A DNA stretch of 64,000 nucleotides. It comes from Liolophura sinensis. Taxonomy: Eukaryota; Mollusca; Polyplacophora; Chitonida; Chitonidae. Position 1 is the first letter of the stretch, and each line of letters starts with the position of its first letter. The translations under genes were made by a program, and so were the position numbers. The notes below the pieces were generated by a model. It searched no databases and was not told the DNA's origin. It saw only the letters and a list, made by a program, of their open reading frames with translations. Below, piece by piece: positions 1 through 64,000 of this stretch. The DNA is taken from contig NC_088306.1 of the NCBI RefSeq assembly GCF_032854445.1, positions 20,121,764 to 20,185,763 of the forward strand, given 5' to 3'.

Positions 1-2260
1 TCACACTGGATAGTATCCCATATCTCCTCCATCACTGTTGATGGTTTCCCACATTTTTTCCACCACTTAGAATGGCGGCCAAAATTTCCTCTATCTCACA
101 TTTGGGAAAATATCCTACAAATTCCTCAATCACTCAGGATGGTGTCCTATGTTTTTTCTACATCACTCGAGATGGGATCTCATATTTCCTCAGTCATTCA
201 GGGCAGTGTCCCACCTTTCCAACACAACTGAGAATGGCGTCCAAAACTTCCTCCATCACTCATGATGGTGCCCGAAATTTCCTCCATCACTTAGGATTGT
301 ATCTCACATTTGCTCCATCACACAGGATGGTGTATCTTGTGCTCTATCACTGAAGATGTTGTTCCATATTACCTCTATCACTCAGTAGGCTGTCTCACGT
401 TTCCTCCATCACTTAGAATTGCATCTCACATTTGCTCCATCACGCAGGATGGTGTATCTTGTCCTCCATCACTCAAGATGTTGTTCCATATTCCCTCCAC
501 CACTCAGTAGGCTGTCTCACGTTTCCTCCATCACTTAGAAATGCATCTCACATTTGCTCCATCACACAGGATGGTGTATCTTGTCCTCCATCACTCAAGA
601 TGTTGTCCCATATTCCCTCCATCACTCAGGAGGCTGTTTCACGTTTCCTCCATCACTTAGGATTGTATCTCACAAGGATGGTGTCTTACAATTCCTTTAT
701 CACTAGAATGGTGAATTCCTTGGTGTCTCACAATTCCTCCATCACACTGGATGGTGTCTGACAATCCCTACATCACACTGGATGGTGTCTCACAATTTCT
801 CCATCACACTGGATGGTGTCTCACAATTCCTCCATCACAACGATGGTGTCTCACAATTCCTCCATCACATTGGATGTTGTCTCAATTTCTCCATCACAAG
901 GATGGTGTTTCACAATCCCTCCATCACCAGGATGGTGTCTTACAATTCCTCCATCTCACTGGATGGTGTCTCAATTCCTCCATCACAAGGATGGTGTCTC
1001 ACAATTCCTCCATCACATTGGATGGTGTCTCAACTCCTCCATCACAAGGGTGGTGTCTCACAATCCTTCCATCACTAGGATAATTCCTCTATCACATTGG
1101 ATGGTGTCTCACTTTCTCCCTCACAAGAGTGGTGCCTTACAATCCCTCCATCACTAGGATGGTGTCTTACAATTCCTACATCTCACTGGATGGTGTCTCA
1201 ATCCCTCCATCACAAGGATGTTGTCTCACAATCCCTCCATCACTAGGATAATTCCTCTGTCACATTGGATGGTGTCTCACTTCCTCCCTCACAAGGATGG
1301 TGTCTTACAATCCCTCCATCACTAGGATGGTGTCTTACAATTCCTCCATCTCATTGGATGATGTCTCAATTCCTCCATCACTAGGAAGGTGTCTCAAAAT
1401 CCCTCCATCACAAGGATGGTGTCTCACAAATCCTCCATCACATTGAATGGTGTCTCAACTCCTCCATCACAAGGATGGTGTCTCACAATCCCTCCATCAC
1501 TGAGATGATGTCTCACAATTCCTCCATCACACTGGATGGTGTCTGACAATCCCTACATCACAAGGATGGTTTCACAATTTCTCCATCTCATTGGATGATT
1601 TCTCAATTCCATCATCACTAGGAAGGTGTCTGACAATCCCTCCATCACATTGGATGGTGTCTTACAATTCCTCCATCACATTGGATGGTGTCTCACTTAG
1701 TCCATCACAAGGATGGTGTCTCACAATTCCTCCATCACATTGGATCATGTCTCACTTAGTCCATCACAAGGAGGGTGTCTCACAATTCCTCTATCACATT
1801 GGATGGTGTCTGACAATCCCTCCATCACATTAGATGGTGTCTCAATCCCTCCATCACAAGAAGGGTGTCTCACAATTCCTCCATCACATTGGATGGTGTC
1901 TTAAATCCTCCGTCACAAGGACGGTGTCTCAACTCCTCCATTACAGGGATGGTGTCTCACAATCCCTCCATTTGTAGGACGGTGTCTTACAATTCCTCCG
2001 TCACACTGAATGGTGTCTCAAATCCTCCCTCACAAGGAGGGTGTCTCACAATTCCTCCATCACATTGGATGGTGTCTTAATTTCTCCCTCACAAGGATGG
2101 TGTCTCACAATCCCTCCATCACAAGGATAATTCATTCAGAATGGTGTCTTGCATGTCTCGCAATTCCTCCGTCACTAGGATGGTGTCTCGCAATTTCGGC
2201 ATCACGCAGGATGGTGTCTCACAATTCCTCCGTCTCAGGATAGTGTCTCCATCACCTTTA
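1..2260. repeat. 31-bp minisatellite array with older higher-order block
   Basis: From about 660 onward the sequence is a degenerate tandem array of a unit near 31 bp, built from 'ggtgtctcacaattcctcc' plus 'atcacattggat', with many point variants and some shortened units. From about 300 to 665 the same units form a higher-order period of 122 bp: 'cacatttgctccatcac' recurs at 305, 427 and 549. The first 300 bases are more diverged copies. The array opens many short reading frames rich in S, H and T, but none has coding character. The left end is outside the window. Confidence 0.95.
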
Positions 2261-2315
2261 GGGTGTGATTTTTCAGCTGTTCAACACTGTTTTGAAGTCA
2301 CATTCTTTCGAAATT

Positions 2316-3265
2316 ATGACGTCACAATGACTAAAAAAAAGTTAAGTTAAAATACACCGGAGTCAAATATTATTAGCTACATGTTTACTCAGTGATAGGA
2401 TACGCAAATATATGTGTCAATAAAATGAGGATTATTGACACTATATATTTGCGTATCCTATCACTGAGTAATCATGTAACAAATTTATCCTGCAAAGACC
2501 CATCAAGTCAGTGCAGAAGACCGATGTATAGATGACCGTTGTATTCACAAACCAACATAGGGAGATAGCCCACTCATCAGATACGTTTGATGTCGTTTGC
2601 AGGATTCGAGAATATATCTGAACCCCGCGTGACCGCTGTTCAAGCCTCGGTGACGTAAGACCAAATATTGGTGGTTCACAGTACATACTGATTGTGACGT
2701 TTCATTTCTATGAATTTAGAACGTCACAAGCGATCGCTATCAATGGGAAGGCGGCATATTTTTATGCTCGTGAGGTGGCGCTAGTTGGAAGCAAGACCAT
2801 GAGTCACTGTTTCGTTAAAATCGGATTGTAACGTGACGTGTATAATGTTATAATGTATCAGTTTCTATTGTAACGTAGTATTGTGTTTTATGTGACATCA
2901 AGATGATGACGGGAACATTTGACGTCAATAAAATGAAGTCAAGGCCCTGCAGTCTGGAGTTTGTCCTTTCCCCATTTATTGCGTCACTGTAAATGACGTT
3001 ATTCATGAACGTCATGACATATATGACTATATGATGTAGGATCATGCAAATACTGAATCATGGGTTCAGTGGCAGCAAACGAACATTTTGATTGTGACGT
3101 TATATTTGTACGAATTTATGACGTCATAAAAACTGGAAATAGTAATCAAAATCGGAAAACGTCATTTCTTATTGCGTCACTGGAAATGGCTTTGTTTTTA
3201 TCGTGAAAGGGTAGAAAAGGAACTGTGCACGTCACAGCTTTATACCGTCATTCGAAATGACGTTT
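2316..3265. promoter_or_regulatory. Cluster of CRE-like TGACGTCA sites
   Basis: Perfect TGACGTCA octamers occur at 2317-2324, 2920-2927 and 3119-3126. About ten half-sites (TGACGT or ACGTCA) occur near 2648, 2695, 2724, 2832, 2993, 3008, 3097, 3160, 3228 and 3258. Part of the clustering comes from a diverged internal duplication: 'gattgtgacgtt' appears near 2690 and 3090, and 'attgcgtcactg' near 2977 and 3170. TGACGTCA is the binding site of CREB/ATF-type bZIP factors. Regulatory use is an inference; repeat decay could also leave such a cluster. Confidence 0.4.
2376..2480. repeat. Near-perfect 47-bp hairpin
   Basis: Two arms, about 2376-2423 and 2432-2480, are reverse complements with one extra base and two mismatches near the outer ends. 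They are separated by a loop of about 8 bases. The core of the 5' arm reads 'actcagtgataggatacg' and the 3' arm returns 'cgtatcctatcactgagt'. The arms are too alike and the loop too short for an ordinary old transposon. It could be a recent fold-back duplication (template switch), the relic of a very short inverted-repeat element, or a small-RNA hairpin. Confidence 0.85.
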
Positions 3266-3342
3266 AGGGTAAACGCCGAGAGAGAAAACTCGAGTTACGC
3301 AGCAACTGTTTGCAGGATGGCGGTACAAGGAAAACAGCCTAC

Positions 3343-3600
3343 CTGAGCTGACTTGGTCTGTCTGGAGACTGAGAAGTCCATGATGTTTCATCTCTGTGAT
3401 CAGAATCCGTCTTGTCTGAGCCGACCATCTTCGTACGCTGTCTACTGGAAGAATGACGATCAGGCTGGAATCGCGCCCCTTTTATACTGTCGGCAGGGAT
3501 TGAAAATTCTACCAATCAGAAGTAAGTGTGTGAAAATTTTCCGCCAATCAGGCTTCCTTCTCAAGAGCCAATCAGCGGAAAGTGTGAAAGCCAATCAAAA
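3343..3600 (-). promoter_or_regulatory. TATA plus four CCAAT boxes with a possible first exon
   Basis: On the minus strand a TATAAAAG box lies at 3486-3479. Four CCAAT boxes (CCAATCA on the plus strand) sit upstream of it at 3512, 3544, 3568 and 3591, spaced 32, 24 and 23 bp. Fifty bases downstream of TATA an ATG at 3428 opens 28 codons (begins MVGSDKTDSD, Ser/Asp-rich). These run to a splice-donor-like CAG|GTAGGC with the last exon base at 3343. I do not recognise the peptide, and no following exon was found in the 3.3 kb remaining. The promoter geometry is seen directly; that it drives a gene is inference. Confidence 0.4.
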
Positions 3601-4500
3601 CGCAGTATCTGCCCATTGTTCTCAAATTTTTTCCATCCATGATAAATTCCTAAAATGCTAAGCCATAACCCATCTTTTTTAACCACAGAAATAGTCCCAT
3701 TTACTCCATCCAACTTATGTAAAACTAGGCTTTTTAAAAACCTTGTTAAATAACCCTTATTTTGAATGCAACAACAAAATGAAAACAATTAGCATAAATT
3801 GCACAATTTTCATCTGAACATGTGTAATTTTTGTGTTTTGAAAGCATCTCAAGAGGGTTAAAATCATGCCAAACGTTTATTTCAGATATGTTTAGAAGAC
3901 AGACAACTAACTCAAATGTTAGGGAAACGCCTGAGTGATGTACTAAATGCTTACTGATAGTTACCGCATACACTACTACATTGCGCTAGCTAAATTTTTC
4001 GTGTGTCGGTGTATCAAAACAAAATGAAAGCACAAACAAACCACATACAAACATGTGTGTCCTTGAAGTAAACGTGTCGCTTTGGGCATAAATGGATTAC
4101 ATCTGCATCTTCTTATATTTTTACACATATCTATGTTGTGTTTTATTTTGTGTGAGAAGCCTTGACTAGTTGTGTGGTAGAACAGCATTAATATCTCCTT
4201 GTCACGAATACTAATAAGTATATTGGGGACAGTCCTACTGTGATAGCTTTACTTGAATGCGCGAATTTGAAAGTCGACAGCTGCTTTCCTGTTTGTAACT
4301 GTTTGAATTTAATATATGTAGCACTAGCACAGTACCTTACCTTGATGACTTTACACTATAATGGCTGGGTCAGCAATAAATAATTTCAAGTCTTTTTTTA
4401 TGTAAAAGTCTAAACGTAGTTTCAGCTGAAGCCAACACGAGTTTTAAATTCGGTAAGTTTTAAGTTAAAAAAGAAACTGTTTTAAAAGTAAACACCCTCG
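3601..4500. other. AT-rich stretch, nothing recognised
   Basis: No reading frame with coding character, tandem repeat or known transposon was seen. It may hold the downstream flank of the retrotransposon to its right. Confidence 0.5.
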
Positions 4501-4923
4501 TACCTAAAAAAACCTAGTGTCATTTTGATTTTTATCCAATTTAAATTGTGTCAACGTAACTGTAATGCAGGCCGACATATCTGGGGGGTGGGGATTAATT
4601 TCTAATGGCGTTTCCCCATCCAAGTTGAATGATGCACGCCAATAACGGAACGTTGAATAAATTATTTTCCCACGTAAACTGCCAATTGAGGCTGCTTTAC
4701 ATAAATGTCCAATACCCAAGAGAACTAAACCTTTACACAGCTGCCGTAAAGAACACCGATGGTATAAGGGTACACGCGTGGACAGTAAAGAGGGGTAATG
4801 TTAACACAATGAGTCCACAGAAAATGCTAGGGTTTGACCCTTGACAAACTACGTACGTTCAAACAACAATAGATAACATTTCAAGACATGCTTGGGTACA
4901 CCGTTAAGTACACATTTTAAGTG

Positions 4924-7900
4924 TTAGGATCTGTAGCAGCGAGTGAGAAAATTGGCAACAGCCTGAAAAACTTTGTTGTGATTTCTCACCGGTTTTAAAA
5001 CGGTGTCTTCTGACGGGTTCCTAACACCCACACGAGTTAATTCTGCGTAAAATACGCGCCTGGCGTCAATATGACGTCTACAACGAAAAAGAACATGAGT
5101 AACAGTATCTTTTACAAAACATTCCTCACAATGACCCGTGTCATGGAGACTGAATTTATGCAAATAGCTGTTTGTTTTAATGTGACCAGACAAGAGTCTA
5201 AATACGAGTATTTCGTCACAGCGACAGTTGAGAGAGAGATTGTAGCTTACAGAGATTTGAGGGTTGTGAGAATAAAAGAATCTTCCTGTAACAGAGTTAT
5301 CCCATTCATTTTGCCATAATGGTATAACTTTTGGTTTGACATAACTAATAGCTTCTTGTATAGATAACGGGATGGTGTGGGATATATTGGGTAGATCAAG
5401 GGCCTTTTTGGCCCGTTTGTCGGCCAACTCATTTCCGTCAACACCAATGTGGGCCAGCACCCATTCAAACGCCCCAGATACACCTTGATAGCCCAATATA
5501 GTACAGATATACAGTATTTCATACACAAGCGCTGCCGACTTTTCCAAATAAAGTTACCAAGTGCCTGTAAAGAACTTAAGGAGTCTGTGAAAATAACAGC
5601 CCTAATCGGTCTTAACTCGAGTAGATAGTTAAGAGCACTCAAGATTGCGGTAAGCTCTGCCGTGAACACGGAAACATAATCTGACAAGCGGAAAGATTTT
5701 TCATACCTCATTTCTGGAATACACACTGATGCGCCCACTTTGTTAGTGTCGGGGCATTTGGAAGCGTCGGTAAGTACTTGTAAGTACTCGTTCCAGTTTG
5801 ATTTAATATGGTCCTTGACACATAACAACGATACATTACTGTTATCCGTCTTTTTGGCTTTAGAATGTAATTCCACAGAGACAAATGGGTTCGATAACTT
5901 CCAGGAAGGAAAATGAGGAACACAACCAGGCTGAATAGAAATATCCCTGGCCTGAAAGAAGTCAGACATTTTGTTCGACCGTAAATTAAATGGCAAGGCT
6001 TTCTTACCGTCTTTACTATATAACTGATCATAATATAAGGGTTTAAGTACAGACGTTGCAGAATTATTAATGGTAGACTTTAGCCTGAAAGTAAACTTTA
6101 GGACACGCAACCGACGACGTAAGTGTAACGGCCACTCATTACAGAAGACTTGTAATACGCTGAGAGGAGTGGAGCGTAAGCCTCCAGTACAAATACGTAG
6201 TACGGCGCACTGGATAGAGTCAAGTTTAGCTTTGAGGCTGGCACACGCTGAATCATAGGCTTCGCAGCCGTTGTCAAGCCTAGACCTAATTAAGGACCGG
6301 TAGAGCAGCAAAAGACATTGCCTGTCGGCTCCCCAGGTTCGCCCGGAAACACATCTCATCAAGTTAAAAACTTTCTTGCATTTAGTAATCGTATAATCTA
6401 TGTGATTAGACCAGGTAAGGCGCCTATCAAATATCACGTCAAGATACCGGAAAGACGAGGATATTTCCACGGGAGAAGTATTAAGAGAAACAGATACCTG
6501 CTTGATAGCTTTTCGTGTAAAGATGACAGCTTCGGTTTTAACTGATGAAAACTTAAAGCCCCATGTTAAGCTCAATTTCATGATGTCATCCAAGCCCTGT
6601 TGAATGTACTTGGTGCAGAGTTTAAGACTCCTGGAACCATTCCATACAGCTTTGTCATCCGCAAATAATGTGCATGTCAGTTTTGGTGACAGTGTGTCCG
6701 GTAGGTCATTTATGGCAATATTAAAAAGAGTAGGAAATAGAACACTACCCTGGGGCACACCATTCTCGACAGGTACTGGTCGAGAGTAGTTTCGACCGAC
6801 TCTTACTTTAATAAAAAGGCCCGAAAGGAAGTTTTTCACCCACCCCAGCATTTTTCCGCCAATTCCCATGCTTCTCATTTTCATAAGGACACCAGTTTGC
6901 CACACCATGTCATAAGCTTTTTCTATGTCTAAAAACACAGCAAACAAATATTCCTTTTTACACAGGGCGTTTCTAATAGATTCTAAAGTGACGATATGGT
7001 CGGTTGTAGAACGTTTGTTTCTAAAACCGCTTTGAACTGGACTGAAAATATTGTGTTTGTTTAAAAACCACACCAAACGAGCATTAATCATCCTTTCCAT
7101 GACTTTACACAAAGTGGCAGTAAGCGCGATGGGCCTGTACGATGAAGGGGCAGTTAGGTCCTTGCCGGGTTTAGGCACCGGTATGACGATAGCACTTTTC
7201 CACTTAAATAGGAGTTTCATTTGGGTCCATACCGTATTGTATAACATTAATAACACCGTAAGGCACTGTTCAGGCAAGTTACACAGCATAGAGTAAGTAA
7301 CATCAGGTAGATGACAAAAATCCTCTCCTGTTAGAGAAAAATCATCATTGATGGGCATTTCATCAAATGCAATATTTTCAAAAGAATGAGCTTTCTCCAT
7401 TTCTTCCTTATGAGAGATAAATTCAGGGCAATAATTCCTCGAGCTGGAGACATAGGAAAAGCTGTCAGCTGAAATGTTACATCTATCTGAATTAGTGACA
7501 TATTCAGAATCGTTATGAACAATGCTGGAAATAGCTTCAGATTTCCCCTTGCCATTAATGGACTTAATTTGAGCCCAAACGTTTTTGATTGGTGTATTCT
7601 CGGATAAATTACTACAAAATTGCCGCCAGTGATCTTTCTGAGCTCGTTTGATTGTTCGTTGAGCTACAGCCTTCGCCCTCTTGTACAATATAATATCATC
7701 ATCGTGTACGACGTGCTCGATTCTTGGGACGTTTACGTTCCATAACGGCAGCAGAGATTCGGTATTCCACCACGGAACTGGCATTTTATATTTCATATCA
7801 CCAGAAGATTTAGGTATTGTCTTGGTGGCTGCAGCGTTAATGGCGTCCACAATGTTGTCAGAAAATACATCCACATTGTCATCGAAAATCTCACAATTAA

Positions 7901-8657
7901 AGGATTTCCTACATTCCTTTTGGTAAAGCCCCCAATTTGCTCTTTTAATGCTCCATCTGGGAGGGTGACCCACTGAGTTTACATAAGGATTGAAATCCCA
8001 GGATACATGGACGGGTAGGTGATCACTCCCACACGGTGAGATATTATTCACGGACCAATCAAAAGACAGGCTTAGGTCAGGGGAACACAAAGTAAGATCA
8101 AGATGTGAGAAATTACCGGAGTGGGGATCAACTCGAGTGCCTGAACCATCGTTAAGAATACATACACCATATTGATCAATAAATTCTTCAAGTACCCGCC
8201 CATTTTGGTTAACAGTTGCACTACCCCACAACGGACTGTATGCATTGAAATCCCCGCATAAAATGTAGGAGTTATTCACAGATGACATAAGGGAGTTAAA
8301 GTCGGAACGATTCAGACGGTTCGACGGGTTGTAAACGTTCACAACACTAACGGATGGACCGTTAGTTCTAGCTATATTGAAACACTTGGCTTCTATGCTG
8401 GTAAACGAAGGTAATCTAATCTCGGAAAAGGAAAGTCCATGTTTTAAGAACATAGCCAGGCCGCCGCCACCTCTCGTCTCCCTATCTAATCTGTTAATAA
8501 AATATCCAGGATATGTATAATCAAGATTCCGCTATAAAAAGGTTTCTTGTAAGCAGACAACATGCGGTTCAGGATTTACATTAGAGAGATAGAACTTAAA
8601 CTCCTGGCCGTGGGTACCGATACCCCGAATATTCTGATGAAGCAAATTAAACTCCAT
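4924..8657 (-). pseudogene. LINE ORF2: endonuclease, reverse transcriptase, RNase H (one stop, one frameshift)
   Basis: The start ATG is at 8657. The first motif is HQNIRG, then a QET motif; a TAG at 8534-8532 (codon 42) interrupts. The exonuclease-endonuclease-phosphatase fold continues with CGDFNAYSPLWGS and SDHLPV. The reverse transcriptase shows YRPIALT, QSGFR, FLDIEKAYD, NGVPQGSVLFP and the catalytic FADD. RNase H follows with LTDASK, FTAELTAI and IFTDSLSSLQAL. A one-base shift near 5545 moves the end into another frame, which carries AHIGVDGNELADKRAK (the RNase H His and last Asp) and a terminal CEEC-H-C finger. All catalytic residues seen are intact, so decay is recent. In life it would nick target DNA and copy element RNA into the nick. 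Confidence 0.92.
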
Positions 8658-9975
8658 TATTGCCGAAAAAAAGCGAAGCAGTGAAGCAATAAAGGTTAGA
8701 AACATAAACATTACGAAACCTCAGCAGAAACCAGACTAGAGAGTACGGACGGGTAAAGTTGACATGTTCAGGCCCGAGCCGTGACTGGGCGATATGGAAG
8801 ACTTCAGCTATAAACTGATCAGCCTCTCCAAGCTCAAAAGCTTTGAGCATTACTTCAGTGAACACAGCTATGATATTAGTTGCCGTAGACAAAGACAAAT
8901 CTTTGATTTGATTACATGAATCCGACATGGTTTGGGTAAATGCATATTTCATTATGGGCTTAACTTGTGAGGTGGGTTTCACAGGATGAACGTCTGGTCG
9001 AGGTTGTGTACTGTTATACGTAGGTTGTGTACTATTATTCGTACGGACGTAGGATATCCGTACTATTACACATAGATGGTGAATATTCAGAGCCTTCAAG
9101 TAAAGCCTTCTCTGCAGGACTTTCAGGATAAGGTCGACTGTTCTCTTCACGAACATTCTTAAGAGCTTCGGCAAACAAAACTTTCTGCGTTACCTTAATA
9201 TACTTGGCTTTACTAACCTGCTTGCGATATGGACAGCCCAAGTAGGCAGATGAATGGCCGAGGGAGCCGCAATTAACGCACTTAGGTCTATCCAGATTTC
9301 TACACTGCTCAAACTCATGTTCTCCTGCACAACGAGGACAACGCGGCTTTCCCCTGCATGAAGACGATATAAGGCCGTAGCCCTGTAGCAGCGTAATAAT
9401 GGAGGAACGTACGGTTTGACTTCAAACATTTCATAACCTAAACAAATTTTAGTAGGAATGTCCTCTAGATCGAAATGCAACAGCATGCATTTTGTTTTCA
9501 TTTTCTCCCTCCCCTTATATAGCCTTTCCACTTTATAACATTTGTTTTTCTTCAAAGCAGCCAGTACATCTTCTTCGGTTAGCTCATCTCCTACCCCATA
9601 AATAACACCCCGTGCTTGGTTAGCAGATAACTGTTGTCTACATTGCACATCACGTCCCATAACAGAGGTTAATGCCAAAGCCTTTTGAACTTGGACTGGT
9701 CCCGTACATATAATTAATAGCTCCTTGGAACCCTGCCTTTTCACCTGTTTGATGTTACCGATAGCTGTTTTTATGCTGTTCCACGCTGTAATGGGCAGGC
9801 CACCCATAGAGCATATAACCACGCTGTGATTGCCTGAATTTGACCTGGTGTTTACTTGTCTAGGTTCCTTCCCCTCAGAGGACGCCCGATCCAAGGATAA
9901 ATCGCGCACGCGTTTATTACTGGAACGGACCTCCGAGAATTCCACAGAATCCTCACCCCCTTCGGTGTCGTCCAT
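8647..9975 (-). pseudogene. LINE ORF1, gag-like zinc-knuckle protein (frameshifted)
   Basis: It starts with ATG at 9975 (MDDTEGGEDSVEF) and runs in one frame to about 9385. A lost base near 9380-9384 shifts the frame. The next frame shows a possible first knuckle (begins CYR, then CYG), followed by CPRCAGEHEFEQC and CVNCGSLGHSSAYLGC, the CCHC pattern of retroelement gag proteins. A second shift near 9045-9070 leads to the C-terminal frame, which ends at 8647 overlapping the ORF2 start. The total length is about 443 codons. The N-terminal half probably holds an RNA-binding fold, but this was not tested. Its role would be to coat element RNA in the ribonucleoprotein particle. Confidence 0.85.
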
Positions 9976-10240
9976 GGTCAGTTAATCTAAATATAATATC
10001 TAAGGTGTATAGGACAAGTGTGTTATTACGTAAGACTGTTCAAGCACAAGTGGGTGTTGCCCGGGAGCTGCTCCGGGCCGGGACAAGACAAAAGGCGCTC
10101 GGGTTAGTGATGCAGAGTATTGGCAAAAATTGGCCGTGCGCAAATGTACAAATATATATTGCAGTCATAGAGGTATACACAAACAATATATTAGGCCTAT
10201 ATACACTTATCTATGAAGCAATCTCAGTGGCAGAGTAAAA

Positions 10241-11687
10241 ACAAGTGGGTATATCTACCAAACAACACAGAGGGTGTAGGCCGATGCCATCCCAGAGTTT
10301 TCTTCTGAGCTCCACATGTACGTCAGTCTCCACTCGAGGCAAAGCCCTGAATCGTCGACATATCTCATCTTTCCTATCTTTTAAAAGCCATTTTTTTCCC
10401 CCTTTGAAACAGGCGAGATAACTCTAAAAGGAAAGTGACAAAAGGGAGACCACTTTTCTCACTTGTGGTCGACTTCAACGGACAGAATGCTGTTGGCCAG
10501 CATGAGGAGTTCACAAGGGCATAGAATGTTGAAATGACAGGTTGTAGATAGAATCACGATATGCAATGTTTTCTGTCGTGTCATGAGCACAAGTGTTATC
10601 ATTGACTTGAGGGATGCTTTCACATCGCGCCTGAGCCCTAAACGAGACATTGATGTGTCTCCGATACTTGTTTTGAGCGGGCTCGGCTACCGCGCATGTT
10701 GCTGTTGTTGCACTTGTCATTTCCATTGACAAGCTGTTGACAGTGCGCTGGCCTACGTTCATCAAAAGAAAGGTTTGTTTAAGTTAGGTGCACATATCCT
10801 AGTATGCATTTACGGTGTGTACGGGGGCGGGTGGGGGGGGGGGGGGGGGTTTGAGGGTAGGTTATAAAGACAGTTGTATGCTATTTATCGTTATGCATAT
10901 GCCTACAAAAAGGAAGGATTAATCTTTCAAATCGGAGGAGTGAATTGTATTAACATTTTTTTCTTTTCAACTTTTTTTTTCAAAAGAGATCTGTAGCAAA
11001 ATGCAGTGCTACAGGTAGTTTCTTCTCACACATTTAAGAGTTTTTTAAGAGGAAAAAAACATACTCTGCATGTCTACTATATATTATCATGGCTGCTATG
11101 TTTTCTATTTAAGTATATCTGCTCTATTGCCATTGGACAGAACAAGCTCACTAAGAGCTTTATTCCTGCCATTAGTTTATTTAATCATAATTGTTATCCT
11201 TATACCAGCATGGTGAAATAAATAAAATCAGAATCAAGACTGGCTTCCAACATTGATCATATAGCATGAACATGTGTGTTGTACATAACACAATTGGTAA
11301 AAGTCTCCATTATGAAGAGGTTATATGGGAGAGTTCATAATTAGGACCAACACTGTCTCGAGTGTAAGTTGTCTTGGCTTGTAGAGGAAAGACAGAACTC
11401 TACATGTGGCTTGCTAATACTCTGTCCATGGAGGTTTAAATAGCAGGAGGCACAACGTGCCGTGTTATGCTTGGCTCACCACACCTGCTCCCTGTAGTTC
11501 CATTCAAGTTGGCTGGTATAAAGCAGGGTGCCGCACAGCAGACCTATTTATACCACCATGTTTATGGGCAGATTCATGTCAGATGGGGTTTTTTTTATAC
11601 AATACACAACAGGCTACAGACCTGTAGATACATGTAAATTTGATCTGTTGTTTTTACTGTCCTGTCCTTTATTGCTTGGTTTCGCAG
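10241..11687. other. Upstream region of the carbonic anhydrase gene, G-homopolymer
   Basis: No coding exon was recognised. A run of about 18 G near 10829-10850 is a potential quadruplex and a sequencing-slippage site. The segment 10270-10770 is richer in C and G than its surroundings and could contain the promoter and a noncoding first exon of the carbonic anhydrase gene, but no firm donor can be assigned. Confidence 0.35.
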
Positions 11688-11847
11688 GCCGTGTGGGTTC
11701 ACTGCCAGCAGATGTGGACGACACAGTGACTGAGACTGTCACAGCTTGTGTCTGTGCCCTGCAGCTGAGTACACGAGAACTTGATCTGTGTCCACCCTCC
11801 GTATTTCCTACGAGAAAGTCACCATACGACAGCCCACTGTCAGAATC
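11688..11847 (+). other. Probable 5' UTR part of beta-carbonic anhydrase exon
   Basis: A strong acceptor, a long pyrimidine tract ending 'ttcgcag', finishes at 11687. The frame of the start codon at 11848 is closed upstream by a TGA at 11782. This favours translation from 11848 if the exon starts here. A later acceptor near 11814 would allow a short extension without a methionine. Confidence 0.4.
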
Positions 11848-14800
11848 ATGCCAGGCCTGGAAAAGCTTCTGCGGGGCATCCTGCGCTACCATCAGGGCAC
11901 TAAACAGGAAATGGTTCATCAGCTGAACAGTTTTAAAGCCAATCCTAAGGTGAGGGGTACTACCTATATAAGGATCATGGTTTATGTGTAGGTAAATGAA
12001 CGATTGAAATTTGGCTGCCAGCGTTTAATAATACCCCAACCACTGGAATAAAGTCAATCTTCAGGTGAAATTTACAATATATAATATTTACAGTTTTGTT
12101 TCCTCTTCTATAATATTCAGCAAATCAGTTCTTTCGTGACAAGTATACAAATACCACAAGATAGTAGGGATGTAAGGATATGCTGCAGTATTGGTGTATC
12201 TGCTCTAGAATTGTGGCCAATCAAGCTATCCGTACTGATGAACTTCCATGTAAACAAAAAACACGACGTCAAACGAAGATGTCGAAACATTTCCTGACAG
12301 ACCTTAAACTTTGAAATTCCCACTGGGAAAATCAGCGGTTTGGAAATATGTTGCACTCTTGACAGGACTCTACTTCACAACTATCGGTCGAGTGTGTTAT
12401 ATCGCAATCAAGTACAAACGTAGTACAACAAACATGCCCACACACTTAAAGCAGCACCAACCCCATATCACGGAAGATACACACACAGAGTAAAATCAAA
12501 AGCTGTAGAGAAATTCCATAGCTTAAATAATTACTAAAGTTATATGTTTACACTAATACTCAAGTTTACATGGGTTTGTGTTTTATTACTGTTTGTTTTA
12601 TCGACCTAACATGTGTTGGTCGTAGCTTAACACTGCTTAGTAGTTGGAACACCCTTTTATCTTCTGTACTCTCTTGACATGTTCAGACCAAATCATTGGT
12701 GGGAATGGGAATAAACCCCAAGGAGTTTATTGTATCCCATTATATGTAAAAATTATGGTGTATTGGTATATATAGATTCAAAAGTACATGTAATTAATGC
12801 AGATAAATTTTCAGACGATGAAGTGTAATTCTTCCACCTTTATGCATGTTTGCAAAATGTGTATTTAAGCATATTGTGAAGGCAAGGTTAAGGAATTAGG
12901 GTGTGTCATTTATATATATAAATGAAGAGATTATAGTACCCAATGTATATGTGGTTGAGGGATCATCCCAACAATGTGGTAGCTGTAAGTTCAAGTCCAG
13001 CTCATGCTGACTTCTTCTCTGGCCATATGTGGGAAGGTCTGTCAGCCACCAGGGGATGGTAGTGGGTCTCCGCCCCATTTCCTCCCACCATAATGCTGGC
13101 CGCCATCATCCAAGTGAAATATTCTTGAGTACGGCGTAAAAACACCAATCAAATAAATCAATCAATCAAACCAATGTCAGAGGGTTCTTTTTGTCTCAAA
13201 ATGGTATTTTGAGGTTTGTTTTTAGGGTAGGATGTATCACCTCCAAAGTAATATTCTATGACATGTATCTGCCTCTGAAAACGCTCTTTTGGGCAAATTT
13301 TTTGTGGTCATTTACAGTAGTCCATCCTTTTCTCCCCAACAGGCTGTGGCCATGTACTTCTCCTGCATGGACTGTCGCTTGCAGCCGTCGCTGATAACGG
13401 ACACACGGCCTGGCGACATGTTTGTTGTGCGTAACCCTGGTAACCTGATCCCACACGCGCGTCACTGTAATCTGCAGGAGTCCGTTACTGGAGAACCAGC
13501 GGCACTGGAACTGACATGTGTCAAGCTAGAGATCAGGGATGTCATTGTGTGTGGCCACTCAGACTGTAAGGTAAGTGACGAGAAATTACCCATGAGTAAA
13601 ACTGTAGAGGTGACTGGAATGAAATGTGCATGTATGTAAAACTTTCAGAAGTGTTGTTTACTATACAGCTTTGGAGTGGGTGATCTAATGAGCAAGGCAT
13701 CTGAATAAGTGTGACTTTCAGAAATTGTGTTCACCATTTGTGGTCAGATGAGTGTTTTAAAAATGTGTAAATTACCAGGATATAGTGTAATGTGTAAAGC
13801 ATCTTATTAAAGTGTGAGTTTCAGAAGTGTTTACCAAAAGCACTATAATAGAACGAATATGTAGAGTGATTGATTGATTGATTTGATTTGTGTTTTACAC
13901 CATACTCAAGAATATTTCACTTCGTATAATAGCTGCCAGTATTATGGTGTAATAAAACTGTGCAGAGACCCGGGGGAAACCCATAACCATCCGCAGGTTG
14001 TTGGCAGACCTTCCCATGTATGACCAGAGAGGCAGCCATCATGGGAGTTTACATTGGTGAGACGCTCCAGACCGCACAGTTACAAAGGTCTTCACACCTG
14101 CATGAAATGTAACTTTCAAAAAAGTGTTGTTTACCAGAAGGACGTTCTAAATTTATATGTATAGAATACCTGATTCATGATTAAAGTGTAACTTTAAATA
14201 GGTGTTGAATACATCTTTGGCTTTGATAACATTCAAGTTTAATTGAGGTAGAGAGTCACAACGATCTGTTGTCTATTTTGGTAGATCTGATTGGTCGAAA
14301 TAAAACAAACTAAGAGTAACGTTATCAATTCGGTGTTGAAAATATGTTAATTATTTTAATTTACTGTATAAATTCCTTGTTAGTATTAAGTTACATATTT
14401 ACCCTTTAAATAGATAAATAATTCCAATTTTTTAATACCGTGAATTACAGAACCCCAAAGGGAACTCAAATTAAGAGGTTATAGTTCACCTTTAACCTTT
14501 AAAACTTTAAAGACTTGAAGACTTTAAAACTGGTGCTTCTTACTGCCTGGCTTGGCACTCAGCAATGACAGGTTAGAGTCAGGAAACAGGACTGGTTGTC
14601 CTGGTGTCAGTATAATGTGACTGGATGGGGTGTCAGGTCTGGTGTCTTCAGCATGGACTCACATGGAATGTGACGGCAGAACTTTGGCAGCATGAACTCG
14701 TCCTGCCACAGTAAGACACAGTATATGTACATACGCCTAAGGACTCCTTAGTTATCATATCACTGAAAGATGTTTAACTACGACATTAAAGCCCAAGCAT

Positions 14801-16803
14801 ACATACATATACTTGAACCTGTTACAGAAGTTTTATGTAAATAATAAAATTATTGACAAATTTGTGAATATATTTTACAATACATATGCTTTAGGCCATG
14901 GAGGGCTTGCACAACTTTAAAGGGCAGTGCTCACATGATGAAGGAAGTCCATTGGGCAACTGGTTGAAAAAGTATGGTGGTGACTCTTTGGAGAAGTTCT
15001 CCCAGCTAACTGCTGAGAATAACTACAGGGGACCGCTCAAGTTTGAAGGGGCAGCCAAGAAGTTTGATTTTGAGGCGTTTATAGATCCCCAAAAGAAGCT
15101 GTCTGAATGTGACAAGCTTTCACAAGTAAGTTAAGGTGTTGAAAGGATGAACATGAATGTTTTTTTAATTCATTCTCATTTATTTATTTATTAATTTGAT
15201 TGCAGTGTAAAGGATACAGAATTGATGCTGATCGGCTGATTGACAGTGGAGATAGGGTTTCCTGGGTTAAATCCTCCAACTTTAGTCACGCTTAAATTTA
15301 TTTGTTTATTTGATTGGTATTTTACGCCGTACTCAAGAATATTTCACTTATACGGTGACCAGCATTATGGTGGGTGGAAACCGGGCAGAGCCCGGGGGAA
15401 ACCCACGACCATCCACAGGTTGTTGGCAGACCTTCCCGCGCACGACCGGAGAGGAAGCCAGCATAAGCTGGACTTGAACTCACAGCAACCACATTGGTGA
15501 GAGGCTCATGGGTCATCACGCTGCACTAGCGCGCTAACCAGCTGAGCCACAGAGGCCCCCAGCTTAAATAAATCTGCCATACATGTACCTATTAAAGCAT
15601 AGCGTGGATTGCCTGTCTTTCACACCAGCCAATCAGATATGATGCTGTATCCCCTTTAACACCTTTAAATCTTTAGAAGTTTTCACTTTTACGATGATGG
15701 TTGAGTTTCTATAGTGGAGGAAACGGGAGTGCACAGGGTACATCACTTGCAGGTTTATACTGACAGACAAATTCTTGCACAGTACATATGTGTGTTGTAT
15801 TGGTGGACGACCCGTGATCCTCATGAACTTCATGTTAAACCACACTAACAGAGAGATCGGTGGTGCTAATCTCTAAGTTATTACCACTAAGCCCCGGAAT
15901 TACGTGGCAATCTTAGACTTAAGTCAAAACTTCAGTCATTAAATTTGGTATGTTCCTTACCTGTTAGTTTAGCTGAAATTTGTTGTACAATAATTTACCC
16001 AGAATTTAAGTTTTCAAGCAGACTTTTCACCTTCTAATATAAGAAACAACAATTTTAAATTTTGACGCAAGTTTGCTTGCTCTAAGATTGCTTCATGATG
16101 AAAGGGCCAGGGCCATGAGAATAGTGGAAGTCTGGGAAAATTAATGTAATGTATTGTCATGCTAACTTCAGCGTAGCTTAGGGTCGTTCCCTGAGTGTCG
16201 CCATACATGTGTAGGCGTCCTTTTTTGTCTTCATGTGAAAAAAAAAAAATTTACCAAATTCACGATTTCAGTACTTTATGTATTGAGCTGAAGTTTTGCA
16301 TTCACATGTCTAATACAGGCGAACTCTTTGGTAGCCTTTGCTACCGGCTCAAAGTTACTTGCGGTTTCACTAAGTCATAAGTAAATCATGTCATAAATTT
16401 GATAACTACTATGATTTTAATTAAGGAGCTTTATTATACCTCTGGTGAACTATATATATAGAACTCATTCAGTAGCTCATTAACTCAAGCTTCACGACAA
16501 GGCCTGGTATAAATGTGGTTTTACGTTTTTTGTTTTTTGTTATTTTTAATTTAATTTTTTTAAGAGAAAATGTGTTTTTGTTATTTTGAGGTAAACTGTC
16601 TACAACAACTGACTAACATCTCAAGTTACCCGTTCATGAAGGAGAAGATTATCATGAATAAGGTGCATCTTCATGCCTTCTGGTTCGATATCCACACCGG
16701 CGATGTTTTCATGTTCAGTCGTCCAAGAAAACAGTTTCTGGAAATCAACGAAGACACTTATGACAGTTTAGTTTCAGAGACGCAAACAGCTTCTCCTGCA
16801 TAA
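11848..16803 (+). CDS. CAHbeta: Beta-class carbonic anhydrase, four coding exons
   Basis: The exons are 11848-11949, 13343-13570, 14895-15125 and 16591-16803. All junctions are GT-AG and phase 0, giving 257 codons, close to the roughly 255 of insect beta-CAs. The enzyme interconverts CO2 and bicarbonate with a zinc-bound hydroxide. Zinc ligands are Cys42 (SCMDCR), His106 and Cys109 (CGHSDCK); Asp44 and Arg46 form the usual dyad. GDMFVVRNPGNLIPHA matches the family block 'RNxGN', and the C-terminal exon has LHAFWFDIHTGDV. The start MPGLEKLLRGI is the usual beta-CA start, so a mitochondrial presequence is not evident. Residue 45 is Cys where Ser or Ala is usual. Beta-CAs are absent from vertebrates but kept in many invertebrates. 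Introns 1-3 each carry at least one SINE. Identification is firm; localisation is not known. Confidence 0.95.
12950..13172 (+). mobile_element. SINE family A copy in carbonic anhydrase intron 1
   Basis: It shows the tRNA-like B box ('agttcaagtcc'), the conserved core ('tttcctcccaccataatg') and the tail 'attcttgagtacggcg' followed by an AATAAAT/AATCAATC run. The 5' head is diverged. Confidence 0.85.
13866..14090 (-). mobile_element. SINE family A copy in carbonic anhydrase intron 2
   Basis: Reverse-orientation copy: the tail (GATT repeats, then 'tactcaagaatatttcac') comes first, then the core and part of the head. The core is diverged around 13945. Confidence 0.85.
14505..14800 (+). mobile_element. 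Diverged SINE family B copy in carbonic anhydrase intron 2
   Basis: It shares the order of blocks with the better copies at 21152-21382 and 54270-54540: an opening block near 'gactttaaa', a middle with 'gtcagtataatg', then 'tttagttatcatat', and an end at 'gacattaaagcccaagca'. Similarity is moderate. Confidence 0.55.
15290..15562 (-). mobile_element. Full-length SINE family A copy in carbonic anhydrase intron 3
   Basis: The best-preserved copy in the window. Read on the minus strand it begins with a tRNA-like A box ('tggctcagctggttagc'), then a B box ('gagttcaagtcc'), the core, and the tail ending in an AAATAAA-type run near 15295. tRNA-headed SINEs are transcribed by RNA polymerase III and moved by LINE enzymes. 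Confidence 0.92.
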
Positions 16804-16984
16804 CCATGGAAACGCGATGTTTAAAAATTAGCTGTTTGTACAGCAAGTCAGGCTGAAAGCCACTGCAAGTTAGCAGACTCAATGTGCCAATGTTCAGGCG
16901 ACAAGTCTCGTCAGCCGGTTTGTTTCATCAACATGATCAATCAATAATGCTCAATGGATGGACATTTCCATGCAGAACAATGTC

Positions 16985-17405
16985 TCAATAGGGTCAGGGG
17001 TAATGTTCATACAACAAATATTCACCTATATCTGTAAATATAAACAAATGGGGTCAGTGGTAATGTTAATACAACAAATATTCACCTATATCTGTAAATA
17101 TAAACAAATGGGGTCAGTGGTAATGTTAATACAACAAATATCAGCCTATATCTATACATGTAAACAAATGGGGTCAGTGGTAATGTTAATACAACAGGTA
17201 TCAGCCTATATCTGTAAATAAATGGGGTCAGTGGTAATGTTAATACAACAGATATCAGCCTATATCTGTAAACAAATGGGGTCAGTGGTAATGTTAATAC
17301 AACAGATATCAGCCTATACCTGTAAACAAATGGGGTCAGTGGTAATGTTAATACAACAGATATCAGTCTCTACATAAATGTAAACAAATGGGGTCAGTGG
17401 TAATG
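16985..17405. repeat. Minisatellite, 54-60 bp unit, about 7.5 copies
   Basis: The unit starts 'ggggtcagtggtaatgtt' and repeats directly after the 3' end of the carbonic anhydrase gene. Early units are 60 bp and later ones about 54 bp, having lost part of the AT-rich end. It may be transcribed as part of the 3' UTR. Confidence 0.95.
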
Positions 17406-17559
17406 TTTCAGAACCATTCAGAAAAGGTGTTTTGTGTATGGTCATATTTTACTTCACATGGAAGCCTTCTTAAAATTATCTTGTCATTGATTGAAATGGC
17501 ATTTTACCGTATTTTTGTGGGCTTCTTAAATTGTTTTCCCATTGATCATGTGAAAGCCA

Positions 17560-17840
17560 TTAACCCAGTTGTTGTGTAGAGGGTACATTGTAAGCACCAA
17601 TAGCCATTAAGCCAGTTGTTGTATAGAGGGTACAATGTATAGAGTTGATAGCCATTAAGCCAGTTGTTGTATAGAGGGTACAATGTATAATGCAGGTAGC
17701 CATTAACCCAGTTGTTGTATAGAGGGTACAATGTATAATGCAGGTAGCCATTAAGCCAGTTGTTGTGTAGAGGATACAATGTATAATGCAGGTAGCCATT
17801 AAGCCAGTTGTTGTGTAGAGGGTATAATGCAGGTAGAGTT
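17560..17840. repeat. Minisatellite, about 48 bp unit, 6 copies
   Basis: Tandem copies of a unit opening 'agccattaagccagttgttg' and closing 'tataatgcaggt'. The frames through it are repeat artefacts. Confidence 0.93.
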
Positions 17841-17879
17841 TCCTGTTATGAAGATCCCTGTGTCTTGTTGAATGTCTAA

Positions 17880-18060
17880 TATGTCTCAAAAGATATCTTG
17901 AGGTACACATACCAAAAATGACCTCAAATTTCACCGACAAAAGTCCATTTTTAGAGGCTAATAAATGTGACAAAATATTTTTTTCGGTGTTGAAACTTAC
18001 AATTTTCCAGGAGAATATCATCCCATGTTGTTAAAGCAAACCTCTAAGCTCATTGTCTCA
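17880..18060. repeat. Dispersed repeat family F
   Basis: This segment ('ttagaggctaataaatgtg', 'ttgaaacttacaattttcc') has a relative at 42355-42545 and a weaker one at 21415-21640. All have 'gttgaaactt' or 'ctgaaactta' followed by a 'tttcca'/'tttctgg' block and an AT-rich end. The class is unknown. Confidence 0.6.
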
Positions 18061-18960
18061 AGCAATTGTCCTTTTTGTTTTAATCCAAGGAGGTATTTTT
18101 CAAATAATGGCTCATGATAATTATTTAAATTCAGCATAATAAAAGGCATTAGTTGAGCATTAATATTAAGTGTCTGGGCCTGGAAATCCCTAGGCCTTTA
18201 TTAAAGCTGTGCCTAATGTGTTCTCTATGTATTACTGTATTTTGCTCAAAGTTTTTGTTTGTAAAAACTTGCTTTCAAAGGCACATAAAGGCTTTAAAAT
18301 GATAGTTTTGATGCCAAGACTTAGTTTTTCAGGAAAGGAATTAATCAGACTTCACCCAACAGTGGCCCTATGCTTTTGATGAATAAATCAGGATAAATCA
18401 GGATAAATCAGAATGTGGCACTTAAAAAAGCTGAACTCTTGATGAAATACGTCCGATAGCCACAGTTGGAGCTAATGGGTCTCATGTCCATGCCAAATAC
18501 ATCATAATTTGATATATTTCTTCATTTGGTCATTGTTTAAAGCAATACCAAAACTTCTTGGCATGACCATGGTATTTTTATGGGAAGAGGAAACTGGAGA
18601 GACAAATGGAAAGTGATAAACATTCCCACGCTTCACCGGTAGAGAGATTTGGTTGGATTGATCGATGATAGCAAAGCTGAAGAAGTTTTCCTGGCCATCA
18701 CGTTTATGCATTGAGGAAACCAGAGTGCCGGAAGTAAACTTTCGCTAAATACTTGACAACCCTCTTGATCTGACCTGCATCCGAAAAAGTGGGAACTGGA
18801 TACAAACATGCCTCCGGTTTTAACATCTGAGCCAGTGAGGATCACTCAGTGGTAGAAGAAGTCTTCAGCAACTTTCAGGCTGTAAGTGCTGACAGAGAAA
18901 TGTTCTTCTGGCCAATTGACTGAGCTGAGAGCAACGCTTAATCTGAATTACCCAAAGTCA
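18061..18960. other. Unannotated AT-rich stretch
   Basis: Nothing recognised beyond a small 10-bp direct repeat near 18385 ('aggataaatc'). Confidence 0.5.
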
Positions 18961-18974
18961 GGTGTAACATGCAT

Positions 18975-19195
18975 GATGTATGTATTTATTTGATTGGTGT
19001 TTAATACTGTACTAAACGGCACTGTACTTACTCGACGGCGATCAGGTTTACAGGTGGAGCAACCTGAGTGCACAAAGTAAACCACCTTTCTTTGCCAGGT
19101 AAGCCTGGTAAGTGTACCTGCGCACGTTCCTAACTTAAGGACAGTTGAAATAACGTACGAGAGCTGGTTTTGAAGATGCAACCTCATTGGTCAGG
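18975..19195 (-). mobile_element. Diverged SINE-like element sharing the family A tail
   Basis: The minus-strand 3' end matches the family A tail (AATAAATAC, then the reverse of 'tttgattggtgttt'). The body departs from the family core. A further short fragment with the same tail and a different body lies at 27514-27620. Confidence 0.5.
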
Positions 19196-19449
19196 TCCAG
19201 CTGATAGTGACATCAAGTCATCATGATAATCTGAGTTAGCAAGGTCCTGTAGTATGCACAAAATGCAATGAGCTGTGTAAACATGCACACCTTCAACATT
19301 ATGATTGAAAATTTGACAACCTTGACGAGGCAGGCAGCTCTCCATGCCATCATGTTGTTGCAAGGTATGTATGTCAATATGACAGGCGTCCACATACATG
19401 GCTAAACCAAATATGTTAGAGGTGGATGTCTTTTAGAAGAAAAGATGTT

Positions 19450-20130
19450 ATCTCATGGAAAAAGTGCCTGGTGTGAAAATGGTCTGGTAGGAAAATTGTC
19501 TAGTGCTGAGTAAAGAGTCCGCTTGCAAATTGTGTCATGAGGAAACCTTCCAGTGGGAAGTTGTCTGGTGGGTAAATTGTTGGGTGAGGAAACAATCTGG
19601 TGGGAACATTGTCTGGCAAGGACACAATCTGGTGATGAAATTGTTTGGCAAGGAAACAATGTGGTGAGGAAACAATCTGGTGGGGAAATTGTTGGGTGAG
19701 GAAATAATCTTTTGGAGAAATTGTCTGGCGAGGAAACAATCTGGTGAGGAAATTCTTTGGCTAGGAAACAGTGTGGTGGGGAAATTGTCTGGCAAGAAAA
19801 CAATCTGGTGAGAAAACAATCTGGTGAGGAAATTCTTTGGCTAGGAAACAATGTGGTGGGGAAATTGTCTGGCAAGAAAACAATCTGGTGAGAAAACAAT
19901 CTGGTGGGGAATTAGTTTGTCGAGGAAACAATTTGATGGGGAAATTGTTTGGTGAGGAAACAATCTGGTGAGGAAACTGCTTGGTTAGGAAACAATCTAG
20001 TGGGGAAATTGTTTGGTAGAAAAATGTGTACTGAGGAATTGTCTAGAGGGAAACTGTCCAGTGGGAAATTGTCTACTAAGGAAATTGGTTGGAAATTGTC
20101 TGGTGAAGAAATTAATACTGTCTGGTGTGA
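19450..20130. repeat. Minisatellite, 17-18 bp monomer, about 35 copies
   Basis: Alternating monomers like 'gaggaaacaatctggtg' and 'gggaaattgtctggc' are strung together. A recent 84-bp local duplication is visible: 'ggtgaggaaattctttggc' stands at about 19743 and again at about 19827. Long frames across it are artefacts. Confidence 0.93.
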
Positions 20131-20384
20131 AAAGTGTCTGTTGGGGAATATATCAAGGATGGAATCTTCACAGTTACCCCTCGTATGTTTTATAGCATTT
20201 GTAACACAGGTAAGAAAACATGACAAAACCAGTAATGTTAGACAATTTTCTTTTATAATTACCTCATGCTATCGAGCAGTGCAACAGCTACATTTGTCCC
20301 TATCCATATACGTCCTGAACTTCTTGTTACAATAAGAATTATGCATGTGGATGTATACTCTGTAGTCTTTTATAGCAACTGAAT

Positions 20385-20492
20385 AATTAGCTCTGAGATC
20401 GGTTTGCCATGTTCCCAGCTTATTAACCTGCATTTCTGAAGGCTAAGCTGGGAAGAATGGAACAGATCTCAGATCTACTGAATAATGTGTCG
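20385..20492. mobile_element. Short fold-back element, family D
   Basis: The left arm ('agctctgagatcggtttgcc') and right arm ('ggaacagatctcagatct') are imperfect inverted repeats around a centre near 20430. A second copy in the opposite orientation lies at 52764-52865, where the arm 'ggcaaaccgatctcagagct' is the reverse complement of this left arm. Probably a MITE. Confidence 0.75.
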
Positions 20493-20955
20493 ATAAACAT
20501 ACACTGTATCCTTTGCTTACATGAACATCAACCAAACATATAATTAATACATATAATTACATGTCAGATTAACCACATACATATAATAAACTATTGATGT
20601 ACCTGTTACATGTACCTCCTTGGAATAAACAAACACACTTGCATGTTGTGTCTCCTTGCTGGTTAAAAATCAAAAGTACAAACATACTAAATGTTGTTCC
20701 CATACACCCTTGATTAAAAAGAAAACATCAGTTGAAAGAAAGGAATAGGCCAATGTGGTGTATCTCACATGAAGTAGGCTAAATTTAAGACCAATAAACA
20801 TTTGTAAGTCTTTAATAATATAAACACAATATATTAACAATAAACGAATACTCTGTGTATCTTGGAAATCCAAATCATATCGTAAACATAAATACTTGCA
20901 TTTCTTTTTCCCAATTAACCAAAAATATGTATATTAACAACAAACAAATACATAA

Positions 20956-21411
20956 TGTACCCTAATTCCTCAACCTTTTTGCACATGAAAGAGCAACTTT
21001 CAGTGCAATTTATTCATTTTGGGAATTTGATTTTTTTGAAACAAAACTACACTGGTTGGATTGGCAAGTCTCAAAGCTTCACGAAAAGAATAATCAGTAT
21101 TATCAGTCAAATCAGAATGATGCCTTCAAAATATGCTTGAGGTCACACCTAAGACTTTAAAAGAGGAAGTTGCAACTTCCTCGCTTGGAGTTCAGCATGA
21201 AGGGGGTAGTGCAATGACTGGTTGACTCGTATTAGTATAATGGCTCGGGCGGGGCGGCTTTTTTGCCTTTGGTAAGGCGTCTCAGTGAAGCAACACTAGA
21301 TAAAAGAGTGGTGGAAATCCATCCTGCAACAAGGAGACACATTACATGCACTCTGCGGATTTCTTCGTCGTCATATGACGCAAACATGTGAAAATGTTGA
21401 AGAATGACAGT
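20956..21411. mobile_element. MITE family C, split by a nested SINE
   Basis: The left end reads 'accctaattcctcaacc' and the right end 'gttgaagaatgacag', an imperfect terminal inverted repeat. The body ('gagcaactttcagtgcaatt') is shared with copies at 27722-27945, 29835-30020, 35615-35840 and 41797-41990. About 230 bp of SINE family B sits inside, from 21152 to 21382. The intact copy at 27722 shows the uninterrupted order. Confidence 0.85.
21152..21382 (+). mobile_element. SINE family B copy nested in a MITE
   Basis: It shares 'actggttgac', 'tataatgg', 'gcgtctcagtgaagca', 'gtggaaatcc', 'cctgcaacaagga' and 'cgtcgtcatatgac' with the copy at 54270-54540. It lacks the 'ccccaagcactcactcac' tail and stops at the MITE sequence. 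Confidence 0.85.
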
Positions 21412-21675
21412 ATTTCAGAGTAAGAGGTCAATTAAAAACATGAATATATACCGTATTTGCTCTAAACAGTCTCTCAAAAAAGAATATCTTTCAGACACCA
21501 ATAAGGGTCGACCATAAAATACACTTTTGGTGTTGAAACTCTTAGTTTTCTGGTAGGATATGACAACAAACCACTTACCGAAGACCAATAAAACTCTCAG
21601 ATCAGGCAAGTAACTTAGTCAATGACAATGTTTTGGTCGATTACTGTACTAATATACACTAATATTTGTTGTTTA

Positions 21676-21845
21676 TTTTCTTATTTGATTGGTGTTTTAC
21701 ACCATACTGAAGAATGTTTCACTTATAGCATACCAGGCACCATTATGGTGGGAGGAAACCAGGCAGAACCCAGGCGAAACCCACGACCATCCACAAGTTG
21801 CAGGCAGGCCTTGAGGTACGGCCGAATACTTGTTGATCAAATTAC
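21676..21845 (-). mobile_element. SINE family A fragment
   Basis: Tail and core are present in reverse ('tgattggtgttttacacc', 'attatggtgggaggaaacc', 'gaaacccacgaccatcc'). The tRNA-like head is missing. Confidence 0.9.
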
Positions 21846-22444
21846 GCAAACACATGCTATTAAAACTGTTGTTTCCAGTGGGCTCAGTTTGGCTTCACTA
21901 CAATATACAGTATATCACAACCTGCTATTATTTCATTGATACAGTCCTTACATGTATGTGGACTTCAACAACAGACAAGTAAACAAGTATCTGATTGCAT
22001 GTATTATAGCAGTGAATGTAATATCAATGGCTCAATCACTAAAAAATGACTTCTCTTAAAAATGATGACTGTTAACTCAACCTGAAGTTCTCTCTTTTGA
22101 AGGAAGTGGACAGAAATCGCAATATGGACAGGGCAATGGAAAAGTAATGGAATGGAAATACACCTTTTAATATGATAATTTTGATTCACAAATCTGGAGT
22201 ACGGTTATAAAGACAAAAGAATACACACTGCATGTGCCCCTAATTAACAATATTATAACATATAATATGCAATCAAAATGACAGCCGCAGTAAACATTAA
22301 TGAACATCACACAGATGAATAAAGTTAACATACATATACAAATTACCTACATACATGTTTGTACATGTCTGCAGTACATTAATTGGAACAATAAATGATG
22401 CACTGTACATTGTATAGTTGCCCTCATAAATGTACCTCTACCTA

Positions 22445-22850
22445 TTGTTATGTAATGGTTGTAGGGTTTCACTACGTGGATCACACCTGGATTCAAACTT
22501 GGGTCTCAGCAGCCGAAGTCTGGTACTCTACCGACTGAGCTAATGGGAAAATCCCACTAGCTACTGCTAGTAAAAGCAATGAAAAGCTGCTCTCATTACA
22601 CTCCTCCCCACTTCAATCCTTCCCCCTCTCCCAAGTCACACCCGCGTTCACAGGCCCAGAGCCCCACCCTTCTTGGAACCTGTTTGGTCATGGCACCAGG
22701 GTAGTGGTTGAAGGATTTCACCACGTGGGTCACACCAGGATTCAAACTCAGGTCTCAGCAGCCGGAGTCCTGAGCTAAAGAGAAATTTCCACCAGCTAAT
22801 GTAAGTATAAGGACTGGAAAGCTGTTCTCCTTACAGTTACATCAGACTTC
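22445..22850 (-). repeat. Two copies of a tRNA-like sequence (SINE heads or tRNA relics)
   Basis: On the minus strand, 22555-22450 shows an A box 'tagctcagtcggtagagt' and a B box 'gtttgaatccag' at tRNA-like spacing. A diverged second copy lies at about 22840-22700, with the same B-box region ('gtttgaatcctgg') but a damaged A box. Each is followed by a similar stretch ('gctagtaaaagcaatg' against 'atgtaagtataagg'), so they form a local duplication of about 260 bp period. No clean acceptor stem was found, so a working tRNA is unlikely. Confidence 0.65.
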
Positions 22851-22869
22851 AATACTTGGCAGTTTACTT

Positions 22870-23470
22870 TCTGTATTGCATGGTTTCTAAATTTTAGTTA
22901 ACTACAGCACTGTATTAAAATGACTGCATTTCTAGCAATGTTATTTATTTTCATTATCCAACATATAATTATTAACTTTCATATTAATATCATTATGTAA
23001 AATAAGATTGAAGAGGCTATATCAGAGGTTTTTTAGATAAAAAAAAATCGATATTTATCGATCAAATTTTCTGTATTTACCAAGAAAAACTTAAATTACT
23101 GCCCTTCAGTAAATAAAAAGTACATGAATCTGCATTATGTATAGAGATAAAATGATTCTAAAGTTTGAAACAGATATAATGCGCCCCCTTTACAAATTTA
23201 AGGATTTTGTGAAAGTTAATCATATGGACTATTCCAAAATAACACCAAAATTTCAATTGGATTTGTGCTGATTGATTTTCTTGTTCTCCAGTTCTCCAGT
23301 ATAGCCTCTTCAACTTTACTGCTTACCGCTATATACAGATATATTCGAAATCCAGTATTTTTTGTTGACCTGTATTGTGCATCCAAAGCGGCAACAATCC
23401 AAGATACTTCTAGACTAAGTTTATTTTGTTACAGAAGATTAGTTGTAGGTCTACGTCCTACGTACGTTTT
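22870..23470. other. AT-rich gene-free stretch
   Basis: No exon or repeat recognised. Confidence 0.5.
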
Positions 23471-23477
23471 GTCTTTA

Positions 23478-23730
23478 TAGATATTACGTTTCCACAAACT
23501 AACTGCAATACATAATCTATAGATATTACATTTACACAAACTAACTGCAATACATAATCTATAGATATTACATTTACACAAACTAACTGCAATACATAAT
23601 CTATAGATATTACATTTACACAAACTAACTGCAATACATAATCTATAGATATTACATTTCCACAAACTAACTGCAATACATAATCTATAGATATTACATT
23701 TACACAAACTAATTGAAATACATAATATCC
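23478..23730. repeat. 42-bp minisatellite, 6 copies
   Basis: Units begin at 23478, 23520, 23562, 23604, 23646 and 23688 with 'tagatattacatttacacaa'. A few single-base variants distinguish them. Because 42 is a multiple of 3, every frame gives a 14-residue protein repeat, which explains the open frames here. Confidence 0.97.
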
Positions 23731-24540
23731 TGTACATGAACCTATATTATATATTATATTATTCATGGATCTATTTACTTTCAAAAGCTATAAATTCACC
23801 AACATCCTGAAAATCCAGGGTTTATACATACATATATTCTTCCACATGTAGATATGGTTTTAAGCTTGCAGTTCAAATTTTAGATCCATTTTCTGTTGCA
23901 TTCTATTGATTGCTCTGTGTCTTATCACAAAGGGAGGTAACTCGATGAAAACATTTGCCCAGTCCCCTCTGCCCAATTCATGGTACCAAGCAGTATCACC
24001 CTATAGGACTTCATGAACCACTTAACCACTATTAAATACTCCTTCATGTGATTATGGGTGAACAACCACACTTAGTCTTCAGCACACAATGGTAGGATAC
24101 AATTATATATCAAATCATTTCAAGGGAATAATCCAAGTTTACAGCTGCAGCATATGGAATGGCACTTTTGTTAATTACATACACATATATACAGTGCATA
24201 CATTGCACATCTATGTGTACAATAGAGTATACATTAACGCAAGCTTCCCTTTGAACCCAGCATTGGTGCCAATACAGGTCTCTGATGTTATGTTTCTGAC
24301 ATGTTATGATTCTTCTCAGAAGATTGCTATGACATCAGAGTAATATCAAAACACCACAAAAGACGTTGAAATTTAACATACAGTACACTTACAATACAGA
24401 TTTGATACAAAAAACCTACCTACGCCCGGATTTCAGAAAGTGCCATTATACAGGATCAAATGAAACTATGGCAGATCCTCATTAAAGCCAGGCTGAAGGG
24501 CAACCCAGTAACAAGCAAATAGTAGGCCTGTGGTTTGCCT
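23731..24540. other. Gene-free stretch
   Basis: No exon or repeat recognised. Confidence 0.5.
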
Positions 24541-24548
24541 GTGGTGCA

Positions 24549-25093
24549 CTTAAAGGTGGAGAAAACATAAAAATGACAAAAGTTTTCCGATTTTTCCTCA
24601 AGGAGAAAAAGACACTTAAAAATAATTTTGAACATTGCGTATTTGGGATCACCTTTTGGTATTTATATTCTTTGTTTAATAATGTCATAAGTGAGGATGT
24701 AACACAGGTTTAATAAATATTTTTGCGCTAGAATTTGTTCTTTTCAGCTAACAAATGTATTAAACCTCAATTTGGATCATATTTATATTTTCAATATGTT
24801 CATTAATATTATCATAATTTAGGTTAACTGCGTATGTTTCGATATGAAAAACAAATTTACATTCATATAAATTTATTAGACAAGCATTACATCCTTATTT
24901 AGAACATTATTACGCAACAACGATAAATACCAAAAGTTGGTCCCAAATACCCACCATACAAAAATATTTTCAAATACCATTTTCTTATGAAAAAAAAAAA
25001 TCCAAAAAAATATTAAAGATCACAGTAGCAAATAAGTTTTTACCCTCTTTCATCTGATTTTGGCATCATTTTTATGTTTTCTTCTCCTTCAAG
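24549..25093. mobile_element. Fold-back element of about 545 bp, family G
   Basis: The outer ends are inverted copies: 'ggagaaaacataaaaatga' near 24558 and 'catttttatgttttcttct' near 25068. Matching inner blocks are 'atttgggatcaccttttgg' near 24642 and 'ccaaaagttggtcccaaat' near 24930. The arms extend over more than 100 bp. No coding capacity; a non-autonomous element. Confidence 0.8.
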
Positions 25094-25312
25094 TAATATT
25101 ATACTGTATGCCTACACTATATGTACGCACAGGCCTTAACACCACATCCTCTTAATAGCTGAACAATTTTACAGCAAAAGAAAGGTATAAAAAAATAAAG
25201 TAAGGGACATTAGATGGACAACTGAATACTGTGCGTAAAAAATACTTTCACTCACTTTCTTAGTCTAAAAAGAAGATAAAATATGAAGTACAGTTCACAA
25301 TACAGACCACTG

Positions 25313-25710
25313 AAAACTGTGTGTAAAAATACTTTCATTTATTTTTTTAGAATTCTTTAAGAGTGTTAAAAGGCATTCAAATATTTGAATTCTATGGTGG
25401 GCTTTACGGACCATACTGACAATATTTAGGAACTCTGACGCCACATCACACTTTTTTCCTGATGTTCACCAGGAGGAAGGAAACATTATTTCAGTAATCT
25501 CTTACTCATGGGTTAAAAGAGTTATTACAACATTCAGTGTCATGATTAAAGATGGAAAAACTTCCTGTGACGTCAGAGTTCCTAAACTCTGATAGTATGG
25601 TCCATAAAGCCCATCTTCAAATGAATACAAATGTTTAAACCGCTTTAACTCTCTCCACAAAAATCTAAAAAAATAAACTGAAGTATATTTATGCATGGTT
25701 TTAAGTTGTC
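25313..25710. mobile_element. Fold-back element, family H, copy 1
   Basis: The left arm contains 'aggaactctgacgccacatc' (about 25430) and 'gtgggctttacggaccata' (about 25398). The right arm returns 'gtgacgtcagagttcctaaa' and 'tatggtccataaagccca'. The outermost parts ('aatactttcatttatttttt' and 'aaaaaataaactgaagtat') are also inverted. Arm length is about 150 bp. Confidence 0.85.
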
Positions 25711-25749
25711 TGTATGATGAACCTTACATCATATTTTAGCTTTGTTTCA

Positions 25750-26060
25750 CTTCAAGACTGTTTTAAGGGATTTAAATGCAATCAAATGTTTGAATTCTTT
25801 GGTGAGCTACATGAAATATTTAGATGACGTTGAGGTACTCTGGTGTCACAAGAAATAGCTCTTTTTTAATATTACTCACGTGTAAAAGATTACTGAAATG
25901 ATGTTCTCAAAATATTCATCTGTATGTTAACACATGTAAAAAGACAAAAAGAAGATGAGGCAACATGAGAACCATCCACTGACAGTATGGTCCAAAAAGC
26001 CCACCATACAGTTTGAATATCTGACTGCTTTAATTTAGTGCGGGGAAAAAATCGAAAAAA
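25750..26060. mobile_element. Fold-back element, family H, copy 2
   Basis: A diverged copy next to copy 1. Left arm blocks are 'gaattctttggtgagcta' and 'gttgaggtactctgg'; the right arm is 'gacagtatggtccaaaaagc' followed by 'ccaccatacagtttgaata'. Confidence 0.75.
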
Positions 26061-26139
26061 ATAAGAACATGTTCTTTGAGAGCCAGTTTTCTGATGCTCA
26101 CATCATTTCCCTTTATACTGAGCTTGTATATGCATTGAC

Positions 26140-26955
26140 CGATACCTTTCACCTTGGTATAACTGTGTAACATAACCTTCATGGTATCACATCTCCAAAC
26201 ACCACTGCTAATGGTGCAGGCTAGAATACAGGTACATTTACAATAGCTTTACCTTTATACCTTTCACCTTGATATAACTGTGTAACATAACCTTCATAGT
26301 ATCACATCCCCAAACACCACTGCTAATGGTGCAGGCAAGAATACAGGTACATTTACAATAGCTTTACCTTTATGCCTTTCACCTTGATATAACTGTGTAA
26401 CATAACCTTCATAGTATCACATCCCCAAACACCACTGCTAATGGTGCAGGCTAGAATACAGGTACATGTATATTTACAATAGCTTTACCTTTATACCTTT
26501 CACCTTGATATAACTGTGTAACATAACCTTCATAGTATCACATCTCCAAACACCACTGCTAATGGTGCAGGCTAGAATACAGGTACATGTATATTTACAA
26601 TAGCTTTACCTTTATACCTTTCACCTTGATATAACTGTGTAACATAACCTTCATAGTATCACATCCCCAAACACCACTGCTAATGGTGCAGGCTAGAATA
26701 CAGGTACATTTACAATAGCTTTACCTTTATACCTTTCACCTTGATATAACTGTGTAACATAACCTTCATAGCATCACATCTCCAAACACCACTGCTAATG
26801 GTGCAGGCTAGAATACAGGTACATTTACAATAGCTTTACCTTTATACCTTTCACCTTGATATAACTGTGTAACATAACCTTCATAGTATCACATCCCCAA
26901 ACACCACTGCTAAAAGTGCAGGCTAGAATACAGGTACATTTACAATAGCTTTACA
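26140..26955. repeat. Minisatellite of 112-118 bp unit, 7 copies
   Basis: Each unit contains 'tataactgtgtaacataacc' and 'accactgctaatggtgcagg'. Copies are highly similar; two carry an additional 6 bp ('tgtata') before 'tttacaatag', and the last has 'taaaagtgcagg'. High identity implies recent expansion. Confidence 0.97.
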
Positions 26956-27720
26956 CTAGATCTGTCTCGTTTCTTCACTTACAAATCGGACCGTTACCGC
27001 ATACTAAATCAGAATTCTAGCCGCACATATCTTACTTACTATAACACTTATTTTAAACCTTAACAGAGATCAAGTCCATTGTTAAACTACATGTTTAATT
27101 TTAAGAGCTACAAAAGCAATGATTCCTTATCCACAAATGTAGTAAATCTATACAATTTGGCACTTTAATTAATAATATCAATATTTACAAATAAAACATG
27201 TGCAATATTAATTATCTAAATAACAAAGAAATAGTGAGATCACAGAAAATTACACTTGTGCTGGTAATTTGACTGACTGGTTGTTGATTGTAGTATTTAA
27301 AAATAAATTAAACATAAAAACAATCATTAAAAAATTACACATAGCTATTCTACATACTCACTGACTGAACACAGCACAAATATTATGAATAAAACTTCAC
27401 AGACTATTGATTAGAAATCAAAAGGATGTTCCAGTAAACCTGCAGCTTCATATATTTATATTTCTTAAAAATGTGCAAATCTGTGTCTTTGATCATGTAC
27501 TGATTGTATTTCTTTATTTGACTGGTGTTTTACGCCGTACTAAAGAATGTATACTTATTGTAAATAGGCTATAAAACGTCTGTTGGTGGAGCAGTACAAT
27601 AAAGAGTAAACAAAAAATCCAGATAGAGGCAGGCACTTTAACTGACCCAATGTGCAAATGCTTAAAATCATCACCATTATAAATCCCATGTACAGATACC
27701 ATATAATTCTCATACTGTTT
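26956..27720. other. AT-rich stretch with a SINE-tail fragment
   Basis: No exon seen. At 27514-27620 a reverse-orientation SINE family A tail ('ggtgttttacgccgtact') joins a different body. Confidence 0.5.
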
Positions 27721-27721
27721 C

Positions 27722-27945
27722 TAATTGTACCCTGATTCCTCAAACTTTTCGCAAAAAGAAACTTTCAGTCGAATTTATGTACCTTTTTCATTTGATTTTG
27801 AAAACAAAACAACGTTTGTTGGGTTGGCTGATTTCAAGGCTTCAAAACACGTCTAAGTTTATCAGTCTACACAGACCAATGACCTCAGAATATGACTGAA
27901 TAGACACCTTGCAAACACGCGAAAAGGTTGAAGAATTACAGTGCT
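27722..27945. mobile_element. MITE family C, uninterrupted copy
   Basis: The terminal inverted repeats are 'accctgattcctcaaactt' on the left and 'aaggttgaagaattacag' on the right. The internal body matches the nested copy at 20956-21411 and shows where the SINE entered there. Confidence 0.85.
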
Positions 27946-28870
27946 GTTGACTGTCTATAAAGCTTTACCCCAAACACGTGTACATTTGAACACATTAGCG
28001 TTGGGTAAGAACTCAAAGTCTCTTGGGTAGTGTTAGGTAAGAACTCAAACATTGAACATTCTCAATTCATTTCTCCTCACAGGGCTTTAAATACAGCTGA
28101 TTAATGACTTATTCCATGGTTAAGATTTGCAGAAGTTTACTGATTAGTTTTAAATCCTGAAGTAAATTTGCGTTAAAACAGAAAGAAACTCATCAATTGT
28201 GAACCACAAGTCCCAATACAATTCTGGTAGAGTTTTCATGACAACATTCACCACAGGTCAAAACATGCAGGAACCCAGATAATTACAGGTGAACAAAATG
28301 TGATCAACAAATCTAAAGAAGGTTTAATATGTATTCTAATCTAATCTTTATCTGTTACTTAAAACCTACAATGTTCTCTGTCATATAACCCATAGTTTTA
28401 AACAGGTTCAAATCATGTACATGAATGTCAAGGTGTGCAGTATCCATCTAACAGCTAAATATACTGTAAATCCTCAACCTTAGATTTCGATCTCCAAAGC
28501 ACTTTTTTTCAGTAGATTCACGCAAACAATTACTGGCCACAGAGGCAGTTGAAAATACTGAAGAATTAGGGTAGGTGATATCAGGCTAAATTTGACATCA
28601 ATAAGACTATTTTTGCCTGAATGTTTTATACGTGTATGGCTGTTATTATTGAACTGACTAGCACTCACCTTATAAAAAGATGAAAGGAATTTCACTAATA
28701 AGGACATGCAGAAAATATGGAACAGACTTAATCCTCCATGCAGCAGAACAACGCAAACTTCTTAAAAAACAATAATAATACACATTACATGACAGTACAC
28801 CACAAATCCTAAAAATTTTAACAGATTGAATTTTAGGTAAAACAAAAATCCTGTGGTCATAGCTCAGATT
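27946..28870. other. 3' flank of the TBC/TLDc gene
   Basis: Gene-free; it probably includes the 3' UTR of the minus-strand gene ending at 28871. No polyadenylation signal could be fixed. Confidence 0.4.
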
Positions 28871-31800
28871 TCAGGTAAACCCAAACACCTCAAGAACCTT
28901 GCAGGCAAAGTCCTGTGTTGTACACAGGGGTGGGTTGTTGAAGGTGTCGCACCTCTCTGTCCTGCAGCGCAGCAGTCCGTCAGTTAGGTAGATCGCTGTG
29001 CCATTGCTGCAGAGAATAACAAATATCTCCATTACTTCACTGTTTTACACCAAATACTACCTTTTACAAAACAGAATCCTTGTATAAACTAATGCAGAAA
29101 TCTGTAGTACAACATAAACAATGATGTATTTCTCCACAGCCAAGATTATTCCAAGACCTGCTCCTCGACATCAAAATAAAAACCTTCCTCCACCCCAAAC
29201 AGACACAAGATTTTATACTTACCCTTCTCCTACAATCAGAGTGTGATTGTCTCCTGCCAGGAACATGTTCCCTGTAGGAGGGACCTCACTGCCACTTCTC
29301 CCCACCCACACACACACCTTCCTTCTCCCACCCCCAGACACACACCTTCCTCCACCCCAAACAGAGACAAGATTCTACACTTACCCTCCTCCTACAATCA
29401 GAGTGTGATTGTCTCCTGCCAGGAACATGTTCCCTGTAGGAGGGACCTCACTGCCTCTTCTCCCCACCCACACACACACCTTCCTTCTCCCACCCCCAGA
29501 CACACAACTCCCTCCACCCCAAACAGAGACAAGATTCTACACTTACCCTCCTCCTACAATCAGAGTGTGATTGTCTCCTGCCAGGAACATGTTCCCTGTA
29601 GGAGGGACCTCACCACCACTTCTCCCCACCCACTCATACACCTTTCTCCTTGGAAACAGAGTGAAGATAAATGTCTCCCCACTGCCAAAGTAACACAAGT
29701 TCTTCTGCTCTCCCGTTTGTATCCGCTCTCGCCAGTCAGTGGAACAAAATGCACCAAAAATCTGAATATGAAATTGGGTTAAAAATAAATCAACATTTTA
29801 AGTTTTTCTCTACGGGAAAAGGAAAGGTTATGATTACTCCAATTCTTCTACTTTTTCACACATGAAAGAGCAACTACCAGTGCAATTATATGCACAGTTT
29901 TTATCTCATTTTGGAGACAAACCACACTGGTTGGCCACTTTCAGGGCTTCTCAAAAAGAATAATTTTACCAGTCTACACCCAATATTGCCCTCAGAATAT
30001 GCTTGAACGAACACCTCACTGGTGGTGAAACACCAATCAATGAGGACTATTTTTTCTGCTACCCTTGTCACATAATTTCTTGAACATAAATATCATGATA
30101 AATTTATGGAAATATTACATCTGGTAAAAAAAAGTTGATGAACAGGTAATTTACCTCATTCCTGGTTGTCTTAATGACAAAGAGCGTCGGTTCTTGGTGG
30201 TCAATCTTACTATACAGAGTCCGGAGACTGATGCCTTGTTCTTCTGAGGTGTAGAGAAGCTGTGGCTGACAGACTGTGTACCTGGCAGGTAACCAGCCCC
30301 AGATTGTCATCAGCTGAAATACAGGTGACAACAGGTGAGAACTAGATTGATTGATTGTCTTTGTGTTGGTTTGTCTGTATGAGGTGCAGAGAAACTGTTG
30401 CTGACAGACTGTGCAACCAGCAGGTAACCAGCCCCAGATTGTCATCAGCTGAAATACAGGTGATATCAGGTGAGAATTAGATTGATTGATTGATTGATTG
30501 TCTTTGTGATGGTGTGTCTTTATGAGGTGTAGAGAAGCTGTTGCTGACAGACTGTGAAACCAGCAGGTAACCAGCCCCAGACTCTCATCAGCTGAAATAT
30601 GCACGATATTACTCGAGAGCCATAGGTAAATGATTGACTATGTGAATGAACTGTTGTTTCTCTGTGATAAGTATCTGGCAGAAATTCAGCCCCAGATAGT
30701 GAACTGGTTTATCTTTTGAAACATGTTAAACAGTTTATTCATTTCTCAGATTGTTTCCATCCATACCAAAATATATTTCATACTGATACATTACTATCTG
30801 TCATAAAAGGTATTTACCTGGTAAAGGAAACTGTGGTGCCTAGAGTAAACCACAAGCCTTTGGCAAGTTTCTGGTGAACTTTCCCACGTGTGATGTACAG
30901 ACATGCATACCATGCTGGTGGAAACAAGAGGTCTTCAACAAATGTTGCTGACAGCATGTTTACCCTACCTCATGTAATAACCACTCTTCCATGACCCACG
31001 ACGTGTAGCACTAACCTCAAACGAATATTTGACTGACATTAATGATATACATGTAGATGACAACATGATTAAGATGTTAGGTTTTAATATATGTGAAAGT
31101 ATAATTAATACATGTACTTACATATACATACTGTATATATCTATATCTGAGAGGAAAATGTTAATATCATTACTTGTAAGCAGAGGTCATGAGCCAGTAA
31201 AACTGCAAGCTAAGCAAAATGCCATGACTGGTACATGTCCATGGGAAGTACAGGAGATTTTGTATAAATTCACAAGATTTAAGGCACAGAGAGAGAAAAA
31301 GCATGCAGAGGCAGCAGAATTCACTCAGCTGAGTTATATATAAGCATCAACCCAACAAACACAAAAAAAAATTCAAAAAATAACTTTGAGCGCAGAACCT
31401 CAAATAGGAGTTACGATATACTTTTATTTTGAAGAGTCCTTCATTTATTTATTCATTTATTGTTGTTGTTGAATGCCATAAAACATTTGATTTAAAAGAA
31501 ATGTTGTAAAACCAGGTCAAGTTCACAATAAGCAGCAAATTATAACTGTAATAAACAACATTTTCATGCAACTCTGTGCGGATACATGCAATTTTCGAGC
31601 AGGTGTTACATACAGGACAACAGGCATGGAACTCACATCTTGGTGGCTAAGGGTGTTACAGGTCACCTCATCCACATAGAGGTAGCTGAGTGACCTTGAC
31701 CTTATTGGGTGGACAGTATGATCAGACTCCTCAGCTGTGGGAGCATCCAGCTTCTCAACGGAATGTGCAGTTGTTCAAGTAGACAATGTATTAGTTGGCA

Positions 31801-34800
31801 ATCACTACATAATGTATGCTGAACTCTCACTAATAGCCTGGTTGGAACCAGTAAGGCCATAATTAAAAATATGTTTGTTGGGCATAACCTGGACGAACCA
31901 ACTAAATGCGTCCTACTTTAAAGTTTTTATTGGGATTTGAGATAAGTTTTACTCTTCTTTTCCATGTTAATTTCTTTAAAATCTCTCTCTTTTTCATTAG
32001 CCACCGTAAAATAAATTCCCTACTGACCAGCATTACATTCTGTGACAGGGTCAGGGTTACACCCAACAAAGAATTTTTCAAAGATGGCCTATAAATGCTT
32101 GTTCATTTATGTACAATGTGCAGTACTTGAAGCACCTATAGGTTTAGTTGGTATAGATGTGGGGTCAGTTTTACTTTCTGTTTTATGGGTAAGCTGATAT
32201 TAAAAATCCAAAAGTGGAATACAAATAAAATTGAAAATACATCTCTTCATTTTGTCCTACCTTTTTTTTTTTTCATTTTCCTCTTTGTCAAGGCTTTCAC
32301 ATCACTTGAATATGTGTTCAACATGAAAAATTGCTGAGACACTTCATGTTTCCCACAATTCGATGGTTTTTCAGATTTAAATTTTTTTCACACCCCCCTT
32401 CTGATAAAGAGTACCCCAAGCACTCACTCACTCTTCTGATAAAAAAAAGATTCAATCTATCCGTAAAACAAAAAATTATATTGATGTGGCCTAAACATGT
32501 TCACCTTGGAAACTGCACATGTTGTAGCAATAGGATACCAGCTGATTCCTCATGAGGGACCTTACAACATGTTAACAACACTGAACATTTTACCACAGCT
32601 TTTAACAGCAACGTGTCACAGTGAGTGCACCGTACACATCACTGATAAAACTGCAGCACACAACATGTTTTATGATTTGCAAAACTTATGACATGAATGT
32701 CCCATTTCAAAGCATCGTCCCTTACTGCGAGAGTAAAATCTGGCAGTACTCAAATACCTTTTGACCCCAATCTTGCCAATCTTGTAAATTAAATGCACAA
32801 TGTACAGTACTTGAACGTGCAGCATGTATAACTGGTGCTAACCATGCTACCCTAATTCTTCTAAAATTTGGGACAGATATTAGTTGTGTTGAAAGTAGAA
32901 TATTACATTTCCCTACCAGCCTTTAGAAAAGTAAAGATATGAGCGTCATGAGTTTCAAGATATGTTGTTCATTAGACGGTCTAACCATGTGAGGAAAAAG
33001 AAACTCAATATTCCTGTTAGAATTCCATGTATATTGGCTAAAATGAGCAGATCAGGTGTCCCAAATTTTAGAAGAAATGGGGTAATCTTGTACATGTTGT
33101 AGCACTTGGAACCAGGCCCTGCTAAATCATGTACATGTTGTAGCAATTGGCATTAGGCCCCGCTAAATCATGTACATGTTGTAGCAATTGGCATTAGGCC
33201 CCGCTAAATCATGTACATGATGTAGCAACTGGCACCAGGCCCTGCTAAATCATGTACATGTTGTAGCAATTGGCATTAGGCCCCGCTAAATCATGTACAT
33301 GATGTAGCAACTGGCACCAGGCCCTGCTAAATCATGTACATGTTGTAGCAACTGGCATTAGGCCCCGCTAAATCACGTACATGATGTAGCAACTGGCACC
33401 AGGCCCTGCTAAATCATGTACATGTTGTAGCACTTGGCATTAGGCCCCGCTAAATCATGTACATGATGTAGCAACTGGCACCAGGCCCTGCTAAATCGTG
33501 TACATGATGTAGCAACTGGCATCAGGCCCTGCTAAATCATGTACATGTTGTAGCAATTGGCATTAGGCCCCGCTAAATCATGTACATGATGTAGCAACTG
33601 GCACCAGTCCCTGCTAAATCATGTACATGTTGTAGCAACTGGCATTAGGTCCCGCTAAATCATGTACAATTTTGGCATTGAGAGAATACCTAAAGAAGAA
33701 TATATTTGTATTTAGCAGTCGCACTGAGAGTAGTAGATAAATTACCATGAACGGGAAAAATATGAGCATTTTAAAACTGTACACTGCTTATTCCCTTACA
33801 GACACTGTTCGTATCTACAACTAGTATATATATCCTTTACACCGAATGTAGTTAAAAATAAGTAAATAATCTCATTCCACGTTTATGTTCATAAATAAAT
33901 CTAAATAGAGATAAAAAATGTGGACAAGAAAATTAAAACCTGGCTTACAAACCTGTTGTAATAAGCCCACAAAAACAATCAACATATTCAAGTAGATATA
34001 CAACCCATACACAGTGACCTTACCAAACACCATACCAAACAAAGGACTGCTTTCAAATTTTGCACCACTTTTAGCATGGCTATACAGTAAGTCACATGTA
34101 CATGTGATTTACTATATATATATATATATATGGAATTTTTCACCAACTAATCACCCCTCTGTACTAAGTTGATGAAAAATCACGTGAAAGGTCATGTGAT
34201 TCATCTGAGTAAATGAGACATAGCTTCATTCCAATTTACACCAACTAATCACCCTTCTGTATCAAAGATCATTTAGCACAGAGATTGGTTTGTGAAACTT
34301 TCCATGAAACCAAGGTGGATTATGTGTACTGTATTCATACTCTGAGGAAAGATACCAAATGAGTTTCTCAGGTGTTTTTCAGTTTAATATGGCCAGAAAT
34401 GGAACAAGCAAACAAATATATACACCATAATGATGAAACCTTACAACACTCTCTGCAAAGTTTTTTCATCAAGTATAGTTCTATTTGGATATTACTATAA
34501 ATAAGAGCCAAAATGTGAAGATTCATGGTTGACAATCTCATCGCAGTACATTCTATATTTTGCATGGTGTTGTCATCACTGATATGAAGAGATACACATC
34601 AAACACACACTTGAGATTTAAGAAGACTTAAAGGTGAACTGCAACGACTTTATTCTTGTAATCAATCTTGTTTGCAAACTTTTTTTGTTATTGGAGAAGG
34701 TTTGCAAAATATTTTGCCCATTTGCAAGAGATACATTATACCAATATAATCATGTTGTTCAAAAACACACATGTACATTCCAGTTTTCAACATGATGGTT

Positions 34801-37743
34801 ATAAGGCTATAGGGATTTTCTTACTGAAGACTTTGAGAATTTAACAAATATGGGATGTTCCCACTAAATTAACCGCAACTAAATTAATGCATAATTAACT
34901 TCAGGAGACACATTTTTGTGCACTACAGATTTGTAGTCTCCATTATAATCATGATTCTTATATGATCTTCAGGCTGATCATCATTTAAGTTAAAAATCTA
35001 TGCAGTTCATCTTTGAGACGTCAGAAGCTGTGATGTAATAACTTGACTTGACGTATCCAATCAGGATACCTCAAATCTACACAGGTCAACAATATCTAAT
35101 GGTAGTGGTACAAACTTTGATATTTGAGCCTTTGAATGAATTGACAGTGTACCTAAAACCTACACAGATCAACATTATCTAATGGTAGTGGTACAAACTT
35201 TGATATTTGAGCCATTGAAATAATTGACAGTGTACCTAAAACCTACAGAGATCAACAATATCTAATGGCAGTGTTACAAACTTTGATATTTGAGCCATGA
35301 AATCAATTGACCTACCAAATCCTGGCTGACAGCATCGCCCTTGACGCTGGACTTCCTCAGTGAGAGAGGCGCCGGAATGCTTTGTGATCTGTGAGTTTTA
35401 ACTGGCCCTGAGAATGAGTTGCGTGACATGCTGCGTGTGATGCTGGACGCACGCGTCATCCGCACCTTGTGGCTTTTCTCGCACATTTCATGGCGCATCT
35501 GGAGCTTGCGAACTTCCCTCTTACCCAGACCTCGGATGCCGAAGGCTGTCTACAACATCAGCAATTCAGCGGTCTAAGCTAAACATTTCTGTAAGGTACC
35601 AGTGTAAAAGTTACGGTAATTTATCAACCTTTTCGCATCTTTGCAAGGTGTTTGTTTAACAATATTCTGAGAGATTTAGTTGGTGTAGACTGATAACATT
35701 ATGCTCTTTGTGAAGCTCTGAAATCAGCCAACCCAACCAATATAGTTTTGTCTCCAAAATCAAATGATAAATGTGCATAAATTGCACTGAAAACTGAAAC
35801 TTTCATATGTGAAAAGGTTGAGGAACTAGGGTAGACTTATTAGCAAGAGTATTTCATATTTTCATATTTATATATGTAGGAAGATAGTGTATTAACAGGT
35901 ACAAATATACAAATTGCTGGCAAGAGATAGAAAGGTGAATGACATTTGGTATTACTTTGTATATTAATCTTGTTTCACATATTATTTTGTTCATCCTAAA
36001 ACAAAGCACATCATATTCTACTGACACCACAACCCTAACATGTCACCATGGTGAAAATCTCACCAAGATGGAAAAAACTTTGCACAACCCGAGAAAAGAA
36101 AAATCTCCTTGTTATGGCCCCAAGGGGATTAGCATGCCAGCACGGTGCAATGAACCAGGAGCTTCCCATCAATGTGATCACTGTGAGTTCAAGTCCAGCT
36201 GGCTTCCTCTCCAGCCATACGTGGAAAGGTCTACCAGCAACCTGCGGATGGTCGTGAGTTTCCCCCAGGCTCTGCCCGCGGTTTCCTCCCACTATAATGC
36301 TGGTTGTCATCTTATAAGCGAAATATTCTTGAGCGTAGCATAAAATACCAATTAAATTAATCAAATGAACACATATGGTGTTTGAATCTTAAATTCTGAC
36401 TTTTGTCTTTCAGGTACAGCCAACCTTTAAGATCTTCTCCATACTGTAAGGAATGTCTGTACAGAAATGTTTAATCTTTGATGAAACATTCATCCCTTGC
36501 ATCAAGCTGCTGTTTCCACGAGATTTAGCTGCAAAATTAAAGAACAGATGTTCAAAACAGCGGTAAAACATAAAGGGTATGTCTGGAAGTTTCAGAAGCT
36601 TTCTACTCCATATAAAGCACAAGATCACCATGGTTTATATTGATAAAACATTGTCAAAACCTTACAAAACACCTTAAATGCACCCAATTCAAATTTTGAA
36701 CAATATAAGACCTACTTTGAAAAATAATGTTTCTTCAAAGAATTCACACTGTGAAGGCAGCAAAACTTTAAAACATTAACATTTATAGCAGAGGCTGAGC
36801 AATGAGTAAATTAATTTTTTTCAAATTAATGAAAAAAGTGATCAAATTTTCTTCCATTCAAAACTTCGGACAATGACTAAATCACCATTAACAGCAGCAG
36901 CAGCAGTTCCAGTTTTTCTGAATGTTTTCATTACAGTATCCTTATGCTCTTATATGGACATTGAGATGATAGGATAGTGGGGATACAAAAGTTGGGGAAA
37001 AGGAGGTATAAATACAATCTATAAAGACATCATCATAACTAATACTTTCAAACTACAGACAGAACTTGATTAACATATCGTGCTACATGTAGTATCCCAA
37101 TGTTAGCAAACAAGCTATTTGCAACACATGAGATTGCTTGTTGCAAATAAAATACTCCAAGATTTTTTTGTTCCTTGCCTTAGTCAAAAAAGTGCACTTC
37201 AAAATATTGTTCTCTTCACTGCAGTCTCATCCACACGTAAAAGTGACCGGAGGTTTGGTTTAACACTTACTTGTGTGTTTGTGGTAGAGAATGAGAATAG
37301 CCAGGGCAACTCTGTACAACACCTTGACACCTTCAAACAGGTAACAATCTACCACCTGTACCTACAATACAGAAACATGATCATTTATAGTCTCTGTGCA
37401 TAATACCACAGTAAAACCCCAAAACATACATCTGGGTTTAAATTCATTAGTTTCAGATTCATGTATTATAAATCTTATACAACACCTTGACATACATGTA
37501 TAAAGCTATTAAGACAAACCTTGCCTGTACTTCTTTTAAATACAAGAAAAAGAAATAAATTAGTCCATACTTTCACGTACATGTACATGACAATTAAATC
37601 ATCTCTAATACATATACTAAAAGCACAATGTCCTTCATCTGAATACATAATGTAGATTTTGATATTTTTCTGTTAATTGAATGGACCAGTTTACATGCAC
37701 TTCATATGGTAATCATAATCAAGAATCCATTCTCTGGGTATGC

Positions 37744-37775
<32 letters not shown>

Positions 37776-40700
37776 CTTCTTTTCGGCCGTACGTGAGAAG
37801 GTCTGACAGCAACCTGCGGATGGTCGTGGGTTTCCACCGGTTTCCTCCCACCATAATAAATAAATAAATAAATAAATATATATACTTGTATGTACTTGTT
37901 GTTACATTTGCAGATGCCCAAGTTCAATTGTTAGACAGGATTAAACTCAGGGTAGTCTGTAAATGGAAGGTCTTACCAAATAGGGAAAAGGTAGATCTTT
38001 GAAAATCCACCAGAACCAATTCCTGAATACAGGTTCCACATTGCCATCTGTGTCCTTTGAAATGTTGCTGTAGGCGGATTTCTAAAAATGTGGAACAAGG
38101 CTGTACTGTTTGTGTGTTTGTATATCAAACTTATGTATCCTTAAATTTACATCAGAAAAAGTTAGAAAGAACAGTTTTTAGAACCTCTGCCCACATCACA
38201 GGCATACCCTGGGCAGGCAAGTGGCACACCACAGGCATACCATGGGAAGGCGAGTTGCACAACACAGGTATACCACAGGCAGGCAAGTGGCACATCACAC
38301 ACAAACCATGGGCTGGCAAATGGCACACCACAGGCATGCCATGGGAAGGCAAGTGGCAAACCACAGGCATACCATGGGCAGGCAAGTGGCACACCACAGG
38401 CAAACCATGGGCAGGTGAGTTGCACAACACAGGCAAACCATGGACAGGCAAGTGGCACTCCACAGACATACCATGGACAGGCAAGTGGCACACCACAGAC
38501 ATACCCTGGGCAGGCAAGTGGCACACCACAGGCATACCATGGACAGGCAAGTGGCACACCACAAACAAACCATGGGCAGGCGAGTTGCACAACACAGGCA
38601 TACCACAGGCAGGCAAGTGGCACATCACACGCAAACCATGGGCTGGCGAGTGGCACACCACACGCAAACCATGGGCAGGCGACACCACACACCACAGGCA
38701 AACCATGGGCAGATAAGTGGCATGCCACAGACATACCATGGACAGGTGAGTGGCACATCACACGCAAACCATGGGCTGGCAAATGGCACACCACAGGCAT
38801 GCCATGGGAAGGCAAGTGGCACACCACAGGCAAACCATGGGCAGGCAAGTGGCACATCACAGGCAAACCATGGGCAGGCGAGTTGCACAACACAGGGAAA
38901 CCATGGACAGACAAGTGGCACCCCACAGACATACCATGGACAGGCAAGTGGCACACCACAGACATACCCTGGGCAGGCAAGTGGCACACCACAGGCATAC
39001 CATGGACAGGCAAGTGGCACACCACAAACAAACCATAAGCTGGTGAGATGCACAACACAGGCATACCACAGGCAGGCAAGTGGCACATCACATGCAAACC
39101 ATGGGCTGGCGAGTGGCACACCACACACAAACCATGGGCAGGCGAGTGGCACACCACAGGCATACCATGGGCAGGCAAGTGGCACACCACAGGCAAACCA
39201 TGGGCAGATAAGTGGCATGCCACAGACATACCATGGACAGGCAAGTGGCATACCGCAGGCAAACCATGGACAGGCAAGTGCTACACCACAGACATACCAT
39301 AGACAAGCGAGTGGCACACTACAGGCAAACCATGGGCAGACAAGTGTCACACCACAGACACATGATGGACAGGCAAGTGGCACACCACAGGCATACCATG
39401 GACAGACAGGTGGCACACCACAGGTAAACCATGGACAGGCAATAGTGTCACACTAATGGCATACTACAGTTTTAAATGAGATTTGCTTACTGCGTGATGC
39501 TTGGCGAGATCTCTCATGACCAAGTGTGTGGCATCAACAGCGACTTTCGTCTGAGCTAGGTACAAGCTCTCCCGGCTCCGCACCATTCCGTACAGACATT
39601 CAAAGCACTGCTCAGGCTCCATGAAGTGTAAGAAGAGCGCCGCCAGTGGGAAGAGGCTGGGGCAGAATGTGATGTCAGGGTTTAGGTTTTCCAGCACAAT
39701 CAGGACAGTGTGAACCTGGTGCACACCCGTCGGGGTGAGGAAATACTGGGGCATGTGGGCGGGGTCAACGAAGGACGGCACCGGTAACTCTTTACGCACC
39801 TCTGACATATTTAACAAAGACAACCAGTTTATAAGGCAAGTACATAATACATTCAGCTGAATTAAACAGTGATGTGGACACAGTGACAAGTAACATATGT
39901 ACAACCAAAAACAATTCAACCTTAAGACTGGGAGAAGACATTTATACATATACTAAATTTGAGTTTGCATGTAAAATATTCAAATGGTCTCCATACTTGT
40001 CTTTATGAATGAAAACAGCATAAAATTCACTTATACTCAATGTTACAAATAATTATAAATTTCAGTTTCAAAAAGAATTTCTTATTTCATCATAGTATCA
40101 CAGTCTTGCCAGAAGATAATTTTGAACAACAATTTTGAACAAGTCAAAAAAAAATCTGAATAACAACCCATCAAGTTATTTTGTATACATGTAGTCTTAC
40201 CTCCTTTAAATATTTCATCCACCATATCCTGGAAAATACTAGAGCCCCAACTGAAAACTAATTTACAGGTCTGCAGCCAGAGCTTACTTCTCACTGGATG
40301 GCCGACAGACAAAATATTTGATCGCAGCCAATGTTTCAAGTGTTTTTTATCGTTAGTTTTTATCAAAACATTAAACTGTTCCTCAGGCTTTTTTGAGTGT
40401 TCTTTTTCTGTGGGGAAATCAGGCATATGGAACAAAGCCTCAGGTTTTACAAGCATTGGCATTCTTACTTCCTTCTTAGCACTCTCTGTTTTCTTTGTTG
40501 GTTGGGATTGTTCAATTTTCCCATTTTGCAGATCTGACTCTTGGCTACTCCCTTCTCCTCTTACGCAACTATTCTCATTAAAGTTGCCTTCTTCACTATT
40601 GCTTTTGGAAACTTCAGAATCCTTTGATACTTTCTCAGATTTCAGACTTGCACATTCTTTCTTAGCAGACTTCTCCTCTTTAATATTTTCAGAATTTCCA

Positions 40701-41047
40701 GTCGTAGAACAACTTCCTGTATTTTCATCATTGGCCACATCTTTATCACTGTGCTTTCCATCGATTTCATTATCCTTGGTTGAAACAGAGTCATCTGATT
40801 GGTCAACATCTTCCACTCCCTCCTTCCCATTAACTAAACCTCCATCATTCTGGGAATTTTCCTCTGTGGTGTCAGAGCCTGAGCCATTCTCTTCAACATT
40901 CTCCTCGGTTTTTCCACTGGATAATGAAGGCTTCACCCCTTGGACAGTCTTCTTATCTTCATAGTCATTGGTTGACTCTTCTAACAGCTGCCCATCCACT
41001 AGATTCACACCACATGGCTCTCCTTTTTCTCCACCATTCACCTCCAT
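28871..41047 (-). CDS. TBC1D24: TBC and TLDc domain protein, TBC1D24/Skywalker type, ten coding exons
   Basis: The exons (minus strand) are 41047-40201, 39801-39491, 38081-37977, 37361-37271, 36528-36425, 35549-35316, 31753-31637, 30313-30155, 29761-29547 and 29006-28871. All junctions are GT-AG with matching phases, giving 772 codons. The TBC domain spans about residues 230-520 (LKHWLRSNIL, PSFVDPAHMPQYFL, NPDITFCPSLFPL, ECFECLYGM, VKVLYRVALAIL). TLDc fills about 590-772 (IWGWLPARYTVCQPQLLYTS, PTLFVIKTTRNE, STDWRER, FGSGETFIF, CDTFNNPPLC, ending VFGFT). The order and motifs match animal TBC1D24 and fly Skywalker, which act in synaptic vesicle traffic and bind phosphoinositides; the LKxxxR of that pocket is present. 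The first 190 residues are an acidic Ser/Asn/Glu-rich tail absent from the human protein (559 residues). Exon 7 has the weakest acceptor, chosen because only it keeps the frame. Confidence 0.93.
29215..29640. repeat. 162-bp tandem triplication of the exon 9 donor end
   Basis: 'tacaatcagagtgtgattg' stands at 29231, 29393 and 29555, a period of exactly 162 bp. Each copy contains the last 90 or so bases of coding exon 9, its splice donor, and about 70 bp of CA-rich intron. The copy at 29543-29640 is the real exon end. The other two lie in intron 9 and keep a donor-like site. Confidence 0.93.
29835..30020. mobile_element. MITE family C fragment in intron 8
   Basis: It begins 'actccaattcttctac' and shows the family body ('gaaagagcaactaccag', 'agaatatgcttgaacgaaca'). 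The right terminal repeat is missing. Confidence 0.75.
30240..30710. repeat. Tandem triplication of the exon 8 acceptor end
   Basis: About 75 bases of coding exon 8, its 3' splice site and some 50 bases of intron are repeated with periods of 135 and 143 bp. The boundary 'cag|ctg' recurs at 30313 (real), 30448 and 30591. A worn fourth copy lies near 30668-30705 ('ttcagccccagatagtga'). The copies retain the acceptor sequence. Confidence 0.93.
32847..33091. mobile_element. MITE with 28-bp terminal inverted repeats and TA ends, intron 6
   Basis: The left end 'taccctaattcttctaaaat' is mirrored by the right end, whose reverse complement is 'taccccatttcttctaaaat', continuing 'ttgggaca' in both. The flanking TA fits Tc1/mariner-type insertion. 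A related partial arm ('aacaggaattccac', 'aaaaattaggag') occurs near 52930-52970. Confidence 0.85.
33088..33668. repeat. 42-bp minisatellite with alternating A/B monomers, intron 6
   Basis: About 14 units. Type A reads 'ttgtagcaattggcattagg' plus 'ccccgctaaat'; type B reads 'gatgtagcaactggcaccag' plus 'gccctgctaaat'. From about 33210 to 33660 A and B mostly alternate, which makes a higher-order dimer of about 83 bp. The array abuts the right end of a MITE. Confidence 0.95.
35075..35310. repeat. 83-bp tandem repeat next to exon 6 donor
   Basis: 'tgatatttgagcc' recurs at 35118, 35201 and 35284. Units also share 'aacctacacagatcaaca' and 'tctaatggtagtggtac'. About 2.7 copies end a few bases from the exon 6 splice donor at 35315. 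Confidence 0.92.
35615..35840. mobile_element. MITE family C, reverse copy in intron 5
   Basis: It runs from 'atcaaccttttcgcat' to 'gtgaaaaggttgagg'. The body is the reverse complement of the copy at 27722, and both terminal repeats are present. Confidence 0.82.
36110..36365 (+). mobile_element. SINE family A copy in intron 5
   Basis: A nearly full copy: damaged head ('attagcatgccagcacgg'), B box 'gagttcaagtcc', core 'tttcctcccactataatg' and tail 'atattcttgagcgtagc'. Confidence 0.9.
37780..37880 (+). mobile_element. SINE family A core fragment in intron 3
   Basis: Only the middle of the SINE is present ('ggccgtacgtgagaaggt' to 'tcctcccaccataat'). It joins directly to an AAATA run, and an AT microsatellite lies just upstream. 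Confidence 0.85.
38185..39460. repeat. 33-bp minisatellite, about 38 copies, intron 2
   Basis: The unit is near 'ggcaagtggcacaccacagg' plus 'cataccatgggca'. Several variant classes (aggcata, aggcaaa, agacata; ggcaagtggc, gcgagttgca) recur in the same order about every 300-400 bp, so a higher-order structure exists. Because 33 is divisible by 3 and units lack stops, frames of 195 to 371 codons stay open on both strands. They are repeat artefacts inside an intron. Confidence 0.96.
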
Positions 41048-41170
41048 TGTAAACTCAAAAAATACTCTCTAAACCAATCTCTGAGATTGTTGAAATTTTT
41101 CTTAAGAGGTAGTCATGTTTCTGGATAGTCACCTATAGTTCACTATTTTCCAGTCATTCTCCAAACCATC
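41048..41170 (-). other. 5' UTR portion of TBC1D24-like first coding exon
   Basis: On the minus strand a clear acceptor, 'gttttttgtcttcacag', ends at 41171. The exon then runs 123 bp to the ATG at 41047. At least one noncoding exon must therefore lie further right (above 41200); it could not be located. Confidence 0.65.
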
Positions 41171-41287
41171 CTGTGAAGACAAAAAACAAAAAGCTGTGTT
41201 AGCACACTGAGAATAATGCTAGGTGACATGGATGCGCAAATAATTCCTAAACTCATAATTTAATCAAATCAATTGACATGCACAACA

Positions 41288-41432
41288 AAATTTATTTATT
41301 TCATTGGTGCTTTACGCTGTTCTCAAGAATATTTCACTTATACCATGACAACCAGCATTATGGCAGTAGGAAACCATGCAGCGCCCAGGGGAAACCCACG
41401 ACCATCCGCAAGTTACTGACAGACATTCCCAG
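41288..41432 (-). mobile_element. SINE family A fragment
   Basis: Reverse tail and core ('ttctcaagaatatttcac', 'cccacgaccatccgcaag'). Confidence 0.85.
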
Positions 41433-41635
41433 CATACATAAAGTATAACTTTAAATGAATTCACTGGATCTAAACCATTCAAAATTCATGGAATATTCAT
41501 AATATTTATTTATCGAATAACATTATTTCCAGCAATATTAAGTCTATTAAGGTGTGAACCTATACTAGCTTTAAATATCACTTCAGAGTTAAAATTACTA
41601 CATCTATTCCATATATATATATATATCACTACAGT

Positions 41636-41795
41636 ACAGAGGAAGGTCTACCAACAACATACGGATGGTTGTGGGTTTCCCCCAAGGCTCAGCCCGATTT
41701 CCTCCCAACATAATACTGGCCGCTGTCATATAATTGAAAGATTCTTGAGTATGACATAAAACACTGGTCAATCAAACAAATAAATAAATAAATAC
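41636..41795 (+). mobile_element. SINE family A fragment
   Basis: Forward core and tail ('aggtctaccaacaacat', 'tttcctcccaacataatac', 'attcttgagtatgac') ending in an AATAAAT run. It abuts a MITE C copy. Confidence 0.85.
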
Positions 41796-41796
41796 A

Positions 41797-41990
41797 TACC
41801 CTAATTCTTCAAACATGTCACATATGAAGGAGCAACTTCCAGTGCAATTTATGCACATTTTTAATTTGGATTTGGAGACAAAACTACATTGGCTGGACTG
41901 GCCAGTGTCATGTCTTCACAAAAAGTATAAATACACAGAACAATGCCTTCAGAACAACTTGCAATATGTGAAAAGATGAAATCACAAGAA
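41797..41990. mobile_element. MITE family C copy
   Basis: It starts 'accctaattcttcaaac', contains 'gagcaacttccagtgcaatt' and ends near 'tgtgaaaagatgaaatcac'. Confidence 0.75.
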
Positions 41991-41999
41991 ATATTAAGA

Positions 42000-44900
42000 T
42001 CAGACACAACAAAAAATTTACCTATAGTATGAAAAACATTATCACTCAAGTTTCATTGAAACACATGTTCTGACCTTAATAGATCATACGATATCAGTCT
42101 GGCCTGTAAGTATGACACAAGAGCTAACACTAAACAAACATCCACTCATGTACATAGTGCTACCACATCCTATCAGAATGAATGAATGAATGGGCATCGC
42201 TTTAGGACAAATCAACATTCACATTAACATGTACTTGTAAGGTGACAAAACATATCAATATCAAACTCAATATTATTAAACTCCCACTTCCAACATGCAT
42301 AATGTCACGCACAAATTGTCAAGTTTAACACCACGAAGAAATACTGTAATTATCCTAAATGACACAAAATTTCGCCAACAAAAGTGCATTTTTAGAGGCA
42401 AATAACGTCACAAGATATTAGTTTTGATGCTGAAACTTACAAATTTTCCAGTATAATATCATCCCATATTCTAAGCAAACCCCAAAGCACCTTTCTACAA
42501 TCAACAGAACTCTCAGAATCAGGAAAATGGGCAAGTTAGTCATGGACAAAATTTCTCGTCATTTAGAGTAAATAACATTTTAATACTATTAGATCATTAA
42601 TAATCCACTTTGCACTGGTAAATGTTAACTATATTCAATATGCACTGTAAACATATGGAAATTTGTAAGACTTAATAAGGAGAGTAGCTGTTAGAGCTGA
42701 CTGTATGGTCTCTACACACATCTCAGCACAATCTTAATGCACCCTTCATTCACTCCCTCTATTCACTGCATACCTGCATATATCTTGATGTATGCATGCA
42801 TCAACAGAACTTCTTGCAAGCTAGACACATGTAAAAGTCCACAGCAGGTAATACTTTGAGTATAGAGTACAGACTGACCTATCTGAGAGCTAATCTTAAA
42901 GAGCTGATAATGAGCTAGAGTTACCCCCCCCCCCCCCACTCTTTTTCAGAGCACATATGACCTTGGAGGGGGGAGGGGCAGGGGGGGCAACATGCCAGCA
43001 TAGTCAGGTTGAGATTAGAGATCAAACTATGTTCTACACATGCACACAACATGACAATCCACTGTTCAAATCAGTGTCCCACAACAGAACATGTAGAAAA
43101 CCTTTAGTGACGTTGAAAATAGATCATATCTGAAAATATTTTTCTCAAAATGCCCTAGAGATGAAAATTAGTGTGATATTCAAATTTCAAGGTAAGCTTT
43201 GAAAAAGAGTGTTAATATATGTGCAAGAAATTTAAGGTAAGCCATTAACAAATATCTAGAACATTCATAAGTTTAGACAAACTTTGAAATCAGGCAGTCT
43301 CATTTCCAATTTTAATTTTGTCAGAATAGTGTGTCTCAAAGACAATGAGAAATCCCCCTGGCTAAAACTACCAGTATTTTAATTTTCTTTCATGTTAATT
43401 TTTTAGGGTATGAAAAGAATTTAAAATAAAATAAAATATGGTGGTCTTTTTAGACCACATCTACATGTAATTGATGTGACATCACAACACTTTCTTCTTA
43501 AAAATTACCCTTATCTGTCTACAGAACATTTCGAAAATAGTTAATTTTAGTGAAATTATCTTTTATAAACTCCGTCAGTATCATCCTAATGACATTTCAG
43601 GTGCTTGAAATACTATGGAAATCCTCTGCAAAATTTGGTATCAAAAGCCCACCTTAGAAAAATGACTTGTGTGTCCAAATTGGAAAAAAAAATTCAAAAA
43701 CAAAACTGAAAGTATTTATGAGTTCTCTACTGCCTTTCATTTGAAGTGTGCATTAATTTTTACTTTATGTACATTTTGATAGTTGGCTTCCTTTCCAAAT
43801 AGTCTTATGGGTTGTAATACTTGAAAATGTACAGTCCACAAACCTAGATTCAAATATATGCTGAAAAATTTTAACATGAGTAAATAGGTTCAGCAGACAA
43901 CATCATACCAAACACCTTTAGATATAATGAGGCCAAGGATAAAAAATAAAAAAGTAAATCCTCCTGATAACTGAGTCTGTAGAAAGCATCTATTACAGAA
44001 GCACTCATACACATTTACCATCTCAAAATACAATCTTTGCTTAACACCATCTAAGTTTAGTTTTTTTAAGCACTGGGAAGCTTTTCACTTACACATTTCC
44101 CCCTCTTCACACCCTCTTTTCATCCATGTTTGGTTCTATTCTACACTATACATGCAGGTTTAAAAAGCAAATGAACAGTAAATAGCAATGGATCATTTGA
44201 CTTGGCGAACTAAGGCACATATCAGTTAGCATTAGCTAATATATGGAGAGGGTAATCTATCCAACTACATGTATACATGTGTATAAGCCAGATCAGAAAC
44301 TGAACTGCCCATGTTGGGCAATAAGCTACAGAACTGTTCTCTTTGCCTCTATGAACCAAATTCATTCCCAGAAGCTTTCACACTCTGTTGACAGTCTGTA
44401 AAAGATAAAGATCTCTGGGTTTGCTATACAAGTGACACTGGATAACTAGGAATGTATCCCAAGTCTTATACTTTTGTCTTTAGTTTCAAATTTATCACTT
44501 TATCTAGTTCATATTAAACAACCAACAGTTGTGAAGACTAGGTTGATGCTTTTCATTAGCCAATGAGCCCCTTCTCAGATGTTCATTTGAAGAAGTCAGA
44601 TTCTCAATAAACTGACCTAAATCAACCATGTGGAAGCAACCTGGGCATAAAATCTCCCAAATTACCAGTACCTTAATGCTTAGTTTTTACTGCCGTAAAT
44701 CTGCTGTCAAACATTCAGAATGAATGAAAACATTACGGATATAAATTTCAGATATAATTAACCATCATTGGCCGGTTCCTTAGATGACAATAGGAAAACT
44801 CTGAAATATCAAGATAGGGCTAGATTTCAAAAATAAGACTCCCATTAGACAGTGTTAAAACGAATGTCAAAATTTTAAAATTGCACAACTAGATGGACTA

Positions 44901-47630
44901 GGGCTACATGTACCAGGCCTCATTTAAAAGTCATCCGAAAAGATGATAAACTGTAGTTCAATTAAATTAAACGCTGAGATCTACTTTCAACAATTTCTGG
45001 CGAAAATAGACCTCAACGTTTAACTACACAAACTACACTGTAGGCCTACAACAAGGAAATAGTAAAGTTTGTGTTCCTGCCCACTGTTTGTCGATGAGCC
45101 CTTTCTCACACGCTCTTGCGAAAACCAAATTCCTCAGTGTACTGATGCCATAACCTCTGCCACTTGACCGAAAAGCAACATAATCTTTACTAATCCTTGC
45201 ATTCCCAAACCAAGTGCTGGACACGAAAATTGGTGTCTCAATGATATCTGTCTGATTTGGCAGACGACGCTCGCTGTGACTTTACAAACCAACACTTTCT
45301 GGACAAACCACATCTTCTTGATGAAATATAAAATAAAACCAGTAACTTCTCCAATAAATTAGAGAGAAAATGTTCCAAAAGAAAACAAATTTAGGCCTAC
45401 CGAATGTTCAATGATCAATAGCCCTTCTGCTCAGTCTGTCAGCTCTTTATTTCTGACCTTGACCTTTGACATGAGTTTCTGCATGATATGGTTGGGGAAG
45501 AGGCTCGAAACCTGTACTTGCGTTATGTTGGGAGGGGGGCGGGGTCTGTACTTTAAGGATTCCGTGTAACTTTGACAAAACAAAGGCAGTATAAAAAGGA
45601 CATACCGGTACACAGAAATAATCAAGATAACCAGCACAAAAATGAAGGAGGAAATGTGTAGCGTTACTGGCTTTAATATATTTGGATATCTTTTTTTTTT
45701 TTTTAATAAATAAAACACTGTCTCTATAGGGCTATGTTCTACATAAATATATAAGCCCATAGAGCTAGGTTGGGATGAATCCGCAATTTCCAAGCATGCA
45801 GAAAATGTATAAGCATGATAAATATTTTCTGTCTCTGACCCCTTCCCATATTTACCTACAATTTAACATGTACACATATATCATTGTTTAGAATGTGTAG
45901 ACTGTTTATATATCCCAATGGAATTCGACTCTTACAGATGTGGAAAATTTTACTCACTGTACAGCATATAGGCTTACGTTAGCTGACTGGATTGAGGCCG
46001 AGGCGATATAGAAAAGCATGAGACTGCGTCACGCCTCACATGATGCGACCGTCTCAGCGGCGTGATATTCAGCCAAACTTCAAACAGGGTCACTTCAACC
46101 TCTGCTGATAATTTTTGTAATATCTATGAAGTTGACCTTCAGTTATATATCATATGAGTTGTTAAGATGTTCATCCAAATGACGGCGATGTTATACTTGT
46201 CCTCCTAACCTTTGAAATAGTCAATGCACTGAATAATTTACCGAAAAATTACAACTGAGAACTTCAAGGTGCAATTTTAACACACTGGAGCAGCATCGAC
46301 TCTGGGATAAAACAATCATTCTAATTGTCTAATTTTATTCTGTTATTTTTTAATTTTTCGGAAAGATAGGGCCTAGTAGTAGTGCTGAAAGCAATTAATT
46401 ACATTTTTTTTGGAACAGGTGTTTCAAAAATTAGAAGAATTAAGTTTATGCAATATTCGATCTTTATTTTGACAGCGCTGCATCTTTCTAGACTAAAAAA
46501 AACTGTTTTGGAGATTAATAACTGTTTTTGTGCATCTACTACAGAGCAAAATCTTTGTCTCCATAACGATGATTATGCAGGTCCTATGCAGTGTCTTCTA
46601 CCTGCAGGCCTATACAGATTTCCTATAAATGATGCAGCTGCGGCGCTATAAATAGCTTAGGCTTATATAAACCCAACCTGCATGCTTCATCCATGTGATA
46701 TGACCGAATTAAAGTTGAAAACGACGTTAAAACTTCAGAAAAAAAAATAAATAATAAAAAAATAATACAACAAGTATAACACTATAAACACGTACATGCT
46801 CCATCCAACATGTGTGTGCGTGTGCATGCGTACACATGCGTATTCTTTCTCCGGATTATGGTTATATTTAATGTGCGGAGCCTCCGCAGCAAAATCCCTC
46901 GATCAGGAGATTCTCACTAATGGTCATGGCTTTCTCCGGGCTATCTCCAGTTTCCTCGCACCATAATTCTGGCCGCGATTTGAACACTGACTTCACTCAT
47001 TCGCCTAAAATATACCTTGCGCTCATACATCATTGAAAACTCTTGACTGCTTCTCTTTGCATCATTCTGTCCTAATTTCGTACATATATACTTTCTTATA
47101 TTTCTTTGGTGGTTTGTGGCAGACGTCGTTTTGGGAATTGACCTAGCGATTATTGACCTGGAACATTGGTTAACGGCTGGTTTACGAACGTCTACTTTTA
47201 CATATTTTATCAACTGTCTCACAAACTGTAAGTCGGCCTGGCTTTGCATGACCTACACGGCAGGGATATTTCTGCTTGCTAAGGATTTCCTGAAGTGTGC
47301 GAATGCTTCAAAGTTCTGTCACACTCAGTCCCTGGTCAGATGATCGCAAACGATAAGATACTTATAGAGAATTGAGCAATATCACGTATATAGCCCTTCA
47401 GATATATGGAGGAGGGATCATATGTAGTGAGTTTATAGTTACTGGTTAACTGTAAGACTTGAAACTATATATATACACAGGGGCACAGCATATGAGAAAT
47501 CAGGATTTGAGATACCAAAGCTATATTCGTGGTGAGTTTGCAGCTATACACATTTCCGTGTATGCAATAGATAATACCTATAGTAGTATTCCATTCCATC
47601 TGCTGTCATTTGTGTCATTTGTGTATATTT
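42000..47630. other. Long gene-free region upstream of the TBC1D24-like gene
   Basis: No coding exon recognised on either strand. It contains a family F repeat at 42355-42545, a C-homopolymer near 42925, a possible half copy of fold-back family H near 43585-43730, and a GC-richer patch at 45960-46080. The patch could be a promoter for the minus-strand gene (no direct evidence). A 63-codon frame at 45224-45033 shows no recognisable domain. Confidence 0.4.
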
Positions 47631-47644
47631 GGTACTGATAAAAT

Positions 47645-48365
47645 TTATACCAGATGTGAAGCATTTGTGTCACGGCCATGTGGTATAAGTCTATTATTTA
47701 TGTCACGGCCACATAGTATAAGCCATTGATTTGTGTTACCGCCATACAGTATAAGTCAATAATTTATGCCACGACCACATAGTATAAGTCAATAATTTAT
47801 GCCATGGCCACATAGCATAAGTCAGTAATTTATGCCACGGCCACATAGTATAAGTCAGTAATTTATGTCACGGTAAGTCATTCATGTTACGGTAAAGTCA
47901 AGCATTTATGTCATGTTCATACGGTAAAGTCAAGCATTTGTGCCACACTCGTACGATAAGTCAAACATGTCATATTCAGAACGGAAATTAAAAATTTAAG
48001 TCCTATTCATTCATTTTTGTCACATTCAAACCGCGTAAGTGAAACATTTATGTGACGTTCGTACGGTACAGGTCAAACATTTATGTCACATTCATACCGT
48101 AAGTGAAACATTTATGTGACGTTCGTACGGTACAGGTCAAACATTTATGTCACATTCATACCGTAAGTGAAAACATTTATGTGACGTTCGTACGGTACAG
48201 GTCAAACATTTATGTCACATTCATACTGTAAGCGAAACATTTATGTGACGTTCGTACGGTACAGGTCAAACATTTATGTCACATTCATACCGTAAGTGAA
48301 ACATTTATGTGGCGTTCGTACGGTACAGGTCAAACATTTATGTCACATTCATACCGTAAGTGAAA
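47645..48365. repeat. Minisatellite passing from 33-bp monomers to a 64-bp dimer
   Basis: The left part (47645-47990) has variable units of about 33 bp ('gccacggccacatagtata', 'agtcagtaattta'). The right part (48010-48365) has five nearly identical 64-bp units made of two related halves, 'gtgaaacatttatgtgac' and 'ggtcaaacatttatgtcac'. Confidence 0.93.
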
Positions 48366-48566
48366 TGTTTAGGGCCCATTTTTACCCATGCATGAGTTAA
48401 TCATTGTGTTCTTTTCAATTAAACTGTTAGATCACATGATGTCCGCTGTCATTCTGTTTCAGAATCCCATTTTATTACGTAACTGACCAGTAGCGTGGGT
48501 TAATTCCGTCATTATGTGCTTTATTTCTCAGTTTATATATATATTCATTTTGCCTCAGTTACCGTA

Positions 48567-48827
48567 TACACTCAAAAAATTCATCTGTTAATTTCAACAG
48601 AATGTCTGTTGTCTGAGTGACGCTAGACTGTATTATGTTATTGCAACAGATCATTGTGTTAAATATAACATACATATTCTATTAATTCAACATAGAATTT
48701 CTATCAGACTTACAGGATATTATGTTGAATATGACACATTGTTATGTTATAACAACGGAATACATTCTCGCATCACTCAGGCGACATACTTTTTGTTAAA
48801 TATTAACAGATTACATTTTTTTCAGTA
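48567..48827. mobile_element. MITE family E, intact copy (261 bp)
   Basis: Terminal inverted repeats of about 60 bp start 'tacactcaaaaaattcatc' and, read in reverse from the other end, 'tactgaaaaaaatgtaatc'. TA borders fit a Tc1/mariner-derived element. No coding capacity. Confidence 0.88.
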
Positions 48828-49499
48828 TACGACATTCCTATTTATATATCCATGCCACTGATCATCATTAGGCTCATACGTCCACTAATGTTACGTCTTT
48901 TACAGTAACTCAGTATCCATGTAGCATGCTGTAACTCTTTACCTTCATCCAATCCGTAAATTTATCCGATGCCTTTCATTCATTTTGTTAATTCATTTCT
49001 TCGCATATATATAACTTAAAGTTTTAGAAGTTGCATTTCTCAATTCATTTCACTGCTTGTTGGGGTTTGTGAATGGCGCGTCTATGACACACCAATATGG
49101 TGTGTACATCTGTGCGTCACATGGCGGGAAGTTCGTCAGTAACTTGCTAAAGGTCGGTGGTTTAACCCTGACACTCAAATAATCAATTGATCTTAAAATC
49201 TGTACATAATTTTATAATCATGTCCAACATATTCACCATCCTAGCCCAGCAGTAATATCATTTGATTTTGATTTTTCTTTGCTCCCATCACTTTATTCTG
49301 TTCATGTACATGTCATTTGTTCTTTTTGTTGTCTATGTTATTTTATGTATATACGTTGATTTTATTGTTAAGGAGATCCCCTCGTGAGCTGTGGGAAATC
49401 CTCAATAAACAAATAAAGAATTACAATTACAATTGCACTTATGTTTTCTCCACCTACATAATCCTGAGCACCATGTACATCGCAGTACATGGTAAGTAA

Positions 49500-49935
49500 T
49501 TCTCGAGTATCGAGTATGTGGCTAAAACATAAATTAATGAATAGATAAATCTCAACTCTTTTATAACATTCATAGACTAGCCTTGATATTAAATATATAT
49601 TTAATATTTGAATGCTACTATGGGCTCTATGTGCCATGCTGACAGTATCTAGGAACTCTGACTTCACATCACCTTTTTTTCCTCATGCTCACCAGAAGAA
49701 AGGAATCTTTTGGAACATTATCTGAGTCATGATTTACTCATGGGTAAACTAGTTATTCCAACACTCAGTGTCGTGATTAGAGTTGGAAAAATTTCCTGTG
49801 ACGTCGGAGTTCCTAAGCTTTGATAGTATGATCCATAAATCCCACCTTAGAATTCAAATTTTTGAATATAAAAAATCTAAAAAAAATAAATGAAAGTATA
49901 TTTATGCATAGCTTTAAGTGGTCTATTTAGTGATG
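49500..49935. mobile_element. Fold-back element, family H, copy 3
   Basis: The left arm has 'gctgacagtatctaggaact' (about 49638). The right arm has 'gtgacgtcggagttcctaag' and 'tatgatccataaatccca'. It ends in 'aaaaaaataaatgaaagtat' and 'ttatgcatagctttaag', as does copy 1. Confidence 0.82.
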
Positions 49936-49965
49936 CCTACTTCGATTTTTAGAGGTCTTTTCCTT

Positions 49966-50135
49966 TAACTGAATGGTGTTTTACGCTGGACTCAAGAATA
50001 TTTCACTTATACGACGGCGGCCAGCATTATGGTGGGAAGAAACCGGGTAGATCACAAGGGAAATCCACGACCATCCGCAAGTTGCTGGTAGACCTTCCCA
50101 CTTAGGACGGAGAGGAATTCAGCATTGTAAATGAT
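49966..50135 (-). mobile_element. SINE family A fragment
   Basis: Reverse tail and core ('tgttttacgctggactc', 'acgacggcggccagcatta', 'cacgaccatccgcaag'). Confidence 0.9.
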
Positions 50136-50424
50136 ATGGTTTGTAAAGCTCACCTTTACATCTAAACATTTGACTGCATCTACTTGAACTAATGAACAAT
50201 AATCTAAAAATGTATTAAGGAATGTATTTTCAGATACAGTTTTTATTGACACGTAATTCATTCTTGTTTTCTTTCACGTATTTTAAAGAAAAATAAATAC
50301 GTATATGTGCATATACCTTTAGCTATTATTTATTCATATTTATTCATTTACATAAACCATGTTTGCAAATTTTCGTTTTGTTCACAGAGAGGATAAGCAC
50401 ATGCTTGTTCAGAATTAGTCGACC

Positions 50425-51732
50425 ATGACACACGGGTGTGGCAGTGTCTCGAGTGCCGGGGCGTCATTCTCCGGATTCAGCGCTGGGACGTCAACGTCAT
50501 TCAACATTGCCGCGGCAACCAGCGTGCGACGCTCAGGCTCGTCCAGATCCCAGGCCAACACGGACGACGACTGCACAGAATGCTGTGCATGCACGTGCGT
50601 ACTTTGTTTCACGGGGTTGGGATATTTACTTTGCATCAAAAAGATGACGAAAACCAGCCGAATTCAGCTGGCCTGGTTTTGGATGATCGTCATGTCGGTC
50701 AGCCTGTCCTTGATCGTGGGATTGGGCATATACGGAGAGAAATCCTTCCCGGCTGCCTTCACAGATATGCGCATGCTCACGCAAGGTTTTTCCACGTTCA
50801 TGTGTAATTCAGTCAAACTGACGTCATCGCACCCCATGAGCGTCTATCTGATGCCAGAAGTACCTCAAATCGACACGTCCATTCGGGAAACTTACAATAT
50901 GAGTAGTAGTATGTATCTCTCAGGAGAATCGTATGAATACTGGGGGTTTTACCTTCTGCAAGGATCAAAGGTTACGGTGTACAGTTGCTCTAGTCGAACA
51001 GTGACTCTTTTGATCATTAAAAGCTTTGACAACCTGCAGACGTGGAAAAGGGACGATTCCTGTTCGGACTGTGTGATGAGCAGACAAGTTCTCAGCCTCA
51101 CCGGCAACTGCGTGTTCTTTGACTTCGATTACACTCGATACGACTTGGACGTTTTCGACTCGGACGACTACTACTTTGTCTATGTCACCAACGCCCTTTC
51201 TTCCCATGTGTCCGCAAGGTTGTACGTCAACCGAACCCTTTACAACGTCACTTCCGCCAAAGATCGCTGCAACTTTGGCTATACCTGTTTCTTTGAGCTG
51301 TCTTACTTGTCACCGGAAGTTGTCGTGTATCACATCGGTACAGGCGTAATAACAACGACCGTCGACATGAAGACACACTGCTTACCACAAGTCGGTCTCT
51401 ACATCGCCTTCTTTCTCCTACCGGAGTTAGCCATAGCCATTTTGTTGACGATCCTGATCAGAAAAAAATGTACAGATCCAGTTGACGTCACCATCAGGAG
51501 AGAACGTCGGAACGTGCAGCTGAGGAACGAAGGCCCACGAACACCGCTCTTGTCGCGCCGGGCTCCAGGATCTGGGGTCGTTTCCGGGCAGCCTCGGTCA
51601 AGGGCATCGCCTCTTTTGAACCCCTTAAGTGAGCAAACAGAACCCCCTCCAAAATACGAGGATGTTGAGCGACAGGGGCTAGGCCAGGGTCCACCTAGCT
51701 ACGAGGAATCCATTAAAGTTCATAATAAATAA
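50425..51732 (+). CDS. Two-pass membrane protein with PPxY motifs
   Basis: A 435-codon frame in one exon. An acceptor ('cgttttgttcacag') ends at 50387, so an intron probably lies in the 5' UTR. The start is the first ATG after it. A Ser/Gly-rich N-terminus leads to a Cys cluster (residues 50-70: DCTECCACTC). TM1 spans about 80-103 (LAWFWMIVMSVSLSLIVGLG), then an exterior or lumenal domain of about 215 residues with N-glycosylation sites and several Cys. TM2 spans about 322-345 (VGLYIAFFLLPELAIAILL). The basic cytoplasmic tail carries PPKY (408-411) and PPSY (423-426), which are WW-domain ligands of NEDD4-family ubiquitin ligases. The ectodomain (GESYEYWGFYLLQGSKV) faintly recalls the N-terminal part of APD-type membrane proteins; this is a memory match, not tested. 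Function unknown. Confidence 0.85.
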   Translation: MTHGCGSVSSAGASFSGFSAGTSTSFNIAAATSVRRSGSSRSQANTDDDCTECCACTCVLCFTGLGYLLCIKKMTKTSRIQLAWFWMIVMSVSLSLIVGLGIYGEKSFPAAFTDMRMLTQGFSTFMCNSVKLTSSHPMSVYLMPEVPQIDTSIRETYNMSSSMYLSGESYEYWGFYLLQGSKVTVYSCSSRTVTLLIIKSFDNLQTWKRDDSCSDCVMSRQVLSLTGNCVFFDFDYTRYDLDVFDSDDYYFVYVTNALSSHVSARLYVNRTLYNVTSAKDRCNFGYTCFFELSYLSPEVVVYHIGTGVITTTVDMKTHCLPQVGLYIAFFLLPELAIAILLTILIRKKCTDPVDVTIRRERRNVQLRNEGPRTPLLSRRAPGSGVVSGQPRSRASPLLNPLSEQTEPPPKYEDVERQGLGQGPPSYEESIKVHNK

Positions 51733-51978
51733 TAAGTACTGGTATTTATCATAGATAAATTTGAGCAACAAGCAAGCGAAAACCGGATGTCATCCTCAAA
51801 TAGTAATATCAGAAGAACGAAAAGGGACACGAACTTCGAATACATGCCAAATGGTGTGCATTACGGAACTTGCTTTGTCAAACATGTCAATTTTTCACAC
51901 TTTAAAATTTTATTTATTTACATGAGTTGTTTGTTTGTTTACTTGTTTGAAAGCCAGTACACGTTTTGTGCATATAAA

Positions 51979-52388
51979 TACACTCGAAAAATTAATCTGT
52001 TAATTTTAACAGAAAGTCTGTTGTCTGAGCGATGCTACAATGTATTCTGCTGTTGAATACAGCACACATATTCTATTAATTCAACATAAAATTCAACCTA
52101 TTCTGTTAATTCAGCCTCTCCGGCCGTACGTGGGAAAGTCTGTTAGTAACCTGCGGATGGTCGCCGGTTTCCTTCCATCATAATGCTGGCCGCCGTGGTA
52201 TAAGTGAAATGTTCTTGAGTACGGATAAAAAACACCAAATAAATAAATAAATCAATCAAATTGTAGTTATCTAACAGAATATTATGTTGAGTATAACAGA
52301 ATATTGTGTTATAATAACAGAATACATTCTAGCATCATTCAGACAACAGATATTCTGTTAAAATTAACAGATTAATTTTTTGAGTGTA
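51979..52388. mobile_element. MITE family E with SINE inserted
   Basis: Left end 'tacactcgaaaaattaatc', right end 'gattaattttttgagtgta', again with TA borders. Removing the SINE at about 52110-52258 leaves about 261 bp, the same length as the intact copy at 48567. Confidence 0.9.
52110..52258 (+). mobile_element. 5'-truncated SINE family A copy nested in MITE E
   Basis: It starts inside the SINE at 'ctctccggccgtacgtgg' and ends with the tail and an AAATAAATAAATC run. 5' truncation is typical of LINE-driven insertion. Confidence 0.9.
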
Positions 52389-52763
52389 GCGTATTATGAG
52401 CATTCTAATTAAATGCGTAGACTAGGATATCTGTGCGTACACGATATACATATGAAGCGGACAGGCCCAGGTATCTATATGTGGGTATCCTGTCTATTGT
52501 TAAACTCAAGTAAGTTTATTATAGCCTCCACACTGACTCGGCCATTGATCCAGAGACATTCTCTCTACCCAGCTGATTGATTGATTGGTGTTTAACGCCG
52601 TGTTCAAGGATTCTCCGAATGAGTTTATAGGCCATACAGAGGACAGACATTTTCGACAAACCACAAGAGTGTGAATATCTGCAGCTGACCTAGCGAATGC
52701 TGGATGCGTATTTTTATTTCACGGCTTTGCACAGGAATAGCGCTTCTAAAAACAGTTGGAGCT

Positions 52764-52865
52764 CTAGATCTGAGATCTGCTTCATTCTTCTCAGCTTAGA
52801 TTTCAGAAATACTATTAATGTGGAAGCTAAGCTGGAAACATGGCAAACCGATCTCAGAGCTATGG
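52764..52865. mobile_element. Fold-back element, family D, copy 2
   Basis: 'gagctctagatctgagatct' and 'gcaaaccgatctcagagct' form the ends; the inner blocks 'cttctcagctta' and 'taagctggaaacatgg' are also inverted. Opposite orientation to the copy at 20385. Confidence 0.75.
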
Positions 52866-52979
52866 GAGTTCATGAGTTAAATGGGAAGCATTAGCTTTAT
52901 TTGTTGGATGTTCAACGTGACACCAAGTAAAATTCTAACAGGAATTCCACATTCCAAAAATTAGGAGAGTCTAGCCTTA

Positions 52980-53108
52980 GGTCTTTCGTTCATCTGTCCG
53001 TCTGACCATCAGTCCTTCCGTTCATCTATCCGTCTGGCCATCAGGTCCTTCCGTTCATCTGGCCGTCTCGCCATCAGTCCTTCCGTCCATCAGTCTGTCT
53101 GCCATCCA
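52980..53108. repeat. About 31-bp minisatellite, 4 copies
   Basis: Units of 'ccttccgttcatctgtccg' plus 'tctggccatcag', with small length changes. Confidence 0.85.
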
Positions 53109-53424
53109 CCCTTGTGAAGCTGGGTCAAATGTTTCGCTACAAAGTACCTCAAATTACTGTGCTCCCTTTTATTGATTTGTTCACTGAATGATTGGGTGAA
53201 AGTTGTACAGGGTATCTTTGCATGAAAAACTGCATACAAACCAGGGCATGTGGCTGTTGACGACATTACATAATAACAAGGCAACATACGCATGGTGTAA
53301 AACTCCGCATACCATTTTTAAACAATTCCGTTCTAAGACTCAATTACTATACTTGGGTCTTATAGCAAAATTTAAATATAATATAACTCCAGTGAGTATA
53401 TGGTTTTGTTCTCAGTGTAATGTA

Positions 53425-53885
53425 CATCCACTAACAACTGTGGACACACATCAGCAATGTGTTTGCTTGTCGTAATGTACATTCACTAACAACTCTGAAC
53501 ACACACTGGTAATTCGTCTGCTGTCGTCATCTACGTCCACTAACAACTGTGGACACACAATGACAATCTGTCTGCTTGTCGTAATGTACATCCACTAACA
53601 ACTGTGGACACACATAAGCAATGTCTGCTTGTCGTAATCTACATCCACTAACAGCTGTGGACACACATAAGCAATGTCTGCTTGTCGCAATCTACATCCA
53701 CTAACAAATGTGGACACACATCGGCAATGTGTCGGCTTGTCGTAATCTACATCCACTAACACCAGAGGAAATTTACAGCCACTGACAGCTGAGGACACAC
53801 ATCGGCAATGTGTCTGCTTGTCGTTATCTACATCCACTAACAACTGTGGACACACATCAGCAATGTGTCTGCGTATCGCAACCTT
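53425..53885. repeat. 52-57 bp minisatellite, about 8 copies
   Basis: Units contain 'cactaacaactgtggacaca', 'catcagcaatgtgtctgc' and 'ttgtcgtaat'. A middle unit near 53765 is rearranged. Confidence 0.93.
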
Positions 53886-53889
53886 CTTC

Positions 53890-54150
53890 CAATAATCTCT
53901 GTGGGCGAGATGGTTAGGGTGTCATCGGGGCACAATGATCCAGGAGCCTCTCACCAATGCGGTTGCTGTGAGTCCGGCTCATATTGGCTTCCACTCCGGC
54001 CGTAAATTTTCTAGCAACCTGTGGATGGACGTGGGTTTTCTCCGTGATCTGCCCGGTTCCCTCCCACCATCCTGGCCACCATCGTGTAAGTCAAATATTT
54101 TTCAGGATGGCATACTACGCCAATCAAATAAATAAATAAATCAAATAACC
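53890..54150 (+). mobile_element. SINE family A, near full length
   Basis: The tRNA-like A region 'gtgggcgagatggttagg', B region 'gctgtgagtccgg', core and tail ending AATAAATAAATAAATC are all present, with a small deletion around the B box. It abuts the minisatellite on its left. Confidence 0.9.
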
Positions 54151-54269
54151 ATTCTGAGACAATGAGCATGACAAATAAAACGATCGTAAAGTCCAGCACA
54201 TGCGCTGTACGGAATATCACGTGGGATAAATAAAAGCACCTAGAAATTTATGCCTATGCTACAACCTAG

Positions 54270-54542
54270 GACCTTAAAAGAAAAAGTTGTAACTCTTTGC
54301 TTAGCCTTCAGCATGAAAGGGATAGTGCAACGACTGGTTGACCCCTATCAATATAATGGTTCGGGCGGGCAGCTTATTTGCCTTTGATAAGTTGTCTCAG
54401 TGAAGCAGCGCTAGATAAAATAGCGGTGGAAATCCGTCCTGCAACAAGGAAGCACATTACATGCACTCTAAGGAATCCTTCGTCGTCATATGACTGAGAA
54501 ATTGTTAAGTAGGACGTTAAACCCCAAGCACTCACTCACTCG
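54270..54542 (+). mobile_element. SINE family B, best copy
   Basis: It runs from 'accttaaaagaaaaag' to 'aaaccccaagcactcact'. Internal blocks match 21152-21382. A tail fragment of the same family ('accccaagcactcactcact') is present near 32412. Confidence 0.85.
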
Positions 54543-54879
54543 TTTTTTTCATGTGACTAAGAATACATATGAACATGAACTAATGAACATGAATTCTTGC
54601 ACATGAACTGAGTTTCCGACTATGTTTGAGCTCAGGTAAATCATAAATGCCATAACATTGCCATCACCAACTTTGCTGAATTGTATTTTTCTGCAAAGTG
54701 CTTGTTCGTACCACGATAAAGAAATCTCGGTCACTAGAACCACCAGGAGATTGCATCAATCAATTGTATTGTATCAAAATCATTGAATGAATCGCATGGA
54801 ATAAAACTGTAACGGTGAATAATTAAGACAATGAACAACACTGTAATCATGATATAGCATTGGAACTGGGAATAACATT

Positions 54880-54955
54880 GTAACCTTGACTGTCGTATTG
54901 TAACTATGAATAACATTGTAACTATGAATAACATTGTAACTTTGAATGACACATT
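54880..54955. repeat. 18-bp tandem repeat
   Basis: About four copies of 'attgtaactatgaataac' with drift. Confidence 0.85.
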
Positions 54956-54959
54956 CTAT

Positions 54960-57178
54960 GTATGTATGAATGGGGTTTTACGTGGTAGTAGGATTCAGCT
55001 GGTGGACTAAGCATCTCCGAGGACTGGTCCCGTTGCATTGTTTAATGTGATTGTATGTTAAATATGGCGACAGCACAACATTTTGAGTAACTCTAGACCA
55101 GTGACGTCTAAAATATTGCAATTAACATCACTGCAATTTTTTATTACCTAACTGTGCTTACGTCATGGTACTAGCGGGCGTGTAATTTGCGGGCGTGTAA
55201 TTTGCTACTTTTTAAGCATCTTCGTGAACAGAATAAAACCCTGACTGGGGCAAATTGACAAGGGGCTGTAGTTCACCAATTACGTGTGACCATTTGCCAG
55301 CTATCACATTGCCGAAGTTGCTCTGGTTTTACTCTCTGTGCTGTACGTCTTTAATTATATTAACAATTTTTCAGCCGTGTGACGAGGAGTCATTAAGTGT
55401 GTGTACTTATACTGTGTTTTCCCCCGTGCCTCCACAGTGCTTTTGCCACTGAAGACATTAGGCATGACACCCCACTAAATTACATTATACTGACACCTGG
55501 CCAACCACTCCTGTTTCTTTGCTCTAAGCACTCATGCAGTGCTAAGCATGATGATGTCATATTCGGGGCTGGCGCAGAAAATATTTTCAGAATATCTGTA
55601 AGCTCAATCAAAAAATTGCTGAAACCAACTAGAAATTTGATGAATCAACGAAATTTCTGCCAAACTTCAACGCCTCATAGCACTGGAAGGCGAGGATTTT
55701 GAGGAAGAACTGTTCTTTTCCGAAGCATTCAAAAGCGAAAAAGAGCGACTCAGGGCCTTTTGCATTTTGACTAAAACTGAGTGTGTTTTTACTAGTGTTC
55801 TCACTGTCGTCACTTCTCTGGTTTTACTCTCTATAAGCTGTAAGTCTTATTTGACACTGCTCACTCTGAAACATCCGGTTTCCGGTGGAAACCCACGACT
55901 ACGTTGTGCAAACGGGATGGATGTATGCGTTTTCAGTCATTCAGGGGCCATTTTACCACCCTCGCGTCTGTAAGAGACGTCTCAGATGACCTACATTTAT
56001 CAAGTGTCTTTACATTTAACCCAGCGCTCTGAGAAATTAAAAATATGTACACAGATTCTTTATAGCAAAACAATGTACAAACCACAATCTGAGTTTTTTC
56101 CTCATTAATTTTTTACGTACATGTAACTATGACTGTGGTCACGACAGGCTTATTATCTGAGCAAGTCGGATTGCCTGGTATAAACCACAGCCCTTTAACT
56201 GGCAAAAGTTCTGACTCAAAATCACAACCGAGGCTGAATTCCAGCAAGCGAAGACCTTGACGAGAACCCTGCTTCACGGATACCAGTGTCATAAATCGGA
56301 GCTTCAATGTCGTCCACACTGGGTTCCAATTGATCCATTTCGAAAATGACGTTGAGCGGAGTCGCAAGCTTATAATTACAAATTTTCAAGATTATACAGA
56401 TTCTAAGGCCCCAGCGCATGCCGAATCGGGCATGAACTACGGCCTGTTGTCTTTAAGCCTCGCAGATCATCTCATATTTCAGCCACCGCATTGCGGGCTG
56501 AGGGCGGATGAGGGTGGTGGGGGTGGTGGGTGCCGCTGTACTTCATGATCAAGCAGGTTAGATTGGTGGCTGTCATTTAGAAAGGAGTGACAGCAGTATC
56601 GTTATTTGGGATTTACATCATCCAGGTATAGCACAGATTCTAGCTTGATGGCTGAATGATCGAAACAGTTGACATGTATTTCTGATTACGTGTCAGACGG
56701 ACTCGGAGGTCACTGGTTCGAAAACCGGGTTCGTCTGAATCAATTTTCGCAAAGTGTAAATCCCACAATAACGACAATATATGTTCCCTAAAAACCAGCT
56801 CGTCTAGAAAACGGGAAAATGGGAAAATGAAATGAACATGTATACCACGCTGTTATGGCTACATGTGCCTTGGTTTCAGCAGGACTGAAAAACCCCCAAA
56901 TAACAATGCTTAACGCATTTATTTTTTTCATTCAATATACATGTTTTATTTCACTTCACATGCACGTAACACATTTCAATAAGTAGTCATGGCTGAAGTA
57001 AATCATCAACAGATTGTTTGTTAGCATGTTTGCAAATAGAATTATTATTATTGCTTCCACAAAGTGAGAGCTGTTAAATAAACTTGGCTACGAATTGAGA
57101 CCACACCAGTTAGAACTAGCTGAACGGAAGTTAATAGTCACCCATGGGAATACTATTACTGTACACGTCTTGATATAT
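54960..57178. other. Gene-free stretch with possible retroelement remains
   Basis: 'tctctggttttactctct' occurs at about 55320 and 55815 in the same orientation, with similar following bases. The sequence between includes 'gaataaaaccctgactgg' and an open run of about 110 codons (55644-55973) without a start. This might be an LTR-type remnant. A GT-rich tract near 56510 is low-complexity. No gene was recognised. Confidence 0.3.
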
Positions 57179-57179
57179 T

Positions 57180-57405
57180 TGGTCCAAGGACCGATTCCAT
57201 CAAGACATTTTTAAAATTTAAAATACGATCTTTAACCTCATTTTTTCGGTTTTATAATGTACAATTTTGTCCACCTCACCAGTTTTATCTCTTGCCACAT
57301 GTATCCAAATTTCAACTTTCAGTACCAAAAACTGAGCGTTGTGGAAAGATTTAAAATTTCGACTTAAAGCCAGAAATGGGTTTGTGGAATCGGTCCCTGG
57401 TTCAT
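57180..57405. mobile_element. MITE with 19-bp terminal inverted repeats
   Basis: The left end 'ggtccaaggaccgattcca' and right end 'tggaatcggtccctggttc' are inverted with two mismatches. The interior is AT-rich and noncoding. Confidence 0.8.
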
Positions 57406-59070
57406 TAACAATAGGGATCAGTGTGAATGTTAACCAAACATATCACACCTTGCCAAGAATACCTTATGTAATACGAAATGACACCAATACACACACCTAC
57501 ATGGATATGTACTACATTGTATGAAAAATTGTTTTCCAAAAAAACATGAGCAAAATGTTTTTAAAGACACCTACAACCAATATTTTTTTCAATTACACAC
57601 ACTTGTATTTTCAGCCAACAATCACCTTTTGTTCTCGTGTGTTTTAGAGCTTAAAAACTAGGACTTCAGTGAAGGGACAGATGCATACATGAAATGTACT
57701 AAATACAGGAGAGAAATGACAAAAAGCTACTTGCTATAGTATAGAGAACATCAGCAGAACACCTTATACTAGTACTGGTCATATGGTGTATCCTGTAACA
57801 AATCCATCAAACAAGTAGGGAAGGTGTAGGAATGGCACATGACTTGTGTAAATAAACAAACAAAAACAAACAAGAAAATAGAAAAACACTGTGCAATACA
57901 TTAATCATACCCCTCAGCTCTAAGCACAGTAGCATGAGAAAGTGCGTCTACAAGTTAATTAAGACACAAGCCCAAAAACCTTGAAAAAAATATTCAAGGT
58001 CACTGAAACAATCACAGGGTAGTTCCCAATGACTTGGTGCGTATATGGGATCAACATGTTTACACTAAAAGGTTCAAGAGATATCATGTCACAAAATCTA
58101 CATCTGTAAGTTTGAACTACAAAAGAAGGAATCTCTGGAGTATCATCTATAATTTCATTTAACTTTTTATCCGCTCGATTTCGTACTTGTTGCGTCTATT
58201 GACGAGGACCTAAGGAAGTGCAGCGCTGAGTATTGATAAAATATGCACACGGAAACTAGACAATGATGAAGTTATAAATATTTTCAGTGGATACTGCCTT
58301 CAAAATTCTGGGTCTGTAGGAAAAAATGATAGGGTGACAGTAAAATTGTTTCTGAGGTAATACTTCATAACTATAAAAGAACCCTTGCGCACAAACTGCG
58401 TAGGCAAATTCACTAATGATGAGCTCACAAAGTTTTTTGAGGCAAAGCACAATCCTTGACTTCATAAAGAAAGGAATCTCCATCCATGTCCCTCATGCCC
58501 ATTTTCTCCATGACCATTCACCCAATCAACTTCACACTGCCGGGTATATCTTGGTGTAGGGGAAATGTGAACACTCCAAATTGATACACACTGGAGAGTC
58601 CTATCCCGAGACCTGTGGTGACGAGAGGGAATGTTCACATTTACCCTCCGCCAAGGTCAACCTTCTTGTGCATTGCGGAAAACTCAAGTAAGTGCAGTGT
58701 CAAGTATTTGAAACATTGTGTATGCAAATTAGGCAATAATGAGGTCATGCATACTTCCTTAGCATGACATTTACACCCTGCGAAAGGTCTGAATTATTTT
58801 CAATGGTCACTGCATCATTACAACTTTCTTGTGATACAAGTTCTTGCTTTTTAAACCGGCTATAAGCGTAAAGGGAACAGAGTGTTTACGAAGACAGACG
58901 AAGCTAAAGGAACAGACGTATAGTTGGACTGACACCAACACCTGAAACAATACCTCAGGCCAATGTCGACCAAGGGGTAAAATAGGTAACATCCATGCTG
59001 ACTACACGTAATACGGTTTTCACAGCCCTTGCAAAGCCCGACATCACGACGTACCTAGAGATTGGACTAT
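57406..59070. other. 3' flank of the MBLAC1-like gene
   Basis: AT-rich and without exons. A short inverted pair, 'gggaaatgtgaaca' (58559) and 'tgttcacatttacc' (58632), is present. Confidence 0.4.
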
Positions 59071-59074
59071 CACA

Positions 59075-62000
59075 TTAGTCCACCTCGAACACGTTGTAGG
59101 CAACAGTTTCTGTAAAATTCGAGCCCCACGTGTGAGTGAACTCCTCATAGATCAACACAGAGCGCGGTTGACTTTTGAAGGATTCTGGCACCTTGAACAT
59201 TCCACCGTGGCCCGGTACAATGTGGTCCGCCTTCTTCAAGACGCGGAGACGAGAACTCTGCTGGAGCTCGGGATTCTCGCTGTTCTGCTGCCACAAGTGT
59301 GGGTTTTCCAGGTCATCCTCACACTCAAACAGGTCCCCTATATCATAGACAAGTATGTTTGATAATTTATTTACTTATTTAATTGATTGGCACTTTATGC
59401 CGCACTCAAGAATATTTCACTTAAACGACGCCAGCCAACTTTATGGTGGAGCAAACCGGGGAAAACCCACGACCATTCACAGGTTCCTCTGAGACCTTCC
59501 CCCGTACGGCCGGAGAGGAAGCCAACATGAGCTGGATTTGAACTCATCGCGACACCACTGGTGAGAGCCTAAAGGATCCATTGGGCCGCGCCGGCATGCT
59601 AACCACCTCGGCCCTATATTTTTGTTAGATCTCGGCGTCAAAACAGACATGCGTATACCAGTCGTCAACAAAAATGGACCTCAAGGTCAATAATCGCAAT
59701 GCCAATTCCAAACACAATGTTCAACTCGAAGTAAACATATGAAACACAATATTATGACAGATAAACAAAGACCTCATTTGTCTCATGAAGTAGTCCCCTG
59801 AAAGTATATCTTTGACGTGAATCTCTTTTCCACAGGAATGAACTTCTGATTTAGATCATAAAACCATATTCAATTTAAGTTTTAAGCTTCAATAACACAA
59901 TCCATAGCTATGTAAAGGCAGACCTACCGGCGATCACGACCGTCCCGTGGGAGGTATTCCTGACGATGACCGACACGTCAGCACCTGTGTGACCAGGCGT
60001 GGGAAAGACCTCTACGTTTTCATCAATCTCATACGGGATGCCCTAAACGAGTGGCAAGGGGTTAGGGGAAATGTGGCAAGAGGTTGGAGGAAAGGAGAGA
60101 GAGATGGAGATGTATTAATTTAACATTAATTTAAACTTTGAATTCAAACTTTTCCGAATGTTGACATGCAATGTGCTTTTGATATTTTCTCACATAAAAT
60201 GATCTTGTTTATGACAGCATGTTTTTTTTTGTGTTACTTCACCCCCTTGAGACATAGAAAATAGCGATTGTTCATCGCCAAAAGGGCATTGGAGTAGACT
60301 ATAGCGGAAGACAAACTGTTTCACATGTCGATGTGTTTCTGACATTCTTTCCCCCCAATACAATACAGAATAGCTGCGAAAAACTTTTCTCTATTCAAAG
60401 ACATATTATTCCGTGTTGTATTCTGTAGTACAGCTTTATAATACACCATCACGAATGCGGTCCGTACCATATGAAACCACAGCATATCATGCAACCAACT
60501 ATCAGAATGTGACGAGAGCTGGATTGCGAACAGAAAACCTTTTCACTCAGCTGTGGGTAATTGGATTCGACCGATGGCTTCTTTGACATGGTACATGCTA
60601 CACAGCTGTCACTTTTCGTCAAGAGTCAAGAATGTTTCGCTTACAGGTTTATGGGTGGAGGAAGCCGAGTTAAGAGGGGGGCATGGCAATGGAACAAATA
60701 TACTCAAAACTATATACGCATGAAGCTAATTTGAACTGTTTTCTATTGCATTCATTATTATTGTGGTTTCAAATTCCACCAGATTTTCACATTTAACGCA
60801 ATAATCCTGGAGCGATGGCAGCGTTAAAACAGAATAGTCGGTAATCACAGTTCACGGTCTTCCTGATGCTGACGGTGGACACACCAAGCACTTTGTCCTA
60901 ACGCTGCCATACCTCCTGGATTGTCCTAAAATGTGAAAATCTGGTGTAAATTGAAGCCACAGTCGTTAATGAATACTCACCTTAATGTTGAGTTAACACT
61001 CTGTTTAATACTAAGAGTAAACAATATAAAATTGCTTTTGTGCGTTTATATTTTTGTTAAGTATACATGTACCCGGCAAAAAACTTCCCGACGCAAACCT
61101 ACAGACCACCCATGTGGTAAGCTTTGTGGTAACGTATGTACATGTATCGGATCCAAATTATCTCCGAAGTGTTTTGGTAAATCACACAAAGGTATACTGA
61201 CCCACATGCCATTATTTTTGTGTTTAAAGATTGATAAAAAAAAAAACAGGCGTATTAGAATTTATGCTTCAGTAATATCAAGCAGAATATCATGTCAACA
61301 TGCATATTATTCCACACTCACAAGCACGTGCCACGCAAACAAAGCAGTCCCGAGCTAGGCAATTTATATTCTCCTTCTACTGTATACAGTAAAAGTTTAG
61401 AAATAATGTGTACGAGAACAAACGACAAGCTCCGTTGTACAATGTGCTCTTATCTTATTGCATGCTTGGGACTGACTTGCTTCAGAGGCACGTTGTCTTT
61501 CGCAAAATCGAAGAACCATCGGTAAATAAAATGCTTTCATGAAAAATCAAACAAGCAAATAGTGTGAACACACCCATGATATCTTATTATATTTAATAAA
61601 AATTATGAGAAAAACAGATGATGAAACTCTACCTTTTTCCAAATTAGAACAATCTGTTGTTTTCCTTCGGTCGACCTTACAGCAATATTCATAATTTAAA
61701 AGGATGTCCCTCTTAATCCCTTATTATTCGTTTCCAGTTTTAAAAAAAATGTATTAAACGAGATTCAACCTTCAGTCTCAATAGGATTCCACATACTTTA
61801 GCTACATTTTCAGACAATCTATACGTACTTATAAATATAAAAAGGATATTTTCTTTAGTTTCCCTTTGCACTGGAGATCCAAAATGGCTCCATTTTCACA
61901 ATGTCCATATGGTATTAATTTTCAAATATTTCCACCATTACAAAAAAACACTACACAAAGATGAATACTCCAGGCCGTTATGCTTAAAAAAAAGTATGAA

Positions 62001-62204
62001 TTCACCATCTGTTTTCCTGTCACCCCAAAGTATAATATACCTGATCAAAACCATGCAGCAAATACTGGTCGCCATGGCAAATCTCATAGCCCACGATGTA
62101 TATGGCATTGGGGAACAGATTCAGGTTGCCCACGTGATCCGAGTGACCATGCGTGCAGACGACAAAGGCAATCGTATCAGGTTTTACACCCGACTCCGTC
62201 AACT
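59075..62204 (-). CDS. MBLAC1: MBLAC1-type metallo-beta-lactamase protein, last three exons (partial)
   Basis: The minus-strand exons are 62204-62041, 60042-59928 and 59337-59075, with TAA at 59077-59075. Phases agree and give 179 codons. The first exon carries the metal-binding HxHxDH (THGHSDHVGNLNLFP), the second the third metal His (FPTPGHTGADVSV) and, split across the junction, the bridging Asp (AGDLFE). The last exon has the final His (DHIVPGHGGMFKVP). The order and wording match animal MBLAC1, described as an RNase for histone pre-mRNA; the worm relative SWIP-10 acts in glia. The C-terminus (FTETVAYNVFEVD) extends past the family core. The N-terminal part, with the substrate-facing strands, must lie beyond 64000 or in exons I failed to see. 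An alternative acceptor two bases downstream of 62204 is possible. Confidence 0.92.
59370..59625 (-). mobile_element. Full-length SINE family A in the last MBLAC1 intron
   Basis: Tail, core, B box ('gagttcaaatccagc' on the minus strand) and tRNA-like head ('gccgaggtggttagcatg') are all present. It lies only 33 bp from the acceptor of the last exon, so it may touch that exon's branch-point region. Confidence 0.92.
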
Positions 62205-64000
62205 CTGATAAATAAAGTGGAAAATACAGCCATGTACTGGCTCTGTTGGTTTTGTTTTTCAAAATTGCCATCCAAGAAAGAAGATTTTTTTCAAGGACTT
62301 TCAAAGATAATTCAGTTCAAAGATCTGTCTATACAATTATTCGAATGACTGATAGATACTATTTCTGTTGCTTATATTACTTATCTGCCAGCTTAGAACA
62401 GAGCACAAAATCTGACCTTGAAAATCTATTTACTTTCAAGGGCGTACCCCCGCCCCCCCCCCCCCCCTCCCAAATTTTTGCACTTTTGAACACTTTGTAA
62501 ACCTTGTAACAAAACATAAATCAATTAACATAAGTGATGTTTCCTGGGACAGGATAGCTATTTCCAGTGTCATTACACTTGTAGTGCTGCCTCATTGAAC
62601 AATGTGGCCAAAGACACTGCACATGTCATGTATCTTGATCATGTTCCATCAGAATGACACATATCCAACTAACTGTTAAGCAGAGTTAGCAATGTGCTTG
62701 ACTACCAAGATTACCAAAACCATGGCCATTTAAAAGTTTTAAAGGATACTTAAATGTATGGTTTAAATTTATTTCTGATAACAATAAGAACAATAAAAAA
62801 AGCCTTGCTTTTGGAATGAAAATAGTTTTGAACTACCGTCAGCCTGAAGCCTTAGCTGTCACTAGCCTGCAGTCATGACGTCAATGGTGAAAGCTATCAA
62901 AATAAGACTGAATGAAGGAAGTGTGCGCATACTAATACCTCGGACATTTTTCTACAAATTCTCAGTCTCAGAATTTTGAGAAATTTTAAGGTCTTTATTT
63001 ATTCCAGAATTCATTTTTGGATATTTGACTCCATCCATGATGTCATCAATCTCTAGAAAGTCATTATTGCTATAAACAAACTTCACGTAATTAAAACGAC
63101 ATTCTCTTCTAAGAACCAAAAAATCTAAAGTTTGGATAATAAATTGAAGTTCAGTGTCAAAAAATTTTTATTTATTCTTTTTTTTCTTATTTCCTTTCAC
63201 TTCTATGATTCTGTTGATCATCAATCAACAATGAGGCCTACAGTCGTAGAATTTGTTATACATGTATGCTTTCATATCATAAAGTACCCATAGCATGTGG
63301 TTTATGAGTGATGAAATGCCCCATACTTCTACACAGAGCACCACATGATGTCATAATACCAGTATTCCATGAACTACTTGTAAGCCCTAAACAATGATAG
63401 TTAATAATGCATCCATATAAGAAATGAGAAAGGATCTACCTTAAAGACAATTCCTTCACCACACTCAAGAATTTATTTATTTATCTGATTGGTGTTCTAT
63501 GCCGCACTCAAGAATATGTCACTTTATAAGGACACCCGCCAGCATTTTGGTGGCAGGGAACTCAGAGCCCAGGGGAAATCAGTTCAAAGGAAAATGCACC
63601 TAAATGAGGAGTCAAAATCTGACAACAAATTCACCAAGAATCACGTCACATTCCACGTTTAGATGTTAATCATGACAATCACATTCCACATTTTTCAAAA
63701 CAAAAATGGCTGCCATCCAGAACATTCCACATGTCACAGTCGATTTTTAAGTAAGTCTGCCTAAACAAGGGATAAATAATTAAATAAATAAATAAATAAA
63801 TAATAGCTTTAATAGGCCAATGAAGGCACATCATACCTTCAACACATTTTGTTTTTCATGAATTTGATGATTAAATTCAAGCTTTTTAAGTATGTATGTT
63901 GAACCATGTCATTAATTCATCACAAAATAAAAATAACTTGACAAGTACGATGTAAAACTTGGTAACGTGTACTAAAATGGGTACTAAAAAGAAACTTTTT
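62205..64000. other. Upstream part of MBLAC1 intron, no exon seen
   Basis: No exon matching the family N-terminus was found on the minus strand. It contains a C run at about 62452-62467, an AAAT microsatellite at 63780-63802 and a SINE fragment. Confidence 0.45.
63468..63570 (-). mobile_element. SINE family A fragment
   Basis: Reverse tail ('ctgattggtgttctatgcc', 'gcactcaagaatatgtcac') and a short piece of core. Confidence 0.85.

Follow-up and report, generated by a model that had tools for sequence, protein, structure and literature searches.

Triplicated acceptor end of exon 8 in a TBC1D24-like gene of Liolophura sinensis: a probable minisatellite-like partial-exon duplication

Tandem duplications that copy splice signals have been described as a route to intron gain: the Rogers model, ATP2A1 and the potato RdRp are the instances recounted in PMC4974935. 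A second route to change at an exon edge is the alternative 3' splice site exon, which, according to PMC1876488, can grow out of a constitutive exon. How the splicing machinery chooses between duplicated sites has been approached with constructs: in the classical work, as told in PMC9225289, the upstream one of two competing 3' sites was chosen, while β-globin constructs with duplicated 3' sites, in the account given by PMC5389562, were spliced very inefficiently and exclusively to the distal site. For human events, PMC9225289 presents a preference for upstream 3' sites that weakens significantly, though with no stated reversal, when both introns are longer than 250 nt; for exons lying between long introns it presents a preference for the upstream 5' site.

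At the locus reported here a duplication of this type is found in exon 8 of a TBC1D24-like gene of the polyplacophoran Liolophura sinensis, on the minus strand of a 64,000-nt window (the whole stretch of DNA that was analysed: contig NC_088306.1, positions 20,121,764 to 20,185,763). As in the intron-gain cases of PMC4974935, an in-gene duplication has copied a 3' splice site, its polypyrimidine tract and coding bases. It departs from those cases, as they are presented there, in the matter of the donor: in intron gain the duplicate supplies one, whereas a scan for the patterns GTRAG, GTAA and GTATG, outside which weaker donors fall, gave no match between 30313 and 30591 (the matches within 30155-30720 are two, at 30612 and 30210). 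With no scanned donor between the copies, no new intron is expected, and at most an alternative acceptor; a separate exon in each copy was rejected on the same scan. Tandem duplicated (mutually exclusive) exons have their own acceptor and donor in each copy, whereas the exon 8 copies end inside exon coding sequence with no scanned donor after it.

The alternative 3' splice site exons of PMC1876488 are matched in two respects, candidate competing acceptors and an in-frame extension; such an open extension, usual in these exons and not required of them, is found at 30448 and lacking at 30591. The difference from the cases in that paper, whose main text has no word beginning with 'duplication', is that the extra acceptor at exon 8 comes from a duplication. 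The Reed and Maniatis 1986 constructs, as relayed by PMC9225289 and PMC5389562, share the layout in which an upstream acceptor copy precedes a shortened exon (of 14, 55 or 205 nt in the constructs and of 69 to 85 nt at exon 8); unlike them, the exon 8 array is natural, consists of three to four copies and has diverged. With the minisatellite-like arrays of the window it has in common head-to-tail units of tens to more than 100 bp, and its copies show the high identity that defines such arrays; it differs in that its unit, like that of the array at exon 9 of the same gene, takes in a splice site and coding bases. Events of this kind are already known, and the exon 8 locus is another instance of them. 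In a literature search, with most subscription papers outside its reach, no paper among those listed dealt with this locus or with duplicated splice sites at an exon of TBC1D24.

The introns and proteins of the window are those of an animal. The gene itself is, judged by its sequence matches, a Skywalker/TBC1D24 relative, as the initial annotation had proposed. The peptide of the joined exons 8-10 aligns over residues 1-158 of 160 with the TLDc domain of Drosophila Skywalker (6r82; E 6.7e-50), with NCOA7 as the second-best solved structure (E 4.5e-19), a ranking that comes from a search against solved structures. Pfam matches to RabGAP-TBC and TLD point the same way, and a TBC domain lies upstream in the same gene as four collinear pieces matching 5hjn (Table 1). 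Both features by which membership of the group was judged, a TLDc domain closest to that of Skywalker and a TBC domain upstream of it, are thus present. Our gene model has ten coding exons, in agreement with the number 8 previously given to the affected exon; exons 5, 6 and 7 were placed by splice signals, open frames and expected sequence, with no database match, Pfam included, on any of them. The 6r82 alignment starts at the first codon of exon 8 and runs on into exon 9, and the open frame containing exon 8 matches Pfam TLD (6.6e-10). Introns 7, 8 and 9 measure 1323, 393 and about 540 nt, respectively.

Table 1. Features of the TBC1D24-like gene and its splice-site arrays, in window coordinates
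Feature	Position	Strand	Remarks
TBC piece 1 (5hjn)	~40555-40262	-	E 5.2 singly (weak)
TBC piece 2 (5hjn)	~39796-39482	-	E 4.6e-16; Pfam RabGAP-TBC 4.6e-9
TBC piece 3 (5hjn)	~38096-37971	-	E 0.34 singly (weak)
TBC piece 4 (5hjn)	~37361-37269	-	E 4.2e-4
Exon 7 (probable)	31637..31737	-	Donor CAAGAT/GTGAGT, consistent with phase 0; acceptor edge an estimate
Copy 4, probable decayed relic of the exon 8 unit	~30592-30706	-	Edges approximate
Copy 3 with linker	30449..30591	-	Out-of-frame acceptor 30591; 143 nt; TAA after 23 codons
Copy 2 with linker	30314..30448	-	In-frame acceptor with predicted exon start at 30448; open over its 135 nt
Copy 1	30245..30321	-	Putative ancestral acceptor (exon begins at 30313) and 69 coding nt; lower edge from TRF
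Exon 8	30155..30313	-	53 codons, phase 0 at both ends; acceptor TTTCAG/CTG, donor GAG/GTAAAT
Exon 9 (TLDc)	29547..29761	-	Putative ancestral donor GT at 29546; 6r82 alignment; Pfam TLD 8.3e-8
Tandem triplication, donor end of exon 9	29182-29644	-	TRF period 162, 2.9 copies, 96% matches

The triplication of the acceptor end of exon 8, the central claim of the initial annotation, was recovered both by an ungapped repeat search and by TRF. The former gives three tandem copies (30210-30340, 30345-30475 and 30488-30618) at spacings of 135 and 143; compared without gaps against the second, the first shows 75% and the third 87% identity; the latter gives 30245-30599, with a period of 143, 2.6 copies and 88% matches. 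Following the three AGs, exon starts fall at 30313, 30448 and 30591, exactly where they had been placed before. The duplicated coding part is 69 nt long by the TRF edge (30245) and 85 nt by the blastn edge (30229, copy 1 against copy 3), a range that makes the earlier figure of about 75 coding bases per copy a fair one. Outside the array, the exon 8 unit has one blastn match in the window, of 31 nt (13862-13892).

A fourth, older and decayed copy is probable at about 30592-30706. When 30592-30712 is aligned end-to-end with a composite unit (the coding part of copy 1 plus a linker), the score is 95, which was reached by one of 2000 dinucleotide shuffles and none of 1304 control stretches; the core of this copy (30671-30700) is 30 nt long and 80% alike. 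Local alignments to 30592-30900 gave weaker support: the copy 1 coding part scores 36, reached by none of 1000 shuffles (shuffle maximum 35), and the scores of units 2 and 3 were matched by 36 and 92 of 1000 shuffles, respectively. Genome assemblies can mis-handle tandem repeats, and the whole array could on this account be a false duplication or the product of mis-joined haplotypes. False copies would, however, be nearly identical, whereas copies 1-3 show 6 to 9 differences per pair over 72 positions and are accompanied by the more decayed copy 4 upstream; an artefact of assembly is therefore hardly credible.

The acceptor at 30448 lies 135 nt upstream of the one at 30313, a distance divisible by three, and the 45 codons that it would add are open and join the normal frame. 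On these points our frame check agrees with what had been claimed, and the 6r82 alignment likewise places the insert of 45 residues where the TLDc region starts. The acceptor at 30591, predicted earlier to be out of frame, is so indeed: the further 143 nt are not divisible by three, and the frame entered there additionally reaches its TAA after 23 codons. The acceptors 30313 and 30448 have 37 of their last 40 intron bases in common, so that even strong use of 30448 would, as far as sequence goes, be compatible with its signal; pyrimidines at -5 to -20 number 11 of 16 in copy 1, 10 of 16 in copy 2 and 9 of 16 in copy 3. One may picture an acceptor at 30448 that is regularly used, so that the gene would make a second isoform, longer by 45 residues ahead of the TLDc domain, and would be on the way to an alternative 3' splice site exon. 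Its nearly identical splice signal and the open, in-frame extension speak for this, as does the choice of the upstream 3' site in the classical work related in PMC9225289; moreover, the insert would fall at the very edge of the domain in the 6r82 alignment, where an addition may be tolerated. The very inefficient and exclusively distal splicing of the β-globin constructs described in PMC5389562 speaks against it. Given the lengths of introns 7 to 9, of which the two that flank exon 8 both exceed 250 nt, the rule as set out in PMC9225289 would favour the inner, working donor at exon 9 and is ambiguous at exon 8.

Regular use of 30448 is also opposed by the state of the copies themselves. Over 72 positions, copies 1 and 2 share 63, copies 1 and 3 share 64, and copies 2 and 3 share 66. 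Nine of the 69 coding positions vary: at four of these copies 2 and 3 stand together against copy 1, two are changed in copy 3 only, two in copy 2 only, and at the last all three copies differ. The Arg of codon 11 and the Pro of codon 17 of 6r82 are present in copy 1, with glycine and glutamine in their places in copies 2 and 3; from this shared loss it follows that an upstream copy first drifted and only afterwards underwent its second duplication. Residues identical to 6r82 number 14 of 23 in copy 1, 10 of 23 in copy 2 and 11 of 23 in copy 3. The private changes, two in copy 2 and two in copy 3, are all non-synonymous. Between copies 1 and 2 six codons have changed, one synonymously and five non-synonymously; synonymous changes make up one of six changed codons between copies 1 and 3 and none of five between copies 2 and 3, as against 48 of 207 (23%) for random single changes in copy 1. 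Small as these counts are, they give no sign of coding constraint in the upstream copies.

The in-frame spacing, furthermore, hangs on a run of CAAT units. The linkers differ by 8 nt, that is two such units (three in the copy 2 linker and five in that of copy 3), and the gain or loss of a single unit in the inner linker would put the acceptor at 30448 out of frame; a linker of equal make-up is open in 36% of shuffles. Frame and openness are thus weak evidence of function, and with the loss of conserved residues in copies 2 and 3 we consider it rather unlikely that 30448 is regularly used. Still more speculative is a scheme in which 30448 is used and differences in CAAT length between individuals (three units in frame, two or four frameshifted) turn the extended isoform on or off, the locus forming with the triplicated exon 9 donor a natural double test of splice-site proximity, one at each exon edge; we give this very little credence.

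The region is rich in tandem repeats: TRF finds 24 merged arrays (units of at least 10 bp, with period 2 and period 4 rows excluded) that make up 13.7% of the window, and five arrays longer than 200 nt fill 24% of the gene. Two of the 18 internal exon ends, some of which are estimated edges, lie inside such an array, and three of 18 lie within 10 nt of one. Circular shifts give a mean of 4.3 exon ends in arrays, with 96.5% of shifts reaching two, and independent placement a mean of 3.9, with 92% reaching two; an enrichment of arrays at exon ends was accordingly rejected. The overlaps of arrays and exon ends in this gene need no special cause. Other arrays of the gene include a three-copy 83-bp array (35067-35311), which starts 5 nt away from the end of exon 6 (last base 35316) and so right at its donor, and a 38-copy 33-bp array in intron 2 (38192-39442), where several frames of either strand are open over long distances.

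The array at exon 9, which the initial annotation leaves unmentioned, is the mirror image of that at exon 8, with the donor triplicated instead of the acceptor. Its donors are at 29546 (the working one), 29384 and 29222. On the exon side, copies 2 and 3 share 103 of 105 bases, and for copy 1 against either of them the figure is 97 of 105; the sequences around donors 1 and 2 are identical throughout the 81 nt compared (from 60 nt before to 20 nt after the first intron base). Reading on past the first donor to either outer one gives a TAA at once. The acceptor at 30591, with its early TAA, and the two outer exon 9 donors might therefore act as poison sites that feed nonsense-mediated decay and lower expression, which would be compatible with the other readings, and the identity of donors 1 and 2 adds to the case. 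Array and exon-end overlaps are, however, this frequent by chance alone, and the upstream 5' site, preferred between long introns in the account of PMC9225289, is here the working donor; such a role appears improbable.

Searches for relatives of the two exons elsewhere yielded little. Among viral contigs there were three pattern matches to exon 8, none confirmed as a relative. Among genome contigs there were 104 pattern matches to exon 9, of which one was supported by tblastn, in a Nitrospirota record (a 43-residue match at 40%, with E 4e-6 within the candidate set); as this match lies opposite a 259-codon open frame, presumably that of a peroxiredoxin-like protein, it was taken as chance. Elsewhere in the window, the minus strand carries a non-LTR retrotransposon (5250-9981), with endonuclease and reverse transcriptase domains in a 1094-codon frame (5250-8531) and a further 263-codon frame without a Pfam match (9193-9981); the plus strand has a single 437-codon open frame (50419-51729) with APD1-4 N-terminal and middle domains by Pfam.

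Taken together, the exon 8 array is probably a minisatellite-like partial-exon duplication in which the ancestral acceptor at 30313 makes the main protein. The process would be a tandem duplication, in at least two rounds, of a stretch spanning the intron 7/exon 8 boundary, of the same kind as that behind the many tandem arrays of the region. One round would have left the working exon edge in copy 1 and a further copy upstream of it; this upstream copy would then have drifted and been re-duplicated with its linker to give copies 2 and 3, copy 4 probably stemming from an older round. The acceptor at 30313 is most likely the main one in use, as the conserved coding sequence survives in copy 1 only, and a conserved domain that looks essential relies on it: the spliceosome would join exon 7 mainly to this site and remove the other copies as intron. 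Leaky use of 30448 is possible, since a near-identical 3' splice signal is retained, and would lengthen the protein by 45 residues ahead of the TLDc domain; splicing to 30591 would truncate the product, and the RNA would probably be degraded. The duplication appears to be a commonplace mishap of repeat-rich DNA, not a built-in switch. Of the natural experiment in exon birth that the initial annotation saw here, the duplicated acceptors and the in-frame position of 30448 stand; competition between acceptors in actual use and the birth of an exon are put in doubt by upstream copies without coding constraint, by a linker whose openness recurs in over a third of shuffles and by array overlaps no more frequent than chance.

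Should the extra sites be in use, the neighbouring exons 8 and 9 would amount to a natural version of the constructs with duplicated splice sites made in the 1980s, and the exon 8 copies have diverged enough for the chosen site to be recognised in ordinary RNA reads. Should the extra sites go unused, the gene would be a clear example of repeat turnover placing near-perfect decoy splice sites beside working ones.
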